From: Pseudomonadota bacterium
Lineage (GTDB): Bacteria; Pseudomonadota; Alphaproteobacteria; Rhizobiales; Aestuariivirgaceae
Reading direction: 5' to 3'
DNA: 64,000 bases
NCBI GenBank assembly: GCA_020161855.1
Contig: JAIUNJ010000003.1
Location: forward strand, 372,001 to 436,000
Numbering within the stretch: the stretch's first letter is position 1; every line of letters starts with the position of its first letter. Shown here in pieces: positions 1-64,000 of the stretch. The notes below the pieces were generated by a model that was not told the origin of the DNA, did not search any database, and worked only from the letters and a program-made list of their open reading frames with translations. The translations under genes were made by a program, and so were the position numbers.

Positions 1-425
1 ATCGCATTACCGTCCTGGTTCAGAAACTGGACAGAACACGAGCGCCGTCCGTGGAACGGCCGGTCAACGACCGCAATGGCCTTGCAATTGGACGCCTTGA
101 TATGGCCACCAATCGGACTGTCGCCATGGATATTGAAGTACCCATGCCCATGCTTTCCCTCTGGCAAGGCACCAACGCATTCAAGGACGATGTCATCCGT
201 GTGCACGGTGAAGAGGATATCGCCCCACGCCCGCAAATTGTTCCAGATGTCCTCGAAGCGCTCCGGGGGAAAGAGCTTCACGCCATGACCCGGCAGCCGC
301 TCCAGGACTTGAAGCAAGCTTGCGCCAGCACTCTGGGCGATGGCCTCCAGGATGCCATCCGGCTTCGCTGCGAGCGCCTCGTCAATGCGTTGGGCAATGA
401 CCGATCGGACATCCGGATTGCTCAC
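1..425 (-). CDS. hutX: HutX-family intracellular heme carrier, partial (3' end outside window)
   Basis: Translated from the minus strand, with its C-terminus lying beyond base 1. The visible 141 residues end with the family hallmark: a GYFNIHG segment, then SPIGGHI, an SNCKAI segment and a VDRPFHGRRSCSVQF segment. This is the HutX/HugX heme-utilisation carrier fold, a cytosolic protein that in known members binds heme and hands it to a degrading enzyme. The start is a GTG at 425 that overlaps the TGA of the upstream monooxygenase gene by 4 bases (GTGA). The two are therefore almost certainly translationally coupled, which makes heme delivery from HutX to that enzyme plausible here (inference). 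The first 60 residues are a helical, less conserved lead-in. It is distinct from the longer HmuS/HemS proteins common in rhizobia, and none of those is seen in the window. Confidence 0.9.
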   Translation of the reverse strand, partial: MSNPDVRSVIAQRIDEALAAKPDGILEAIAQSAGASLLQVLERLPGHGVKLFPPERFEDIWNNLRAWGDILFTVHTDDIVLECVGALPEGKHGHGYFNIHGDSPIGGHIKASNCKAIAVVDRPFHGRRSCSVQFLNQDGNA

Positions 426-760
426 GCTGCACTCCGCTTGCTCGAGTACTGGCTCTGCACCACCTCGAAACCCTCAAACTGCGGATGGCCAATGAAGGCC
501 CGGGTGGTTGAGTTTCCGGCATTTGCATGTGCCTTGCGGAAGGCATCGGATTTCGTCCAGTTCACAAAGTCATCCTTGGTGGCCCAGACGGTATGCGACG
601 AATAGAGAATGTGGTCCTCATGCTCCGGGCCCTTGAGCAGATGGAAGGAAACGAAGCCAGGCATCTCATCCAGATAGCTCTCTCTGCTAGCCCAGATATT
701 CTCGAAGACGGCGGCATTGTCCTTGGTCACCTTGAAGCGATTCATGGCAATAAAAGTCAT
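422..760 (-). CDS. IsdG/HmuQ-type heme-degrading monooxygenase (ABM fold)
   Basis: A small ferredoxin-like antibiotic-biosynthesis-monooxygenase (ABM) protein of 112 residues. Counting from the chosen ATG, Asn7, Trp68 and His78 fall at the places of the Asn-Trp-His triad of IsdG/IsdI (about 7, 67, 77). This points to oxidative opening of heme in the cytoplasm to release iron, as in rhizobial HmuQ/HmuD. The start at 760 is chosen over an in-frame ATG 12 codons upstream because a good ribosome-binding sequence (GAGGAGA) lies just before it and Asn7 then falls in the family position. The gene overlaps hutX by 4 bases downstream and lies behind the heme receptor gene on the same strand, separated by a hairpin. 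Heme degradation is the best assignment from this context. The exact product (biliverdin or a staphylobilin-like isomer) cannot be told. Confidence 0.85.
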   Translation of the reverse strand: MTFIAMNRFKVTKDNAAVFENIWASRESYLDEMPGFVSFHLLKGPEHEDHILYSSHTVWATKDDFVNWTKSDAFRKAHANAGNSTTRAFIGHPQFEGFEVVQSQYSSKRSAA

Positions 761-866
761 TCTCTTCTCCTCACTTATATCGAACAGGAACGCCAAACGC
801 AGCCTTCTGCAGTCCGTGGATCACTGTCGAAAGGACAGCAGGTTCAAATTATCCAAGCGCATGAAA

Positions 867-895
867 GGGCCGAGGAAGAAAATGATCCTCAGCCC
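867..895 (-). terminator. Hairpin after heme receptor gene (terminator or attenuator)
   Basis: Two 10-base arms (867-876 and 886-895) pair at 9 of 10 positions around a 9-base loop. Read on the minus strand they follow the receptor stop codon by 34 bases, and a short run of three T follows. It sits in the 168-base gap between the receptor and the monooxygenase genes. It could end or reduce transcription from the receptor gene, or stabilise its mRNA. The rest of the gap holds nothing recognised. Confidence 0.45.
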
Positions 896-928
896 CTTCG
901 ATCTACGTCGCGGCATCCTGATTCAGTT

Positions 929-3001
929 TCATTTTCCGAGTTCCGGCGCACCGTAGCCAAGCCGTGCTTCGAGCGTCAGCATCACCGAGCGGCCCGGCGA
1001 GTCGCTGCCGTCAAGATAGCGCCGGTAATCCTCGTCGAAGACGTTATTGACGTTGAGCGCGACATTGACCGACTCGTTGACCCGATAGGTAGCGAACAGA
1101 TCGACGACATTGTATGCGTCACTGGTGGGATAGGGACTGCCCTGGACATCGACCATTCCAGCCACGCTATCCTGCTCAGCCACTGCGAGCCAGCGCGCGC
1201 CCAAGACTGCCTTCTCTTCGAGGAAGCGGAAGCCCAAAGTTGAAACGACCTTGTCGGCCGGCACGGTGACGAGAGGATCATTGGTCGACATGTTCTCGCC
1301 ACGGATGATGCTGGCAGCCACGCTGGCGAAGATCCAGCCGGCATCGTAGGAAATCTCACCCTCAAGACCCCAAAGCTCTGCCTTGCCAATGTTGATATAC
1401 TGATACGACATGGGCCATGTTGTCATGTCGAAGGTGGCGTCGATGTAGTCCTTGATCCGGTTCTTGAAGATGTTGCCGCGCAGCTTCAGGTTATCGTCTG
1501 CGGCGATCACATTGCTGAAATCGCCCGTGATGCCTGCTTCGACCGTACGCGCCACTTCCGGCTTGAGATCCGGATTGGGCAGAAAATCAAAGCTGAAAGA
1601 CCCGGGATGCGTGCCACTGATGAGTGTTTCGGTGATTGAGGGTGCGCGATAGCCCTCCGCATATGTACCGTAGAAATGCAGGCCGGATAGCGAACTGCCC
1701 TCAAACGGTTTCAAGACCACTGTCGCCTTCGGAGAGAAGTGTGAGCCGTCACTTTCAGCGGCCTCGCTGGACAACTGATAGGTATCATAGCGGCCGGCCA
1801 CAATGAACTGCAGCCATGAAGACAAATCGATCTGGTCCTGAACGAAGGCACCCGCCGCTGACCGCTTGCCTGACGGCGTATAGAGAGATGCTGTACCGAC
1901 AGGATCCACCACCTCCACCTTGTCGCGGAAGGCATCAACGCCATAGGTGACCGTATGCTTGACCGTTCCGGTTTCGAACACGGAAGTGTTGTAGACGTCG
2001 ATACCGGTCGTAGAGATATCAAACACGCGATGCTGGCCGGGCGCCGTCGGGTCATAGACAGGCCAATACACAGCGGTGAGATACTCCTGATCATGGTTGG
2101 TGCCCGTCCAGTAAGTACCGATCGTCAGGTTGATCAGGTCATTGTCTGCCGGATCCCACTGGAATTTACCGGAGAGCGTTTCAGCCTTGACCACGCTATG
2201 ATAGCTCGTGGTGCTGAAGTCGTTGTTGTTGACGAGATAGCTGAAATCGAAACGGGTGTCGGCGTTCGGCGTCAGCGTCAGCTTGGCAAGGCCAGCCTTG
2301 AGTTCGCGGCCGCTGTTGGCAACGGTGTCACCATCGCCATCCTTATAGTTGTCACTGTTGCGATAGACAAAATTGCCCAGAAAGCCGCCGTATTCACCGA
2401 AGCGGACAGCGCCTGTCGTGCTTGAGAGCCACGCATCACCATTGTCGGTGTAGCGAAGTCTCTCGGCCAGTGCGATGGTTTCGCCATCGCGCAGAAACGA
2501 CAGGGAGTCCATCGTTTCAAACGAGACAACACCCCCAATGGCACCCGAGCCATAGACGTTTGAAATCGGGCCGCGCGTGACGGTCACCTGCTGCATCTGC
2601 TCCGGCTCGAAGTAGAACATGCCATCGGCATTGTGACCGGTACGCTGGAAGTTCTGCCTGGCCCCGTCGATCGTCACGGCGACGCGGCCGAAATCCTGCA
2701 GGCCGCGGACGTTGATCGCCGTCGCCGGATCGTCGGCGTTCTGGCTGATATCGACAGACGGCAACGGCGTCAGCACATCGGAAACGGAGTTGGCTCCATG
2801 CTGACCGGCTTCGGTCTTTGTGGCGACCGATACGCTGCCGGCAACATTGCTCAAGGCCTGTTTCATCTTGAGAACGGTAACGGTGATCAGGTCGAGGGCA
2901 ACAGGCTCCTCCGCCCTTGCCGAATGTGCGACGGAAAAGAGTGCAGTCCCGCAAAGGAGAGCGCACGAGAAAGTGCCAAGACGCATGACAAGCCCCATCA
3001 A
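929..3001 (-). CDS. TonB-dependent heme/hemoglobin receptor
   Basis: Outer-membrane heme receptor of 690 residues, a normal length for the BhuA/HmuR/HemR group. A signal peptide (about residues 1-30, ending ARA-EE) is followed by a TonB-box-like segment with LITVTV, then a plug domain of about 120 residues with the typical NVRGLQDFGRV and VTRGPISNVYGSGAIGGVV motifs, and a 22-strand barrel ending in an aromatic-poor strand. The heme-receptor signature YAEGYRAPS (the FRAP region) and a following LPNPDLKPE (NPNL region) are present. Energised by TonB, it would move heme from the surface to the periplasm for HmuT. It is divergent from hmuT across a 206-base control region and is followed by the monooxygenase and hutX. 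Two ATGs stand at the start (3001 and 2998), and either could be used. Confidence 0.92.
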   Translation of the reverse strand: MMGLVMRLGTFSCALLCGTALFSVAHSARAEEPVALDLITVTVLKMKQALSNVAGSVSVATKTEAGQHGANSVSDVLTPLPSVDISQNADDPATAINVRGLQDFGRVAVTIDGARQNFQRTGHNADGMFYFEPEQMQQVTVTRGPISNVYGSGAIGGVVSFETMDSLSFLRDGETIALAERLRYTDNGDAWLSSTTGAVRFGEYGGFLGNFVYRNSDNYKDGDGDTVANSGRELKAGLAKLTLTPNADTRFDFSYLVNNNDFSTTSYHSVVKAETLSGKFQWDPADNDLINLTIGTYWTGTNHDQEYLTAVYWPVYDPTAPGQHRVFDISTTGIDVYNTSVFETGTVKHTVTYGVDAFRDKVEVVDPVGTASLYTPSGKRSAAGAFVQDQIDLSSWLQFIVAGRYDTYQLSSEAAESDGSHFSPKATVVLKPFEGSSLSGLHFYGTYAEGYRAPSITETLISGTHPGSFSFDFLPNPDLKPEVARTVEAGITGDFSNVIAADDNLKLRGNIFKNRIKDYIDATFDMTTWPMSYQYINIGKAELWGLEGEISYDAGWIFASVAASIIRGENMSTNDPLVTVPADKVVSTLGFRFLEEKAVLGARWLAVAEQDSVAGMVDVQGSPYPTSDAYNVVDLFATYRVNESVNVALNVNNVFDEDYRRYLDGSDSPGRSVMLTLEARLGYGAPELGK

Positions 3002-3207
3002 TGTATTGAATTGTTTTGGGCTGGCGGGGCTGCAGCCTGACAGAATTCAGGATCACAGCGTTGCTGGCAATTTCACGGAGGTCTCAGGCCTCCTGCTTGA
3101 CTTGATACTGAAATCCGACTTAGTTAGTCAACAAATAATTTCAGCCAGTTCACTGGCTTACATCCACGGGACTAGCTGATTGCCACGATCCCCCAAGAGA
3201 TCATGAC
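3002..3207. promoter_or_regulatory. Divergent heme-locus control region with overlapping promoters
   Basis: This gap separates the receptor (minus) and hmuT (plus). On the minus strand a TTGACT at 3131-3126 and a TATCAA at 3107-3102 are spaced 18 bases, a reasonable sigma-70 promoter for the receptor. On the plus strand TTGACT at 3097-3102 could be a -35 for hmuT, though the -10 is weak. The two TTGACT hexamers face each other, so binding of one regulator could cover both. A separate perfect dyad (7-base arms, 3143-3149 and 3152-3158) lies in the hmuT leader. Iron/heme control by RirA, Irr or HmuP is expected from rhizobial relatives, but I could not fit a clear consensus box. Confidence 0.45.
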
Positions 3208-4137
3208 ATGAGCCACTCCCCTTCGCACGATAGTACCGCGACCTTTTACGTGACCCGCCGCATGGCGCTGGCGGCAGTCGTAGGAACGCTTTTTGGTGGT
3301 ATTACGAGAGCAAGCGCGGGCGAGGTTACAGATGCTGCGGGCCAGGCCGTTTCCGCCAAGGCACCGCGACGCATCGTTACAATCGGCAGCGCTGCAACCG
3401 AGATTGTCGTTGCTCTCGGCGCTGGTGACCGGGTCGTCGGCATCGACACGACAAGCAAAGGTATTCCCGGCACAGAGAACCTTCCCGACATCGGCTACAT
3501 GCGCGCCCTCGCCGCCGAAGGTATTCTCGCTCAGACGCCCGACCTCATCATCGCCACCATGGATAGCGGGCCGCGCGAAGTCATCGAGGCACTGCGTCAA
3601 TCGGGCATTCCGCTCGCACAACTGCCCATAGCGCCAACCATTGAAAGCATCCGCGAGAAGATTGCGTTGATTGGTACACTACTCGACCTCCCCGACGCGG
3701 CGGACACGTTGTCGAAGGATATCGGGAACAAGGCGCAAGAGCTGGCCGCCCGCATTGCCCAAGTGAAGCATCGGCCGAAAGCACTCTTTATCCTCGGCAT
3801 GGCCAATGGCCGGATCACCGTCGGCGGACACGGAACGGCCGCAGATGCGGTGCTTGCCCTGGCAGGTGCCGAAAACATTGCCAGGGACGTCGAGGGCTAC
3901 AAGCCGTTTTCCCCCGAAATGGTCGTAGCCGAGCCACCCGAAGCCATCATCCTGATGAGCGCCGGCGGGCACGGTGCCGACACATCCCGCATCAAGAGCA
4001 ACGACGTGCTCTCGGCCACACCGGCGGTCAAAGCCGATGCCGTCTTCGCAGTGGATGGTTCAGCGCTTCTGAGCTTCGGTCCGCGCACACTTGACGCTGC
4101 CGCGGAACTCGCGCAGCGCCTGCATGGGAGCATCTGA
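3208..4137 (+). CDS. hmuT: Periplasmic heme-binding protein of HmuTUV importer
   Basis: Class III (FecB/BtuF-like) binding protein of 309 residues that accepts heme in the periplasm and docks on HmuU. The N-terminus has two arginines before a hydrophobic stretch ending ASAGE, so export by Sec or possibly Tat is likely. The mature part begins with TDAAGQAV and APRRIVTIGSAATEIVVALGAG, the typical first lobe of heme-binding HmuT/HemT proteins. A long linking helix region lies near residues 140-190 and a second lobe follows. It is the first gene of hmuT-hmuU-hmuV-hemP and ends 3 bases before the HmuU start. No strong ribosome-binding sequence precedes the ATG, but this is the only start giving a full signal peptide. 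Confidence 0.9.
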   Translation: MSHSPSHDSTATFYVTRRMALAAVVGTLFGGITRASAGEVTDAAGQAVSAKAPRRIVTIGSAATEIVVALGAGDRVVGIDTTSKGIPGTENLPDIGYMRALAAEGILAQTPDLIIATMDSGPREVIEALRQSGIPLAQLPIAPTIESIREKIALIGTLLDLPDAADTLSKDIGNKAQELAARIAQVKHRPKALFILGMANGRITVGGHGTAADAVLALAGAENIARDVEGYKPFSPEMVVAEPPEAIILMSAGGHGADTSRIKSNDVLSATPAVKADAVFAVDGSALLSFGPRTLDAAAELAQRLHGSI

Positions 4138-4140
4138 CCT

Positions 4141-5202
4141 TTGAGTGCGGACGTAATCCCTTTCCGGCTGGCGATCCGGCACCCGGCACATCAACTCAAG
4201 CTCAAGCTGGTGGGCCTCTTGTGCCTCTCGGTTCTCCTCGCGGCAGCGTCGGCCCTGTCCATCTCACGGGGTGCCGTGCTCATTCCGGTGGCTGATGTCA
4301 TCCAGAGTGTTCTTGGCCACGGGACCCAGCGCAGCGATCTGATCATCTGGACCATCAGGCTGCCACGGACGCTGATGGCGGGTGGCGTTGGAGCCTCGCT
4401 TGCCCTGTGCGGAGCGGTGATGCAGGGGCTATTCCGAAATCCACTGGCCGATCCGGGCCTTACCGGCGTCTCATCCGGCGCCGCATTTGCGGCCGTTGCC
4501 ACAATCGTTCTCGGCCAGAACGCCTTCGGCATGGCGGCAACGAATTGGTTGCCCGTGACTGCCTTCACCGGCGGCCTAGCCGTGACGCTGCTTCTCTACG
4601 CAATTGCGACGCGAGGTGGCAGAACATCTGTGACCACCATGCTGTTGGCAGGCATCGCCATTGGCGCCGTCGCGGCCGCGGCGACCGGATTGTTGATTTT
4701 CATGGCCAGCGAACAGCAGCTGCGCGAATTCACCTTTTGGACATTGGGAAGCCTCGCTGGCGCGACCTGGCACAAGTCATTCATTGTTTTTGTCTTGCTG
4801 GCGATATCAATACCGCTATGGCCCTATCTTGCCCGCGGCCTCGACAAATTGGCGCTGGGTGAGGCCGACGCTTCTTTTTCCGGACTCCGGGTCGAACACA
4901 CCAAGGCCATCGCCATCATTCTCACTGCTCTGCTCACGGGAGTTGCGGTATCCGTGAGTGGTATGATCGGCTTTGTCGGCCTGGTCGTGCCCCATATTCT
5001 GCGCCTGACTATCGGCCCCTCTCATGGCCTGATGTTGCCGGCATCCGCCCTGCTTGGTGCAACACTGCTCATCCTCGCCGACACCTTCGCTCGCCTCGCC
5101 GCAGCACCGGCAGAACTCCCGATTGGGATCATTACAGCCTGTCTCGGCGGCCCGCTGTTCCTTTGGATGCTGCTGCGGGATCGCCGTCTGATGTCGATTT
5201 GA
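4141..5202 (+). CDS. hmuU: Heme ABC transporter permease (FecCD family)
   Basis: Inner-membrane permease of 353 residues with about ten hydrophobic segments and family motifs including RLPRTLMAGGVGASLALCG near residue 75 and GMIGFVGLVVPHILR near residue 275, the coupling region that contacts the ATPase. It would form a homodimer with HmuV on the cytoplasmic face and import heme from HmuT. The start appears to be TTG, 3 bases after the hmuT stop, with a GGGAG sequence 7 bases upstream inside hmuT. The next ATG in frame would remove the first membrane helices. hmuV follows after 3 bases. Confidence 0.92.
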   Translation: MSADVIPFRLAIRHPAHQLKLKLVGLLCLSVLLAAASALSISRGAVLIPVADVIQSVLGHGTQRSDLIIWTIRLPRTLMAGGVGASLALCGAVMQGLFRNPLADPGLTGVSSGAAFAAVATIVLGQNAFGMAATNWLPVTAFTGGLAVTLLLYAIATRGGRTSVTTMLLAGIAIGAVAAAATGLLIFMASEQQLREFTFWTLGSLAGATWHKSFIVFVLLAISIPLWPYLARGLDKLALGEADASFSGLRVEHTKAIAIILTALLTGVAVSVSGMIGFVGLVVPHILRLTIGPSHGLMLPASALLGATLLILADTFARLAAAPAELPIGIITACLGGPLFLWMLLRDRRLMSI

Positions 5203-5205
5203 CAG

Positions 5206-6036
5206 ATGCCCCACATGATCACAGTCGAGAATGCCAGCTTCACCCGCGGCCGCAGGACAATCCTGAGAGATGTCTCGCTTTCGCTCGGCATCAACGAGCT
5301 GGTTGCAATTGTCGGCCCGAATGGCGCCGGAAAGACAACACTGCTCCATCTACTGACCGGAGCCCTCGAGCCGTCCAGTGGACGTGTGTTGTTCGAAGGT
5401 ATGCCGCTCCATACATGGCGTAAGGACCACCTCGCAACGCGCCGCGCCGTTCTTTCCCAGTCGCGCAACGTGAGCTTTCCCTTCACGGTCTACGAAATAC
5501 TGGCCTTGTCAATGCCCGACCGCACAAACCGAAGGCATCTGCAAAGCCTCAGCGAAACCGCTTTGGCCAGCGTCGGGCTGGCTGGCTTTGGTGCGCGGGT
5601 GTTGCAGGAACTGTCAGGCGGCGAACAGCAGCGCGTTCACCTCGCCCGGGCTTTGATGCAGCTTGCGGCGACCCGCTCGGCGGCACCACAGATGCTGTTT
5701 CTCGACGAGCCCGTATCGGGCCTAGACCTGCAACATCAGATCCAGACCATGCAACTGGTCCGACAGATGACCGGCGACGCGTTCGGTGCAATTGCAGTCA
5801 TCCATGATCTCAATCTGGCTCTCTCATTCGCCGACCGGGTCATTTGCATTTCAGAAGGGAAAGTTGCCTGCGACGGGCCCCCGGCCACGGCCCTGACAAG
5901 CGAACTGATCTCGCGAGTATTCAAAGTGTCCACCCAGTCCCTTCCCGTGCCGGGTGGAGGCCGGGTCCTGGTGCCAGACATGCATCCAGCCAAGCAAAGT
6001 ACGACAACCGACCATCCAGCCAAGGTTATCTCTTGA
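5206..6036 (+). CDS. hmuV: Heme ABC transporter ATP-binding protein
   Basis: Cytoplasmic ATPase of 276 residues that powers heme import through HmuU. Visible motifs: Walker A GPNGAGKTT near residue 41, Q-loop around LSQSRNVSFPF, signature LSGGEQQRVHLARAL near residue 138, Walker B QMLFLDEP near residue 163 and switch histidine in VIHDLNLA. Length and the pattern after the signature fit HmuV/BhuV. A second ATG three codons in (5215) is an alternative start. The tail after residue 240 is short, as usual in the FecE group. Confidence 0.93.
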   Translation: MPHMITVENASFTRGRRTILRDVSLSLGINELVAIVGPNGAGKTTLLHLLTGALEPSSGRVLFEGMPLHTWRKDHLATRRAVLSQSRNVSFPFTVYEILALSMPDRTNRRHLQSLSETALASVGLAGFGARVLQELSGGEQQRVHLARALMQLAATRSAAPQMLFLDEPVSGLDLQHQIQTMQLVRQMTGDAFGAIAVIHDLNLALSFADRVICISEGKVACDGPPATALTSELISRVFKVSTQSLPVPGGGRVLVPDMHPAKQSTTTDHPAKVIS

Positions 6037-6125
6037 CTCTCGTTAATTATTGAGTGATTTAGTCGGATATAAGATATTCATCTGGAACTCGCCGGAAGCC
6101 ACGTTCCTCCAATGTTTTCGTGGTC

Positions 6126-6320
6126 ATGCAGAAGCTGGATGAGAAGCCTCAGAATATGGAACAGCAGAATGAAGTGCTGCGGGACAGCAGCCTTGCCGAC
6201 GTCCCGCGCTACCTGAGCAAAGCCCTTTTCGCCAAGGGAAACGAAATCCGCATTGATCACAACGGCGCTGTCTACACACTGCGCATCACGCGCAGCGGCG
6301 GCCTGATCCTCAACAAGTAA
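6126..6320 (+). CDS. hmuP: HemP/HmuP small heme-uptake regulator
   Basis: A protein of about 64 residues whose last 40 match the HemP family: YLSKALFAKGNEIRIDHNG, then YTLRITRSGGLILNK at the C-terminus. In Bradyrhizobium HmuP is a DNA-binding co-activator of heme uptake genes that works with Irr. Elsewhere HemP is a small protein encoded in heme operons. It is the last gene of the plus-strand heme cluster, 89 bases after hmuV. The start is uncertain: GTG at 6120, ATG at 6126 and ATG at 6156 (with GGATGAGAAG upstream) are in frame, and the conserved domain begins after all of them. The spacer before it has TTGACT at 6033-6038, so an own promoter is possible. The gene converges on the TadG-like gene with 13 bases between stops. 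Confidence 0.82.
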   Translation: MQKLDEKPQNMEQQNEVLRDSSLADVPRYLSKALFAKGNEIRIDHNGAVYTLRITRSGGLILNK

Positions 6321-6333
6321 AGCAAAAAGCCTG

Positions 6334-7668
6334 CTATCTGCTCAAGACAACCTGAGCTGAGGACCTGATGCCGCCCGGCACAGGCACGTCAGTTGCGCCA
6401 TAGTTTGCGTTCAGTACCAGTTCCGGCCCCTTATCGACAAAAATAGTGTTTGCGATAATCGCTGTGTAAGCGGATTCTTCAGCGACCTTTGAGCCGGGGT
6501 CCACAAGCAGCGCCCCGTTCGGCAGATAGATGGTCCCGGTCAGGTTCTTGGCCTTCTTGGCCCGGATGGTATGCACGATACCAAGCTTGGCATTGCGATC
6601 CTGATAGATCAGGAGCCCAGCCAACGGCCCGGCTTCTGCACCGGAAAGATTGATGGTCGCGTCATCAAGAAAGACAATGATGCCGCAAAGACCGGTGAGA
6701 TAGAAGACAACGTCCTTTCCTGTAACCGTAGCCGTGCCCGACACGGTGAGGGGGCCGTCCTTTATGATGTAAGTCCCCGGTTTGAGGGTCACCTGGGCCG
6801 TGCCGGAAATCTGCAGGCCACCGCAATAAACACCGGGCGAGAGAGATACGTTTCCAGTGGCCACGATCTTCAGAAGGTGGTCGCAGCCGCCAACCGATGG
6901 CCCGGATCTTCCTGCAAGCGGATCTTCAATAGCCGGGCAGTCAGTCGTCGCATCGGGCGTGATCGTGCCCTTGTTCATGATGCCGCCGACAGCACAGGTG
7001 GACTCCGCCTTGATTACGGACTTGTTTTTCAGGGAGATCGCCTGGGACGCCTTGGAGTTTGCAAACACACCACAGGACTTGGCTGTGATCTGGCTCCCAT
7101 TCTGCAGCAGGATCGCATTGGTGATAGAGGGGTTGAGGGCGAGTACGCAGATGTTGGAACGACCGGCCAGCGTAGCCGTCGCAGAAACAGCAATGGGCGT
7201 AATCTCAGCGCCGAGAAAATGAGCAAAGAATGGAGGCCACTGCTCCATCAGGGAAACGGTGACGGTGTCGGACTTATCGTCGATTTTCACATCGACCGCG
7301 ACCTTCCGTTCTGCCGCATCGACCTGCGCAAGGACAAAGTTCCGCGCGACCTCCTGTATGGTCGACGTCTTTGAATTGGCAAGGCCAAGCTCTTTTGCCC
7401 CCGCCAGCGCCGCATTGTCAGCAGCGGCCTGAAGCTCTGACTGCTTGAGATTGAAGGTCGCGAAATCAACCGCGATGCCCATAACACCAAGGACAGCCGG
7501 CAACGCCATGGCAAACAACGTCGTCATCGAACCCCGGTCGAACCGCAGGAAGCGGCCGATACAGAGGATAGCCCCGCGCAAAATCCGGCCCAATAACATC
7601 GTGATGCTCGTCAGAGCCATATAACGCCGCCCTATGAGGCTGGTTCTGATCTGCCAGCCGGTCAGCAT
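6334..7668 (-). CDS. TadG-like pilus assembly / Flp-type membrane protein
   Basis: Protein of 444 residues with one membrane helix near residues 50-70 preceded by FDRGSMTTLFAMALP and followed by DFATFNLKQSELQAAADNAALAGA. This is the TadE/TadG N-terminal (Pfam Tad) signature. The rest should be periplasmic. It contains a segment rich in G, S, T and V (GNVSLSPGVY, SGTAQVTLKPGTYIIKDG, SGTATVTGKDVVFYL) that looks like a small right-handed beta-helix, a common C-terminal form in alphaproteobacterial TadG homologues. No other tad/cpa gene lies nearby, so it is an orphan here. The long N-terminal lead allows alternative starts, such as the ATG 16 codons in. A 6-base palindrome with a one-base centre (7685-7697) lies just upstream and may be an operator. 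Confidence 0.75.
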   Translation of the reverse strand: MLTGWQIRTSLIGRRYMALTSITMLLGRILRGAILCIGRFLRFDRGSMTTLFAMALPAVLGVMGIAVDFATFNLKQSELQAAADNAALAGAKELGLANSKTSTIQEVARNFVLAQVDAAERKVAVDVKIDDKSDTVTVSLMEQWPPFFAHFLGAEITPIAVSATATLAGRSNICVLALNPSITNAILLQNGSQITAKSCGVFANSKASQAISLKNKSVIKAESTCAVGGIMNKGTITPDATTDCPAIEDPLAGRSGPSVGGCDHLLKIVATGNVSLSPGVYCGGLQISGTAQVTLKPGTYIIKDGPLTVSGTATVTGKDVVFYLTGLCGIIVFLDDATINLSGAEAGPLAGLLIYQDRNAKLGIVHTIRAKKAKNLTGTIYLPNGALLVDPGSKVAEESAYTAIIANTIFVDKGPELVLNANYGATDVPVPGGIRSSAQVVLSR

Positions 7669-7735
7669 GTTTCTAATTCAAAATCGGAAAATTTCCGTTG
7701 ATTTCAAGTGAATAAGCCGTTCTCTCAAGGGTTGC

Positions 7736-7769
7736 AAAAAGCCACTGGCTCACGCCTAATGATTTAGGC
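7736..7769 (-). terminator. Probable terminator of the transporter/SDR/PLP-enzyme operon
   Basis: Seventy bases after the stop of the PLP enzyme (minus strand) comes a perfect 6-base hairpin (arms 7754-7759 and 7764-7769, 4-base loop). A second small hairpin (7740-7750) follows and runs directly into five T on the minus strand. The paired structures plus T-run fit an intrinsic terminator for the operon starting near 12.6 kb. Confidence 0.45.
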
Positions 7770-7840
7770 AGCAGCAAAATCAGGCAAACGAGACAAGAAT
7801 CCTCAGAGTTCGAGGCGAATTTGCAAGGCCTTGTTAAGCG

Positions 7841-8938
7841 CTATTGCACGCGGCCACGCGCATCGACCTTGACGGCACCCAGAACCTCCGTGCCACGGAC
7901 GAAAACAACTTCGTCAAAGAGATTGACCACTGGGCAAACATGGTTCGGCGTGATCATCAGCCGGTCCCCCACTGCAGGCTTGGCGCGCAAGCCGCGGATA
8001 TCCAGATAGCCGTGCTCTTCGTTTGCGGTGTAGATCTTTGCATCCGCAAGATCATGCACAACGCCATAGCCTTCCAGGCCGAGCAGGTCACTCGTGAGCG
8101 ACTTCGTTCCGGCATCAACAAGGGCCCGCTCCAAAGTCGGACGACTGACAACAGTTGTCAGCACATGAAGCGCACAATCATCATAGCCGCAGGTGCCGCG
8201 CACTGCGAGTGAACGGTCGAAATAGATATAGGTCCCTGCTCGATACTCGGTGACATGCGCCAAGCCGTCATCCTTCCACATGTCGGGAGATCCCCCGGTC
8301 GACACCACAGAGGCCTGCAACCCTGATCGATTGAGCAACTGCCGCGCCTCAATGAAAAATGCATCTGCTGCCATCCGCTGACCGGCGTTGGTATATGTCA
8401 TAAGGCCACCAAAGCGGAGCCCCTGTGGCTGATCAATGGCTTGCGCAAGCCGGAGCGCGTCCTGTGGCGACTGAACACCGTTGCGCCCTGCCCCCGTGTC
8501 GCATTCAACGAGAACAGTGATATCGCGACCGGCCACCCGAGCCGCATCCGAGAGACCAGCGATCATGTCGTGATTATCGGCAACGACAGAAATGGCACTC
8601 CGCTTCACCAGCGCCGCCAAACGATCGAGCTTCTGCCGGCCGACAACGTTGAAAGTCAGAAGCATGTCGCTGATGCCGGCATCCGCCATGACCTCGGCTT
8701 CACCCAGCTTCTGGACAGTTATGCCTCTGGCACCCTTCTCAATCTGGTAACGCGCAAGACCAGAAAGCTTGTGCGTCTTGATATGAGGCCTGTTCGCAAT
8801 GCCAAGCGCATCGCAACGTTCCTGCCAACGGCTCAGGTTGCGCTCGACGACATCAATATCGATGACAGGAACAGGCGTCTCAAGGTCATCAATATGCCGC
8901 CCCACATCGCGAAACTGCAGGAAGCTGGAGATATCCAT
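7841..8938 (-). CDS. DSD1-type PLP enzyme (D-threonine aldolase / D-serine dehydratase-like)
   Basis: Fold-type III (alanine racemase-like) PLP enzyme of 365 residues. The PLP lysine is Lys54 in the motif RPHIKTHK, and the C-terminal metal motif HVCP (in ITPNHVCPVVN) matches the His-Cys zinc site of eukaryotic-type D-serine dehydratases and D-threonine aldolases. Expected chemistry is cleavage or dehydration of a D-beta-hydroxy amino acid such as D-threonine, 3-hydroxy-D-aspartate or D-serine. The exact substrate is unknown. The start at 8938 lies 4 bases after the SDR stop with GGAG upstream, so the two are coupled. A longer reading frame exists upstream but overlaps the SDR gene. As last gene of an ABC importer operon it probably acts on the imported compound or a product of the SDR. 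Confidence 0.8.
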   Translation of the reverse strand: MDISSFLQFRDVGRHIDDLETPVPVIDIDVVERNLSRWQERCDALGIANRPHIKTHKLSGLARYQIEKGARGITVQKLGEAEVMADAGISDMLLTFNVVGRQKLDRLAALVKRSAISVVADNHDMIAGLSDAARVAGRDITVLVECDTGAGRNGVQSPQDALRLAQAIDQPQGLRFGGLMTYTNAGQRMAADAFFIEARQLLNRSGLQASVVSTGGSPDMWKDDGLAHVTEYRAGTYIYFDRSLAVRGTCGYDDCALHVLTTVVSRPTLERALVDAGTKSLTSDLLGLEGYGVVHDLADAKIYTANEEHGYLDIRGLRAKPAVGDRLMITPNHVCPVVNLFDEVVFVRGTEVLGAVKVDARGRVQ

Positions 8939-8942
8939 TGTC

Positions 8943-9716
8943 TTACTCCGGAGGTGCCAGGCGAAAATCCTTGCCTTCCGGCAGGGTTTGTCCGCCGTCA
9001 ACGATGATGGTCGTCCCGGTGATATAGGCTGCTTCGTCCGAAGCCAGGAACAGAACAGCGTTGGCGACATCGCGCGGCGTGCCGAGCCGGCCGAGCGGCA
9101 CCGCCTCTTCCATCATCCTGATGAATGCCGCAGAGCGATGCTCCTTCATGCCATCCGTCAATATATTACCTGGTTCGACGCCGTTGACCGTGATGCCATA
9201 GTGCGAGAACTCGAGGGCTGCAGCCTTGATAAAACCATTGATACCGGCCTTCGATGCCGAATAGTGCCCATGCCCCGGACTGGTCACCCGCGGCCCCGTG
9301 ATCGAAGATGTGAAAACCATCCGCCCAGCACCTCTGGCCTTCATGGCAGGCAAGGCGGCACGCGCCGCGAGGAAAGTGCCTCTGAGATTCACCGCCAGCA
9401 CCTGATCCCACTCTTCCGGTTCGATGTTCTCGATCAACGTCCATGGATAGATGCCGGCATTCTGAACGAGAATATCAAGCCCGCCATAAGCCGAAACGGC
9501 CTTGGCAACGACCGCTTCCGCGTCCACTTTCCGGGAGATGTCGGCTGCGACGAAAATGCCTCCGAGCTTCCGGGCGGTCTCCTCCCCGGCGGCCTTCAGG
9601 CCATCGACGATGACGACGTTGGCTCCCTCTTCCACAAATCGTTCAGCAATACCGGCACCAATGCCGCGTGCCGCACCAACGACCAGAGCGACTTTGCCTG
9701 CGAGCCTTTTCTTCAT
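8943..9716 (-). CDS. SDR family NAD(P)-dependent oxidoreductase
   Basis: Classical short-chain dehydrogenase of 257 residues. Visible features: Rossmann motif GAARGIG near residue 14, NAG near residue 87, catalytic Ser in FTSSITG, YSASK active site (Tyr and Lys) near residue 153, and the PG motif after VNGVEPGNI. The C-terminal segment ITGTTIIVDGGQTLPEG is typical of FabG/glucose dehydrogenase-like members. An acidic Asp after the second strand (VVIVDG) favours NAD over NADP. It overlaps the permease gene by 4 bases (ATGA) and sits 4 bases from the PLP enzyme, so it belongs to the same transcript. It probably oxidises a hydroxyl of the imported sugar-like or hydroxy-acid compound. Substrate unknown. 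Confidence 0.85.
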   Translation of the reverse strand: MKKRLAGKVALVVGAARGIGAGIAERFVEEGANVVIVDGLKAAGEETARKLGGIFVAADISRKVDAEAVVAKAVSAYGGLDILVQNAGIYPWTLIENIEPEEWDQVLAVNLRGTFLAARAALPAMKARGAGRMVFTSSITGPRVTSPGHGHYSASKAGINGFIKAAALEFSHYGITVNGVEPGNILTDGMKEHRSAAFIRMMEEAVPLGRLGTPRDVANAVLFLASDEAAYITGTTIIVDGGQTLPEGKDFRLAPPE

Positions 9717-10717
9717 GTGAATCTCTGCCGGATCGAATGCTTCACTGTGTCAAGGAGAACGGCGGCCAGCACCAGCAATCCAAGAATGACTTGTGTGTAG
9801 TGGGCCGGCAGCCCCATCAGATTGATGGCGGTGTGGATGGACGACAGCAGCAGGACACCGGCATAGACACCGGGCAGCTTTCCGACGCCTCCCTTCAGGC
9901 TCACGCCGCCGATCACGACAGCAGCAAATGCGTTAAACAGCATGCCCGTGCCAAGGTTGGCTGTCGCGCCTGAGGTGCGGATTGCCAGCAACCAACCGGC
10001 AAGACCTGCAATCGCGCCTGCGATTACAAAAGCCCAGATCAATAGCCGGTCGACCTTTATGCCAGCACGGAAGGTCGCGATCGGATTGCCCCCGATCATC
10101 GTGATATGACGGCCGAAAGGCGTCATCACCAGGATAAAGGTGAACAGTGCAAAGACGAGAATGGCGATCCAGGCAATCAACGGAACATGCAGAATGGTCT
10201 CAATGCCGAGCCAGCGGAGGGAAGGCGAAAGATCCTGGGCGGAACGCCCGCCCGACAGAGCCACCACGAGGCCCCTCACCCAGATGTAGGATGCCAGCGT
10301 CACGATGAAAGCGTTCATCTTGAGGCGCACGGTGAAGAACCCGTTCAATAAGCCAAGAGCACCGCCGACAAGAAGCGAAAGCAGCAATGAAATTGGAACG
10401 ACGAGCCATTCCGGCTTCGTCGAGAAGCCAAGGCCGATACCGTGAGAGCAAAAGAGAATGCCAGTGACCATGGCGGAAAGGGCTGCAACGGACTCGACCG
10501 ACAGATCCATATGGCCAGATATGATGATGATCGCGAGGCCGACGGCCATCACACCCACAAAGGTCGATTGCTCGATGATGTTGGCATAGATGCCGATCTG
10601 GGCGAACTTCGGAATGAAGATCGAAAACGCGATAAGAACGGCGACGAGCATGAACCATACCAGATGGTCCAGCACAAAATTCGCAATACTACGTTGGGAG
10701 AGTGAAGTCATTGTCAT
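9713..10717 (-). CDS. ABC transporter permease, RbsC/FrcB type
   Basis: Polytopic membrane protein of about 334 residues in the BPD_transp_2 group (ribose/fructose/autoinducer-type permeases). It has about nine to ten hydrophobic segments, with the typical GGLDILVQ-like region replaced by ISGHMDLSVESVAALSAMV and the family motif AFAAVVIGGVSLKGGVGKLPGVYAGVLLLS near the C-terminus. Starts at 10717 or 10711 are preferred over an in-frame ATG at 10750, because that one lies upstream of a strong intercistronic hairpin. It works with the ATPase and binding protein encoded just upstream, and the SDR start overlaps its stop. Confidence 0.88.
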   Translation of the reverse strand: MTMTSLSQRSIANFVLDHLVWFMLVAVLIAFSIFIPKFAQIGIYANIIEQSTFVGVMAVGLAIIIISGHMDLSVESVAALSAMVTGILFCSHGIGLGFSTKPEWLVVPISLLLSLLVGGALGLLNGFFTVRLKMNAFIVTLASYIWVRGLVVALSGGRSAQDLSPSLRWLGIETILHVPLIAWIAILVFALFTFILVMTPFGRHITMIGGNPIATFRAGIKVDRLLIWAFVIAGAIAGLAGWLLAIRTSGATANLGTGMLFNAFAAVVIGGVSLKGGVGKLPGVYAGVLLLSSIHTAINLMGLPAHYTQVILGLLVLAAVLLDTVKHSIRQRFT

Positions 10718-10720
10718 GGA

Positions 10721-10746
10721 GGCCGGCGCCTGAAAAGGCGCCGGCC
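10721..10746 (-). terminator. GC-rich intercistronic hairpin between binding protein and permease genes
   Basis: A perfect 10-base inverted repeat (arms 10721-10730 and 10737-10746, loop of six) fills the gap between the binding-protein stop and the permease start. There is no T-run, so it looks like a structure that stabilises the upstream mRNA or partly blocks transcription, giving more binding protein than permease. Confidence 0.55.
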
Positions 10747-10759
10747 GCATCTCGCATGG

Positions 10760-11803
10760 TTACTCGACAGATTTCACGGGATCAGCCGGCGCCTTGAGAT
10801 TACCCCAGAAGCGCGGCTCATCAACGTTGTCCTTGGTGATGGCGGCGCCCGGAATCTTCAGGTTCGGACCCCACGCCTCGATCGCCAGGTTCGATTCAAG
10901 GCCGAGCACATTGTAGGTGCCGGGCTTGATCTCCTGCTTGTTCACCACCTTGTCGGCGAACATCGCAATCGCTGCGGCTTGCGCATAAAGCGGCTGCTCC
11001 ACTTCAACATTGAGCCAGCCCTTTCGGATCAGATCGAGACCGACCGGCGCACCGTTTGACGACATCATCATCACTTCGCCGGGCTTCTTGCCCTTGGCTT
11101 CGAGCGCGGCAACCGCCGCGACCGAGAGATGAGCGGCGTGGTTGAAGATCAGATCGATGTCAGGATTGGCAACGATCTGGTCAGCCACGATGGTGCCGGC
11201 ATTCGAGGCCTCCCACTGCATTGCCGGCAACGAAATGATCTGCACGTCCGGGAAGGGCTTCATCTTCTCCTCGAACCCCTTCTGGATATCCAGCGTATAA
11301 GGATCCGCCGGATCGCCAAGCACCTGCAGGATCTTGCCCTTTACGCCGCCCTTGCGCTCCGTAAGAAGCCTTTGGGCTTCTCCCGCAGCCACATAGCCGA
11401 TCTCAACAGTTCCCGCGACCGAGGTAAAATCACACATCGTCGAAGTGATCTGCCGGTCAAAGATCATGACCGGAATGCCCGCAGCCCGGGCCTTCTCGAT
11501 TGACGGCTGAATGGCATTGAAATCGACGGCGGCCAGCACGATCGCCTTTGGCTGCAGCAAGATGGTATCGTTCATCTGGCTTTGCTGCAGGTCGGTCTTG
11601 TTGTCAGCGTTGAGCGTTACTGGCTCATAGCCGACATCCTTGAGGAACTTCTCGATGGCGCTCACCGATTCCGTCTGGAACTCGTCCAGCAAAGTCGGAA
11701 CCATGTAGTAGATTTTGCCCTTGCTCTCGGCGAGTGCTGGCGTGCCAACCGCGGCTGCGGCCAACGCCGCCACACTGGCTCCCATAAACTGTCTTCTCTT
11801 CAT
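10760..11803 (-). CDS. Periplasmic sugar-type binding protein (Peripla_BP_4)
   Basis: Binding protein of 347 residues in the RbsB/D-ribose-like class. The start at 11803 has a strong ribosome-binding sequence (GAGGAGGT), and an N-terminal [17 protein letters not shown] signal with paired arginines suggests Tat or Sec export, with cleavage after ALA. Domain motifs: [37 protein letters not shown] and [25 protein letters not shown] are typical for type I periplasmic sugar binders. The Asp-Arg pair in the ligand cleft (FDRQ) is usual for pyranose or polyol ligands. Reading further upstream gives only low-complexity shadow sequence. It lies between the ATPase and permease genes of the same operon. 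Confidence 0.9.
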
Positions 11804-11826
11804 GTTTACCTCCTCGTTTCCGGGCT

Positions 11827-12618
11827 TCATGCCCTTGCCTTTTGGGCCAGGCCCGGAAGGGCCTCGCCGGTGATCATTTGAACGACATCGTCCGGGCTGG
11901 TTCTGGCGCTGGCCACATCGCCAACAACCGTCCCCTGGCGCAAAACCACAATCCTGTCTGCGACCTGGAATGCCTGCGCCATGATGTGTGTAACAATGAC
12001 GACAGAAATACCTTGGGCAGCAATCGCCTTGATCATTTGCAGGCCGCGGCGGGTCTGCTCTACGCCCAGCGCCGCAAAAGGTTCGTCCAGCAACACCAGC
12101 TTGCCACCCCAATGAACGAAGCGGTTAAGCTCAATGGCCTGGCGCTGCCCCCCGGAAAGATGCTCGACATTGGTCCGCAATGATGGAATGCGTGTGCCCG
12201 CGTCAGCAATCGCCTTGGCCGTCGCACTAAACATGGCCTGTTCATCCAGGATCGGAATGCCAAACCAGCGCTTCACGATTTCCCGGCCCATGAAGAAGTT
12301 CGCCACGACATCGACATTCGTGCACAACGACAGATCCTGATACACGGTCTCGATGCCGGCGGCCTTGGCCTCTGCCGGACTGGCAAATTGCCGCTCATGA
12401 CCATCAAAGACGATCCGGCCGGAGGTCGCCTGAAGCCCGCCGGAGATGATCTTCACCAGCGTCGACTTGCCGGCGCCATTGTCGCCCAGCAAGGCGACGA
12501 CTTCGCCACGGCCGATCGAGAAGGTGATGCTGCGCAAAGCCTCAATGGCACCGAAGCTTTTCGCTACGTTTTCAAGCTGAAGCAAAGGCTCAGACTGCAA
12601 ATGCATCCCCTCGGGCAT
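11827..12618 (-). CDS. Single-domain sugar-type ABC ATPase (FrcA-like)
   Basis: ATPase of 263 residues with Walker [10 protein letters not shown] near residue 44, signature [13 protein letters not shown] near residue 154, Walker B LVLLDEP and switch His in IVTHIM. Sequence style follows RbsA-type sugar ATPases, but only one nucleotide-binding domain is present instead of two fused ones. This is the FrcA arrangement, which requires a homodimer. It is the first gene of the five-gene minus-strand operon. A dyad at 12634-12655 lies just upstream. Starts at 12618 and 12606 are both possible, and neither has a good ribosome-binding sequence. Confidence 0.88.
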
Positions 12619-12633
12619 TGAAGGGAAACTGTC

Positions 12634-12655
12634 TGACAGCCGGACCGGACTGTCA
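12634..12655 (-). promoter_or_regulatory. Dyad upstream of sugar-type ABC operon (candidate operator)
   Basis: Inverted 6-base arms TGACAG (12634-12639) and CTGTCA (12650-12655) surround a 10-base GC-rich centre, ending 16 bases before the ATPase start codon. On the minus strand TTGACA at 12656-12651 overlaps the outer arm and could be a -35, but no convincing -10 follows. No regulator gene lies in this operon. Confidence 0.3.
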
Positions 12656-12748
12656 ATTGCAATTCAATGGTGCCACTTTGCCTGACAATGCATGCCAGCA
12701 TAGAGGAGTTACAGGCAGGTTCGCATCTGCCTTTAGTCTATCTGAACT

Positions 12749-13117
12749 TCAGGCGGCGTCCTGCTTCGCCCAGAGCAGTTCCATCTCTTTGTGCAAGGCA
12801 TCAAGCAGCACCCTCGGGTCTTCGGTGCCAGATTCGAAGCGCAACAGGCCAAGTTCAGCGCGATGGGCGGCATCGCTGATTGCGTTGAAACCGAATACGC
12901 CTGCGGCACCGGACAGAGAATGCACAGTTCGCGCTATCTCTTTGACGACAGCCGTTGAACCATAGCCCTCCAGGTCCCAGCGTTCGCGAAGCTCCCGCAC
13001 AACATCGGCATCGCGTCGTGTCCTCTCAATGAAGCGCACGCGGAGATCGGCCATCCGCTTCTGGAGCGCATCGGTCTCTGTAGTTCCTGCCGGAGAGGGA
13101 TGCACAGTATCCATCAT
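12749..13117 (-). CDS. Free-standing HPt phosphotransfer protein
   Basis: Cytoplasmic HPt domain protein of 122 residues, almost entirely helical. The phospho-accepting residue is most likely His66 in the motif ARTVHSLSGAAGVFGF, which matches the HxxKG(S/A) pattern apart from Ser-Gly replacing Lys-Gly. It has no kinase of its own. The genes beside it encode REC-EAL, REC-GGDEF and REC-PilZ proteins and a hybrid kinase ending in receivers, so it is the natural shuttle of a phosphorelay from that kinase to cyclic-di-GMP enzymes (inference). It lies 17 bases downstream of the REC-EAL gene and is probably cotranscribed with it. Confidence 0.78.
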   Translation of the reverse strand: MMDTVHPSPAGTTETDALQKRMADLRVRFIERTRRDADVVRELRERWDLEGYGSTAVVKEIARTVHSLSGAAGVFGFNAISDAAHRAELGLLRFESGTEDPRVLLDALHKEMELLWAKQDAA

Positions 13118-13134
13118 CGTTCAGCTCCTCGCGA

Positions 13135-14418
13135 TCATTGATCGTCTTTGCCGGGGTTCATATCAGTCACACTGGTTTCACGTCTTTCGGCAAGCCAATC
13201 TGCGATTGCAGAAGCGGTAAGTGGTCGCGAAAAGAGATAACCTTGCACGCGGTCAGCACCAAGTGAACGCAGGTGCTCGAGGTCAGCAGCTTCTTCAACG
13301 CCTTCAGCTACGACAATTGCACCTCGCATATGAGCAAGTTCTATCGCACAACGGCAGACTGCCGACCGGAAACGGTCGTGAGCGCATCCTGCAACATAAA
13401 CGCGATCGAGTTTCAGTTCATCGAACGGCAACTGCACAAAGCGATCGATATTGCTGTAAACAGTGCCGAAATCATCGAGCGAAAAGCGCAGCCCTTGCAA
13501 CACCGAGCTTGTTGTCACACGGCGGGCGTCGGAGAGATCTTCGAAGGAATCGAGCTCAGAGACTTCAAAGGTGATGGGTGTGGCTGCATCTTTGATCCTC
13601 GAGAGGATCGATCCAAAGTGCCGGCGCTGCACAAGGCTCGATGGAACATTGATTGCAACCGGCAAGGGCCCGATTCCACGCTCCAGAAGCTTGGAGTTCA
13701 GGCCGTCGATCGCATCGATTGCAACGCAGGCCAAGCCACGCAAGTCCTCGGCCTCGGCCGTCTCGATTGCAGAGATCGCCGAAAGCTCGCTCCCTGACGA
13801 GTCAATGAGCCTGGCAAGAAGCTCCAGCGATACAACCTGCTCCGACCTAACATCCAATATCGGCTGAAAATGAAAGGTCACCTTGCCCGCGGCAAGCGCC
13901 TGATTGAGTGTGACCGCTTCACGACGGACAAGCGGAAAGATTGCGCCCCGAGGCCGCCGTGAAGAGAGCAATGATTCGAGGCGATCAAAAACCAGCGGCT
14001 TGCGAAGCGCACCAATGATATTGAGCCCAAGGTCGGTTCCGATCTTGCTGGCTGCTTCGACGACCGATTCCGGAAAGGCACTGATAAGAACAACGTCTCC
14101 CAGAAAACCTATCTTCGCAAGATACTCCAGGACATCAATGCCATCACGGTCCTCAAGACACAGGTCGAGAATGACGAGATCATGGCTTCCGATGCTACGC
14201 AGGGCATTCAGGTTCGAAGGCTGGCATGGAACCACACGGTGCCCCCGCAAGGACAGCCAGGAGGAGAGCAGCGACAGGACCAGATCGTGGTCTTCAAAGA
14301 CATAGGTCTTTCCCGGCAGATAGATACCCGCAATCGGACGCAGCGAACGTTCCTGAACATCCACGGCAGGCGGGCGGCCATCAGCAGAACGCGGCTTCTT
14401 TAATCGAGCTCTAGCCAT
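13135..14418 (-). CDS. Response regulator with EAL domain (cyclic-di-GMP phosphodiesterase, possibly weak)
   Basis: Protein of 427 residues. A REC domain (about 37-150) has acidic residues Glu42/Asp43 and phospho-acceptor Asp85 in VILDLCLEDRDG. An EAL domain (about 165-415) follows. The signature is ELL rather than EAL (SLELLARL), but the catalytic Glu, the following Arg, FEVSE, DDFGT, LKLDR and VAEGVEE motifs are kept, so activity is possible. Loop 6 reads DDFGTVYSN where DDFGTGYSS is usual, which may reduce activity or dimerisation. A GAGAGG ribosome-binding sequence precedes the start. It would lower cyclic-di-GMP when phosphorylated through the neighbouring HPt, and is divergent from the GGDEF gene across a 314-base AT-rich gap. 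Confidence 0.85.
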   Translation of the reverse strand: MARARLKKPRSADGRPPAVDVQERSLRPIAGIYLPGKTYVFEDHDLVLSLLSSWLSLRGHRVVPCQPSNLNALRSIGSHDLVILDLCLEDRDGIDVLEYLAKIGFLGDVVLISAFPESVVEAASKIGTDLGLNIIGALRKPLVFDRLESLLSSRRPRGAIFPLVRREAVTLNQALAAGKVTFHFQPILDVRSEQVVSLELLARLIDSSGSELSAISAIETAEAEDLRGLACVAIDAIDGLNSKLLERGIGPLPVAINVPSSLVQRRHFGSILSRIKDAATPITFEVSELDSFEDLSDARRVTTSSVLQGLRFSLDDFGTVYSNIDRFVQLPFDELKLDRVYVAGCAHDRFRSAVCRCAIELAHMRGAIVVAEGVEEAADLEHLRSLGADRVQGYLFSRPLTASAIADWLAERRETSVTDMNPGKDDQ

Positions 14419-14732
14419 TTAAACCTCTCAAGCCCGTTACCACCCGCAGAGCTTGCAACAAACAAGACCATAGCATTCACGTAAATAAGGCGTTAAATTC
14501 ATATTATATGATTGTTAGCTTATTAAGCTAAAGGTTGCACACATATGCAACCTTAATTTACATGTCACCCCTGATTTATCGTTTGAAAGTCAACTAAGCT
14601 ATCTATAGTTATATATTTTAATCGTATTCTATTAGAGCACGAGCACATTAATAAATCACAAACTATTCGCGCCTTACGTTCAATTGAACAGAATTAACCG
14701 CAATAGTGGTGTAAACTCTTGGATCGGCGCTA
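14419..14732. promoter_or_regulatory. AT-rich divergent intergenic region with perfect 9-base dyad
   Basis: This 314-base gap between the REC-EAL and GGDEF genes is clearly richer in A and T than its surroundings and has no coding capacity that I can support. It contains several TATA-like stretches (for example 14503-14513 and 14608-14620) that could be -10 elements in either direction. A perfect inverted repeat of 9-base arms AAGGTTGCA and TGCAACCTT (14531-14539 and 14546-14554) with a 6-base loop lies near the middle. The dyad could be an operator shared by the divergent genes, or a hairpin. Confidence 0.45.
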
Positions 14733-16157
14733 ATGCCTGCTCGTGCCTGCCCATCTGCGGCTCCGAAGCCAGAATACCGGTTGCCCAAGTCGCGAAGCTT
14801 CCTTGGGGCCAGCCGGGTGTGGCTTCATGTCATCGCAAGCGACGGACTGATGGCAACTCTGCAGCCAATTCTCCGGCAGCTCAGCTACGTAGAGACTCTG
14901 GGCGAGGCATCCGGGCCGTCGGACCTGAAGGAAGTGTACCTGGTCGACGATGCACTACCTGATGCCCTCGAACTCTGCCGCGCCTTGCCTCCGAGCACGT
15001 CAAAGATTCTTGCCTCCAAAGACACTACCTTCGCTCATCACAGGCGCTGCGCCGATGCAAATATCGATGCGCTGATCGCCAGTCCCGTTGGGCCGCGCGA
15101 ACTTGTGGACTGGATAGAACACTTCGACGCCCGAAGTTCCGACAGACGTGCAACCGTGCTCATCATCGATGACGACGAACTGGCTGCGGAGGGCGTCGCA
15201 GCACTGCTGACCATGCGCGGCATAGAAGCAGAGATCCTGGGCGATCCCACAAAAGTCTTCGAGGTGCTCGATCGCAGCAGTTTCGATCTCATCCTGCTGG
15301 ATCTTGAGATGCCGCAGGTGAATGGCGTCGACCTGGCCCGTATGATCCGCCTGAATAGAAGCTATCTTTCTGTGCCGATCGTGTTCCTGTCCGCAGGAGG
15401 AGATATCGAAACCCAGATGCTCGCACGGCATTTTGGGGGGGATGACTTTATCTCGAAGAGAACCCCACACGGCCAACTCGTAAGGTTGGTCGAACTCCGG
15501 GTCGAGAGAGCCAGGGTTCTCAGGCTGTTGATCGAACGCGATGGCCTGACGGGGCTCGTCGATCATGCCAGGTTCGTGGAAAGAGCCGCCCAGGAACTCG
15601 CGCGCTGCCAGCGCACGGCCAGCGAATGCTCGTTGATCATGATTGATATTGATCATTTCAAAGAGATCAATGACACGTGGGGCCATCAGACGGGCGATCT
15701 CGTCCTTCGGCGCCTTGCTTCAGCGCTTGTATCGTGGTTGCGGCGCACAGACATCATTGGCCGCTACGGTGGTGAGGAATTTGGTGTGCTCATGCTCGAC
15801 ACACCGCCAGAGCGCGCTGCACCCGTCATCGACAGCTTTCGCCGTCATTTTTCAGCTCTCGACATGACATCCGGCAACGCGACATTCCGCGTCACATTCA
15901 GCGCTGGCGTAGCAAATGCCCGCGAGGCTGGAGACGTCGCCTCGCTCATCGCCGCATCTGACGCTGCCCTCTACCGGGCGAAAGGTGCCGGCCGGAATCA
16001 GATCGTTTTGGCGAATGCGGTACCCGGAACGAGAAGCGAGCCCACCGAAACTGTCCCGAGGGCTGAAACGCCAAAAAGGAAGGCAAAGGCGAAAGCGCTT
16101 GCACTCCACAAATCACAGACGACGCACACACGCCAGGTCGTGACCGAGGTTGAGTAA
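14733..16157 (+). CDS. Diguanylate cyclase response regulator (pseudoREC-REC-GGDEF)
   Basis: Protein of 474 residues. An N-terminal REC-like region (about 25-130) lacks clear phosphorylation residues. A proper REC domain (about 140-255) has IIDDDE and phospho-Asp in LILLDLEMP. The GGDEF domain (about 285-435) has the active signature GGEEF at 346-350 with a product-inhibition site RRTD five residues before it. Expected reaction is 2 GTP to cyclic-di-GMP, subject to feedback inhibition. The last 45 residues are a basic, Lys/Ala-rich tail (KRKAKAKALALHK). The layout recalls PleD, except that the first REC is degenerate. No clear ribosome-binding sequence precedes the ATG. It is followed after 13 bases by the REC-PilZ gene. 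Confidence 0.87.
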   Translation: MPARACPSAAPKPEYRLPKSRSFLGASRVWLHVIASDGLMATLQPILRQLSYVETLGEASGPSDLKEVYLVDDALPDALELCRALPPSTSKILASKDTTFAHHRRCADANIDALIASPVGPRELVDWIEHFDARSSDRRATVLIIDDDELAAEGVAALLTMRGIEAEILGDPTKVFEVLDRSSFDLILLDLEMPQVNGVDLARMIRLNRSYLSVPIVFLSAGGDIETQMLARHFGGDDFISKRTPHGQLVRLVELRVERARVLRLLIERDGLTGLVDHARFVERAAQELARCQRTASECSLIMIDIDHFKEINDTWGHQTGDLVLRRLASALVSWLRRTDIIGRYGGEEFGVLMLDTPPERAAPVIDSFRRHFSALDMTSGNATFRVTFSAGVANAREAGDVASLIAASDAALYRAKGAGRNQIVLANAVPGTRSEPTETVPRAETPKRKAKAKALALHKSQTTHTRQVVTEVE

Positions 16158-16170
16158 CGGAAGGCCAAAG

Positions 16171-17427
16171 ATGTCAATGGAAACACTCGAAATCAAAGAA
16201 CGCCAACAGGATGTCGTTCTCGATGGCCGGGAAATCTGCATCGTGGATGATGACGAGCTCTGCCGGGCGCAGGTCTCGCTGTTGCTCGGCCAAAAGAAGA
16301 TGCGGGTTGTCGAGGCGGGCGATACAGGCCAGCTGCTTGAGGCCCTCGATCAACGCATGCCGGATTGTATTCTTCTCGACTACAATCTCGTCTCAGAGAA
16401 CGGGCTCTTCGTCCTCGAGCGCCTGAGGAAGATATATCCGGTCCTTGCGCCGATCGTCATGGTCTCCGCTGACGAGACACAGAAGACAGCAATTCAGGCC
16501 TTCCGCGCCGGCGTCACAGACTTTGTCTCAAAGCGCAATCTGAAGGTTGATGAATTATCAGGTGCCATCAGGCGGGCGCTCTCCCTCCGGCTCAGGGATG
16601 AAGCGCGGATCAGTGAGGTTGACCGGTTGCGCAGGCACGCAAGGTTTGACGATCTCACAGGCCTGCTGCAGAAGAATGCCTTCGAGCAGCGTCTTGAACT
16701 CATCGCCGAATCCGCCCGCCGCCTCAAACGCCGCTGCGGCATAGTTGCCTTTCATGTAACACGGATATCTGAAGTACAGGATCGCTTTGGTATCATCGCG
16801 ACTGATCGGGTGTTGCGGGCATTCGGTCAGAAACTAAAGGATATCGCAAAATCCACTGAACTCTGTGGCGTCTGGGATCGCGGCACATTCGTCCGCATCA
16901 TTGACATGGACGCAGCACCAGCAGCCTTCGCTGAGCTGGCAAAGCGCCAAGCCGAACAGATGGCAATGGACTTTGACATTGCTGCGGCCCATCTGTCTCT
17001 CTCAGTCATTTCAGCACATGCGCTATACCCAGACGACGGAAACACGATCAGCAGCCTCATTGACACCCTCAACTCCCGCCTCAATGCCGAAAGAGACGGT
17101 TTCAACCTGAATGAGGCATCATCTTCCGACTGGGTCCAGCTACCTTCATCGCAAAGCGACAATTCTGAAACAGAGCGCAGGCGCGATACCCGTGCACGCA
17201 CGCTCAAGCCCGGGCGCATCTATCTGAGCGATCTCAACTCGACCATCGACTGCACAATTCGCAATCTATCATCCGGTGGAGCAGGGGTTCGTCTGCTGGG
17301 CCCGATGGCAATTCCCGAATTCTTCAACCTGAAAGTCTCCGACAACGGCGCGATCCGGAAAGTCCGGAAGCGCTGGCACGTCAACAATGATCTCGGTGTG
17401 GAGTTCATCTCCGAGTCATCGTCCTAG
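16171..17427 (+). CDS. REC - degenerate GGDEF - PilZ protein (cyclic-di-GMP effector)
   Basis: Protein of 418 residues from the ATG at 16171, which has GGAAGG upstream. An in-frame TTG at 16150 would overlap the previous gene. A REC domain (about 20-135) has IVDDDE and phospho-Asp in ILLDYNL. A middle domain (about 160-305) aligns with GGDEF proteins, starting RFDDLTGLLQKNAF, but where GGDEF should stand it reads WDRGTF, so it cannot be an active cyclase. A PilZ domain (about 333-418) carries both cyclic-di-GMP motifs, RRDTR at 337-341 and NLSSGGAG. The protein should thus bind cyclic-di-GMP and be switched by phosphorylation. It is placed directly after an active diguanylate cyclase gene. 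Confidence 0.85.
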   Translation: MSMETLEIKERQQDVVLDGREICIVDDDELCRAQVSLLLGQKKMRVVEAGDTGQLLEALDQRMPDCILLDYNLVSENGLFVLERLRKIYPVLAPIVMVSADETQKTAIQAFRAGVTDFVSKRNLKVDELSGAIRRALSLRLRDEARISEVDRLRRHARFDDLTGLLQKNAFEQRLELIAESARRLKRRCGIVAFHVTRISEVQDRFGIIATDRVLRAFGQKLKDIAKSTELCGVWDRGTFVRIIDMDAAPAAFAELAKRQAEQMAMDFDIAAAHLSLSVISAHALYPDDGNTISSLIDTLNSRLNAERDGFNLNEASSSDWVQLPSSQSDNSETERRRDTRARTLKPGRIYLSDLNSTIDCTIRNLSSGGAGVRLLGPMAIPEFFNLKVSDNGAIRKVRKRWHVNNDLGVEFISESSS

Positions 17428-17457
17428 AAGCCTCAATTCTGCATAGACAGAGGTCGC

Positions 17458-20400
17458 ATGGCACACGCACACCCCACTCAAGGCACGTTGTGGAACGACC
17501 TCGAGGATCCCTCCCCATTTCAGGGAAAGGTGAGGAGCATCTGGACGCTCTGCGCCCTTGTCGTAGCCGCCGTTTGCTTCGACAGGCTGGCGGGAGATCC
17601 CATGAGCCTGAACTTCGGCTGGGGTCTCACGATTGCCCTCATTCTCTACCGACCAGACTTTTTCCGGCCGGGATTGGGGGTATTCTTTCTCACTACGCTG
17701 CTGGCTGCGATCCCACTTTTTGGAGCGGCTTCTGCGCTTGGCTCAACAGCCATTACAGCCACAGCCCTTGCAGGAGCAGTATTTAGCGTCCGCCGCCTTT
17801 CACAGAAGCAGGGAGAACTGCCCTCTACAAGGGGGTTGCTAGAAACTATTGCGATAGCCGCGATCGGTGCGCCGCTGCTTCTGGCGGCAATTGCAGCATT
17901 CAGCACGAATAGCAATCTCGACTCTCTGCTCGACCTGACACACTGGGCCAATTGGCCAAAGACCGTTGTCGGCGCAACCGCAATCATTCCAATTGTTGCC
18001 CTTGCTTCCTCCACGACACGAGGCACAGGCATCGAGCGCACTGAATTTCTGCCTTTCATGCTCATGCTCGCTGGAAGCATGATCGTCGCCTGGATGGCGG
18101 ACAACTGGCTGCCATTTCCCTTCATCGTGGTAAGCATCCTCCTGCTGCTTGCTGCCTCTCGCCTTTCGCCGCTGGCAGCCGCCATACTGGGTGCCTGCAT
18201 CATCATCGAGATGACCGTAGCCGTACCGCAGAACGCCAACTTTCAGGGCAGTGTATCGCCAGGAGCGAGGGCTATTGCCGCAGTGCTGGTTGGCATCCTT
18301 CCCACAGTGCTAGCCCTTATCATTCAGGAACTGCGCACTGAACGTAAGCGCCTAACAGAGACAGGGCTGCGCCTTCGCCAGGTTCTGGCCGGTATCGAGG
18401 ATCATGCCTTTTGTGCCCTTGATCGGCACGGCGTGATCGTGAGCTGGAACAGCAAGATTTCCAGCATGACGAAGGCAATGGCCGACGTGCCAAAGGGCCA
18501 ATCGTTTGCAATCTTTTTTTCGCCGGAAGACCGCTCCGCCGGTGTTCCAGAAGATTTGCTGAATCGTGCCGTGCAAGCGGGGCGCGCCGAGAGCGTTGGC
18601 TGGCGCATACGGCTGGACGGTACCCGCTTCTGGGCGAGGACCACGATCGAGGCAACCATCGATGAGAACGGAAGCATCATTGGCTTTGTGAACTCTATGC
18701 AGGATCAGACCGAGCTTCAGCGGTCACAGAATGCACTGCTTTCTGCCGAACGGCGCTGGGGTTTTGCATTGGGATCTTCAGGTCAAGGCGTTTGGGACCT
18801 CGACCTGGACACAAAGACCATGCACTACTCCCATATTTGTGCAGCGCTTTTCGGGCTGACAATAGACGCACTCGGCAAAGATCCGGAGGCTTGGAAGGCT
18901 CTTGTGCATCCAGACGATGTCTCCCGCATTCCAGCGGACTCATCGGAGGAAACCGGAGAGACGGAGTTGCGCATACGTCACGCTGACGGTCGTTGGATCT
19001 GGATTACGGAGCGCCGCCGCGTCGCAGAGCGCGACGACAAGGGCAATCCAACCCGGATCATGGGCACGATCACCGACATCACGGCCCGGAAGCACGCTGA
19101 AGAGAAGTTCCGCCTTGCGGTGGAAGCGTCACCTATCGGCATCCTCATGGTCGATTCCAGCGGTAAAATTTCACTCGTCAACTCCGAGGTCGAGCGCATG
19201 TTTGGCCGGGAGCGTGACAGCCTGCTGGGCCGTTCGATCGACATCCTCGTCCCTGACTCAGTGCGTGCTGGACATGCCCAGCATCGTGCCGCCTATGCCG
19301 CAAAGCCAACGGCCCGCCGCATGGGCGCCGGCCGTGAGTTGAACGGACGCCGGCAGGACGGTTCTCATTTCCCGGTCGAAATCGGCCTCAATCCAATCAC
19401 GACAACAGACGGCTTACAGGTCCTTTGCACGGTTACCGACATAACGGCGCGCAAGCAGGCCGAAGCGGAACTGGCCTTGAGTGAGGCCCGCTACCGCAGC
19501 ATGGCCGAGAATTTCGTCGACCTCATCGTGCAGTTCGACCTCAGCTTTACACGGACCTGGGTGTCGCCTGCGAGCATGGACATTCTGGGAATTCCACCAG
19601 AAAAGCTGCACGGCACCAAGCCTTCCGACATTGTTCACCCCGATGACCTTGCCAGCGTCGAAGAGGTACTGAGCGCCGTCGCAGCGGGCACCGATCGCGG
19701 CAGCTACACGGCAAGATATCGTCACGCTGACGGGCACTGGGTCTGGCTCAGCGTGTTCCTGCGCCTCGTTCGCGACTACTGCGATGAGCCAATGGGCATT
19801 TTTGCCGTCGCCCGCGATATCACGCGCGCGCGCGCAGCCGAAGAAGCGCTCAAGGCCAGCGAAGTCACATTCCGCGGTGCCATGGAGGGAGCTTCCATCG
19901 GCATGGCTCTCGAAGAACTCGATGGCAACCGGACATCAGTGAACCGCGCGCTATGCAACATTCTCGGAATGACCGAAGACGAACTTCTGGCCGTCGACCC
20001 GGCGGAGCTCACCTATCCGGAGGACATCGGGATCGATGATGAACAGCGGCAGCAGTTGCTCGCCAATCAAATCTCCTCCTACCAGATTGAAAAGCGCTGG
20101 TTCCACCGCAGCGGCCGCATCGTCTGGACCCATCAAAGCATTTCGGTCGACAAGGCTTCTGATGGGACCCCCCGCCGCCTCATCCTCCAGATTCAGGACA
20201 TCACCGAGCGCCGGCAGGTCGAGCAAATGAAAAGCGAATTTGTCTCGATGGTGAGCCACGAACTTCGCACTCCTCTTACCTCCATTCGTGGGGCGCTGGG
20301 CTTGATCCTTGGGACGATGAAGAAGGACCTTCCGCCCCAGGTCGTGCGGCTGGTGGACATTGCCCACAAGAATAGCGAGCGGCTGATCCCGCTGGTGAAT

Positions 20401-21696
20401 GACATTCTGGATCTGGACAAGATCGATTCAGGCATGTTGAGGGTTGATCTCATCGAAACCGACGCAGCCCAGCTGGTGAGCCAGGCGGTGGAAGCAACAC
20501 GGTCATTTGCCGATCGCTATGGCGTCAGCATGACGGTGAGCGGCGTCAAGGACCAGATTCGCGTCCGCGTCGACGAAGGCCGGTTCAATCAGGTCGTGAC
20601 CAATCTCATTTCCAATGCAGCAAAGTTCTCGCCACGGGGCGCCAATGTGGAGGTTACTGTCGCTGCTCTGGATACACGGTTGCGCATTTCGGTGAAGGAC
20701 CAAGGACCGGGCATTCCCGAAGAATTCAAGGCGCGTATCTTTGGCCGGTTCGCCCAGGCCGACTCCGCAACAACACGTGCCAAGGACGGCTCCGGCCTCG
20801 GACTCCACATCTGCAAGCAGCTCACGGGTCTCATGGGCGGCGAAATCGGCTTCGAGAGCACCGTGGGTGTGGGTTCCACATTCTGGGTCGAGTTTCCTCT
20901 TGCGAACGCCCAGGTCAAAGCGCTGCCGCAGCCTTCGGCTGGCCCGGCAGAAGCAGACGCAAAGATCATGATTCTCTCCGACGATCAGGCGTTCACCGAG
21001 CTTCTCATCTCTTCAGCCAAGCAGGCAGGTCTCAATGCGATTGTCGCGAGCGCGGAGAACGCGCCGAACCAGCGGCCAGGCGAGGAGATTGAAGCGGCCC
21101 TGGTCGATGTGGCGCTGGCCGCGTCTGACAAGGGCGGAGGCATTCTCGCCCAGCTTGACGAACTCGCCGGACAACGTCCACCGGTCATCCTTGTCGGCGA
21201 CGCCGATCCAGCAATCGCCAAAGCGTGGAGAGCCCACGATGCATGGGGCATCGCTCCAGATGCTCCCCATGAGCTTGTTCGAAGGCTCGCTGCTCTCGTG
21301 GCTCCCGCAAGCAACAGATTGCCAACGGTTCTACACATCGAAGACGACTCCGACCTCGCAGCAGTGATTGCCGCCGGACTCAGCGGCCACGCAAAGGTCT
21401 TTGGCGTTGCGCGCATCTCACAGGCACTGAACACAATCCAAACGCGCAGATTCGATCTGGCTATCATTGATCCCATCCTGCCGGATGGCGATGCCTTGGC
21501 AATATTGACACCACATCTGGAGCGCCTGGGCATACCTGTGCTCGTGCTCTCAGCAGATGAAACCAGCGACCGTGACGTTGCTGCAATCGCGCGCATCATC
21601 AAGTCTCGCGTCAGTGAACCACAAATTGTCGAGAAGATCGTCTCTCTGCTCGCTGAATGCCGGAAGCCCAAGGAGCCCGAGAAAAATGTCGCATGA
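17458..21696 (+). CDS. MASE1/multi-PAS hybrid sensor histidine kinase with two C-terminal receivers
   Basis: A membrane sensor of 1412 residues. Residues about 25-285 form eight or so hydrophobic helices resembling MASE1. Then come about five PAS domains (roughly 300-430, 435-550, 555-665, 670-795, 800-925), several ending in the PAC pattern DITARK or DITERR. The HisKA domain has phospho-His934 in MVSHELRTPL. The ATPase domain has NLISNAAKF, DQGPGIP and GSGLGLHI. Two receivers end the protein: the first (about 1170-1285) keeps acidic residues but lacks the conserved Lys, while the second (about 1290-1405) has EDD, IIDPILPDG and Lys. AGAGG precedes the start. It is likely the input of the local phosphorelay with the HPt, GGDEF, EAL and PilZ proteins. 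The signal is unknown. Confidence 0.88.
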   Translation: MAHAHPTQGTLWNDLEDPSPFQGKVRSIWTLCALVVAAVCFDRLAGDPMSLNFGWGLTIALILYRPDFFRPGLGVFFLTTLLAAIPLFGAASALGSTAITATALAGAVFSVRRLSQKQGELPSTRGLLETIAIAAIGAPLLLAAIAAFSTNSNLDSLLDLTHWANWPKTVVGATAIIPIVALASSTTRGTGIERTEFLPFMLMLAGSMIVAWMADNWLPFPFIVVSILLLLAASRLSPLAAAILGACIIIEMTVAVPQNANFQGSVSPGARAIAAVLVGILPTVLALIIQELRTERKRLTETGLRLRQVLAGIEDHAFCALDRHGVIVSWNSKISSMTKAMADVPKGQSFAIFFSPEDRSAGVPEDLLNRAVQAGRAESVGWRIRLDGTRFWARTTIEATIDENGSIIGFVNSMQDQTELQRSQNALLSAERRWGFALGSSGQGVWDLDLDTKTMHYSHICAALFGLTIDALGKDPEAWKALVHPDDVSRIPADSSEETGETELRIRHADGRWIWITERRRVAERDDKGNPTRIMGTITDITARKHAEEKFRLAVEASPIGILMVDSSGKISLVNSEVERMFGRERDSLLGRSIDILVPDSVRAGHAQHRAAYAAKPTARRMGAGRELNGRRQDGSHFPVEIGLNPITTTDGLQVLCTVTDITARKQAEAELALSEARYRSMAENFVDLIVQFDLSFTRTWVSPASMDILGIPPEKLHGTKPSDIVHPDDLASVEEVLSAVAAGTDRGSYTARYRHADGHWVWLSVFLRLVRDYCDEPMGIFAVARDITRARAAEEALKASEVTFRGAMEGASIGMALEELDGNRTSVNRALCNILGMTEDELLAVDPAELTYPEDIGIDDEQRQQLLANQISSYQIEKRWFHRSGRIVWTHQSISVDKASDGTPRRLILQIQDITERRQVEQMKSEFVSMVSHELRTPLTSIRGALGLILGTMKKDLPPQVVRLVDIAHKNSERLIPLVNDILDLDKIDSGMLRVDLIETDAAQLVSQAVEATRSFADRYGVSMTVSGVKDQIRVRVDEGRFNQVVTNLISNAAKFSPRGANVEVTVAALDTRLRISVKDQGPGIPEEFKARIFGRFAQADSATTRAKDGSGLGLHICKQLTGLMGGEIGFESTVGVGSTFWVEFPLANAQVKALPQPSAGPAEADAKIMILSDDQAFTELLISSAKQAGLNAIVASAENAPNQRPGEEIEAALVDVALAASDKGGGILAQLDELAGQRPPVILVGDADPAIAKAWRAHDAWGIAPDAPHELVRRLAALVAPASNRLPTVLHIEDDSDLAAVIAAGLSGHAKVFGVARISQALNTIQTRRFDLAIIDPILPDGDALAILTPHLERLGIPVLVLSADETSDRDVAAIARIIKSRVSEPQIVEKIVSLLAECRKPKEPEKNVA

Positions 21697-22117
21697 ACTT
21701 TCAAGGATCATATATGCCGATGACGACGAAGACATTCTGAGCGTCGCAACACTCTCTCTTGAGGTGGTTGGCGGATTGTCCGTCAGTACATGCGGTGGTG
21801 GACAAGAAGCACTGGAAAAGGCGCGCGATATGCGCCCCGATCTCATAATGCTCGATGTCATGATGCCCGGGATGGATGGCCCGACCACGCTGAAGGCGGT
21901 GCGCGCAGACCCCGAACTGGCAGCCACTCCGGTCATTCTTCTGACGGCACGTGTCCGCAACACGGAAGTCGACGAATATCTCGACATCGGCGCCGATGGC
22001 GTCATTGCAAAGCCCTTTGATCCCATGACATTGGCGGATGAGGTTCGCGCCATCTGGGCGACAGCCAAAGCAAGAGGCCCGAAGCCAGCTAAGGGCGACC
22101 TGGGCCGGGTCGCCTGA
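21686..22117 (+). CDS. Single-domain response regulator (CheY/DivK type)
   Basis: Receiver of 143 residues beginning MSHELSRIIYADDDEDI. It has acidic residues ADDDE, phospho-Asp in LIMLDVMMPGMDG, Thr in ILLTARV and Lys in IAKPFDP, a complete set for phosphorylation. No output domain follows, only a short basic tail. The start overlaps the kinase stop by 11 bases and has AAGGAG upstream, so the gene is translated with the hybrid kinase and is its probable direct partner. A hairpin follows the stop. Confidence 0.9.
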   Translation: MSHELSRIIYADDDEDILSVATLSLEVVGGLSVSTCGGGQEALEKARDMRPDLIMLDVMMPGMDGPTTLKAVRADPELAATPVILLTARVRNTEVDEYLDIGADGVIAKPFDPMTLADEVRAIWATAKARGPKPAKGDLGRVA

Positions 22118-22138
22118 GCAAACGCGCCGCCTGCTCAG
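22114..22138 (+). terminator. Possible hairpin terminator after response regulator gene
   Basis: Perfect 7-base arms (22114-22120 and 22132-22138) around an 11-base loop overlap the stop codon of the response regulator. A second small GGCC hairpin follows. There is no T-run, so termination is uncertain. Confidence 0.3.
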
Positions 22139-22241
22139 CGGCCTGTTGGCCGGGTGACCAGCACCTCGTGGTGAAATTCCCTATGGCAAGGAACAATAAT
22201 CCATGTCAGCTTGCTGCATTGCAATATAGCAGCGGACACCT

Positions 22242-25200
22242 ATGGCAATCACGGCAAGCATACGGCACCTGACCCACTATCAATATGACCAGCCCGTCAT
22301 GCTTGGTCCGCAAATCATCCGCCTGAGGCCAGCCCCCTATAGCCGCACTCGCGTCATCTCACATTCACTGAAAGTCAGTCCTTCAGGCCATTTCGTCAAT
22401 CACCAGCAGGATCCTTACGGAAACTGGCTGGCCCGGTTTGTGTTCCCGGAGCCCGTGCGCGAATTCAAGATCGAAGTTGATCTCCTCGCTGATATGACGG
22501 TCTACAATCCCTTTGATTTCTTCGTTGATGAGACAGCCGAGAAATGGCCATTCGAGTATCCGGAAGAATTGCGAGACGACCTGTCAATCTATCGCAAGCC
22601 AGATCCGGCTGGTCCGCTCCTCACGTCTCTGCTGTCTACAATCACGAGAGACACGACCAACACTGTCGACTTCCTAGTCGCGCTCAATGCGCGACTATCC
22701 CGGCAAATTGGTTACATCATCCGGCTTGAGCCCGGCATTCAGACGCCAGAAGAAACACTTGAACTCGCCAAGGGCTCCTGCCGCGACACGAGTTGGCTGC
22801 TGGTAAACTTGCTGCGTCATCTCGGTTTTGCTGCGCGCTTTGTCTCTGGCTACCTCATCCAGCTCAAGCCCGATCTCGTGTCTCTGGATGGTCCGCCCGG
22901 CACCGACAAGGATTTCACCGATCTTCATGCCTGGGTCGAAGTCTATCTGCCCGGAGCAGGCTGGATTGGCCTTGACCCTACATCGGGCCTCCTGACCGGC
23001 GAGAGCCATATTCCGCTCGCCGCGGCACCTCACTTCAAAAATGCCGCCCCGATCGCAGGTGGCTTCTCGGCGCCACCCGGAACCCGGACCACGTTCGACT
23101 TCCAGATGGAAGTTCGCCGCGTTGCGGAGCATCCCCGCATTACCAAACCCTTCTCCGACGATGCGTGGACCGCTCTCAACGACCTTGGGCACAAGGTCGA
23201 TGCTGTCTTGGCTGAAGGAGATGTGCGGCTGACTATGGGCGGTGAGCCGACATTCGTGTCGATTGATGATTTCCAGTCCGCAGAGTGGAACACCTCGGCA
23301 GTGGGGCCTACGAAGCGAAGCCTCGCCGACACGCTGATCCGCCGGCTTCAGGCACGTTTTGCGCCAGGAGGCTTCCTGCACTACGGGCAGGGTAAATGGT
23401 ATCCCGGAGAAACTCTCCCGCGCTGGACTTTCTCTCTGTATTGGAGGAAGGACGGAAAGCCGATCTGGCGAAATCCTTCTCTCATTGCCGAAGAGGGCGC
23501 GAAGACCAGTGCCACGGCAGCTGATGCCGGCAATTTCCTGCGCCACATGGCCGAAGGTCTGGGCATCGCATCTGAGATGGTCCAACCAGCCTTTGAAGAC
23601 CCGGCCGAATGGGTACTGAAGGAGTCAAACCTTCCCGAGAATGTCACACCCGCAGATTCCAAACTCAAGGACCCAGAGGAGCGAAGCCGCATTGCGCGGG
23701 TCTTTGCGCGAGGTCTTACAGAGCCTTCAGGCCATGTGCTTCCTGTGCAACGCTGGCAGGCCAAGGCCGCTGGCCTGAAATGGCGATCAGAGAAATGGAA
23801 AACGAGGCGTGGTCATCTGTTTTTGGTGCCTGGCGACAGTCCTGTGGGCTATCGGTTGCCGCTGGGCACATTGCCTTACGTTCCGCCGGCCCAGTATCCT
23901 TACGTTCACATCACCGACCCCACCGTGCCGCGTGCGTCACTTCCGGAGTATCCCGCTGTTGCAGCGGCTCCCGATACCACTCACGACCAGCCGATCGCGC
24001 AAATCACGGCGGGCTCCGAGGTGCAAACCATTATAGAGCAGGAGTTGGGAAGCGACGCCGTGCGTACCGCACTCTCAGCCGAACCACGCGACGGCAGACT
24101 ATGCGTTTTCATGCCACCGGTTGAATCACTTGAAGACTATCTTGAGCTTGTTGCCGCCGCAGAGTCAGCAGCCGACGCCGTTGGCTTGCCGGTTCATATC
24201 GAAGGCTACGCACCACCCCACGATCCGCGGCTCAACGTTATTCGCGTGGCCCCTGATCCGGGTGTATTGGAGGTCAACATCCACCCGGCGGCAAGCTGGG
24301 ACGACTGCGTCGCCATAACGACAAGCGTCTATGAAGAAGCGCGTCTTTCGCGCCTTGGCGCCGACAAGTTCATGATCGATGGCAAGCATGTCGGCACTGG
24401 CGGCGGCAATCATGTTGTTGTCGGCGGGGCGACCACGCTTGATTCACCATTTCTGCGCCGCCCGGACCTGCTGCGCAGTATTGCTCTGCACTGGCTGCGG
24501 CATCCTTCCCTGTCATATCTCTTCTCTGGCCTCTTCATCGGACCAACGAGCCAGGCCCCACGCATTGATGAAGCCCGCCATGACTCGCTCTATGAGCTTG
24601 AGATTGCCCTGTCGCAGATACCTAATCCCGGCGAGGCAACCCCTCCCGCCCCATGGCTGGTTGACCGGTTGCTACGCAACATCCTGATCGATGTCACAGG
24701 CAACACGCACCGGGCCGAGATTTGTATCGACAAGCTCTATTCACCGGATGGCCCCACAGGGCGGCTTGGGCTCATTGAGTTTCGCGGCTTCGAAATGCCT
24801 CCGGATGCCAAGATGAGCCTCGCCCAGCAGGTGCTCATACGCGCCCTCGTGGCACGCTTCTGGAAGTCGCCCATCAAGGGCGCGCCGGTGCGCTGGGGGA
24901 CAGTTCTCAGCGACCGGTTCATGCTGCCACATTTCGTCTGGTCTGATTTCATGGATGTGTTGCGAGATCTTGGCGACCATGGCTTTGCCTTCCGCTCGGA
25001 ATGGTATGAGGCACAGGCAGAATTCCGCTTCCCCTTCTGCGGCGAGGTTGAATATGAGGGCGTACATCTTGAATTGCGCCAGGCCCTGGAACCATGGCAT
25101 GTTCTTGGAGAACGCGGCACCATTGGAGGCACTGTGCGCTACGCGGACAGCTCAGTGGAACGCATGCAAGTCAAACTGACCACGACCAACCCCGAACGCT

Positions 25201-25577
25201 ACATCGTGACCTGCAACAAGCGCAGCGTGCCGCTTGCCAACGCGGGTACAAGCGGTGTCAAGGTTGGCGGTGTGCGCTTCAAGGCATGGCAGCCATCAGA
25301 GGCTCTGCACCCGGTTTTGCCTGTCAATGCACCGCTCACTTTCGACATCTTTGACATGTGGTCAGGCCGCGCTCTGGGCGGCTGCACCTATCATGTGGCC
25401 CATCCCGGCGGGCGCAACTACGAGACATTTCCGGTCAACGGCAATGAAGCCGAAGCACGCCGCCTCGCGCGCTTTGAAAAGATGGGGCATACGCCGGGCA
25501 CCTTCTGGCCTTCGCCGGACGCGCCTCACCCGGAATTCCCCATGACGCTCGACTTGCGGCGCCCGGTTGGACTTTGA
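22242..25577 (+). CDS. Transglutaminase-like / DUF2126 protein
   Basis: Large protein of 1111 residues. The N-terminus is a bacterial transglutaminase N-domain (about 1-85, starting [14 protein letters not shown]) followed by a papain-like transglutaminase core with Cys180 (KGSCRDTSW), His229 (DLHAWVE) and Asp245 (LDPTSG). From about residue 300 onward it matches the DUF2126 family, with [13 protein letters not shown] and [10 protein letters not shown]. In genomes such proteins are encoded with circularly permuted ATP-grasp/alpha-E proteins and a smaller transglutaminase, as here. Comparative genomics (Iyer, Aravind and colleagues) predicted that they make and process peptide or amide tags, but the substrate is unproven. 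No signal peptide, so cytoplasmic. First gene of a three-gene operon. Confidence 0.88.
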
Positions 25578-25581
25578 ACAC

Positions 25582-27984
25582 ATGAACGGCCAAGCAAGGG
25601 CACAGCTTGAAAGCAGCTTGCAGTTTCTGCAGAGCTACAGGCCACCAATTGGTGTTACCGACGAGTTGCTGCAAAGGGACGGTAGCCTTCGCCCCGTCTG
25701 GCGCCCATTGATCGAGTTGCTGGCGAGCCAGTCGCCTGAAGCCATGGCGCGCCGTATGGCTGCGGGAGATCAGTATCTCAATGATGCCGGAGTCTATTTC
25801 CGCCAACTCGCCCAGGGCGCTTCCACCGAGAGGGCGTGGCCTTTAAGCCACATCCCCGTCGTCATAGCGGGAGCAGAATGGCAACAGCTTGCAGAGGGTA
25901 TTGCCCAGCGCGCCGAACTCCTCGAACAGGTCATGGCAGATCTCTACGGCCCTGCCCGGCTGGTGCGTGAAGGACTATTGCCGGCCGAACTCATCGCACG
26001 CAACTCGGAATGGCTGCGGCCACTTGTTGGCGTACAGCCGCCGGGCGGCCACTACCTGCATTTCCTGGCCTTTGAGATCGGGCGTTCACCAGATGGCGGC
26101 TGGTTTGTTCTGGGTGACCGCACCCAGGCGCCATCCGGCGCCGGCTTTGCGCTTGAAAACCGCATGGCCACATCGCGCGTCTTCTTTGATCACTATCCCA
26201 ACGCCAATGTTGAACGGCTCGCCGGCTTCTTTCGCGGCTTTCGGGACGCACTGAATGACCTGCGCCAGGACATGGATGGCCGTGTTGCAATCCTGACGCC
26301 CGGACAGGAGACAGATACTTATTTTGAGCACGCCTATATCGCCCGCTATCTCGGCTTCATGCTCCTGGAAGGAGAAGACATAAAGGCGGAGCGCGGGCGC
26401 CTGAATGTCCGCACGATCTCAGGGCCGGAACCCATCAGTGTCATGTGGCGCCGGCTGGACTCTCGTTTCGCTGACCCGCTCGAACTGGATGAGTCATCGG
26501 CCATCGGAACACCCGGAATGGTTTCCACGCTGCGCGATGGCGCTGCCACGATAGTCAACGCCTTGGGCTCAGGCGTCCTTGAAGCCCGTGCGCTTCTGGC
26601 CTTCCTCCCACGCATTTCCCAGGTGCTGACGGGAGCTCCATTGAAGTTGCCCAACATTGCAACGTGGTGGTGCGGCCAGCCGCAGGAGCGCGCCTACGTG
26701 AAAAGTAATCTGGCGCGCATGATAATCGGCCCTGCGCTCTCGACCCAGCTTCCATTTGACGCCGACTCCGCGACATTCCTGGGTGGCTCGTTCCGAACGG
26801 CCGCACGGCCATCGATTGAAGAGTGGCTTGTCAGCGATGGTGCCGGCCTCGTTGGCCAGGAGTCCGTATCACTCTCGACGACGCCCGCACTCGTCAACGG
26901 CAGCCTCGTACCTCGGCCCATGACAGTCCGCGTTTTCGCGGCCCGCACATCCAAGGGCTGGATCGTCATGCCGGGCGGCTACGCCCGTATCGGCCAGAGT
27001 GATGACCCCACCGCCCTTTCCATGCAGAAAGGAGGGTCAGTAGCAGACGTCTGGGTTATCGGAGAGAAGCCTGTTGTCACCGATAGCCTGTCGGATCAGC
27101 CTCAGGGGCCCTTTGTGCGCCGCATGCCGGGCATTCTTCCAAGTCGCGCTGCCGACAACCTCTACTGGCTTGGCCGCTACGTTGAACGTGCAGAAGGCGT
27201 GATCCGGCTGGTCAGGGCCTACAACCGGCGACTCGCTGAAACAGGTGATCCAGACCAGCCCCTGCTTGCGGCTCTCGCGCAGTTCCTTGACCGTTTTGGA
27301 ACAGATGTCTCTCAGCCAGTACCGGAGAACGTTCTCAACCTGCTGGACTTCGCGCAGAACTGTGCGGGGAAAATACGGGACCGCTTCTCGATCGATGGAT
27401 GGTCGGCACTTGCAGATCTCTCGCGTACAGTCCGCGACATGTCGCGAACAGCGCGAACTGGTGATGATGCGTCGCGCGCCATGTCCGTTCTGTTGCGAAA
27501 ACTTGCAGGCTTCTCGGGCCTTGTTCACGACAACATGTTCCATTTCATGGGGTGGCGCTTCCTCACGATCGGCCGTGCACTGGAAAGAGCTGATCGAACC
27601 TCGGCCTTCCTTGCCGAATTTGCTGACGTCGCAAGCCCACCCGGAGGTTTCGATCTCGCAGTCGAGGTCGGAGACAGCGTCATGACGCACCGGCGTCGTT
27701 ATGCTGTCGAAACCAACCGCAGCACCGTGATCGATCTCCTTGCGCTGGACATCAATAATCCGCGATCCATCCTGTTCCAGCTTGAGCAGATCAGCCGGCA
27801 GGATGCCTACCTGCCAAAATCCACGGTCAACGGTCAGATGTCGCCCTTCTCCCGCACGGCACTGCGCCTTCACACCGAGCTTTCTGTGGCCACGCCCGAT
27901 GAGGTCAATACCGCGCGTCTCTGGAATCTGCGCGACGAGATCGCAACGATGTCAAACGATCTGACTCATCTCTATCTCGACTGA
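25582..27984 (+). CDS. Circularly permuted ATP-grasp protein fused to alpha-E domain
   Basis: Protein of 800 residues. The first part (about 1-480) is the circularly permuted type 2 ATP-grasp domain (old DUF404/DUF407), with GVYFRQ near the start and GGYARIG late. The second part (about 500-800) is the alpha-E helical domain (old DUF403), recognised by ILPSRAADNLYWLGRYVERAEG. ATP-grasp enzymes ligate a carboxylate to an amine, and this family is predicted to build short peptides or amides with the neighbouring transglutaminase-like proteins. In many genomes the two parts are separate genes, whereas here they are fused. ATG at 25582 is chosen, just after the preceding stop. An in-frame TTG at 25567 would overlap it. 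The next gene follows after 1 base. Confidence 0.88.
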   Translation: MNGQARAQLESSLQFLQSYRPPIGVTDELLQRDGSLRPVWRPLIELLASQSPEAMARRMAAGDQYLNDAGVYFRQLAQGASTERAWPLSHIPVVIAGAEWQQLAEGIAQRAELLEQVMADLYGPARLVREGLLPAELIARNSEWLRPLVGVQPPGGHYLHFLAFEIGRSPDGGWFVLGDRTQAPSGAGFALENRMATSRVFFDHYPNANVERLAGFFRGFRDALNDLRQDMDGRVAILTPGQETDTYFEHAYIARYLGFMLLEGEDIKAERGRLNVRTISGPEPISVMWRRLDSRFADPLELDESSAIGTPGMVSTLRDGAATIVNALGSGVLEARALLAFLPRISQVLTGAPLKLPNIATWWCGQPQERAYVKSNLARMIIGPALSTQLPFDADSATFLGGSFRTAARPSIEEWLVSDGAGLVGQESVSLSTTPALVNGSLVPRPMTVRVFAARTSKGWIVMPGGYARIGQSDDPTALSMQKGGSVADVWVIGEKPVVTDSLSDQPQGPFVRRMPGILPSRAADNLYWLGRYVERAEGVIRLVRAYNRRLAETGDPDQPLLAALAQFLDRFGTDVSQPVPENVLNLLDFAQNCAGKIRDRFSIDGWSALADLSRTVRDMSRTARTGDDASRAMSVLLRKLAGFSGLVHDNMFHFMGWRFLTIGRALERADRTSAFLAEFADVASPPGGFDLAVEVGDSVMTHRRRYAVETNRSTVIDLLALDINNPRSILFQLEQISRQDAYLPKSTVNGQMSPFSRTALRLHTELSVATPDEVNTARLWNLRDEIATMSNDLTHLYLD

Positions 27985-27985
27985 C

Positions 27986-28864
27986 ATGAGCACGATGTAC
28001 GACATCACCCTTTCGATCTCGTATCACTACGACAGCCCGGCCGCCGTCAGTCACAACATGCTGCGCATTCTGCCGCGCACCCTCCCCGGACAACAACTCA
28101 TCACTGGCTTGATCACGGCCGATCCGCGCCCCTCGTTCCGCCGGGACAGTCTCGACTTCTTCGGCAATGTCATCACCGAGATCGGCTATGATATGCCGGT
28201 TAAGGACGTGTTCTTTCGTTTTGCCGGGCGGGTGCGGCGCAATGTTGAAGCCTCAAATCTCGACCTCTCGCCGCAGGTCGGCAAGCTTGCCAGTGATCTC
28301 TCAGCCGCAGCAACCTTGGATTCGATCTCGCCACATCATTTCACTGGGCCCTCAGACCGGATCCACTTGCATCCAGAGATCGCCGCTTTTGCCCGACAAC
28401 AAGCCAGTTCATCCATGTCGGTCGTATCTGCCGTGCAGGCCATTTCGCAAGCGATACACCGCGAGCTGATATTTGATCCGGAGGCGACGGAAGTTGCCAC
28501 GCTGCCGATCGAAGCCTTCCGGGCCCGCCGCGGCGTCTGCCAGGATTTCACCCACATTATGATCACGGCGTTGCGAAGCCTCGGTATCCCGGCAGGCTAT
28601 GTCAGCGGCTTCCTGCGAACCATTCCACCAACGGGGCAAGAGCGGCTTGAGGGCGCTGATGCCATGCATGCATGGGTACAGGCCTGGTGCGGCATGGAAA
28701 TGGGCTGGATGCAGATTGATCCGACCAACAACATCGTCGTGGGCGGCGATCACATCGTCGTTGCTCTCGGCCGCGATTATTCCGATGTAGCCCCCATTAA
28801 GGGCGCCATACGAACTGTCGGCAAGCATGAGACAGAACACGAAGTAAACGTCATTCCCTTGTGA
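27986..28864 (+). CDS. Transglutaminase-like cysteine peptidase family protein
   Basis: Protein of 292 residues with a transglutaminase N-domain (LSISYHYDSPAAVSHNMLRILPR) and a core with Cys185 (RRGVCQDFTH), His228 (DAMHAWVQ) and Asp245 (QIDPTNN). It is a normal-length member of the family that accompanies ATP-grasp/alpha-E proteins, probably hydrolysing or transferring an amide made by them. It is the last gene of the operon, one base after the ATP-grasp stop, and converges with the deacylase gene with only 11 bases between. No signal peptide is visible. Confidence 0.88.
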   Translation: MSTMYDITLSISYHYDSPAAVSHNMLRILPRTLPGQQLITGLITADPRPSFRRDSLDFFGNVITEIGYDMPVKDVFFRFAGRVRRNVEASNLDLSPQVGKLASDLSAAATLDSISPHHFTGPSDRIHLHPEIAAFARQQASSSMSVVSAVQAISQAIHRELIFDPEATEVATLPIEAFRARRGVCQDFTHIMITALRSLGIPAGYVSGFLRTIPPTGQERLEGADAMHAWVQAWCGMEMGWMQIDPTNNIVVGGDHIVVALGRDYSDVAPIKGAIRTVGKHETEHEVNVIPL

Positions 28865-28875
28865 CGCTGTAAAGC

Positions 28876-29844
28876 TCAGGCAGGAACACCAAGGCCCATG
28901 ATGTGTGTGCCGCCAACAACAAAGGCATGTGTGATGGTCCACAGGACATAGCCTGACTCCGGCGCGACAACTTCGCCGATGACTTGGCCGAAGGTGTTCT
29001 CGGCGATCGCCAGGACGGTCCCAGCGGATACCCGTTGGCCAGCTTCGACCCTATAGCGGTAAAATCCATCCACCGGCGCCTCGAGCCAAAGGTAGCGTTC
29101 GACAATCTGCGGTTCTCGCCTCGGCGGCGGTGCGGACTCGATCATCCCGAGATATTTGGCCACACGCAAAACGCCCTCAAAATGAAAATCAACATTAGCT
29201 TCTTCGATCAGCCCGATGCGGCCCGCCTCCGAGAACGCGGCATGCTGTCCGCGCGTTGCGCGCCCTGTGCAGCTTCGTCCTGGCGCCTTGAGATGGCTCG
29301 GATCAAGCCTGACAATAAGTTCTGAGTCGAAACAGCAGGCGAGCGCCATATTGTGCGCGTCAAAGCCTTCATCCCCGATGGTCTGGCACACCGTAAAATG
29401 AGATACATTCTCGCAAAGGTCGCCACCATGCATGTCGATCAGGCAGTCGGCGTCGGCAGCCCATTCGTCCAGAAGAGCATGAGCGATGGCTTCGGAAAAT
29501 GTGCCGTCGGCCTTGCCCGGGAACGAGAAATTGATGTTCTTCTGGTCGAGAGGACATACGTACTGGGAGCGATGTGGCACGGCCGGCAGGTTCACAACCG
29601 GCATAATCGAAACGCGGCCCTTGAGTGTCTCCGGATCAAAGGCGCGCTGAAGACGGATGGCTGCCTCAATGCTTGAGGTTTCATTCACATGGACGCCTGC
29701 AATCACAGCGAGCCGCGGCCCAGCGTTCTTTCCGACGACATCGAAAACCGGAAACGACCAGTCTGCGAGTGCGGCATGACTGAAACGAACCTCATGAGTC
29801 GACATACCTGACTTCACCACCAGCATGGCCTCCTTCATTGACAA
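28876..29844 (-). CDS. Succinylglutamate desuccinylase/aspartoacylase family deacylase
   Basis: Zinc-dependent amidohydrolase of 322 residues in the AstE/AspA family. The zinc motif is HVNE (His52 and Glu55), with a third ligand His in DMHGGD. The C-terminal half carries a biotinyl-lipoyl-like beta domain (APVDGFYRYRVEAGQ, GEVVAPESGYVLW) typical of the DoeB-type and related members rather than of AstE. It would remove an acyl group from an N-acyl amino acid. It is divergent from an EhuB-like importer, and DoeB/EutE deacetylases of ectoine breakdown belong to this family, so the imported compound may be ectoine-like or an N-acyl amino acid. Other ectoine genes (hydrolase, transaminase) are absent, so this is only suggestive. 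Confidence 0.82.
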   Translation of the reverse strand: MSMKEAMLVVKSGMSTHEVRFSHAALADWSFPVFDVVGKNAGPRLAVIAGVHVNETSSIEAAIRLQRAFDPETLKGRVSIMPVVNLPAVPHRSQYVCPLDQKNINFSFPGKADGTFSEAIAHALLDEWAADADCLIDMHGGDLCENVSHFTVCQTIGDEGFDAHNMALACCFDSELIVRLDPSHLKAPGRSCTGRATRGQHAAFSEAGRIGLIEEANVDFHFEGVLRVAKYLGMIESAPPPRREPQIVERYLWLEAPVDGFYRYRVEAGQRVSAGTVLAIAENTFGQVIGEVVAPESGYVLWTITHAFVVGGTHIMGLGVPA

Positions 29845-29855
29845 GCTGTGGACGG

Positions 29856-29861
29856 TATAAT
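29856..29861 (+). promoter_or_regulatory. Perfect -10 element upstream of the EhuB-like gene
   Basis: TATAAT stands 43 bases before the binding-protein ATG at 29905. A weak -35 candidate (TTCATT, 29834-29839) lies 16 bases upstream, inside the start of the divergent deacylase gene. Initiation near 29868 would give a short leader. Confidence 0.4.
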
Positions 29862-29904
29862 CTAGTGATGCACGTATTTGGTCCGAAAATTGCGGAGAAC
29901 CTCC

Positions 29905-30786
29905 ATGACAAAATTGCGTGTGCCACGCCGCCAGGTGCTGCGTGGTGGCTTGTTTGCAGCAAGCGCCGTCTTCATGCCGAGCCTGGCACGTGCCGAAACC
30001 ACACTGGAGAGAATTAAGTCCTCTGGAACGGTTTCCGTCGGTATCGCCAACGAGAAACCCTATGGCTTTGTGGAAACCGATGGCAAGCTAGTTGGCGCCA
30101 TTCCGGATATCATTTTTGCGGCACTGGAGCCTCACGGCCTCAAGGAAATGAAGGCCGAAATTCTGGAGTTCAACGCGTTGATCCCTGGCATCAATGCCAA
30201 TCGCCTCGATATCATCGGCGCCGGCATGTACATCAGGCCGGCCCGTTGCGAGGCGGTTGCCTTCACCAATCCGGTTACGCGAGCAGGCTATGGCTTTGCA
30301 GCCCTGAAGGGCAATCCCAAGGGCCTTCAGAGCATTGCCGACGCTGCAAAGCATGCCGATGCGCTGGTCGGCACCCAGAACGGTTCGGCCCAGGTGGAAG
30401 AGCTGGCCAAAGCGGGCGTTCCCCAGGAACGCATCGTGCTCTTCAGCAACGCCACTGAAGCCCTTGCCGGCCTCAAGGCTGGCCGTGTCGATGTGATCTA
30501 CTTCCCCGGCCTGGAACTGGGCGACCTTCTCAAGACGGCCAACGATCCAGCATTTGAACGAGTCGATCCGTTCAATCAGGTCATCGGCGAGGACGGTACG
30601 CCACAATACGGCTACTCAGCGCTGGGTCTCCGCAAGGGCGATACTGATCTGAAGCAGGTTCTCGATGAAGAGATCGCCAAGATGCTCGCCTCGGGCAAGC
30701 TGCTGGAGATCATCGGCAAGTACGGTTATGGCAAGGACGAGCTTCCGCTCACCACCGATACCGCCGAGCATTTGTGCAAAGCTTGA
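29905..30786 (+). CDS. EhuB-like periplasmic amino-acid/ectoine binding protein
   Basis: Binding protein of 293 residues in SBP family 3. The start at 29905 is supported by GGAG 7 bases upstream and by a twin-arginine-like signal (PRRQVLRGGLF...ARAE). Motifs such as SVGIANEKPYGF, FNALIPGINANRLDIIGAGMYIRPARCEAVAFTNP and GLKAGRVDV follow the pattern of the ectoine binder EhuB more closely than general glutamine or His binders. It would deliver a compatible-solute or amino-acid-like ligand to the two permeases encoded directly downstream. It is divergent from the deacylase gene. Confidence 0.82.
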   Translation: MTKLRVPRRQVLRGGLFAASAVFMPSLARAETTLERIKSSGTVSVGIANEKPYGFVETDGKLVGAIPDIIFAALEPHGLKEMKAEILEFNALIPGINANRLDIIGAGMYIRPARCEAVAFTNPVTRAGYGFAALKGNPKGLQSIADAAKHADALVGTQNGSAQVEELAKAGVPQERIVLFSNATEALAGLKAGRVDVIYFPGLELGDLLKTANDPAFERVDPFNQVIGEDGTPQYGYSALGLRKGDTDLKQVLDEEIAKMLASGKLLEIIGKYGYGKDELPLTTDTAEHLCKA

Positions 30787-30792
30787 TGTCAC

Positions 30793-31449
30793 GTGTGGGT
30801 TAGTTTCGGCCCACCCTTCGATCTGATGCCGCAGCTCCTCAAAGGGGCTGCGGTTACGCTTCAAATCACCATGATGGCGGCCGTGCTTGCGCTAGTACTG
30901 TCCTTCATCGTGGCCTTCGGGCGCATGGCATCGAACAAGGCCGCGCGCATGGCATCGACAATATATGTCGAATTCCTGCGAGGAACCTCCGCCCTCGTAC
31001 AGCTCTTTTATCTGTTCTTCATGTTGCCCGCCTTCGGCATCACGCTGGGCGCCATGACGACGGCGATTGTCGGACTTGCCCTCAATATGTCAGCTTACGG
31101 CGCCGAAATTGTCCGCTCGGCTATTCAATCCATCGACAAGGGACAGCATGAAGCCGGTGCCGCACTCGGCCTGTCTCGCCTTAAGGTGCTGAGGCTTGTC
31201 GTCATTCCGCAAGCCTTCCTTCTGATGCTGCCATCGTTTGGCAATCTCTTGATCGAGCTGATCAAGGCAACGTCGCTCGTGTCCCTCATCACCCTCACTG
31301 AGCTTACATTCTCTGGCCGCCAGATGGTGGTAACAACAGGCCGGACATTCGAGGTCTGGGGACTTGTGCTGCTGATGTATTTTGCGATGGCCTATCCGCT
31401 GACATGGATCGTGCGCCTCGCTGAAAACCGCGCTGCCAGATACAGGTAG
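30793..31449 (+). CDS. Polar amino-acid ABC permease (EhuC-like)
   Basis: His/Glu/Gln-type permease of 218 residues with about five membrane helices and the EAA loop GAEIVRSAIQSIDKGQHEAGAALGLSRLKVLRLVVIPQ. It starts with GTG 6 bases after the binding-protein stop. It would form a heterodimer with the next permease. No gene for the required ATPase is in this cluster. Confidence 0.88.
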   Translation: MWVSFGPPFDLMPQLLKGAAVTLQITMMAAVLALVLSFIVAFGRMASNKAARMASTIYVEFLRGTSALVQLFYLFFMLPAFGITLGAMTTAIVGLALNMSAYGAEIVRSAIQSIDKGQHEAGAALGLSRLKVLRLVVIPQAFLLMLPSFGNLLIELIKATSLVSLITLTELTFSGRQMVVTTGRTFEVWGLVLLMYFAMAYPLTWIVRLAENRAARYR

Positions 31450-31456
31450 CGCAGCG

Positions 31457-32113
31457 ATGTTTGATTACAGCTTCGCGCTCAGCCTGCTACCCGAACTGTG
31501 GAAGGGTTTTGAGGTCACAGTCATTGCCACAATCGGCGGCTTTCTCATTGCGCTGCTAGTCGGCGGAATTCTCGAGGCTGGGCGCCGCAGCGGCTGGCGC
31601 ATCCTGAAGCATGTCAGCAATGGCTACATCGCCTTTGTACGCTGCACACCACTCCTTGTTCAGCTCTATTTTGTGTTTTACGTCCTCCCGGCCTATGGCA
31701 TCCGCTTCAGTGCGCTCACCACTGGCATCCTCTGCTTGGGCCTGCATGTCGGCGCCTATCTGGCGGAGGTCTACCGGGCGGGCATCGACTCAATTGCAGT
31801 CGGGCAGTGGGATGCTGCAAAGGCCCTTGGCCTCCGCCGTCACGCAATCTGGCTCAAGGTTGTCCTGCCCCAGGCGCTTCCTCCCATGCTGCCGCCACTG
31901 GGCAATTTTCTGATCGGCCTCTTCAAGGAAACGCCTTTGCTGGCGGCGATCACAGTGATCGATCTCTTTGGCGCCGCCAACGCCATCGCCGGGCGCACGT
32001 TCAAATACAATGAGCCATATACATTGGCGGCGATCTTACTGCTGCTCGTCAGCCTCATTGCTGCCTATGGAGTACATCGGCTGGAGCGCCGGTTTGCGAA
32101 GGTCCAGCGATAG
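31457..32113 (+). CDS. Polar amino-acid ABC permease (EhuD-like)
   Basis: Second permease of 218 residues, same length and family as its neighbour, with EAA loop YLAEVYRAGIDSIAVGQWDAAKALGLRRHAIWLKVVLPQ. The two are clearly paralogous by shape and spacing. It is the last gene of the small importer operon. After it a 181-base gap leads to the SorC regulator, and the ATPase (EhuA equivalent) is not found there. Confidence 0.88.
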   Translation: MFDYSFALSLLPELWKGFEVTVIATIGGFLIALLVGGILEAGRRSGWRILKHVSNGYIAFVRCTPLLVQLYFVFYVLPAYGIRFSALTTGILCLGLHVGAYLAEVYRAGIDSIAVGQWDAAKALGLRRHAIWLKVVLPQALPPMLPPLGNFLIGLFKETPLLAAITVIDLFGAANAIAGRTFKYNEPYTLAAILLLLVSLIAAYGVHRLERRFAKVQR

Positions 32114-32227
32114 CTGAGATGTACCGCTTGGCACGGCGAGCCATTTGGCGGCCCGCGGAGTCGTGATCCATTTACCAGACACGACACCGACCGTGCCCGC
32201 GCGGTTGCAGCGCAGCATCTATTTTCC

Positions 32228-32256
32228 TTGACGGCCAGTCCGATCTGAAAAATATT
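32228..32256 (+). promoter_or_regulatory. Candidate sigma-70 promoter for the polyol operon
   Basis: TTGACG (32228-32233) and AATATT (32251-32256) are spaced exactly 17 bases. The regulator start codon (TTG at 32295) follows 39 bases downstream with AGGA in between. The remaining 180-base gap shows no terminator for the previous operon that I recognise. Confidence 0.42.
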
Positions 32257-32294
32257 GCAACACAAGAAAAATAATTCATCAGGAATGGGACGCC

Positions 32295-33299
32295 TTGAAC
32301 CAGCATGTTCTCGCTTTGCAGTCAGATGCCGAAGCCGCCTTGGCGGCCCGTGCGGCGTGGTTGCATTTCTCAGCGGGAAAGACCCAGGGCGAGGTTGCTG
32401 AGCTTCTCGGCGTGCAATCAACCAAGGCCCACAGACTGATCGCCCGTGCGCGTAACGAAGGCCTGGTGCGGGTTTTCGTCGAGGGACCGATTGCCGGCTG
32501 CATCGAGCTCGAAGAACAACTCAAGGACACCTTTGGCTTGGGCCATTGCGAAGTTGTACCAAATATCGACGATGGCCCCCTGCCCCTGAGGACCCTTGGG
32601 ACGGCAGGCGCACGCTATTTGCGGAACCTCATCGAGAGCAACCGCTACAGCATGATCGGCATAGGTCATGGCAGAACCCTCGCGGCGGCCGTCGAACTTA
32701 TGGCGAGCGTTGACGACTGCAAGACGCGCTTCGTGTCTCTCCTTGGCGGCCTGACGAGACGTTTTGCGGCAAGTCCTTTCGATGTGATTCACCGTCTCGC
32801 CGAACGTACGGGGGCCGAGGCCTATGTCATGCCCGTTCCCTTCTTTGCCAACTCAGTGAAAGACCGGGAAGTGCTGGAATCGCAATATGGCGTCTCTGAT
32901 GTCATCGGAATGGCGCGCAATGCCGATATCTATATCGCTGGCATCGGCGAAGTGGATCGCAACAGTTTCATTGCCTCGGGCGGCATGGTCGAAGCCGAGG
33001 ATGTTGACTCAGTCGTCAACTCGGGCGCCCGCGCGGAAATTCTTGGCCACTTCTTCCACGATGACGGCACGCACATGCCGCATCCTCTGTCGGACCGCGC
33101 CATGGCGCCGCGGCTTGCAGATCTGAGAGCGCACAAGATTGTCGCCCTTGTCGGCGGCACATCCAAGATTCAGGCCACACAATCCATTCTGGCGGGTGGA
33201 CTACTGCACGGTCTGATTACTGACGAGGCGACGGCACGCCGTCTCGTCATTGCCAAATCCGGTCGAGGAACCGGCAACAAGAACGGGAAAGCCGCATAA
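32295..33299 (+). CDS. SorC/DeoR-family sugar-binding transcriptional regulator (EryD-like)
   Basis: Regulator of 334 residues with an N-terminal HTH (about 18-60: FSAGKTQGEVAELLGVQSTKAHRLIARA) and a SugR-like phosphosugar-binding domain (about 65-320) with GIGHGRTLAAAVELM, PVPFFANS and GGTSKIQATQSILAGGLLHGLITDE. Members such as EryD of Brucella repress polyol operons and are released by the phosphorylated or free polyol. It probably controls the downstream importer and EryA-like kinase genes. TTG is the best start, as no ATG precedes the HTH in frame and AGGA lies upstream. Confidence 0.85.
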   Translation: MNQHVLALQSDAEAALAARAAWLHFSAGKTQGEVAELLGVQSTKAHRLIARARNEGLVRVFVEGPIAGCIELEEQLKDTFGLGHCEVVPNIDDGPLPLRTLGTAGARYLRNLIESNRYSMIGIGHGRTLAAAVELMASVDDCKTRFVSLLGGLTRRFAASPFDVIHRLAERTGAEAYVMPVPFFANSVKDREVLESQYGVSDVIGMARNADIYIAGIGEVDRNSFIASGGMVEAEDVDSVVNSGARAEILGHFFHDDGTHMPHPLSDRAMAPRLADLRAHKIVALVGGTSKIQATQSILAGGLLHGLITDEATARRLVIAKSGRGTGNKNGKAA

Positions 33300-33331
33300 C
33301 GCCAACCAGGATACCATGGAGGATCCAAATC

Positions 33332-34771
33332 ATGTACGATAAGGAAAAGGGACTCTTTGAAGCCTTTGTGGCCGGCAAGATGAGCCGCCGCGAGCTTCTG
33401 AGAGCCACCGGCAAGCTTGGCCTTAGCGCCAGCGCCGCTGGCATGTTGATCTCTTCGGCCCAGACCAAGGCCATGGCTGCCGACTTCGACTGGATGAAGT
33501 ACAAGGGCACGAAGCTCAAGCTTCTGCTGAACAAGCATCCCTATGCCGACGCCATGATTGCCAACATCGAGACCTTCAAGTCGATGACCGGCATTGATGT
33601 GGCATGGGATATTTTCCCGGAAGATGTCTATTTCGACAAAGTGACGGCGGCTCTGTCGTCTGGCTCCGGGGAATATGATGCATTCATGACCGGTGCTTAC
33701 ATGACCTGGACCTATGGTCCGGCCGGCTGGATCGACGATCTCAACGAATACATCAAGGACCCGGCCAAGACGAACCCAACCTACAATTGGGAAGACGTTC
33801 TGCCCGGCCTGCGCGCCTCCACCTCATGGAACGGTGTTCCGGGTGGCGAACTCGGCTCCGCTGATGCAAAACAGTGGTGTACGCCTTGGGGCTACGAACT
33901 GAACAACATCTCCTACAACAAGGTGATGTTCGACAAGGTCGGTGTGCAGCCTCCGAAGAACATTGATGAAATGGTGGCAACGGCGGCCAAACTGACAAAG
34001 GATCTGGGTGGACCTTACGGCATAGGTGTGCGCGGTTCGCGCTCATGGGCCTCCATCCATCCTGGCTTCCTCTCCGGCTATGCAAACTTCGGAGAAAAGG
34101 ACTTCAGCGTGACGGATGGCAAGCTCAAGGCGGCCATGAACTCCGCAGGCTCGAAGGACTTCCACAAGAAGTGGGTACAGATGATCCAGGAGTCCGGTCC
34201 GAAGGACTGGGCGAACTACACCTGGTATCAGGTCGGCACAGACCTCGGCGCCGGCGCCTCGGCCATGATCTTCGACGCCGACATTCTCGGCTACTTCATG
34301 AATGGCGGCGACAACAAGGAGAAGGGCAATCTGGGCTATGCACCCTTCGCGGCCAATCCGGCTGCGGCAGCGCCGACGCCCAACGTCTGGATCTGGTCGC
34401 TGGCTATGGCTTCGGCCGGCAAGCAGAAGGACGCCACCTGGTACTTCCTGCAATGGGCGACCTCGGTCGAACATGATCTGTTCGGTGCCCGCAAGATGGA
34501 CTTTGTGAATCCGGTGCGCGCCTCGGTCTGGAAGGACGAGGAATTCCGTGCCCGTATCGACAAGTCCTATACGGGCTATCTGCATCAGCATGATGTGTCG
34601 GCCCCGGGTGCGAAGATCTACTTCACGGCTCAGCCGCTGTTCTTCGATCTCACCACCTTGTGGTCGGAAAACCTGCAGAAGATGGTGGCCAAGGAAATCC
34701 CGGTCGATGAGGGCTTGGACAAGATGGCAGCAGAAATGGACCAGAAGCTGGTGGAAGCTGGCCTCGGCTAA
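33332..34771 (+). CDS. Extracellular solute-binding protein of polyol/sugar ABC importer
   Basis: Binding protein of 479 residues in SBP family 1. A GGAGG sequence precedes the start. The N-terminus holds KMSRRELLRATGKLGLSASAAG, an unusual Tat-like signal about 20 residues in (twin-Arg, cleavage near KAMA-AD). The mature protein has the typical two-lobe pattern with MTGAYMTWTYGPAGWIDDL, CTPWGYELNNISYNKVMF and WANYTWYQVGTDLGAGASAM. It is the third-largest gene of a polyol operon and belongs with two permeases and two ATPases. A strong hairpin with a T-run follows its stop and separates it from the first permease gene. Confidence 0.88.
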   Translation: MYDKEKGLFEAFVAGKMSRRELLRATGKLGLSASAAGMLISSAQTKAMAADFDWMKYKGTKLKLLLNKHPYADAMIANIETFKSMTGIDVAWDIFPEDVYFDKVTAALSSGSGEYDAFMTGAYMTWTYGPAGWIDDLNEYIKDPAKTNPTYNWEDVLPGLRASTSWNGVPGGELGSADAKQWCTPWGYELNNISYNKVMFDKVGVQPPKNIDEMVATAAKLTKDLGGPYGIGVRGSRSWASIHPGFLSGYANFGEKDFSVTDGKLKAAMNSAGSKDFHKKWVQMIQESGPKDWANYTWYQVGTDLGAGASAMIFDADILGYFMNGGDNKEKGNLGYAPFAANPAAAAPTPNVWIWSLAMASAGKQKDATWYFLQWATSVEHDLFGARKMDFVNPVRASVWKDEEFRARIDKSYTGYLHQHDVSAPGAKIYFTAQPLFFDLTTLWSENLQKMVAKEIPVDEGLDKMAAEMDQKLVEAGLG

Positions 34772-34785
34772 ACACCGCACAGGAT

Positions 34786-34840
34786 GCGGGCGGCCCCTTC
34801 AACCTCCCTTTGGAGGCGCCGCCCCGTCTCTCTATTTTTC
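34786..34840 (+). terminator. Hairpin with T-run between binding protein and permease genes
   Basis: An outer 7-base stem (34788-34794 with 34818-34824) encloses an inner 5-base stem CCTCC/GGAGG (34803-34807, 34812-34816). A T-rich stretch (TATTTTT near 34833-34839) follows. It looks like a partial terminator or attenuator that favours binding-protein mRNA over the rest of the operon. Confidence 0.6.
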
Positions 34841-34862
34841 AGACGCGAGGACGAGTGGATCC

Positions 34863-35789
34863 ATGGCAACAGGGACCGCGAAGACAGCACCAGCCGTGAA
34901 GCAAAGCCGACTCGCGCGGAAGGCACTTCCCTATTTGCTGAGTCTGCCTGCACTTCTCATGTGCATTGGCATCCTCATTCCATTCTTCACGGCGGTCTAC
35001 TATTCGCTGTTGCGCTACCGGCTGAACCTGCCGGCCATGAAGGGGTTCATCTGGTTTCAGAACTACATCAACTTCTTCAGTGATCCGAAATTCTGGAACA
35101 CCCTCAAGATTTCTCTCGTCTATGCCGGCCTCACGGTGATCGTCGAGTTGGTATTGGGCCTTATGATTGCGCTGCTTCTGCAGCGGCGCACGCGCTTCAA
35201 CAATTTCGTTTCCATTCTCCTGCTTCTGCCGCTGATGACTGCGCCCGCACTTGCAGCGCTGATGTGGAAGCTCATGACCAATCCGAACTTCGGCATCCTG
35301 AGTTACCTTGTGTCGCTGCTGGGCTTCCCGGACATGAAGTGGGGTTCCGATCCGGCCACTGCGCTCTTCACGGTTACGCTGGTCGATGTCTGGGTCTACA
35401 CGCCGTTCATGATGATCTTGCTGCTTGCGGGCCTGCGCTCTTTGCCGCCCGCCCCTTTTGAAGCGGCAGCACTCGACGGCGTGCCGCGCTCCTTTGTCTT
35501 CTTCCGCATCACGCTTCCAATGCTGATGCCGTATATTCTGACGGCAACGCTTTTCCGCCTGCTCGACTCAATCCAGCAGTTTGACATCATCTATGCGATG
35601 ACCCAGGGAGGGCCCGGCGACAAGCTGCTCGTTTTCCAGGTGCAAGCCTATCTGGATTTCTTCCAGGCAACAAATGTAGGCCGTTCAGCCGCCCTCATGA
35701 TCATCCTCTGGGCCATCACCTACGCCCTCTCGAATGTCTTCATCAAGCAGTGGCTAAAACTGCGCGAACGGGCTCACGGAGTAGCCTAG
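34863..35789 (+). CDS. Polyol/sugar ABC permease 1 (MalF type)
   Basis: Membrane protein of 308 residues with six helices and the EAA loop AGLRSLPPAPFEAAALDGVPRSFVFFRITLPML. The start at 34863 (MATGTAKTAP) is chosen because the long reading frame upstream overlaps the binding-protein gene and the hairpin. It pairs with the next permease in the membrane complex. Confidence 0.88.
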   Translation: MATGTAKTAPAVKQSRLARKALPYLLSLPALLMCIGILIPFFTAVYYSLLRYRLNLPAMKGFIWFQNYINFFSDPKFWNTLKISLVYAGLTVIVELVLGLMIALLLQRRTRFNNFVSILLLLPLMTAPALAALMWKLMTNPNFGILSYLVSLLGFPDMKWGSDPATALFTVTLVDVWVYTPFMMILLLAGLRSLPPAPFEAAALDGVPRSFVFFRITLPMLMPYILTATLFRLLDSIQQFDIIYAMTQGGPGDKLLVFQVQAYLDFFQATNVGRSAALMIILWAITYALSNVFIKQWLKLRERAHGVA

Positions 35790-35792
35790 GTC

Positions 35793-36650
35793 ATGGACCA
35801 TACATCTCCACTTGAGAAGCTGATACGTGCGGCCCTGCTCGCAATCGTCATCATCTTTTTCATGTTTCCGATTGCCTGGATCGTTCTCATGTCCTTCCAG
35901 ACAAATGAGTCGATACTGCGCATTCCGCCATCGTTGATTTTCACGCCAACCATCGAGAACTATGTCGCCCTTATCACTGGGGAAATGCGCACGGCCGCGG
36001 GCAGCCTGAAGCTCGACTTCATGCGGAACCTCTGGAACTCAGTCCTCCTGTCATCCGCCTCAGTGGCCGTGTCTTTGTTGCTGGGGGTACCAGCTGCCTA
36101 TGCCTTTGCGCGCTTCAAATTCCGGCTCGGTGAAGATATCGCCTTCACATTGCTTTCTTTCCGCTTCGCACCCCCCCTGCTCGTGCTCCTGCCCCTGTCG
36201 CTTTATTTCAAGACACTCGGTCTCACCAACACCTATATCGGCCTGATCTGGGTCTACCAGTTGATCTGCCTGCCGTTGATCCTCTGGATCGTTCGCGGGT
36301 ACTTCGAAGACTTAAGCCCGGATATTGAGCATGCGCATCGCATTGCGGGCTACAACTGGTTTCAGACCTTCTGGAAGATCGCGATCCCGCTTGCACTCCC
36401 GGGCATCGCAGCCGCGGGCCTGCTCGCCTTCATCTTTGCCTGGAACAACTTTGTCTTTGCGCTGGTCCTCGCCTCGGCCGACAAGCAACCGGTCACGGTT
36501 GGCGCCCTCGCTTTTGTGACGGCATCGGGCATCCAGTATGGGCAGATCGCCGCGGCGATCATTTTCTCCATTATTCCGACCTTTGTGCTCGCCATGTTTG
36601 CCCAGCGCTATCTGGTTGAGGGCCTGTCTCTTGGAGCCGTCAAAGGATGA
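35793..36650 (+). CDS. Polyol/sugar ABC permease 2 (MalG type)
   Basis: Membrane protein of 285 residues with six helices and the EAA loop FEDLSPDIEHAHRIAGYNWFQTFWKIAIPLALPGI. It begins 3 bases after permease 1 and overlaps the first ATPase gene by 4 bases (ATGA), so all are translated together. Confidence 0.88.
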   Translation: MDHTSPLEKLIRAALLAIVIIFFMFPIAWIVLMSFQTNESILRIPPSLIFTPTIENYVALITGEMRTAAGSLKLDFMRNLWNSVLLSSASVAVSLLLGVPAAYAFARFKFRLGEDIAFTLLSFRFAPPLLVLLPLSLYFKTLGLTNTYIGLIWVYQLICLPLILWIVRGYFEDLSPDIEHAHRIAGYNWFQTFWKIAIPLALPGIAAAGLLAFIFAWNNFVFALVLASADKQPVTVGALAFVTASGIQYGQIAAAIIFSIIPTFVLAMFAQRYLVEGLSLGAVKG

Positions 36651-37726
36651 ACCAGCTCGCAATCAGATCACTGTCCAAGTCCTTTGGCGCTTTCAAGGTG
36701 TTCGAAGGCCTCAACCTCGCCGCCGATTCTGGTGAGATTGTCGTCATCTTTGGTGGCTCCGGTACCGGTAAAACCATTCTTCTGCGCATGATAGCGGGCG
36801 TAGAAGAACCGACGTCCGGTCACGTGGAAATTGCCGGGGAGAACGCCACCGATGTCGCGCCAGAACACCGCGGCATTGGTATGGCCTTCCAGAATTTTGC
36901 TCTGTTTCCACATATGTCTGCATCCGAGAATATCGCAGCGCCGTTGCGGGCAGCCCGGGCAGCGGAAGCAGAAGTCGAATCCGGTGTGTCGCGCGTCGCC
37001 CGGTTGCTGAAGATTGACCATGTGCTCGGCCATACGCCACGTGAATTGTCCAACGGGCAGAAGCAGCGAACCGCGCTCGCCCGTGCTCTCGCAGCGGAAC
37101 CGAAGATCCTGTTGCTGGACGACCCTCTGCGTAACGTAGACGCCAAGTTGCGTTTCGAAATGCGGCTTGAACTGCCGCGCCTGCTCCGCCAGTCAGGCGC
37201 GACGGTGCTCTACGTTACGCAGGACTACAAGGAGGCCATGGCCTTGGCCGATCGCATCGCGGTCCTGTCAGGCGGCAAGTTTGTCCAGGTGGCGGCACCC
37301 GAAGACATATACATGGCACCAGCCACACTGACGGTGGCCAAATTGTTCGGTGATCCCTCCATCAACATGGTCGAAACGACAGTCAGAACGGCTGGAAAAT
37401 CGGCAACTGTCGATATCCTGGGCGAGAGCGTAGAAATTCCGGCGAGCTATGCAGCATATGCCGGTCGCAAAGTGGCGTTCTGTGTTCGCCCGGAAGCCGT
37501 GTCTCTGGCTCACAAAAGTGATGGGCTGCACTGCGAAGTGCAGGCCGTAACACCGCTTAACGAACGCGTGGTTCTCCTTTTGAAATCTACGGGGGGATGG
37601 GAGTTCTTGTCATCGTTGCCGTCCTCAGCGGCAATACCAACAACCGGTGAGAAACTGCGCGCCAGCTTTGCCTCCAAAGGCACACATCTCTTCGATCTGG
37701 AAACGGGTGAGCGTCTCGATGGCTGA
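36647..37726 (+). CDS. ABC ATPase 1 of polyol importer, with degenerate catalytic residues
   Basis: MalK/UgpC-like ATPase of 359 residues: nucleotide-binding domain (about 1-235) and TOBE-like C-terminal domain. Walker A is GGSGTGKT and the Q-loop is AFQNFALFP. The signature is LSNGQKQRTALARAL. Two key places differ from the family norm: Walker B reads LLLDDPLRN (Asp instead of catalytic Glu) and the H-loop reads TQDYKEAM (Gln instead of His). It is paired with a second ATPase gene in the same operon, like GlpS/GlpT of the rhizobial glycerol importer. It overlaps the second ATPase by 8 bases. Confidence 0.88.
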   Translation: MNQLAIRSLSKSFGAFKVFEGLNLAADSGEIVVIFGGSGTGKTILLRMIAGVEEPTSGHVEIAGENATDVAPEHRGIGMAFQNFALFPHMSASENIAAPLRAARAAEAEVESGVSRVARLLKIDHVLGHTPRELSNGQKQRTALARALAAEPKILLLDDPLRNVDAKLRFEMRLELPRLLRQSGATVLYVTQDYKEAMALADRIAVLSGGKFVQVAAPEDIYMAPATLTVAKLFGDPSINMVETTVRTAGKSATVDILGESVEIPASYAAYAGRKVAFCVRPEAVSLAHKSDGLHCEVQAVTPLNERVVLLLKSTGGWEFLSSLPSSAAIPTTGEKLRASFASKGTHLFDLETGERLDG

Positions 37727-38840
37727 ACTTGTCATATCCAACGTGGACAAGATCTATCGCCCGCGACGCAAGAAGCCTGTGCATGCGGTCAAGGACCTGA
37801 ACCTGAGCGTAAACTCAGGTGAGATCGTCGCCCTGCTCGGTTCGTCCGGCTGCGGCAAGACATCGACCTTGCGTATGATCGCAGGCTTCGAGGATGTCTC
37901 GAATGGCAGCATCACCTTGGACGGCAAGGCCATACATACACTGCCACCATCCAAGCGTGGCGTTGCGATGGCCTTTGAAGCCTATTCGCTCTATCCGCCT
38001 CTGACCATCGGCGACAATATCGCCTTTGCCTTGAAATCCTCGTCTTTGCCCACGGTCGAGCAGCAAACTCGTGTCAAGGCCATGGCCGAGATGCTCGACA
38101 TTGGCGGCATTCTCAACCGCTATCCATCCTCAGTATCAGGTGGCCAGCAACAACGCGCCAGCCTCGGCCGGGCGTTGGTGCGCGATGCTGGCCTGTATCT
38201 TCTGGATGAACCCATGGGCCAGCTGGAACCGCAGTTGCGCGCCATTCTGCGCGGGCGCATCAAGGCCTATCTGCGTCAGCACAATTGCACCACCATTCTG
38301 GTGACACATGACCAGACAGAGGCAAACGCCCTCGCCGACCGGATTGCCGTCATGGAGGGGGGTATACTGCAGCAGTATGCAACACCGGCAGATCTGAAGG
38401 CGCGCCCCGCAAATCTCTTTACAGGCACTTTTGTCGGTGAGCCACCGATGAACGTGTTTCCGGCAGAGGTCACTGCCACGACGAAGTCCGTAGCTTTCCG
38501 CATTGGTGAGCGAACCTCACTGACATACCCGCGATCAGACTTCTCGTCGGAAGTCGTGCAGGCGCTGTCTTCCATCAAGAAGCTCGCTATCGGTATCCGG
38601 CCCTATGCCCTGCATGTTGGGAAGGGTCCTATCGCCGGGCAGGTCGTCGCATGCCAGTGGCTCGGCGACCAAACCCATGTGGCAATAGAAGTAGAAGGCA
38701 GAACGGTTGTCTCCGTTGCACACGAGCGCATCAAGGAGAAGCCGGGTAGCTCGCTTGCCCTTGAAGTTTCTGCCAGTGATCTGCACCTGTTTGATGCTGA
38801 GAATGGCAATGCAATTGCTCATGGCGGTCAACTGGCATGA
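37719..38840 (+). CDS. ABC ATPase 2 of polyol importer
   Basis: Second MalK-type ATPase of 373 residues. Walker A GSSGCGKT, signature VSGGQQQRASLGRAL, Walker B LYLLDEP and H-loop LVTHDQTEAN are intact. The Q-loop position reads AFEAYSLYP (Glu for Gln) and the D-loop is altered (GQLEPQLR instead of SNLDAKLR). With ATPase 1 it probably makes a heterodimer with one strong and one weak site. The start at 37719 overlaps the previous stop. A longer frame upstream is not needed. A TOBE-like C-terminal domain follows after about residue 240. The kinase gene overlaps its stop by 4 bases. Confidence 0.88.
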   Translation: MAELVISNVDKIYRPRRKKPVHAVKDLNLSVNSGEIVALLGSSGCGKTSTLRMIAGFEDVSNGSITLDGKAIHTLPPSKRGVAMAFEAYSLYPPLTIGDNIAFALKSSSLPTVEQQTRVKAMAEMLDIGGILNRYPSSVSGGQQQRASLGRALVRDAGLYLLDEPMGQLEPQLRAILRGRIKAYLRQHNCTTILVTHDQTEANALADRIAVMEGGILQQYATPADLKARPANLFTGTFVGEPPMNVFPAEVTATTKSVAFRIGERTSLTYPRSDFSSEVVQALSSIKKLAIGIRPYALHVGKGPIAGQVVACQWLGDQTHVAIEVEGRTVVSVAHERIKEKPGSSLALEVSASDLHLFDAENGNAIAHGGQLA

Positions 38841-40387
38841 CGAACGGCATCCTCATTGGCATTGATGCGGGCACTTCGGTCATAAAGTCCGTGGCCTTCT
38901 CGGTCGATGGTGTGCAACTGGCGTCGGCCGCAATTCCCAACCAGTACACCACGCTGGCTGACGGCGGCGCCGAACAGGATATGGCACGCACCTGGTCGGA
39001 TACAGCAACAACGCTCCGCATGCTCGCGGACCAGATTCCCGATCTTGCATCTCGTGTCATCGCGCTGGCCGTGACCGGACAAGGCGATGGGATGTGGCTG
39101 GTCGACAAGAGTGGCATGCCCGTCGCTCCGGCATGGCTGTGGCTTGACGCACGCGCCGCCGATATCGTCGAAGAATTCACCTCGTCGCCCGACTATGCTG
39201 CTCACTATGAGCGCACGGGCACCGGCGTGAATGTTTGCCAGATGAGCGTGCAACTGACCTGGATGCTGCGCCACCGGCCGGAGGTTCTGGCCAAAGCCAG
39301 CCATGCTTTCCATTGCAAGGACTGGATTTACTTCAATCTGACCGGCGACCTCGCCACGGATCCATCCGAAGCGAATTTCACCTTCGGCAGCTATAAGGAC
39401 CGCAGCTACAAGCCCGACATTCTGGATCAGTTGGGCGCTGGCAAAGCGAAATCGGTTCTAACACCCATCGTTGACGGCACGGCGGCATGTGGTCATGTCA
39501 CCGAAGCTGCCGCCATGGCCACTGGCCTGAGGTCGGGAACACCCGTATGCCTCGGCTACGTCGATGTGCTCTGCACCGGCCTTGGTGGCGGTCTCTATGA
39601 TCCTTCGGGCCGTTCAGGCTGCACCATCGTGGGCTCGACCGGGATGCACATGCGCTTGCAGCCGGATGCATCGAAGGTGCGGCTCAACGCGGAAAAGTCC
39701 GGCTACACAATGGCATTTCCCGCGCCAGGCACGGTGGCCCAGATCCAGTCCAACATGGCTTCGACGCTTAACATCGACTGGCTGCTTGATCTTGCCCGCA
39801 ATCTCTTGCGGGAAGAAGGACTCGAACGTGGGCGGGCTGATATTCTGCGGGGGCTGGACGACAAGCTTATGGCGCGCCAGGCCGCCAAGATCCTTTATCA
39901 TCCCTATATCTCGAAAGCCGGGGAACGCGGGCCTTTCATGGAACCCTCCGCCCGGGCCATGTTCAGCGGTCTGGATGTGACAGCAGACTACTACGACCTG
40001 ATGCGCAGCATATTCGAAGGTCTGGCATTTGCAGCGCGCGATTGTTACTCGGCGATGGGTTCAATCCCTGAAGAGGTTCGTATCACCGGGGGAGCCGCTC
40101 GTTCAAATGCCCTGCGTGTGATACTCGCAAGCGCTCTCAATGCCAGGGTGCGCAGCGTCTCTCGCGAGGAAGCAGGCGCCGCCGGCGCGGCGATGATCGC
40201 AGCCGTACAACAGAAGGTTTTTTCCGACATGACGGCTTGCGCCGATATCTGGGTTGAGCCCAATCTTGCAGCAACCACTGAACCTGATCTTCAGTTGGCC
40301 GAAACCTACAAAAAGGCCTTCCCCGCCTACGTCGACGCCCGCAAGGCCATGCGTCCAGTCTGGCGTGAAATGGGAGCATTGTCATGA
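38837..40387 (+). CDS. FGGY-family polyol kinase, EryA-like
   Basis: Sugar/polyol kinase of 516 residues. The first lobe shows GIDAGTSVIKSVAF and ALAVTGQGDGMWLV, the middle shows HCKDWIYFNLTG and TDPSEANFTFG, and the second lobe shows GSTGMHMR, LYHPYISKAGERGPF and ITGGAARSNALR. These segments follow what I remember of erythritol kinase EryA of Brucella and rhizobia more closely than glycerol or xylulose kinase. It would phosphorylate the imported polyol in the cytoplasm. Its overlap with the ATPase gene and with the next gene (4 bases each) and the SorC regulator upstream support a polyol pathway. The actual substrate (erythritol, threitol or another) is not proven. Confidence 0.82.
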   Translation: MTNGILIGIDAGTSVIKSVAFSVDGVQLASAAIPNQYTTLADGGAEQDMARTWSDTATTLRMLADQIPDLASRVIALAVTGQGDGMWLVDKSGMPVAPAWLWLDARAADIVEEFTSSPDYAAHYERTGTGVNVCQMSVQLTWMLRHRPEVLAKASHAFHCKDWIYFNLTGDLATDPSEANFTFGSYKDRSYKPDILDQLGAGKAKSVLTPIVDGTAACGHVTEAAAMATGLRSGTPVCLGYVDVLCTGLGGGLYDPSGRSGCTIVGSTGMHMRLQPDASKVRLNAEKSGYTMAFPAPGTVAQIQSNMASTLNIDWLLDLARNLLREEGLERGRADILRGLDDKLMARQAAKILYHPYISKAGERGPFMEPSARAMFSGLDVTADYYDLMRSIFEGLAFAARDCYSAMGSIPEEVRITGGAARSNALRVILASALNARVRSVSREEAGAAGAAMIAAVQQKVFSDMTACADIWVEPNLAATTEPDLQLAETYKKAFPAYVDARKAMRPVWREMGALS

Positions 40388-41427
40388 TACGCAAGGTTGC
40401 AGTTATCGGTGATCGCTTCATGCTCTCGCAAATCTTTGCGGAAGCATTGCGAGAGCGCTGCAAGCTCTTTGACCTCGACATCTCGACCCATGATCTTCCC
40501 TGGCCAGATGAACCCATGGAACATGGCTATGCCGTCAAAGGCATGGATGGCTTGAAGGAATACATGGGAACGGCAGAGGAAGTCATCCGGCTGACAGGCA
40601 ACGCCGAGATTCTTGTAACACAACTGGCACCGCTCTCAGCCACGATCATGGAGCAGCTGCCAAACCTGAAATTCGTGGCCGTCTCGCGTGGTGGCCCCGT
40701 GAACATCGACATGAAAGCCGCCCGGGACAGGGGCACCATCGTCGTGAACACGCCGGGACGGAATGCGTCTGCCGTGGCTGAGTTCACCATCGGCGCGATC
40801 CTCGCCGAGACGCGAAACATCACAAGGGGTCACGACGCCTTACGGAAGGGCGACTACCGTGGAGATCTCTACCGGGCAGATGTGACGGGTCGCGAACTGC
40901 ACGAGATGACAGTTGGCCTCATTGGATACGGCGAAGTCGGTCGCCGTGTTGTAAAGCTATTGAAGGCCTTCGGTTGCCGCATCCTTGTGAGCGACCCCTA
41001 TGTGCAACTGTCGGCAGATGATCTTCGCGACGGCGTAACACAGGTTTCTTTTGAAACCATCCTGGCTGAATCTGATGTGATCTCGCTTCATGCCCGCGTC
41101 ACACCGGAGACCACACGCATGATCAACGAAGAAACTCTGCGCAAAATGAAGCCGGATGCGACCCTTGTGAACACGGCGAGAGGGCCGCTGATGGATTATG
41201 ACGCTCTCACGCGTGTGCTGCAGTCAGGCCATCTTCGGGGCGCCATGCTGGAAACCTTCAGCATTGAGCCTGTTCCGGCGGATTGGCCTCTTCTGAAATT
41301 GCCGAACGTGACCCTCACGCCGCATATCGCTGGTGCGTCAGTTCACACGGTTCGCTATGCGGCCGGACTCGCAGCCGAGGAAGTGCGCCGCTACCTCGCG
41401 GGTGAGGGCCAATTGAACCGTTGCTGA
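40384..41427 (+). CDS. D-isomer-specific 2-hydroxyacid dehydrogenase
   Basis: NAD-dependent dehydrogenase of 347 residues. The Rossmann motif is GLIGYGEVGRR near residue 181, the substrate Arg is in NTARGPLMD, and the catalytic His is in LTPHIAGAS. A catalytic Glu/Asp is not obvious in the usual place (LETFSIEP may supply it). The N-terminus (MIRKVAVIGDRFMLSQIF) is longer than usual and resembles proteins encoded next to FGGY kinases. It probably oxidises or reduces a sugar-acid-like intermediate in the same pathway. Reaction unknown. It overlaps the kinase stop by 4 bases. Confidence 0.83.
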   Translation: MIRKVAVIGDRFMLSQIFAEALRERCKLFDLDISTHDLPWPDEPMEHGYAVKGMDGLKEYMGTAEEVIRLTGNAEILVTQLAPLSATIMEQLPNLKFVAVSRGGPVNIDMKAARDRGTIVVNTPGRNASAVAEFTIGAILAETRNITRGHDALRKGDYRGDLYRADVTGRELHEMTVGLIGYGEVGRRVVKLLKAFGCRILVSDPYVQLSADDLRDGVTQVSFETILAESDVISLHARVTPETTRMINEETLRKMKPDATLVNTARGPLMDYDALTRVLQSGHLRGAMLETFSIEPVPADWPLLKLPNVTLTPHIAGASVHTVRYAAGLAAEEVRRYLAGEGQLNRC

Positions 41428-41437
41428 TGGGGCCCCT

Positions 41438-42946
41438 ATGATGGATCTCGGCGAGGTTGATCTCGTTGTCATCGGCGGCGGCATAAACGGCACCGGCATA
41501 GCGCGCGATGCGGCGGGGCGCGGCCTCTCCGTCATCCTGTGCGAGAAAGGCGACCTCGGGGAAGGAACGTCTTCGCGGTCTGGCAAGCTCATTCACGGTG
41601 GATTGCGGTATCTCGAGTACTATGAATTCCGGCTGGTTCGTGAGGCGCTGATTGAGCGCGAGGTACTTCTGCGTGCTGCTCCCCACATCGTCTGGCCCAT
41701 GCGTTTCGTTCTTCCGCATTCACCGGAGCAGCGGCCAGCATGGATGGTGCGTTTAGGTCTCTTTCTCTACGATCACCTTGGGGGACGCGGAAAGCTGCCA
41801 GGCTGCCGCCGCATCAATCTCCGGCGGGATCCGGAGGGCGAACCTCTCCGGGACGAATTCAAGCTTGCCTTTGAGTATTCCGATTGCTGGGTCGATGATG
41901 CACGGCTCGTCGTTCTCAATGCGATAGACGCTGCCGAACGTGGAGCAAAGATACTGGTGCGCACGGCAGCTCGCAGTGCGCACCGGGAATCCGGCCGCTG
42001 GATTGTTGAGTTTATCAGCGACGGGGGTGACGTTTCTTCCGTGCAGGCAAAAGCAGTGATCAACGCTGCAGGTCCCTGGGTCGACGATGTCGTCCAAGCT
42101 GTTGCGAGTTCCAACACGGCACGGCGTGTCCGCCTCGTAAAAGGAAGTCACATCATCACGCGCAAATTCTGGAATGGGCCACACGCCTACCTGCTGCAGA
42201 ACACCGACAGGCGTGTCATTTTCGTCAATCCCTATCAGGGAGACATGGCATTGATCGGCACCACAGACATTCCGTATGAAGGACGCGCTGAAGATGTCGC
42301 TATCACCGCGGACGAGATCGATTATCTTCTCGCAACGGTCAATCGCTACATGAAGGTGCAACTTTCGCGCATCGATGTGGTCTTCAGCTATTCTGGTGTG
42401 CGGCCACTCTATGACGATGCATCAGCGAACCCGTCTGCTGTCACCCGGGACTATGTGTTCGATGTTAGCGGTACGCCGCCATTGCTATCGATCTTTGGCG
42501 GCAAGATCACCACGTACAGGAAGCTCGCCGAGCATGCGCTGGCAAAGCTTAAATCAAGCTTCCCGGCCATGCGACAGGAATGGACAGGCAACTCACCCCT
42601 GACCGGCGGAGACCTGCCAGACTCCGATTTTGATGCATTCCTGGCGCGGATGCAGGCTGAATATCACTGGCTGCCGGAAGACCTTTGCCGCCACTACGCA
42701 CGCCTCTACGGCACTCGCATGCCCAGGTTGTTGAGGGGTGCATCTTCTGTTGCACAGCTTGGTCGCCATTTCGGCGGCCTCTGCTATGCAGTGGAAGTCG
42801 TATACCTGCGCGATCATGAGTGGGCGGGATCAGCGGAAGATATATTGTTCCGGCGGACAAAGCATGGCTTGCATCTGTCAGATGCTCAGAAGAATGCGGT
42901 TGCGATGTTCCTGAGCGAACAACGTGATAATAGAGAAATTCTCTAA
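41438..42946 (+). CDS. FAD-dependent glycerol-3-phosphate/polyol-phosphate dehydrogenase (GlpD/EryB-like)
   Basis: Flavoprotein of 502 residues. The FAD site is VIGGGINGTGIARDAAGRG, followed by the GlpD signature TSSRSGKLIHGGLRYLEYYEFRLV, a FGGKITTYRKLAEHAL motif near residue 350 and a C-terminal helical domain. It would oxidise a polyol phosphate made by the neighbouring kinase and pass electrons to quinone at the membrane, as GlpD and EryB do. Length equals EryB. It is the last gene of the operon, 10 bases after the dehydrogenase. The 197 bases after it, up to the converging binding-protein gene, hold nothing I can support. Confidence 0.85.
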   Translation: MMDLGEVDLVVIGGGINGTGIARDAAGRGLSVILCEKGDLGEGTSSRSGKLIHGGLRYLEYYEFRLVREALIEREVLLRAAPHIVWPMRFVLPHSPEQRPAWMVRLGLFLYDHLGGRGKLPGCRRINLRRDPEGEPLRDEFKLAFEYSDCWVDDARLVVLNAIDAAERGAKILVRTAARSAHRESGRWIVEFISDGGDVSSVQAKAVINAAGPWVDDVVQAVASSNTARRVRLVKGSHIITRKFWNGPHAYLLQNTDRRVIFVNPYQGDMALIGTTDIPYEGRAEDVAITADEIDYLLATVNRYMKVQLSRIDVVFSYSGVRPLYDDASANPSAVTRDYVFDVSGTPPLLSIFGGKITTYRKLAEHALAKLKSSFPAMRQEWTGNSPLTGGDLPDSDFDAFLARMQAEYHWLPEDLCRHYARLYGTRMPRLLRGASSVAQLGRHFGGLCYAVEVVYLRDHEWAGSAEDILFRRTKHGLHLSDAQKNAVAMFLSEQRDNREIL

Positions 42947-43143
42947 AATCCCACTTTGCGGCCGTGGTATCGTTAACCGTGTAGCTGGCCCAGTGCTTCT
43001 CACCATAAAGCGCCTCTGTGATCTTCTGGCTGACGCCGGGCATGCTCCTCGGCAGGGCGAGTTGAAATTTGGCCTAAAGCAATGCCCCCCAGATCATGAC
43101 GACACCAGTCAGTCTTTCCGAAGCAGTCAAAATGATCACTTTC

Positions 43144-44346
43144 TTAGAGCCACGGCGGCAGCTCGAAAGGCTGCTCGATGTATGGCTCTGGTGCAATAAG
43201 GGCCGGCGATTCCCCGGGACTACGCAGTTGATAGAAGAGATGCGGTATTCCAAGCGATGGATCTTGCGTTGCATCCGGATAGGGTACCGCAGCCTGCCAT
43301 GTCGGATGATAGTGAATCATGCCTACGACGCTGCGGTAAGGAATATCGATCAATGCCTTTGCAATGCGGCGGTTGATTTCCCCATTGCCGGGTTCGCCCG
43401 TGCCTCCGGCAACCGCCGCCGCAATGGCATAATGATGCAGCGAGGAGTAGGGCTGGCATCCGATTTCAGGAGTCGATAGCGGCCCGAAACGCGCCCGATA
43501 GTTCGCCGCGAACTTCTTGCCGATCTCATCGCGCGGCAGGCCGATCACCGTGCAGGTGATAACGCCCCTCGCCTTCTCTCCCGTAATTTCCGAGAAAGCA
43601 CTGTGCAGTGCGCCATACTGCAAATAGAGCAACGATGGCAGCGGCTTCTCCATGAATTGCAGATGAAATCGTGCCAGGTCACCGGCATGAAAATGCGTCA
43701 TCGCAACGATGGCCGGATCATGAACACGAATCTTTTCAAGTGCCTCCCGCCAGTCGGCATTTGTCGGATGGATCTGCGGAGCAATTGGCAACTCCCAACC
43801 GAATTTCGGCGCAGAGACCGCCATCGCATTGGCGATGACAATGCTGTAGGGCTTCGGACCCGAAATGATCGCAACCCGGCGGTTGCGCGGCCGCCAGCGA
43901 TGGCTGTCGCGCAGCCACGACAGGAACTTGATGAAGCCCTGCCCGTACCAGTACTCGGCAGGATCGCCCATGAAACAGCCGAAATAGCGCGTCGGATCAC
44001 TGGCAACTGTGTCGTGATGCTGCACCAGAGTATTGTGATGGATATAGATGATGCCGGCATCGGCGATTGGCTCGTACTCAGCATTTTGCGGACCGATATT
44101 GTAGCCATTGATGATGGCCGAGGCCCGGTGCTGATGGATAAGTTGCCGCGCGGCCCTCACAACCTCAACAGCGGACTGGTTTCCGGTGTCGACGAACTCA
44201 GCTTCGAGTCGGCGGCCAAGAATGCCTCCGCGTGCATTCACCTCGTCGATCGCCATGCTGAGCCCATTGCGGAACTCGCGCCCATCATTGGCCGATGTTC
44301 CCGTCAGCGGAACCATGCTGCCAATGATGATCGGAGCCGTGCTCAT
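43144..44346 (-). CDS. Signal-less AmiC/FmdD-type binding protein, probable cytoplasmic sensor
   Basis: Protein of 400 residues in the urea/short-chain-amide binding class (AmiC, FmdD, UrtA). It opens straight into the fold (PIIIGSMVPLTGTSANDGREFRNG, then AIDEVNARGGILGRR) with no signal peptide or lipobox, and no upstream start supplies one. It should therefore stay in the cytoplasm, as AmiC does. Many positions match the exported binding protein of the divergent ABC operon. The gene follows the hybrid kinase stop by 3 bases, so the two are coexpressed, and a role as ligand sensor for that kinase is inferred. It could instead be an AmiC-like partner of another regulator. Confidence 0.8.
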   Translation of the reverse strand: MSTAPIIIGSMVPLTGTSANDGREFRNGLSMAIDEVNARGGILGRRLEAEFVDTGNQSAVEVVRAARQLIHQHRASAIINGYNIGPQNAEYEPIADAGIIYIHHNTLVQHHDTVASDPTRYFGCFMGDPAEYWYGQGFIKFLSWLRDSHRWRPRNRRVAIISGPKPYSIVIANAMAVSAPKFGWELPIAPQIHPTNADWREALEKIRVHDPAIVAMTHFHAGDLARFHLQFMEKPLPSLLYLQYGALHSAFSEITGEKARGVITCTVIGLPRDEIGKKFAANYRARFGPLSTPEIGCQPYSSLHHYAIAAAVAGGTGEPGNGEINRRIAKALIDIPYRSVVGMIHYHPTWQAAVPYPDATQDPSLGIPHLFYQLRSPGESPALIAPEPYIEQPFELPPWL

Positions 44347-44349
44347 GCG

Positions 44350-45882
44350 TTAAGGCAACTCCGCCATGAGACCGGGCTCGAACAGCAGATTGTGCATGAC
44401 AACGCGTAGCGAGGGTGGACTCACCGGTTTGATGAGCAAGGGAAAGCCCTGCGCACGGATTGAAGCGATCACCTCCGGGGCCGTATCGGCTGTCATGACA
44501 ATCGCCGGGCATGGCTTGTCGAGAAGATCGTTGAGTGTGCCCACAAGATCTGTGCCTTGAATGCGGCCACGCAAGCGGTAATCGGTGAGGATGATGTCGG
44601 GCTGACCGTCCAGTGTGCTGACGGCTTCAGCAACATGGTCAAAATCATCGATGGTGACGACCGTCATTCCCCAGCGCTCGAGCAGAGAGATGATCGCCTC
44701 CCGCAGTATTCTGTCGTCCTCCAGCACAAGACAACACAGGCCTGCGAACTCGCCGCCAATTCTTTCGCTGATCTCCGGTTCATCGCCACCGCTATGCCAG
44801 ACATTGCCGATGGGGACATCGATGAAAAACAGAGATCCTCTGCCCAACTCGCTTGTAAGCCCCAGCGTATGGCCAAGAATAGCCGAGAGGCGCTGCGCAA
44901 TGTTGAGCCCCAGCCCGAGGCTGTGGCGGGCCTGAGCCTGCGTATCACTGACGCGATAGAACTCGGCAAAGATGGCGTCGTGATGCTCCGGTGCGACGCC
45001 AATTCCTGTGTCACCCACCATGATCCTCAGCAGGCGGCCATGCCGTCGGCAACCCACAAGCACGCGGCCAACCTCTGTGTAGTTGATGGCATTGCTGACA
45101 AGGTTGGAAAGAATCCGCTCGAGGAGCACCCGGTCACTGACAACAGCGAGCTTGGAGGGAATGATCCGCAGGTCCAGTCCCTTTTCACGCGCCTGGTGCG
45201 CAAACTGAACCTGCAGCCTGGTGAGAATGGCCGATATCTGGAATGTGGCCACCGAAGGCTCAATCTTTCCGGCATCGAGTTGGCCGATGTTGAGCAAGGC
45301 TCCAAGCAAATCCTCCATGATGGAAACGGAGACTTCCATTGCATGAAGCGCTTGTTTGCGATCAGCCTCTTTGTCTGCGACAAGGCAGGAATAGACAAGA
45401 ATTTTCAGCGATGCGAGCGGCTGCCGGAGATCATGATTGGCGGCTCTCAGAAAGCGCGACTTGCTTTGATCCGCTGCTGTCGCCTTGTCTCTCGCCTGGA
45501 CAAGCGCCATGGAATTGCGGCGGGCTTCGGTCACGTCAGTCAGCAGCGAGATGGCGCCACCAGAAGGCAGGGCTGAATCGATTGCAGAGAGAACACGCCC
45601 ATCGGCACAGATCAGAAGCATACCGTGAAGGCGCAGCACCGGGGCGCCGTTCGGAGACTCAAAACCGATCAAGGTGCCCTGCCGCTTCGTGAACTCAAGC
45701 AGTTCGGACACATTCAACCCAACGAGAGCTGACTGCGGAACGCCGAAGCTCGCAGCGAAGGCGGAGTTGCAATATTCTAACTGGCCGCTGACGGACCAGA
45801 TGCCGAGACCTTGCTGCAGGTGACGGAGCGCGGTGGCTTCATGGCTTGACTGATCTCCCTCCGGGCTCTCAGTGATTGCCAT
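44350..45882 (-). CDS. Soluble PAS hybrid histidine kinase
   Basis: Protein of 510 residues without membrane segments. A PAS-like domain (about 15-120) is followed by a HisKA domain with His150 in RAANHDLRQPL, then an ATPase domain with NLVSNAINY, GDTGIGV and SLGLGLNIA. It ends with a receiver (about 385-505) carrying LEDD, IILTDYRLRG and a Lys in LIKPVS. The lack of membrane parts fits a cytoplasmic input, and the binding-protein gene next to it is the obvious candidate. It overlaps the response regulator gene by 1 base of stop/start, making a regulator-kinase-sensor operon that faces the amidase operon. The family resembles kinases that partner NarL-type regulators. Confidence 0.87.
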   Translation of the reverse strand: MAITESPEGDQSSHEATALRHLQQGLGIWSVSGQLEYCNSAFAASFGVPQSALVGLNVSELLEFTKRQGTLIGFESPNGAPVLRLHGMLLICADGRVLSAIDSALPSGGAISLLTDVTEARRNSMALVQARDKATAADQSKSRFLRAANHDLRQPLASLKILVYSCLVADKEADRKQALHAMEVSVSIMEDLLGALLNIGQLDAGKIEPSVATFQISAILTRLQVQFAHQAREKGLDLRIIPSKLAVVSDRVLLERILSNLVSNAINYTEVGRVLVGCRRHGRLLRIMVGDTGIGVAPEHHDAIFAEFYRVSDTQAQARHSLGLGLNIAQRLSAILGHTLGLTSELGRGSLFFIDVPIGNVWHSGGDEPEISERIGGEFAGLCCLVLEDDRILREAIISLLERWGMTVVTIDDFDHVAEAVSTLDGQPDIILTDYRLRGRIQGTDLVGTLNDLLDKPCPAIVMTADTAPEVIASIRAQGFPLLIKPVSPPSLRVVMHNLLFEPGLMAELP

Positions 45883-46580
45883 CAGCGACCGTCGTTCTTG
45901 GCAGAGCGATTGACGGCAAAGAGAATGGCCGCCTCACGGCTCTTCAGGCCAAGTTTTCGCATGGCATTGCCGAGGTGAACGCGAACTGTTTGCGCTGTGA
46001 TGCCAAGCATTTCCGAGATATCGGGAATGGCGCGCCCCTTGCCCAACAATCCGATGATCTCGTCTTCTCGCCTGCTGAGGCGCGGGCCGTCTGTCCGGTC
46101 TGGCTGAGGTGCATGTTCAGTTGCCACGGGCCAGGAGCGTGTGAGCAGTTCACGCGGAAAATAAACCTCTCCGCCAAAGATCCGTGTGAGTGCGCGGCGT
46201 ATCTCCTCGGCATCGGCGGATTTCGGAATGTAGCCGATGACACCATTCTGGATAGCCTGGCGCACATAATCCGGATCCTCGTGGATCGAAACAACGGCCA
46301 CAGGAACACTGGGAAAACGCCGGCGCAACAACTCAAGCCCCTTGAAGTCCTTTACGCCCGGCATGACGAGATCAACGAGAATGAGGCTGATGTAGGGATC
46401 GTGATCAAGGATCGTCAGGGCTTCCTCGAATGTCGCAGCCTCCTTGATGTCGATGCTGGCATCAATACCACGCGCCACCTGCTTCAGCGATTCACGCACG
46501 ACCCAGTGGTCATCGGCAATGAGAATTGTGAAGGCTGGCAAAGGCTTGGGGAGAGGGGCGATCATCGGAGGCTCATCCAT
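45882..46580 (-). CDS. NarL/FixJ-type response regulator
   Basis: Regulator of 232 residues with a receiver (about 17-140; phospho-Asp70 in LILVDLVMPG) and a LuxR-type HTH (about 165-225: LSRREDEIIGLLGKGRAIPDISEMLGITAQTVRVHLGNAMRKLGL). It is the first gene of the minus-strand sensor operon and is divergent from the transporter and amidase genes, whose promoter region (46581-47020) it likely controls. Activation by phosphorylation from the neighbouring kinase is expected. Confidence 0.9.
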   Translation of the reverse strand: MDEPPMIAPLPKPLPAFTILIADDHWVVRESLKQVARGIDASIDIKEAATFEEALTILDHDPYISLILVDLVMPGVKDFKGLELLRRRFPSVPVAVVSIHEDPDYVRQAIQNGVIGYIPKSADAEEIRRALTRIFGGEVYFPRELLTRSWPVATEHAPQPDRTDGPRLSRREDEIIGLLGKGRAIPDISEMLGITAQTVRVHLGNAMRKLGLKSREAAILFAVNRSAKNDGR

Positions 46581-47020
46581 GACGGAGATTCGCGTGTTCG
46601 CTGTTCCTAGCCAAGCTTGTCTCTCATCGCCAGACCATCAGTCCACACCTTATTGAGGATGGGAAACGATCTCAGCGCTCAAAATCTGGCCTGACAGTAG
46701 CTTGATATTATCGTTATGTCTAGACTCGTCGGTAGATATGAGTTTTCTCTGTGTTCAATATTCTTTACCGACGTTCATGTCGTCTTTCCGCGATTAAACG
46801 TATGAAAAGTGCCCAAAAATCGCGCAAATACGGGCTATTTTTGATGCTTTGTGCATGGGCTGCATCAGCATTTTGCTAGGTCAGTCTGTCTGAGAGCCGC
46901 TTGACAGCCTCCTGTCGCCAGCACATACTTTCATAAAAACAAGAGAAGGCCAACACGGAACTATGCGTTTAATCTAGACGTTTTATCCGGATTCGGTTCA
47001 AACTGGAGGAAGAGAAGAAA
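46581..47020. promoter_or_regulatory. Divergent control region of sensor and amidase operons
   Basis: This 440-base gap lacks any supportable gene and is AT-richer than its flanks. On the plus strand a good sigma-70 promoter, TTGACA (46901-46906) and CATACT (46924-46929) with a 17-base spacer, would start the amidase operon about 85 bases before its ATG. Upstream of it lies an imperfect dyad TGATGC...GCATCA (46842-46847 and 46862-46867), a possible operator for the NarL-type regulator, at about -60 relative to the promoter. A strong GGAGGAAGAG ribosome-binding sequence precedes the binding-protein start. The leader toward the regulator gene shows no clear promoter. Confidence 0.5.
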
Positions 47021-48349
47021 ATGACGCTCAAGAGCATTAACAAGGGTGTGCACTCATTGGCGGGCGTGCCGCTCACGAGGCGTACCGCTTTGAAGGCCGC
47101 GCTCGGTGGCGCCGCCTCAACATTGGCTGCGCCCAAGGTCATTGCATCTGGCAACGACAAGCTCATCATCGGTGTTCCGTCGTCACTCTCCACGCCCTAC
47201 GGCGTCGCCGACGACACCGATCACCTGAACGGAACCAAGCTCGCTGTTGAGGAGATCAACGCTGCGGGTGGTGTTCTTGGCAGGGAGATCGAACTCTTCG
47301 TGCCCGACATCGACAAGCTGTCGCCGGAAAGCTGCCGGCAGGCCATTGCAGCATGCATTGACAAGAAGGTGCATGCCATTTCCAACGCCTTCGTTTTCGC
47401 ACCGGTCCCCGCAATGGATGAATCGGTGAAATACAAGTGCCCATACTTGCAGGGCAATACGCAGCGCGACGCGACGCTGGCCTTCAAGGCCGACCCGGTG
47501 AAGTACAGCCACGTCCTCCAGACCGATCCTTCTGAAGTGAACTATGGCTGGACCTATCCGCTCTGGCTGACAAAAATGGAAGAAACGGGCGTGTGGAAGC
47601 CCAAGAACCGGAAGATTCATATTGTTGCCGAACAGGTTGGCTACTGCCAGACCATTCTGAAAGCCGCGAAGGAGGCGATTCCGAAGTACAACTTCGAACT
47701 CGCCGCAGTCACCGACATCCAGTATCCCGTGAACGACTGGAGCCCGGTCATTCAGAAGCTCAAGGAAGTCGACGCAGCCGCGATCATGATCGATCACTGG
47801 GTGGCTGCCGAATATGCAGCCTTCTGCAAGCAATTCAGCGAAGACCCGGTGCCGGGCTCCATCGTGTATCTGCAATATGGTCCATCGCAACCCGAGTTCC
47901 TGCAGCTCGGCGGCGCGGCGACAGAAGGCTTCTGCTGGAGCACGGTTCTGGGCGTCTATGGCGATCAGACCGGCCAGGATTTCCGAAAGAAATATCTCGC
48001 CAAGTACCCCGAGTTCACTGGCAACATGGGCCTTGTTTACACTGGCAATGGCTACGACATCGTCCAGTACCTCAAGCGCGCCTGGGAGGCCACCGGCAAG
48101 CCGGAAGATTTTGCAGCAAACTGCAAGTGGATCCGCGAGAACCCCTATCGTGGCGTCTGCGGCATGATGGACATGAACAACGAATATCAGGAAGCCCTGC
48201 ACTACCCGGACAACGGGTTTGGCAACCAGGCTGCCGAGCTCGAGAAGGGCATGAGCCAGCTCTTCGTTCAGGTTCAGGACGGAGAACACAAGATTATCTG
48301 GCCTGGCGAGATTGCTGAATCCAAGCTTCGTCCTTCACCTTGGTGGTGA
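47021..48349 (+). CDS. Exported amide/urea-type binding protein of ABC importer
   Basis: Protein of 442 residues, similar in fold to AmiC/FmdD/UrtA. A twin-arginine signal is visible (LTRRTALKAALGGAAST, cleavage near IASG), so it is probably exported folded. The mature part shows NGTKLAVEEINAAGGVLGREIELFVPD, a typical first lobe, and YLQYGPSQPEFLQLGG in the second lobe, which resembles the cytoplasmic paralogue (LYLQYGALHSAFSEITG). It would capture a short amide and deliver it to the LivH/LivM-type permeases encoded downstream. It is the first gene of the operon, with a very strong ribosome-binding sequence. Confidence 0.9.
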   Translation: MTLKSINKGVHSLAGVPLTRRTALKAALGGAASTLAAPKVIASGNDKLIIGVPSSLSTPYGVADDTDHLNGTKLAVEEINAAGGVLGREIELFVPDIDKLSPESCRQAIAACIDKKVHAISNAFVFAPVPAMDESVKYKCPYLQGNTQRDATLAFKADPVKYSHVLQTDPSEVNYGWTYPLWLTKMEETGVWKPKNRKIHIVAEQVGYCQTILKAAKEAIPKYNFELAAVTDIQYPVNDWSPVIQKLKEVDAAAIMIDHWVAAEYAAFCKQFSEDPVPGSIVYLQYGPSQPEFLQLGGAATEGFCWSTVLGVYGDQTGQDFRKKYLAKYPEFTGNMGLVYTGNGYDIVQYLKRAWEATGKPEDFAANCKWIRENPYRGVCGMMDMNNEYQEALHYPDNGFGNQAAELEKGMSQLFVQVQDGEHKIIWPGEIAESKLRPSPWW

Positions 48350-48365
48350 TTGGACGGTGCGGGCA

Positions 48366-49091
48366 ATGAAGTTCAAGTCCACGCCTATCTTCACGTGTGA
48401 GGGCCTGTCGCTCGACTTGGGCGGGCGGGAGGTCCTGCGCGACATTGGCCTTGAACTTCACCCAGGCGAAGTGCTCGGAATCATTGGCCCGAACGGCGCC
48501 GGCAAGACAAGCTTGCTGGAGATCCTTTCGGGCCGTTATCGTCCCAAGACGGGCAAAGTCACCTTTGAGGGACAGGACATTACCAGCCTGCCCCTGTTTG
48601 AGCGCGCCAGGCGCGGCATTGGCCGCACTTACCAGACCCCGCTGGTGCCGGAAGACCTGACGGTCGGTGAAACATTCAAGGCGGTGCGGCAGGCCTTCCG
48701 CCCTTGGCTTACCCGCTTTGATGCCGAGTACGGCGCAAATCTCGTGCACTTTCGCACCCCTCACGACAAACCAAACTCTGGTCTCAAGACATTCGAGCGG
48801 CGCAAGCTGCTCTTGTCCTGCCTGCTGATGCGGCAGCCGAAGGTGTTGCTGATGGATGAACCGGCGGCGGGACTGATCAACGCGGAGATAGACGAGATTG
48901 ATCAGATCCTTCGCATGCTCTCCAAGGAAATGAACATGGCTGTTCTTATAGTCGAGCATCGCATCGAGCTTCTCGAGTCGATCGCCGACCGTGTCATCGT
49001 CATGGACGCTGGCGAAATCATCGCACGCGGTGAACTGGAAGAGATCATCGATAGCCCCGCAGTCCGTGCTGCATATTTTGAAGCGCATTGA
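48366..49091 (+). CDS. LivG/UrtD-type ABC ATPase with missing signature motif
   Basis: ATPase of 241 residues. Walker A is GPNGAGKTS and Walker B is VLLMDEP with the following AAGL, and VEHRIELL supplies the H-loop. Where the ABC signature LSxGQ should be, the sequence reads LKTFERRKLLLSCLLM, so the nucleotide-contacting Ser-Gly-Gly is absent. The partner LivF-like ATPase has an intact signature. The dimer should therefore have one normal and one weak site. ATG at 48366 is the chosen start, 16 bases after the binding-protein stop. In-frame upstream starts would overlap that gene. Confidence 0.87.
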   Translation: MKFKSTPIFTCEGLSLDLGGREVLRDIGLELHPGEVLGIIGPNGAGKTSLLEILSGRYRPKTGKVTFEGQDITSLPLFERARRGIGRTYQTPLVPEDLTVGETFKAVRQAFRPWLTRFDAEYGANLVHFRTPHDKPNSGLKTFERRKLLLSCLLMRQPKVLLMDEPAAGLINAEIDEIDQILRMLSKEMNMAVLIVEHRIELLESIADRVIVMDAGEIIARGELEEIIDSPAVRAAYFEAH

Positions 49092-49099
49092 GGACAGCA

Positions 49100-49810
49100 A
49101 TGAACGAGGTTCTCAAGGTTGAAGGTTTGTCCGCAGGCTACGGTCCTCTGCGGGTCATCCACGATCTCGACCTTGTTGTGAATCCAGGCGAACGCGTCGG
49201 CATCGTAGGCCTCAACGGCCACGGCAAGACCACGCTTTTCTATGCCATCGCAGGCCTCACCGGCTGGCAGCGCGGTTCGATTCTGCTGACCGGCAAGCAG
49301 ATTGGCCGCACGCGCAGCCAGGGCCCGGGCCGCTATACCCACCAGATTGTGCGGCAGGGTCTCGCGATCATGCCGCAAGGCGATGAGATCTTTCAGGGCC
49401 TCACCGTCGAAGAGCACCTCGATTCAGGGGCTTTCACACCCGATGCCTGGCGAACCCGCAAAGAGCGGAAAGAGCGCGTACTCGATATCTTTGAACCTCT
49501 CCGCAAGCTGATGCGGATGCCGGTAGGCAGATTGTCGGGAGGCGAGCGGCGCATGGTGTCCATCGGCCGCGGCTTGATGACCGATGCCAAACTCTACCTT
49601 GCCGATGAACCTTCACTGGGGCTCGCACCAAAGATCGGCATGGCTGTGATGGAGGCACTGCTCGCCATAAATCTCAAGGACAGCGCCATGTTGATCGCCG
49701 AGCAGAATGTCGCCCTGCTTGAAGGCAAGGTCGACCGCGTCATCGGCATGCATGCAGGAAAGCTGAAAGGCGAAGCCTCATCTTCATTCCGCTTGTCGGG
49801 AAATCGCTGA
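49100..49810 (+). CDS. LivF/UrtE-type ABC ATPase
   Basis: ATPase of 236 residues with Walker A GLNGHGKTT, signature LSGGERRMVSIGRGL, Walker B YLADEPSLGLAP and a C-terminal segment (AEQNVALLEGKVDRVIGMHAGK) typical of LivF/UrtE. GAGGA precedes the ATG, 8 bases after the LivG-like stop. It would form a heterodimer with the signature-less partner to power amide uptake. Confidence 0.9.
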   Translation: MNEVLKVEGLSAGYGPLRVIHDLDLVVNPGERVGIVGLNGHGKTTLFYAIAGLTGWQRGSILLTGKQIGRTRSQGPGRYTHQIVRQGLAIMPQGDEIFQGLTVEEHLDSGAFTPDAWRTRKERKERVLDIFEPLRKLMRMPVGRLSGGERRMVSIGRGLMTDAKLYLADEPSLGLAPKIGMAVMEALLAINLKDSAMLIAEQNVALLEGKVDRVIGMHAGKLKGEASSSFRLSGNR

Positions 49811-49820
49811 GGACCAGTTC

Positions 49821-50723
49821 ATGGATATAGCCTTCATCTTCGTCAACGCCATCACAGTCGCCGCGATCTACGGGCTCATCGCTGTCGCCGTATCGATCAC
49901 GTGGTCCAGCCTTGGCCTCATCAACCTGGCCTATGGTTTTATCTATTCATTTGCTGGCTATTCAGCCTGGCTGGTGGCGACCTATGTCGCCCGCCAATAC
50001 CTGGATCCAGCGCTGCATCCATTCGTGATCGCCGCCACCGGCATCCTCGCGGGCGCGCTCGGAGGCATCCTCGTCTGCCTCGTGGTGTTTATCCCGCTGC
50101 ACGACAAGCCTGCTTTCACCTCGCGCGGCATGATCGCCACCTTGGCGATCAGCCTTATCGGCAGCCAATTGCTCCTGATGGCGTTCGGCCCCACGGCAAA
50201 GTCCCTGCCTGAACTCTTCGGCCGCTGGCGCGTCAAGTTCATGGATATCACGCTGACCGCCGACAAGATCGGCATCGTCGTGTGCTCGGCGCTCATGCTC
50301 GCCGTCGTTGTCATGTGGATGCGCTCAAGCCGTCGCGGACTTGAGATCAGGGCGATGATGATGAACCCGCATGCTGCCTCGATTGTCGGCATCGGCATCC
50401 GCCGCACCGGAATCTACGTGATGGCGCTGACGGGTGCCATGGCGGGGTTGGCAGCAGTCTTGCTTTCACAGACTTACTTCATCTCACCATTCTCCGGCCT
50501 TACCCCTCTCATCAAAGGCGTGTCCATCGCCTTGTGCGGCGGCCTTGGCTCAATTCAGGGCGCGGTCATCGCCGCCATACTTCTTGGCCTTGTAGAGGCG
50601 CTGACCAACAAGTTCATGGGCGGTCAGTATGTTCTGATGACCCAGTTCCTCTTCATCATCCTCGTACTTATCGTCAGGCCGCGCGGCATCTCGGGCCTGC
50701 TGGACAAAGCCCGGGAGCAATAA
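49821..50723 (+). CDS. LivH/UrtB-type ABC permease
   Basis: Membrane protein of 300 residues with about eight helices and the family motifs YGLIAVAVSITWSSLGLINLAYG near the N-terminus and GVSIALCGGLGSIQGAVIAAILLGLVEAL near the C-terminus. GAGGA lies upstream. It pairs with the fusion permease encoded 3 bases downstream to form the channel. Confidence 0.9.
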   Translation: MDIAFIFVNAITVAAIYGLIAVAVSITWSSLGLINLAYGFIYSFAGYSAWLVATYVARQYLDPALHPFVIAATGILAGALGGILVCLVVFIPLHDKPAFTSRGMIATLAISLIGSQLLLMAFGPTAKSLPELFGRWRVKFMDITLTADKIGIVVCSALMLAVVVMWMRSSRRGLEIRAMMMNPHAASIVGIGIRRTGIYVMALTGAMAGLAAVLLSQTYFISPFSGLTPLIKGVSIALCGGLGSIQGAVIAAILLGLVEALTNKFMGGQYVLMTQFLFIILVLIVRPRGISGLLDKAREQ

Positions 50724-50726
50724 GTC

Positions 50727-52385
50727 ATGAGTGACGCCACAACCCCAAAGACTTATCGCTGGAAAAATCCATTGTCGGCGTGGGAAACAACGACCGGCAA
50801 TGATGAAGCAGATTCAATCACCGTTGCCGATCCCGCCATGCCGTGGCAGGCGAGCAAAGGTTTCAAAGTCGAAACCCATCCCGTCGGCCGGTTGAAGTAT
50901 TTCGTTGTCTGGCCAGCACATGGTGCACGTACATGGGACCGGGCACGCTGGTGGCCGACGCGGCGCAACTTTCTGAACATCAAGGGCCTCTATAATCGCA
51001 AGACAGCTGTGGCCGAGAAGAAGATTCTCGACCGGAAGCCGATCTATTGGTTGCTCTGCCTCATTGCGCTGGCTCTCGGCCCCATCCTCTTCCCCGAGAA
51101 CCAGACGAACGCATTGCTGACGGCAGGTGCAACATTCGGAATCTTCGCCGCCATCAACGTCTGCTGGACCCTGATCATCGGGACCGCGTCGATCTTCTCG
51201 CTCGCAACCTATGCCGTCGTCGGCACAGCAGCTTTCGTCACCTCGTTCCTGTCAATCCAGTATGGCGTGCCGTGGTACTTTCTGATGCCTGCCGGGGCCC
51301 TCATCGGCCTTGCCTTTGGTGTGCTCATTGCCATCCCGGCCCTGCGGCTTGACGGCTTCTACTACGCCCTCCTCACCCTTGGGCTGAACGAATTGTTCCG
51401 AGTGTTTTTCACCACATCAAAGCAGTTTGGCTCCGCTTCCGGAGGCCTCTATGGCGCCGATTCCTTCATCAATCCGGACTGGGAGCCGTTGACGCAATCC
51501 TATGTCGCTTACTACGCGGCATTCGGGCTTCTCGTCGCCAGCCTGTTTCTGTTTCGCTTCATCAATGGCAAGCGTCTCGGCCGCGTGCTGCGCATGGCGC
51601 CGGAGAAGCGAGAGGCCTTCGCCGCTGCCTGCGGCGTCGACTACAAGCGTGCTCGCATCACGATCTTCCTTGCAACGTCGACGGCCCTGGGCTTCATCGG
51701 CGGCTTCTACGCGGCACAGTACCGTGGCGTGGCCTATTCGATCTTCGACTTCCAGACGGTGTTGCTCGGCCTCGCCATGGTGACCATCGGCGGCATCGGA
51801 CGGGCGGAAGGGGCAGTTCTTGGCACACTGGTCGTGATCTTCCTGAGAGATGTGCTGATCGAGTTCGGTCCCATCCGCTATTTGATCATTGGTGCCGCCA
51901 TGCTCGCCGTCGTCCTGTTCCTCAACAACGGCTATTTCGGCATTCGCAAGCAGTTCAACGCGTGGCGCGCCAAGAAGCGCGGAGAATGGCGTTCAACACG
52001 CGCCGAGAAGGGCGGCGAACTGCTTCCGGAAGAGGCAACAGAGATCGATGACAAGGATCACCTCTACTTCCGCCGCTACGACAAGATGCAACGCGACTAT
52101 CTGAAGACACTGATCAAGCCGGAGATCATCGAAGAACATCGCCGCCAACCCCTTGGACAGCACTCGGAGGCCCTGGAACGCGTCCTGCTCTATTTCCGCC
52201 GCGCAAAAATGGAGGACAAATACGCCTTGCGCAGCGCAGGCCCTCACGGTCCCTACAAGATCATCGCCTTCTCCGGCACACGGGGCGTATCGCCGCGTCT
52301 GGTCGATGACCGTGAATTCGTGACGCTCGATGAAGCATACCACGGCGTATTCATGCGCCGCGTGCACGATCTTCTGGAAAGCTGA
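50727..52385 (+). CDS. LivM-type permease fused to a dimethylformamidase small-subunit-like domain
   Basis: Protein of 552 residues in three parts. Residues 1-105 are a soluble cytoplasmic lead (WKNPLSAWETTTG, WPAHGARTWDRARWW) not typical of permeases. About 106-405 is a LivM/UrtC permease with helices and GFYYALLTLGLNELFRV, GFIGGFYAAQYRGVAY and VTIGGIGRAEGAVLGTL. About 441-552 is a domain matching the DmfA1-like protein encoded next: shared IEEHRR, YAL/YAV, FSG, TLxEAxHGVF and a final DL. I estimate about 40 percent identity by eye. Only 10 bases separate the genes, so a frameshift artefact is unlikely: the copies are separate and both complete. The fusion suggests that the hydrolase attaches to the importer on the inner face (inference). 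Confidence 0.88.
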   Translation: MSDATTPKTYRWKNPLSAWETTTGNDEADSITVADPAMPWQASKGFKVETHPVGRLKYFVVWPAHGARTWDRARWWPTRRNFLNIKGLYNRKTAVAEKKILDRKPIYWLLCLIALALGPILFPENQTNALLTAGATFGIFAAINVCWTLIIGTASIFSLATYAVVGTAAFVTSFLSIQYGVPWYFLMPAGALIGLAFGVLIAIPALRLDGFYYALLTLGLNELFRVFFTTSKQFGSASGGLYGADSFINPDWEPLTQSYVAYYAAFGLLVASLFLFRFINGKRLGRVLRMAPEKREAFAAACGVDYKRARITIFLATSTALGFIGGFYAAQYRGVAYSIFDFQTVLLGLAMVTIGGIGRAEGAVLGTLVVIFLRDVLIEFGPIRYLIIGAAMLAVVLFLNNGYFGIRKQFNAWRAKKRGEWRSTRAEKGGELLPEEATEIDDKDHLYFRRYDKMQRDYLKTLIKPEIIEEHRRQPLGQHSEALERVLLYFRRAKMEDKYALRSAGPHGPYKIIAFSGTRGVSPRLVDDREFVTLDEAYHGVFMRRVHDLLES

Positions 52386-52395
52386 GGCTGGCGCC

Positions 52396-52773
52396 ATGGT
52401 GAAGGCAAAGGCAAACAAGAGCGACGCCTCCGTTCCTCCGGCCGACAAGGACATCCATGTCCGCGATCACTTCGACCAGATGACCCGGAAGTACCTGTTG
52501 AGCGTGCTTTCCGACGAGTTGATTGAGGAGCATCGCCGCGGACCTTCGCATATGAGCGAGCCGCTTGCCCGGCTTCTCGCCTGGAGCCAGAGGCGGCCGC
52601 TTGCCGAACAATATGCCGTGAAGGCCGAGGGCGATGGCAGTTTCCGCCTGATTTCCTTCAGCGGCCTGCGCCACCGTAAACCGGACTACGTCGGCGATGA
52701 AAGCTTCGCCACACTCGCGGAGGCTCGCCATGGCGTCTTCCTCCGCCACATCAAGGATCTCACAGGGAAGTAA
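52396..52773 (+). CDS. N,N-dimethylformamidase small (alpha) subunit-like protein
   Basis: Protein of 125 residues, close to the size of DMFase alpha subunits (about 130). A charged, Lys/Ala-rich lead of about 20 residues precedes a conserved part with HFDQMTRKYLL, IEEHRRGPSHMSEPL, AEQYAVKAEG, FRLISFSG and HGVFLRHIKDL. In known enzymes this subunit packs on the catalytic large subunit, which is encoded 2 bases downstream here. It has a clear paralogue as the C-terminal domain of the permease just upstream, so two small-subunit-like domains are available for one large subunit. Acting on DMF itself is not proven. The ATG follows the permease stop by 10 bases. Confidence 0.85.
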   Translation: MVKAKANKSDASVPPADKDIHVRDHFDQMTRKYLLSVLSDELIEEHRRGPSHMSEPLARLLAWSQRRPLAEQYAVKAEGDGSFRLISFSGLRHRKPDYVGDESFATLAEARHGVFLRHIKDLTGK

Positions 52774-52775
52774 AG

Positions 52776-55097
52776 ATGGCTCAGCAAAAGATCTTCGGCT
52801 ACGCAAACCGGATATCGGTCAAGCCCGGGGAAGAGATCACTTTTCATGTGAACTGTGATGGTGCGAGCGAGGCCAAGGCCCAGCTTGTCCAGTTGATCCA
52901 TGGTGACACCCACAAGGACGGTCCCGGCCATATCGAACGCGAAGTCGACGGACCGGCCAACGGCACCTGGCAGGTCAAGAAGCAGTTCACGCAGCTCGGC
53001 AGCTTTCTCGAGGTTGACGATCCCCAGCAGAAGCTCGCAGTCACGGGCGCGCTTTCCCTCATGGCCTTCATCTGGCCAACCCGAACGAAGAAGGGAATCC
53101 GTCAGACAATTCTCGGTCGCTGGGATACATTCCGGAACGCGGGCTACGCCCTTGGAATCAATCCAGCCGGCCATCTTGAGTTCTGGGTCGGCGACGGCAA
53201 GGAAGTTGACTATGTCACCGCCGAACTGCCGCTGCTCGACAAGGTCTGGTATCTGGTCGGCGTCTCATATGACCCTGCAACGGGCCGCGCCGAAATCTAC
53301 CAGGAAGGGGTACTGAACCGCTACAATTCTCTCATCGGCAAGGTGGTTCCCTATGAATTTGCCAGCCACACTTCGCAGAAATTCCGCTTCAAGCCCTCAC
53401 ATCTTCCGGCAACGCCGTTCCTGATCGCAGGCGCGCGCGACCAGCATGAGCTGCGCGGCCCCTTCGTCAGCGATCATTTCGCCGGCAAGATTGACCGGCC
53501 CGCGATCTGCATGCGTGCCCTGAGCCGCAAGGACTTTGATGAGTTGAAGCAGGGCGCTTTGCCGCCAAAAGACAGCGTGCTCGCCTACTGGGATACGGCA
53601 GCGGGCTACACGGCAGATGGTATCGGACCCGATGTCATTGACACCGGTCCCCATGGTCTCACGGCAAGGGGTGTGAACCATCCCGTCCGCGCCATGACTG
53701 GCTGGAACTGGAACGGCAGAGATGACTGTTTCCGTCTTGATCCCTCGCAGTACGGTGGCATCGAGTTCCACCCTGACAGCGTCACTGATTGCCGCTGGGA
53801 GGTGACCAGCCGCATGACGGTGCCTGAAAATCTGCCAAGCGGAATCTATGCCATGCGCCTGCGCGTAGGTCCCGGCACAGGCATCGCAGAGGAATACATC
53901 GTCTTCGTCGTGAGGCCACGCACGCCCAAGGGCAAGCTGTGCTTCCTCGTCCCCTCGGCGAGCTATCTCGCCTATGCCAACGAGATGTTGAGCTTTGAAG
54001 CCCACATCATCCAGCCGATGACCGGCCAGCCGCCCGTCGTCACGGACCTGGATATCGAGACCTACGAGCACGGTGAATACGGCCTCTCGACCTACGATCA
54101 TTTCGAAGATGGTGCTGGTGTTTGTTTCACGTCCTATCTGCGCCCGATCATCAACATGCGCCCCAAGCACCGGATGTCGGGCATGAACGTGACCTGGCAA
54201 TTCCCGGCTGACCTGTCGATCGTCGCCTGGATCGATCACATGGGATATGATTGCGACTTCATCACCGATGAGGATCTCCATCGTGAAGGACTGGACATTC
54301 TCACCCCCTATAATTGCGTGATCACGGGCACGCATCCTGAGTATGTGTCCGAGCGGATGCTGGACGCGCAGGAGGACTATGTGGCTGGCGGCGGGCGCCT
54401 CATCTATATGGGCGGCAACGGATACTACTGGGCCGTAGGTTTCGCCGGGGACAATCCGGAATGCATGGAGGTTCGCAAACTCGATTCAGGCATGCGTGCC
54501 TGGGCCGCGCGGCCTGGCGAACACTATCTCCAGACAACCGGAGAAAAGAGCGGCCTTTGGCGAAATCGCGGACGCGCGCCCCAGAAGCTGACAGGCGTCG
54601 GCTTCATTGCTGAAGGCTTCGAAACGGCCGCACCCTACCGGAAGATGCCTGATGCCTGGCATCGCACTGTGTCCTGGATCACCAAAGGTGTGGAAGGCGA
54701 GATCATCGGCGACCAGGGCCTGGCCTATGGCGCTGCTGCCGGCGTCGAACTCGACCGCTATGATCTCTCGCTCGGCACGCCACCGCACACCAAGATCATC
54801 GCGTCATCAGGCGGGCATTCGGATAACTACGTGCTGGTCACAGAGGAGCTGCTGTATGCCTATGCAGGCCTCGTTGGTTCGCTAGATTATCGCATTCGCG
54901 CCGACATGACGTATTTCACGGCACCAAACAATGGCGCTGTCTTCTGCACAGGTTCAATCGGCTACGGACAGGCGCTTCCGGCGAACGGCTTCGATAACTC
55001 GGCAGCCAAGGTGCTTGCCAACGTGGTGAACGCCTTCCTCAAATCCGAACGGCTGCCCGGGCAGCAATGGTCTCTGGAAGAGAAGCAGTGGCGCTGA
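52776..55097 (+). CDS. N,N-dimethylformamidase large (beta) subunit-like amidase
   Basis: Protein of 773 residues, close to DMFase beta (about 760). A LamG-like beta domain (about 90-260) is followed by a C-terminal catalytic region with SYLAYAN (397-401), TYDHFEDGAGV (Tyr440), ITDEDLHREG and GTHPEYVS (Glu522), and a glutamine-amidotransferase-like part (GGRLIYMGGNGYYW). From memory, the Paracoccus enzyme has a mononuclear iron held by two Tyr and one Glu near positions 399, 440 and 521. Tyr397 or Tyr400, Tyr440 and Glu522 fit that set. Expected reaction: hydrolysis of a tertiary or short amide, such as DMF to dimethylamine and formate. It is the last gene of the importer operon, and amine-oxidising genes are not in the window. 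Confidence 0.87.
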   Translation: MAQQKIFGYANRISVKPGEEITFHVNCDGASEAKAQLVQLIHGDTHKDGPGHIEREVDGPANGTWQVKKQFTQLGSFLEVDDPQQKLAVTGALSLMAFIWPTRTKKGIRQTILGRWDTFRNAGYALGINPAGHLEFWVGDGKEVDYVTAELPLLDKVWYLVGVSYDPATGRAEIYQEGVLNRYNSLIGKVVPYEFASHTSQKFRFKPSHLPATPFLIAGARDQHELRGPFVSDHFAGKIDRPAICMRALSRKDFDELKQGALPPKDSVLAYWDTAAGYTADGIGPDVIDTGPHGLTARGVNHPVRAMTGWNWNGRDDCFRLDPSQYGGIEFHPDSVTDCRWEVTSRMTVPENLPSGIYAMRLRVGPGTGIAEEYIVFVVRPRTPKGKLCFLVPSASYLAYANEMLSFEAHIIQPMTGQPPVVTDLDIETYEHGEYGLSTYDHFEDGAGVCFTSYLRPIINMRPKHRMSGMNVTWQFPADLSIVAWIDHMGYDCDFITDEDLHREGLDILTPYNCVITGTHPEYVSERMLDAQEDYVAGGGRLIYMGGNGYYWAVGFAGDNPECMEVRKLDSGMRAWAARPGEHYLQTTGEKSGLWRNRGRAPQKLTGVGFIAEGFETAAPYRKMPDAWHRTVSWITKGVEGEIIGDQGLAYGAAAGVELDRYDLSLGTPPHTKIIASSGGHSDNYVLVTEELLYAYAGLVGSLDYRIRADMTYFTAPNNGAVFCTGSIGYGQALPANGFDNSAAKVLANVVNAFLKSERLPGQQWSLEEKQWR

Positions 55098-55205
55098 GCG
55101 GCCTGTTTTAGCTCTCAGAGGAATTGACACGCGCGGCTTTGCCCCCATAGTCCTTCCGTTGGGGCGGGCCGAGTTTTAGCGCGCTTCGATACGCAGCTGT
55201 GAGTT

Positions 55206-55232
55206 GCTCATCCCCACGTGCGCGGGGAACAG
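55206..55232 (-). repeat. Solitary type I-E CRISPR-like repeat unit
   Basis: Read on the minus strand, this 27-base unit has the TTCCCCGCGC first half, a CACG centre and GGGGATGAGC second half that characterise type I-E CRISPR repeats, including the imperfect CCCCGC/GTGGGG stem. No second copy lies at 60-62 bases on either side, and no cas gene is in the window. It sits in the 152-base convergent gap between the amidase operon and the beta-helix gene. It could be a single orphan repeat, a decayed array, or a chance hairpin acting as a two-way terminator, although no T-run is present. The rest of the gap contains another weak GCCCC/GGGGC stem (55141-55165). Confidence 0.45.
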
Positions 55233-55249
55233 GTCCGGGCAGGTCAATA

Positions 55250-58090
55250 TCAATGTGCCTCAAAGGGCCCAAGATCGGCTGGCGTTGTGCGAGGCGTAGC
55301 ATTCCAATCTTGCACTGCGTCCATCAGGAGCGCACCGGCGTCAAGGTAGGGCGACTTTGAAGTTGGGATGTACCCATTGACGTTGCCGGTGACAGAAGCC
55401 GGAAACGCTGCAAACCACTCGGCGCTGAACTCCGGCATCTCGATCTCACTGCTGTTGGGGCTGCGTCCCTCGAGGTAGCCAGCGCCGTAAAAATTGGACC
55501 CGAAGACACTCTCTTTTGCCGTGTCATCCACTTCCATAAGCAGAGCCCTTGGCTCCTTGGCAGCTGTACCCGAATTGATTGTGACGCCGAGAAGCACGTT
55601 GTTCTTGAAAATGTTACGGCTGGAATTGTTGATGAACTGTACGGCATGTTTGCCGGAGGACAAAAACAGGTTGTGCAGTATGGCATTATCACTGGAGCCG
55701 AGCTTGGGATTCTCCGTCTCCTGCCAGAAGGACACATTATGACGGTTCTGTAGTCCGAAGACGTTGTTGCGTATGACGCTTCGCCTCAGGCTCGTGAAAT
55801 TCGGGCCAACAGCATCGTGATGAAAGTGGTTGGCTTCGATTAGAAAGTAGTCACTGGCGCCGCGGCCACCCTCACCGGTACCAGCGTAAGCGTCACAAGA
55901 AGGGTCGTCCACTGCCACGCCGTCTTCGCTGCAGGTGGACATCGGATCAGCATTGATCTGAAAGCCACTTGATGCGTTGGAATGAGTCTCATTGAATCGA
56001 ACAATGTTCCAATCACTGCCATTGCTTATGTAGAGCCCATGCCCATCTCCATCCTGGGCATCGTAGGCGATGTTGTTTTCCCAGATGTTCCAGTCGGATT
56101 GCGCTGAAAAGAAGGGGTCCCGCTCCTGGCCATGACCACTGTTGTTCATCACCAGTATGCCTCGGGAATGCTGGCTGGCGTCATACCCCGAACCCACTGC
56201 GCGAACGCCGTAGACGCCGCCAATGAGCTCGAAGCCGCGGATGGCGACATAGCTCGCGCCCTCCAGATTGAAGCAGGTCTTTCGCTTGCCTGCCTCACAA
56301 CTCATCTGGACACCAGGGCCCCCGTCATCGGCGGGCTCACCCATGATGACGATTGGATCGTCGTAGCTTCCACTGGATTCTGCCGTCAGTTCCAGTCCGC
56401 CGGCATAGGTGCCTCGCAGAAAATGGATCAAGGTGCCGGGCTTTGCGATGCGGAGTGCATCAGAAGCCGCCATGGGAGATTGCGGGCTTGAACCATCACC
56501 GCCTCCAGACGGACCAACAAACAATTGCACAGACGGCACCCAGGAAGGGTCAGTATATGAACGATTGAAGGCCTCCTTGAAGCCCATGTAGGCTTCCCCC
56601 CTCGAAATGGCACGATCGATTGAGGAGCCTGCCGACGCAGCACTTGTTTCGACTGGAGAGGCGACTTGCTGTTCTACCGGCGCCGGCAAGGGCAACTGGG
56701 CATTCGCAGTGGTAGCCTCCGTTGAGTTGGCGCTGGCGGAAGGCGCGGCGCCGCCATCGAAAGGCGGCACCGTCGACGGATCGGCCGGCGGCAGATTGTC
56801 GGCAGCGAAGCGGATGAATATTGTGCCGTCACCATAGGTCTGCTGCACGCGCGACGATTCGACTGTGACAATAACCTTCTCACAGGGCGTGCTGGAACCG
56901 CAGGCAACGCCGAAGTCGGCATCCTTGGCGTTTCCCCAGAACACCGAGCTTTTGAAGCTGTGTTGATCCCGGGGGTTGATCTCACCATTTTCAATCATCA
57001 CGCCGACCCCTGGCGCCTGGCAATCCACGGAGAGAGCAAAGATATTTGTGATGTGGTCAAATGTGGATCGTGTTGGATCGGAGCCGTCCGGTCCACCGTC
57101 GAGCAGTATATTGCCGCCGCAGTTCTTTTCGTAGAAATCGTTGGTGACATTGCAGACGGCGCCATCGTCGCAGAAGAAGCCACCACCAGCGTTACCTGCG
57201 CGATTGCCACGAAAGACGTTGTCTGAGAGCGTTGCAGTGGTCGGTTGATTGCCCGCAGTATAGGCACCTACATAGAGACCGCCACCCCACTTGGTCACAG
57301 AGTTGTTGAGGAATGTGTTGCCGGAAATCCGCAGCGTGTTACCAAAAAAGTAGAAGCCGCCTCCATGCGAGCTGTCAGGTTCTGTTCCGGCATTGCCTTC
57401 GACCCAATTGTTCTCGATAACCACCGCGTTCTTGTTCGTTGAATCATTCAGAAAGCCTGCGCCACCGCGCCCGCACTTGTTGTCATGGATGACATTGCCT
57501 GAAATCGTCCCGGAAATATTGACGAGGGCAAAAGCCGCACCGGCCAAGGCTTGGTCCGAACACACATTGTCATGAATGAAGTTGTTGGTGATATCGAAGC
57601 GCTGGCTTTCCCAGAAATCGCGGACAATGGCTTGCGAGAAGCCGGAGATATCAAAGCCATCGACGGCTGTGAGTTGCTCTCCAGTGGGAGCAGGATCAAC
57701 GACCCGAAGGAATATGCCACCATTGCCGGACAGTTTGCTAACGAACCGCGCGCTGTCCCTGACCTGAAAATTGCTGCCGGACTGGAAGCCGCCGGCGAGA
57801 GAGAAATACTTCTCTCCAGGAGCCAGCTGTTCCTGATAGATCCCCTCCGCCACGCAAATGACAGCACCGCTGGCGACGGCGTCGGCAGCTTCGGAAATGC
57901 GTTGCCATGGCTTTGCCGATGTACCGTCGCCCTGGCCTGGAACGTTGCCATCCACATAGGCCGTACATGCGGGCACTTCAGTTGCGCGGGCCACGGTTTG
58001 AGCTTTGGCAGCCGTCACCAGGCCGACCACCAGAGAAAGCGCCCCCATGACAGTGACTCCCATAAGGGAGTGAATTCGCCGGCCTGTCAT
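55250..58090 (-). CDS. Exported protein with two right-handed beta-helix regions
   Basis: Protein of 946 residues with a signal peptide (about 1-30, ending AKA-Q). Each half starts with a DUF1565-like lead (AYVDGNVPGQGDGTSAKPWQRISEAADAV near 45; LFVGPSGGGDGSSPQSPMAASDALRIAKPGT near 520) and continues with parallel beta-helix repeats rich in NN, GN and DN (ISGNVIHDN, ISGNTFLNN, WENNIAYD, IRNNVFGL). A Pro/Ala/Ser-rich linker (about 440-500) joins the halves. This looks like a tandem duplication of a polysaccharide-lyase-like or surface fold. No certain catalytic residues can be named. It is the last gene of the exported-protein operon. Confidence 0.82.
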   Translation of the reverse strand: MTGRRIHSLMGVTVMGALSLVVGLVTAAKAQTVARATEVPACTAYVDGNVPGQGDGTSAKPWQRISEAADAVASGAVICVAEGIYQEQLAPGEKYFSLAGGFQSGSNFQVRDSARFVSKLSGNGGIFLRVVDPAPTGEQLTAVDGFDISGFSQAIVRDFWESQRFDITNNFIHDNVCSDQALAGAAFALVNISGTISGNVIHDNKCGRGGAGFLNDSTNKNAVVIENNWVEGNAGTEPDSSHGGGFYFFGNTLRISGNTFLNNSVTKWGGGLYVGAYTAGNQPTTATLSDNVFRGNRAGNAGGGFFCDDGAVCNVTNDFYEKNCGGNILLDGGPDGSDPTRSTFDHITNIFALSVDCQAPGVGVMIENGEINPRDQHSFKSSVFWGNAKDADFGVACGSSTPCEKVIVTVESSRVQQTYGDGTIFIRFAADNLPPADPSTVPPFDGGAAPSASANSTEATTANAQLPLPAPVEQQVASPVETSAASAGSSIDRAISRGEAYMGFKEAFNRSYTDPSWVPSVQLFVGPSGGGDGSSPQSPMAASDALRIAKPGTLIHFLRGTYAGGLELTAESSGSYDDPIVIMGEPADDGGPGVQMSCEAGKRKTCFNLEGASYVAIRGFELIGGVYGVRAVGSGYDASQHSRGILVMNNSGHGQERDPFFSAQSDWNIWENNIAYDAQDGDGHGLYISNGSDWNIVRFNETHSNASSGFQINADPMSTCSEDGVAVDDPSCDAYAGTGEGGRGASDYFLIEANHFHHDAVGPNFTSLRRSVIRNNVFGLQNRHNVSFWQETENPKLGSSDNAILHNLFLSSGKHAVQFINNSSRNIFKNNVLLGVTINSGTAAKEPRALLMEVDDTAKESVFGSNFYGAGYLEGRSPNSSEIEMPEFSAEWFAAFPASVTGNVNGYIPTSKSPYLDAGALLMDAVQDWNATPRTTPADLGPFEAH

Positions 58091-58113
58091 AAGGGACCTC
58101 TTCTTAGCGATAA

Positions 58114-58698
58114 CTATTGAACCGCAAGCTTACAGTCCTTGGGGAATGTATCGATGACCAAGTCTGCACCAGTAGGTGTTTTCACATCGACATAACGCCG
58201 CTTGATTTCCACAATCACATCTGTGGCACCATTTTCCCCCGGCCAGATCCCAAGCCGCACCACAGCAGCCGTCCGCACGCCTTCGGCGCTGAGCTTTGCC
58301 TTTGGCGCGCAACTCATGATCGACACGGCTTCCATATCTGCATCGCCCTTGAATTCGGGCTGCGTCGATGCCGCCACGCAGGCGAACACATCGGCCACGT
58401 CAGGCATGGCCAGCGCTGCCTCGCCTGAGCCATTGATGTCTATGACGCTCACTTGCTGGCCATCGATCTCCGTGGTTCGTTCAGACATCGAGGCGGGGAT
58501 TATAAAATCGACGTGATCCGACTTGACCGAGATCTCTCCCTTTGGCCCACCTGAATAGGATACGGAAAGCGCACTGTCCCAGCCGGGATGAATGACGTCT
58601 TCATCTGCACAGCTGGCAGTGATTGGTTCGGCACTGGCCGGCAGAGACGAGGAGAAGCCGGTGGCGAGGAAGACAAGACAAAGGATTTTCAGTTTCAT
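58114..58698 (-). CDS. Exported protein of unknown function
   Basis: Protein of 194 residues with a clear signal peptide (MKLKILCLVFLATGFSSSLPASAEP). The mature part is about 170 residues of mostly beta character with four Cys in total (CADED, FACVAA, SCAPKA, KDCK), likely two disulfides. I do not recognise the family. Its start overlaps the OmpA-domain gene by 4 bases and it precedes the beta-helix gene by 23 bases, so it belongs to the cell-envelope operon. Confidence 0.7.
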   Translation of the reverse strand: MKLKILCLVFLATGFSSSLPASAEPITASCADEDVIHPGWDSALSVSYSGGPKGEISVKSDHVDFIIPASMSERTTEIDGQQVSVIDINGSGEAALAMPDVADVFACVAASTQPEFKGDADMEAVSIMSCAPKAKLSAEGVRTAAVVRLGIWPGENGATDVIVEIKRRYVDVKTPTGADLVIDTFPKDCKLAVQ

Positions 58699-59705
58699 TG
58701 TACAACCAGTTCGACGCGTCTGTTCTTGGAGCGGCCCTCTTCGGTATCGTTGGATTCGATGGGGCGGGAAAGACCGGCTCCTTCGAATGTCAGGCGCGCG
58801 GGATCAATCCCGTAGCCACCCGCCAGCGCCGCAGACACATTGGCGGCACGGCGTGTCGAAAGATCAAGATTATAGGCTTCTCCGCCCTGATTATCGGTAT
58901 GCCCGATGATCTTGAGATGCAGAGACGGATTGCCGCTGAGCACGGCAGCTATTTCGTCAAGGGCGGGCTTCGATTCCGGCTTCACGGTGTCCTGATCGTA
59001 ATCGAAGAGAATGCCGTACACATTGGCGCTGCCTGTTTTGGTCAGCGACTCGGACAGGTCTTCGGCAGGCGGGGCGGCTGCCTGGACCTGATTTGACTCC
59101 ATGGCCTTCTCTTCCAGAATGCGCAGGAATGCGACGGCGACGTCCTTGTCTTCGCCCACCAGGATGCTTGCGTGAACGCTGCCTTCGGGGCCCTTGCGCT
59201 CAGCAAGCAGATAGCGCGCGTGATCAAAATAGGCAGTCGAGAGGCCGTTGGAGGGGTCGAGCAGTTCACCCATCACATACAAGTCTTTGAACGAGCCACT
59301 CAGGCATTCCTGGTCATTGCAGGCGAAGGTGACCTGAAAGCCCTTCGCAGTGAGATCCGCCTTGTAGTTGGCGATCACTTCCAATGATGATCGATTGGCC
59401 GGCAACTGGTAGCGGAATTCCGATGCCTTGCCCTGAAGCTTGATCCATTCCGGTCCCGACTTGTCCGTCGTGGCGTTACGCGCGAGCAAAGCGCCATAGT
59501 CGACGGGGGCCCGCATGAAGGCGAGCTCGTCAAACTCCTTGACCTTGCAGTAGGCGATGGTTGAGCCGGTGAAGCGGCCGACCACCTGACTGTCGACGCA
59601 ACCCTCAGCGTCCTGGGCCTGCGCTGGCGTTGCAACCGAAATCAGCAGTCCGAGCGCCGCGCCGGCCCAGGCCAAGCCTGTCCGATTAATCAGGAACACA
59701 CTCAC
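58695..59705 (-). CDS. Exported OmpA-domain protein
   Basis: Protein of 336 residues. A signal peptide (about 1-30, ending AQA-Q) is followed by a middle region of about 190 residues (with Cys pairs in ACNDQECLS) of unknown function. The OmpA-like peptidoglycan-binding domain (about 225-336) has GILFDYDQDTVKPES, IIGHTDNQGGEAYN and LSTRRAANVSAAL, with a final NRRVELVVQ. Conserved Asp and Arg for diaminopimelate binding (HTDN and RRA) are present. It probably ties the surface proteins of this operon to the cell wall. It overlaps the Cys-rich gene by 20 bases and the unknown gene by 4. Confidence 0.85.
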   Translation of the reverse strand: MSVFLINRTGLAWAGAALGLLISVATPAQAQDAEGCVDSQVVGRFTGSTIAYCKVKEFDELAFMRAPVDYGALLARNATTDKSGPEWIKLQGKASEFRYQLPANRSSLEVIANYKADLTAKGFQVTFACNDQECLSGSFKDLYVMGELLDPSNGLSTAYFDHARYLLAERKGPEGSVHASILVGEDKDVAVAFLRILEEKAMESNQVQAAAPPAEDLSESLTKTGSANVYGILFDYDQDTVKPESKPALDEIAAVLSGNPSLHLKIIGHTDNQGGEAYNLDLSTRRAANVSAALAGGYGIDPARLTFEGAGLSRPIESNDTEEGRSKNRRVELVVQ

Positions 59706-60372
59706 GGTTCACCTCTCCGTTGTCATCGGTGACGTCGGCTTCGTGGAAGCCTGGCTTGCAGGGGACGCATCTGCCCTTGGCCGGATCGAAGTGATCGTTG
59801 TGCGAACACGAGAAACCACCGCCTGTGTTCTGGCCCGAATTCTGTCCCTCAGGACCATCCTCGATCTCGGGGAATTCTGACTTCTTGGGAGCCTTTGGTG
59901 GGCGGCACTTTCCACTCCTGAATTCGGTGCCTTCAGGGCAAGACTTCTTGCTCTTGCTGTTTTTCTTGTTCGGAACACATCGATCGCCTTCCACATGGAA
60001 GCCGGCCTTGCAGGGCACGCATCTGCCCTTGGCCGGATCGAAGTGATCGTTGTGCGAGCACGAGAAGCAGACTCCAGAATTGGGATCGCGATTTTGCCCG
60101 GGCGGGCAGCTACCGGCCTTTTTCTTGAGCTTCTTCTTTTTCGTCTTTCCTCCTGAGTTCTTTTCTCCTGAATTGATCTGGAGCTTGCCGGGGCCGATCT
60201 GGATCTCAATCGTTGCAGCGAGTTGCTCGAAGACCGGACCGGCCGCTTGATCCTCATATGATGGTGCAATGCTCATCATCGGTTGACTTTTTGCCGCTGC
60301 GGTATGCGGCGTGAAAGCCGCCGAAATCATCACAGCTAGAAGAACGACAGCGAGCTTGTATGAGCGTCTCAT
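59686..60372 (-). CDS. Small exported Cys-rich protein with duplicated modules
   Basis: Protein of 228 residues from the ATG at 60372, which has GGGAGG 7 bases upstream. An ATG 7 codons earlier lacks this. A signal peptide (MRRSYKLAVVLLAVMISAAF, ending TAAA) is followed by a low-complexity Lys/Ser stretch (GGKTKKKKLKKKAG) and two copies of a Cys module of about 23 residues (SCSHNDHFDPAKGRCVPC). Between them is a third Cys segment (CPEGTEFRSGKCRPP) like those of the neighbouring giant protein. Even number and spacing of Cys suggest disulfides outside the cell. Function unknown. It lies 24 bases after the giant gene. Confidence 0.72.
   Translation of the reverse strand: MRRSYKLAVVLLAVMISAAFTPHTAAAKSQPMMSIAPSYEDQAAGPVFEQLAATIEIQIGPGKLQINSGEKNSGGKTKKKKLKKKAGSCPPGQNRDPNSGVCFSCSHNDHFDPAKGRCVPCKAGFHVEGDRCVPNKKNSKSKKSCPEGTEFRSGKCRPPKAPKKSEFPEIEDGPEGQNSGQNTGGGFSCSHNDHFDPAKGRCVPCKPGFHEADVTDDNGEVNRECVPD
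59744..60066. repeat. Two near-identical 71-base direct repeats within the Cys-rich gene
   Basis: Copies at 59744-59814 and 59996-60066 (offset 252, in frame) differ at about 4 of 71 positions. They encode the SCSHNDHFDPAKGR module. The high DNA identity points to a recent duplication or ongoing gene conversion. Confidence 0.7.
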
Positions 60373-60396
60373 GCAAAGGCCTCCCGGTAACATGCC

Positions 60397-63300
60397 TCAT
60401 CTGACGATGGGATAGCACTGCCCATCATCACTCATCCGTGTACCCGAGGGACATTTCGGCTTCTCAGGCGCGGCTGGGCCTGGCACCGGAATGATCTCGC
60501 AGTACGCACCATATTTGTTCGGCTTGCTGAGTACTCTGTAGCCATCAGGGCAGCTGCGCATGACCGGCTTGTCGTCCGGGCATTGCGTATACTTGCCGAT
60601 CACAACCGAGCCATCAGGGCAAGTCTTCCTGACTGGTCCTTGGTCATTGTTCTGCTCAGGCTGCTGCTGCCGGTCGCGACGGCACTTGCCCCGGGCAAAC
60701 GAATACCCATCCGGGCAGCAGTTGGGATAAACGCCGTTGGGGCGATCACCCTCGCAGAATTTCTGCTGCTCCGGCTGCTGCTGGCGCGGAGGCCGGCACT
60801 TGCCGTTGCGGAACTCGTAGCCGTCCGGGCAACAGTTCGGATACTGGCCGTTTGGACGGTCGGCCGGGCACACCTTCTTCTGTTGCTGCGGCTGCTGTTG
60901 CTGGCGCGGCAGGCGGCACTTGCCGTTGCGGAACTCATAGCCCTTCGGGCAGCAGTCCGGGTATTTGCCCACGGGGCGGCCAGCCGGGCAGACCCTGGGC
61001 TTCACGGGAGCGGGCGTGGTCTTCTGTGGCGGAGGCTCTGCCGTATCGGGAATGGGTGCTGACATATTGGAGCCGCCGGTTCCTTGTCCGGCGCACTCCT
61101 TGCCATTCCACTTGGTATTCTCGGGGCATGCGCACAAGCCACTGCTCGCCAAGACCATGCCGAACTTGCAGGCTTGGGCCGGCGGCGTCAAAACGGGCTG
61201 GGCATCATCAATTGGCTTCGATGTATTGAAGCCACCAGTGCCAGTGCCTTGGTCTTTACAGGTCGGGCCGCCCCCAAAAGCGCCGGCAAGACAAGCGTCG
61301 GCCTTGAACGGCGGTGGTTCCACCTTGGCAATGGGAACTGTAGCGCAGGCGGTGGCGCGGCCAGGCCGCACCCCTTCAAGCGTGGCGCAGTTCTTGATCT
61401 CGGTGGCCGTGCCTGCCGAACCCGGCTGCGGCTGGACGCCGACTGACATGAGGAGCGAGGCGCCAGGTGCCAGCGGCCCTGGATGCGTGCAGGTCATGCC
61501 GGGTGCTGCAGATGACAGGCAATACCAGGGCGCTTCCGGCTCGATCACCAGATTGGCCTGGGTCGTCGGCTGGCCGTTAAAGCTCTGCACATCATAGAGC
61601 GTGATGGGGCCTTTGGCCTCTCCGTTGCCCTGATTGGTGATTGCCACTTCAAACGTGCAGGGCGTCTTGGCGTCATCACACTGGGCCGATGTGGCCCGCT
61701 TGGTGATGGCAAGCTGCGGTTCACCAGCGGTCTCGAGGGGCGTCGAGCACAACGGGGAATCGATGCTCGCGGAGGCCAAGGCATCGAAGCTCTGGCCTGC
61801 CAGTGGGCCTGCATCGAAGCTGAGCTGTGCCCGGTTGCTTACCGTGCAAGCGCCAGGCCTCACCAGGCTTTCAGGAATATGGGCCGTAACCGACATACGC
61901 ACATTGCTGCCCACAGGAATGCTGATGAACGGATGCGTGCATTCCTTCACATTACCAGTTCCGGTGCAGCCCCAAGGCGCCGATACTTTCACCAGCTGTG
62001 CACCGGCGGGAAGCGTCTCCGTGATCTTGAGCGGCCCATGGAACGGATCGGGACCCATCGACGTCACGTCGATATCGTACGAGCAATCAAATCCATCGCC
62101 TGCCTTGGCGCAGATCTGCGGATTGGCCACCTTCGTCAACTGCAGCGAAGGTGGATCACACGGAACCTCGCCGTTCGGACCAACGACCATTGGAATGCGC
62201 GCGAAGGCTAGGGAAAGATCATCCTTCGGATCGAAATTCAAACTGGTCATCGAGTCGGGCTTCGATATCCCCGCAAAGTTGATGGCCTTGCAATTCTCCG
62301 GCCTTGGGCTCGGTTGGGAAACTTCAAAAGCGAGATCAATTTCGAGCGGCGCGCCAAAGGGCTCCATGACAACTTCAGCGTTGGTTTTACAGCTAACGCC
62401 CATGGCACCTTGGCCCTCAAGTTCAGGTGCCATTTCCTTTTTCGTACACGACCAAGGACCTGGGGAAGGCTGGGAGAACGACAAGAATTTTGCTCCCGGC
62501 ATATTGATACTGTCGCTGACCTCCAGAACACCCTTGAACGGATTTGCAGACGGGTTCGAAACCGAGAGCTTGAAAGTGCAGATATGATTGCCAGCGGCAT
62601 TCCGGGCGCAATCCGGTGCTGCAGTCTTTGTGATCGCAAGATTGACGGGTGGAGCGCAATCCGGGTTGGGAACAATGGCTGTGGCGGTGCCAAGGCGACT
62701 TGAACCGAAGCCGTCATCTGCATTGCCCGATGCTGCCGGAGGCTCCTTCAAGCTTGCTACATTGAGCACGACACATGCGTTTTTCATGTCGGTGGGGACG
62801 GTCACTGTTATGGGCAGCGTGATAGACGCACCGGCATCAATGGAAGCATCGCGATTTTCACAGATCCGGCTTCCGTTGAGCGGATCCCCTTCCGATGGGC
62901 ACGACCAGGGGATGCCGGCCGTGAAACCAACCTTGAGACCGTCGGCCAGGGGTGTCTGATCCGCAATCTTGACAGGGCCTTTGAAAGGGGCCGTGCCCAC
63001 ATTTGTGACCGTGATCAGGAAATTGCACTCGAATCGTCCCTTGGCGTCGTTCCTCACACAGGGATCGGCCCGCTTGGTGAGCTTCAGATCGGCGCCCTGC
63101 GGAGCGGGTTTGAGCGGAACAGTGATACAGGACCTGGCGGCCGTAGCATCACCGTTCTTCAACACGGCGCAGTTCTCCATCGATTGAGCGGTCGCGTCTC
63201 TTCCAGGCGTAACCGAGGCGGAAATTGAAATGGTACCGCCAACGGGCACGGGGCCGGGATGGGTACAGGTTGTCTGTTGCCCCGGGGCGCAAACCCACGG

Positions 63301-64000
63301 CGCAAGCGGCAAAATCTTGAAGCCGCCGGCAAAGTCTGCGGAAATTGCCCCGAGCTCTGCTCCGCCCTTCGGAAGCGCCAGATTGCCCCCGTCTGCCGCT
63401 CTTGGAACATCAGTGATGACGATCGGGCCCTTGATGTCGGCCGCAGTCGTATTCTTGATGGAAATGGTGAACAGGCAAGCCCTGCCGGCTTCACATTTAA
63501 GTCCGGCCCCAAGGGGCCTCTTGGAGATTTCCAGCCCATTTGCCGCCTTTGCAGGTACCTGGTCCTTCGCCGGCTTTTTCAGGGGCGCGGTCGCGCATGA
63601 CGCCGCATTCTCATCCAGAACTGCACAATTGGTGAGCGTTTCCGCAGCTGCAGCATCCACAAGTTTCATATTCATTGTGGCAGTCAAGGCTGCACCGGCG
63701 GCAACAGGGCCTGGGTGCTTGCATTCAAATTTGTCCAACTCGTCTCTTAACGTACAGGTCCAAGGTGCATCTGGCCCGGAAGTGATCTCGGTTTTGAAGG
63801 GATTCGGCACCTTGCCGATCTCCCCTGTCAGTTGTTCAAAGAAGCTGATTGGTCCCGCGATTTCAGCATTGGTCGTGTTCTTCACGGTGATCCGGAAAAC
63901 GCAACCGTCCGCCGTGCAGGCGCCCGGGATGATCTGCTTGGTGACCTCCAGACCGTTGGCTGCCTTGGCAGGTTTGCCATCGACCGGCTTTTCTGCGACG
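60397..64000 (-). CDS. Giant DUF11-repeat exported protein with Cys-rich tail, partial (5' end outside window)
   Basis: The frame stays open to the window edge, so at least 1200 residues are present and the true start lies upstream. An internal Met near 63885 is not a start, because the DUF11-like sequence continues before it. Six DUF11-like beta-sandwich repeats of about 140-170 residues are visible. Each has a LxITKxAxPxC lead, a CxFxIxVxN strand, a GPxxIxD turn and APWxC...CTHPGP. After a Gly/Pro linker, three Cys modules follow (RPxGxYPxCCPxGYxFxxGKCR) separated by Gln-rich linkers (RQQQQPQQQ), then two more CP segments. It is probably a surface or adhesion protein held outside by disulfides. 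First visible gene of the envelope operon. Confidence 0.82.
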   Translation of the reverse strand, partial: VAEKPVDGKPAKAANGLEVTKQIIPGACTADGCVFRITVKNTTNAEIAGPISFFEQLTGEIGKVPNPFKTEITSGPDAPWTCTLRDELDKFECKHPGPVAAGAALTATMNMKLVDAAAAETLTNCAVLDENAASCATAPLKKPAKDQVPAKAANGLEISKRPLGAGLKCEAGRACLFTISIKNTTAADIKGPIVITDVPRAADGGNLALPKGGAELGAISADFAGGFKILPLAPWVCAPGQQTTCTHPGPVPVGGTISISASVTPGRDATAQSMENCAVLKNGDATAARSCITVPLKPAPQGADLKLTKRADPCVRNDAKGRFECNFLITVTNVGTAPFKGPVKIADQTPLADGLKVGFTAGIPWSCPSEGDPLNGSRICENRDASIDAGASITLPITVTVPTDMKNACVVLNVASLKEPPAASGNADDGFGSSRLGTATAIVPNPDCAPPVNLAITKTAAPDCARNAAGNHICTFKLSVSNPSANPFKGVLEVSDSINMPGAKFLSFSQPSPGPWSCTKKEMAPELEGQGAMGVSCKTNAEVVMEPFGAPLEIDLAFEVSQPSPRPENCKAINFAGISKPDSMTSLNFDPKDDLSLAFARIPMVVGPNGEVPCDPPSLQLTKVANPQICAKAGDGFDCSYDIDVTSMGPDPFHGPLKITETLPAGAQLVKVSAPWGCTGTGNVKECTHPFISIPVGSNVRMSVTAHIPESLVRPGACTVSNRAQLSFDAGPLAGQSFDALASASIDSPLCSTPLETAGEPQLAITKRATSAQCDDAKTPCTFEVAITNQGNGEAKGPITLYDVQSFNGQPTTQANLVIEPEAPWYCLSSAAPGMTCTHPGPLAPGASLLMSVGVQPQPGSAGTATEIKNCATLEGVRPGRATACATVPIAKVEPPPFKADACLAGAFGGGPTCKDQGTGTGGFNTSKPIDDAQPVLTPPAQACKFGMVLASSGLCACPENTKWNGKECAGQGTGGSNMSAPIPDTAEPPPQKTTPAPVKPRVCPAGRPVGKYPDCCPKGYEFRNGKCRLPRQQQQPQQQKKVCPADRPNGQYPNCCPDGYEFRNGKCRPPRQQQPEQQKFCEGDRPNGVYPNCCPDGYSFARGKCRRDRQQQPEQNNDQGPVRKTCPDGSVVIGKYTQCPDDKPVMRSCPDGYRVLSKPNKYGAYCEIIPVPGPAAPEKPKCPSGTRMSDDGQCYPIVR
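60653..60996. repeat. Three tandem Cys-module repeats in the giant gene
   Basis: Three units of about 100-110 bases encode CP-x-x-RP-x-G-x-YP-x-CCP-x-GY-x-F-x-x-GKC followed by Arg/Gln-rich linkers. DNA similarity is high in the GY-x-F-x-x-GKC part. They probably arose by tandem duplication and could vary in number between strains. Confidence 0.65.

Follow-up and report, generated by a model that had tools for sequence, protein, structure and literature searches.

The N,N-dimethylformamidase (DMFase) of Paracoccus (DmfA1/DmfA2; PDB 6lvb) consists of a large and a small subunit, and the small subunit has been described as a protein of its own. According to the accessible part of its published account, two tyrosines and one glutamate are iron ligands, these three together with a histidine, an asparagine and another glutamate are the six residues named as ligands or as needed for catalysis, the large subunit is inactive by itself, and the entrance to the active site is built from both subunits (PMC7686228). 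Importers of the HAAT type (LivHMGF, UrtABCDE) are made up of a binding protein, two ATPases and two BPD_transp_2 permeases. Assemblies of transporter and enzyme are known from UreI with urease and from SulP transporters fused to carbonic anhydrase. The operon that we describe here, which encodes such an importer, resembles the latter assemblies in that an enzyme would be held at the transporter of its substrate, but the transporter is an ATP-driven importer instead of a channel (UreI) or a secondary carrier (SulP), and what the permease carries is one subunit of a two-subunit enzyme that is otherwise separate: in contrast to Paracoccus, the small subunit is here a domain of the ABC permease. 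Open-licence PMC papers yielded no description of an ABC permease fused to a DMFase subunit, and no paper mentioning both dimethylformamidase and an ABC transporter; this is no proof of novelty. The original prediction likewise knew of no described ABC importer permease with a built-in amidase subunit. A 2023 paper on SAR11 and other bacteria names, within a rhodopsin gene cluster, an N,N-dimethylformamidase together with an inner membrane translocator, with no mention of a fusion in its accessible part (PMC10308929).

The window, that is the whole stretch of 64,000 nucleotides analysed, carries its importer and DMFase genes as one co-directional operon of seven genes (47021-55097, from the list of open reading frames), with three divergent genes ahead of it. 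The features are as follows.

43144..44346, minus strand, binding-protein-like protein with no obvious signal sequence by eye (PF13458; PDB 3h5l, E 2.2e-108)
44350..45882, minus strand, hybrid sensor histidine kinase (PAS_7, HisKA, HATPase_c, Response_reg)
45882..46580, minus strand, LuxR-type response regulator (Response_reg, GerE)
47021..48349, plus strand, periplasmic substrate-binding protein of the importer (PF13458; PDB 3h5l, E 4.9e-41)
48360..49091, plus strand, LivG-type ATPase (PF00005; best NCBIfam match UrtD, 158.5 bits, below its cut-off)
49088..49810, plus strand, LivF-type ATPase (PF00005; best NCBIfam match UrtE, 136.1 bits, below its cut-off)
49821..50723, plus strand, LivH-type permease without an extra domain (PF02653 at residues 7-283 of 300)
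50727..52385, plus strand, LivM-type ABC importer permease with a C-terminal DMFase small-subunit domain, 552 amino acids
51921..52037, plus strand, linker, permease residues 399-437, predicted cytoplasmic
52038..52382, plus strand, fused DMFase small-subunit (beta) domain, permease residues 438-552
52396..52773, plus strand, free DMFase small subunit, 125 amino acids, with a longer open reading frame from 52330 (phmmer 6lvb_B, E 1.4e-6)
52776..55097, plus strand, DMFase-family large (catalytic) subunit, 773 amino acids (phmmer 6lvb_A, E 7.1e-175; PF20254, E 4.2e-90)

The importer genes agree with their Pfam families, and the BPD_transp_2 membrane domain of the LivM-type permease adjoins LivH-, LivG- and LivF-type proteins and a binding protein. 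This is the same set as in LivHMGF and UrtABCDE, from which the window permease differs by its enzyme subunit and by an N-terminal extension of about 100 amino acids (window positions 50727-51035), which lies ahead of the first membrane helix and has a lower column identity (0.42). Among the matches listed, no curated NCBIfam Liv or Urt model reached its cut-off for the five importer proteins scanned; the LivM-type permease scored 61.5 bits with LivM (cut-off 366) and 48.2 bits with UrtC (cut-off 296.2).

The C-terminus of this permease had been predicted to carry a domain resembling the DMFase small subunit, and both sequence and predicted fold confirm it as a small-subunit domain of the DMFase type: the modelled tail contains the whole small-subunit fold, and the sequence matches together with this predicted fold rule out a chance likeness. 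The tail is as conserved as the membrane domain (column identity 0.63 for each), with single elements up to 0.81, and residues 406-440, with 0.72, are at the top of the five permease blocks compared. The linker has several residues that are invariant across 82 sequences; its helix (residues 406-427) is rich in K and R, nine of which fall within residues 399-442, and is followed by a conserved EKGGE-LPEEA stretch.

A collection holding one genome per species for 84,980 species was scanned with an alignment of seven fused tails, which gave 106 relatives, the best 80 of which were kept; search patterns built from fused tails bring a bias toward the fusion. The search of genomes for the same fusion, proposed along with the original prediction, returned tail and permease in one open reading frame in 79 of these best 80 loci, five of the 79 being cut to fewer than 500 amino acids. 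In a SAR11 single-cell genome (L069, 520-625), the permease frame is broken near a T run just before the tail, perhaps through an error of sequencing. Small subunits were sought among open reading frames of at least 70 amino acids by blastp at E 1e-3, and in 54 of the 80 loci no further one turned up between permease and large subunit (median gap 9 nt); a free small subunit stands between the two in 16 loci, eight loci have the order tail, large, free small, large, and the other two are a locus whose contig ends ahead of the large gene and L069. By record titles, the 80 loci come from Hyphomicrobiales (34), Rhodobacterales (13) and SAR11 (11), the rest being mostly other Alpha-, Beta- and Gammaproteobacteria; single records titled Bacillota, Gemmatimonadota and Klebsiella may, at a guess, be misassigned contigs. 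A viral origin was rejected, as the viral contigs scanned contained no relative.

Two tests were independent of the tail and covered 397 genomes from the order to which the window belongs; several of these genomes are represented in the set of 80 loci as well. When the large subunit served as query, 20 matches in 18 genomes were obtained at E 1e-180 or better. Eighteen of these are at least 53% identical, and 15 of them lie behind a LivM-tail gene, two are cut by contig ends and the remaining one belongs to such an operon as its second large subunit. The two remoter matches (49% and 44%; L200 and L201) share this gene order, but their small gene is unfused and overlaps the end of the permease gene by 11 and 17 bases. 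With the tail-less part of the permease as query (residues 101-425), all 16 matches, in 16 genomes, were tailed, one of them cut by a contig end after 60 tail residues. A local oddity of the window is ruled out by these 16 tailed permeases of 16, together with the 79 fused loci of 80.

Farther away, the fusion gives way to separate genes. Liv-type importer genes with adjacent small- and large-subunit genes on the same strand also occur in L032, L034, L038 and, closest to the window, in L200 and L201. All of these encode the small subunit separately; in the last two the gene order is identical, but permease identity is no more than 23-26%. Among the Liv-type importer genes of L032, L034 and L038, the ATPase match falls within a larger open reading frame (610 amino acids in L032), which is possibly a permease-ATPase fusion. 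In a sample of the class, 65 of 385 genomes have a relative of the large subunit (E 1e-10) and 33 of 385 a small-type domain (E 0.001), fused to LivM in two of the 33 (G000 and G150). These two are among ten small-type matches found in open frames of at least 277 amino acids; six of the other long frames appear, on inspection by eye, to be GC-rich read-through that precedes an ordinary small gene (four of them were scanned and had no Pfam match), and the 480-amino-acid frame of G436 was rejected as a permease fusion because its front part looks spurious and matches no Pfam family, which leaves its small subunit free. The tenth frame, in G485 (L235:3791-6328), encodes one protein of 845 amino acids that carries a small-subunit-like domain in front of a DMFase-type large subunit. 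For 29 large-subunit loci of the class sample (L121-L149), the search located a separate small subunit next to the large one in 17 and none in the other 12. Since in the wider family (large subunits 36-49% identical) small subunits, where found, are normally separate genes, the fusion marks one branch. An amidase present where the permease domain is absent, the case raised against the original prediction, was seen only outside the close family, namely in this wider family and in G436 (54% identical), whose free small subunit has no neighbouring importer.

The window enzyme is like the Paracoccus DMFase in the length of the large subunit, the iron site of two tyrosines and one glutamate, the histidine, the asparagine, the glutamate proposed as base and the fold of the small subunit, but the position of F693 is occupied by a tyrosine. 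Its large subunit, the sole PF20254 match in its genome (an assembly 92% complete), keeps the iron ligands and catalytic residues Y400, Y440, E522, H520, N548 and E658, and in an alignment of 88 large subunits all six are kept in every single-large operon not cut at those sites. Two large subunits stand behind the fused permease in eight loci (L092, L099, L101, L103, L104, L105, L108 and L110; six are Bradyrhizobium by title), each with one fused and one free small subunit. Exactly one large subunit in each of the eight is without some of the iron-ligand or catalytic residues. The degenerate copy is the first one in seven loci, with the first tyrosine ligand changed to Phe or Leu, the histidine to Arg and the base glutamate to Ala; in L092 it is the second, with a tyrosine ligand changed to Cys and the base to Ala. 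These degenerate subunits group together in the large-subunit tree (SH-aLRT 98; sequences shorter than 600 amino acids left out), so that one duplication explains them, and the arrangement would fit an enzyme with one active and one structural half.

Whether the tail is the working small subunit can be approached by counting. Large and small subunits were counted in 11 whole genomes, and in G676 (estimated 100% complete with 0% contamination, in 90 contigs) there is one DMFA2_C protein and the one small-subunit domain found is the permease tail. If the large subunit alone is inactive here as it is in the accessible account of DMFase (PMC7686228), and if no small subunit was missed, the tail of G676 must complete the enzyme. 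The window genome contains a single large subunit together with the tail and one free copy, and the other counted genomes hold more DMFase-like proteins elsewhere. As the counts are uneven in G042 (four large and three small matches) and G105 (two large, one small), either the search misses some divergent small subunits or some large subunits have none. In 15 operons with both copies (L043, L048 and L052 left out), mean pairwise identity is 75% for the tails, 75% for the large subunits, 76% for the membrane part and 46% for the free copies, the free copies thus changing faster than the tails, which keep pace with the other two; an earlier set, which compared 17 tails and 17 free copies (without L048) with 17 large subunits (without L052, with L048), gave nearly the same result. 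Over the same 15 operons, pairwise distances of the free copy correlate with those of the large subunit at r 0.88 and those of the tail at r 0.80, and a clear preference of the large subunit for the tail over the free copy is not favoured by these distances. The free copy may accordingly be the main partner of the large subunit in the window's clade, or tail and free copy may both be partners. Comparison indicates that the tail acts as a beta subunit.

The original prediction treated the free small subunit as the ordinary one and the tail as the extra, and here the tree of small domains points the other way. In this tree of 124 domains (125 columns, many forks weak), the 18 free copies from the window's clade group together (95/92), and their sister is a set of 18 fused tails from operons of that kind (jointly 100/88); SAR11 fused tails adjoin these free and fused groups (97/91). 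The free small subunit of the window, placed in this way among fused tails, is most simply a released copy. The eight free copies that precede a second large subunit cluster (93/85) within a different fused group, a weaker one (93/87), and G436's free small subunit, which has a long branch, falls with two other fused tails (100/100). Release of free copies from the fused form on three occasions appears to be the simplest reading of the tree. The unfused L195/L196 fall outside the fused group in the small-domain tree (82/94) and inside it in the large-subunit tree (82, long branch), and the trees leave it undecided whether the unfused operons L200 and L201 are ancestral or reverted.

Taken together, we consider it probable that the permease tail is a DMFase-type beta subunit built into an ABC importer, where it docks the amidase, and that hydrolysis at the inner mouth would trap a small neutral amide. 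The original suggestion that the transporter recruits the amidase is supported by comparison: the 16 tailed permeases of 16, the 54 loci of 80 without another small subunit in between and the tail as the only small domain found in G676 all argue for docking of the amidase on the importer. We infer the docking geometry, the hand-over, the trapping, the stoichiometry and the substrate. The large subunit would bind the tail on the cytoplasmic side, which would dock the amidase on the importer; the tail would both anchor and complete the enzyme, with the entrance near the cytoplasmic mouth of the importer; and an amide supplied through the binding protein would be split, as it arrives, into charged products (a methylamine-type amine and an acid) that would not leak back. 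A LivH/LivM importer contains one LivM. With one tail per importer and an alpha2beta2 DMFase, the second beta subunit would come from elsewhere, either from the tail of a neighbouring importer in genomes with the fused form only or from the free tail copy in the window's clade. It is tempting to go further, tentatively and as one possibility among others, and to picture importer and iron amidase as one permanent machine in which the substrate would pass from the pore into the amidase entrance formed by the tail, ATP-driven uptake and hydrolysis being one vectorial step; tail and free copy would then be the two beta positions of an asymmetric alpha2beta2 enzyme in the free-copy clades and, in some Bradyrhizobium-type operons, one large subunit that has lost its catalytic residues would be the partner half.

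The free copies themselves invite a plainer explanation. Standing between permease and large subunit in 16 of the 80 loci and ahead of the second large subunit in eight more, and following the large subunit in their distances more closely than the tail does, they would suit a tail that only tethers or assembles the amidase at the membrane, or replaces the small-subunit gene, while import and hydrolysis are unlinked and the free copy, where present, does the enzymatic work. We regard such docking without coupling as rather unlikely, though a serious competitor, because no free copy was found between permease and large subunit in 54 of the 80 loci, the tail is more conserved than the free copy and the published small subunit, in the accessible account, is part of the active-site entrance (PMC7686228). 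The high conservation of the linker would also suit a regulatory tail, which would bind the amide, its product or the large subunit and gate the importer by the supply of free amidase. Regulatory C-terminal domains do occur in some ABC importers, but a pure regulator would leave unexplained the 54 loci in which no other small subunit was found beside the large one, and the model shows the tail with the complete small-subunit fold of DMFase; we judge this reading improbable. That the tail is a chance fusion, a functionless leftover duplicate or a sequencing artefact seems hardly credible: a small change of frame could indeed fuse the overlapping genes of unfused operons of the same order (L200, L201), but 79 of the 80 loci have the fusion, and record titles assign most of these to Alpha-, Beta- and Gammaproteobacteria; the tail also equals the membrane domain in conservation.

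With regard to the substrate of the importer with its docked amidase, the SAR11 loci have mgsA-, mgsB-, mgsC- and gmaS-like genes downstream of the operon on the same strand, the gmaS-like gene in nine and the mgsA-like gene in seven of the 11 loci by blast clusters. Family searches with representatives gave a class II amidotransferase, a GXGXG protein, a Glu_synthase protein and a type III glutamine synthetase (the last above its cut-off), which we take to be mgsA, mgsB, mgsC and gmaS of the N-methylglutamate (NMG) route for methylamine. In L074, L076, L078, L080 and L082, all SAR11, the operon is followed by NMG-type genes, with a PLP enzyme like diaminopropionate ammonia-lyase in the first four. 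Such genes adjoin the operon in SAR11 but not in the window; in the window genome all four kinds are clustered on a different contig, where proteins that pass the cut-offs of the soxB and soxA families come next. In a Paracoccus that degrades DMF, the NMG route is taken after the DMFase step, according to the accessible part of its description (PMC11381386). Because of these genes near the SAR11 operons and in the window genome and of this use in Paracoccus, our best guess is that the substrate would be a small N-alkyl amide, possibly N-methylated. The large subunit is also related to N-acetyl-beta-phenylalanine acylase (8huy) and, in the part of the account available, a related pair of Paracoccus aminophilus was not linked to DMF use (PMC4543880), both of which call for caution against naming DMF itself. 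The divergent trio (window 43144-46580) is also found beside the operon in 14 of the 80 loci (e.g., L040, L042, L045), many of the 80 being truncated. It is likely a sensing system for the imported compound, in which the protein of 43144..44346 is, by its position beside kinase and regulator, the probable ligand sensor for the divergent regulators.

If this reading is true, ABC importers can carry an enzyme subunit as part of a permease, and small neutral amides, which can leak out of cells again, would be trapped by hydrolysis at entry. The family would then offer a test case for channelling between transporter and enzyme that comes with natural variants, namely operons with the fused form only, with the fused form and a free copy, and with two large subunits of which one is degenerate. 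By record titles the system is present in SAR11, Bradyrhizobium and Rhodobacterales, and its link with methylamine-type genes in SAR11 points to an overlooked source of organic nitrogen.
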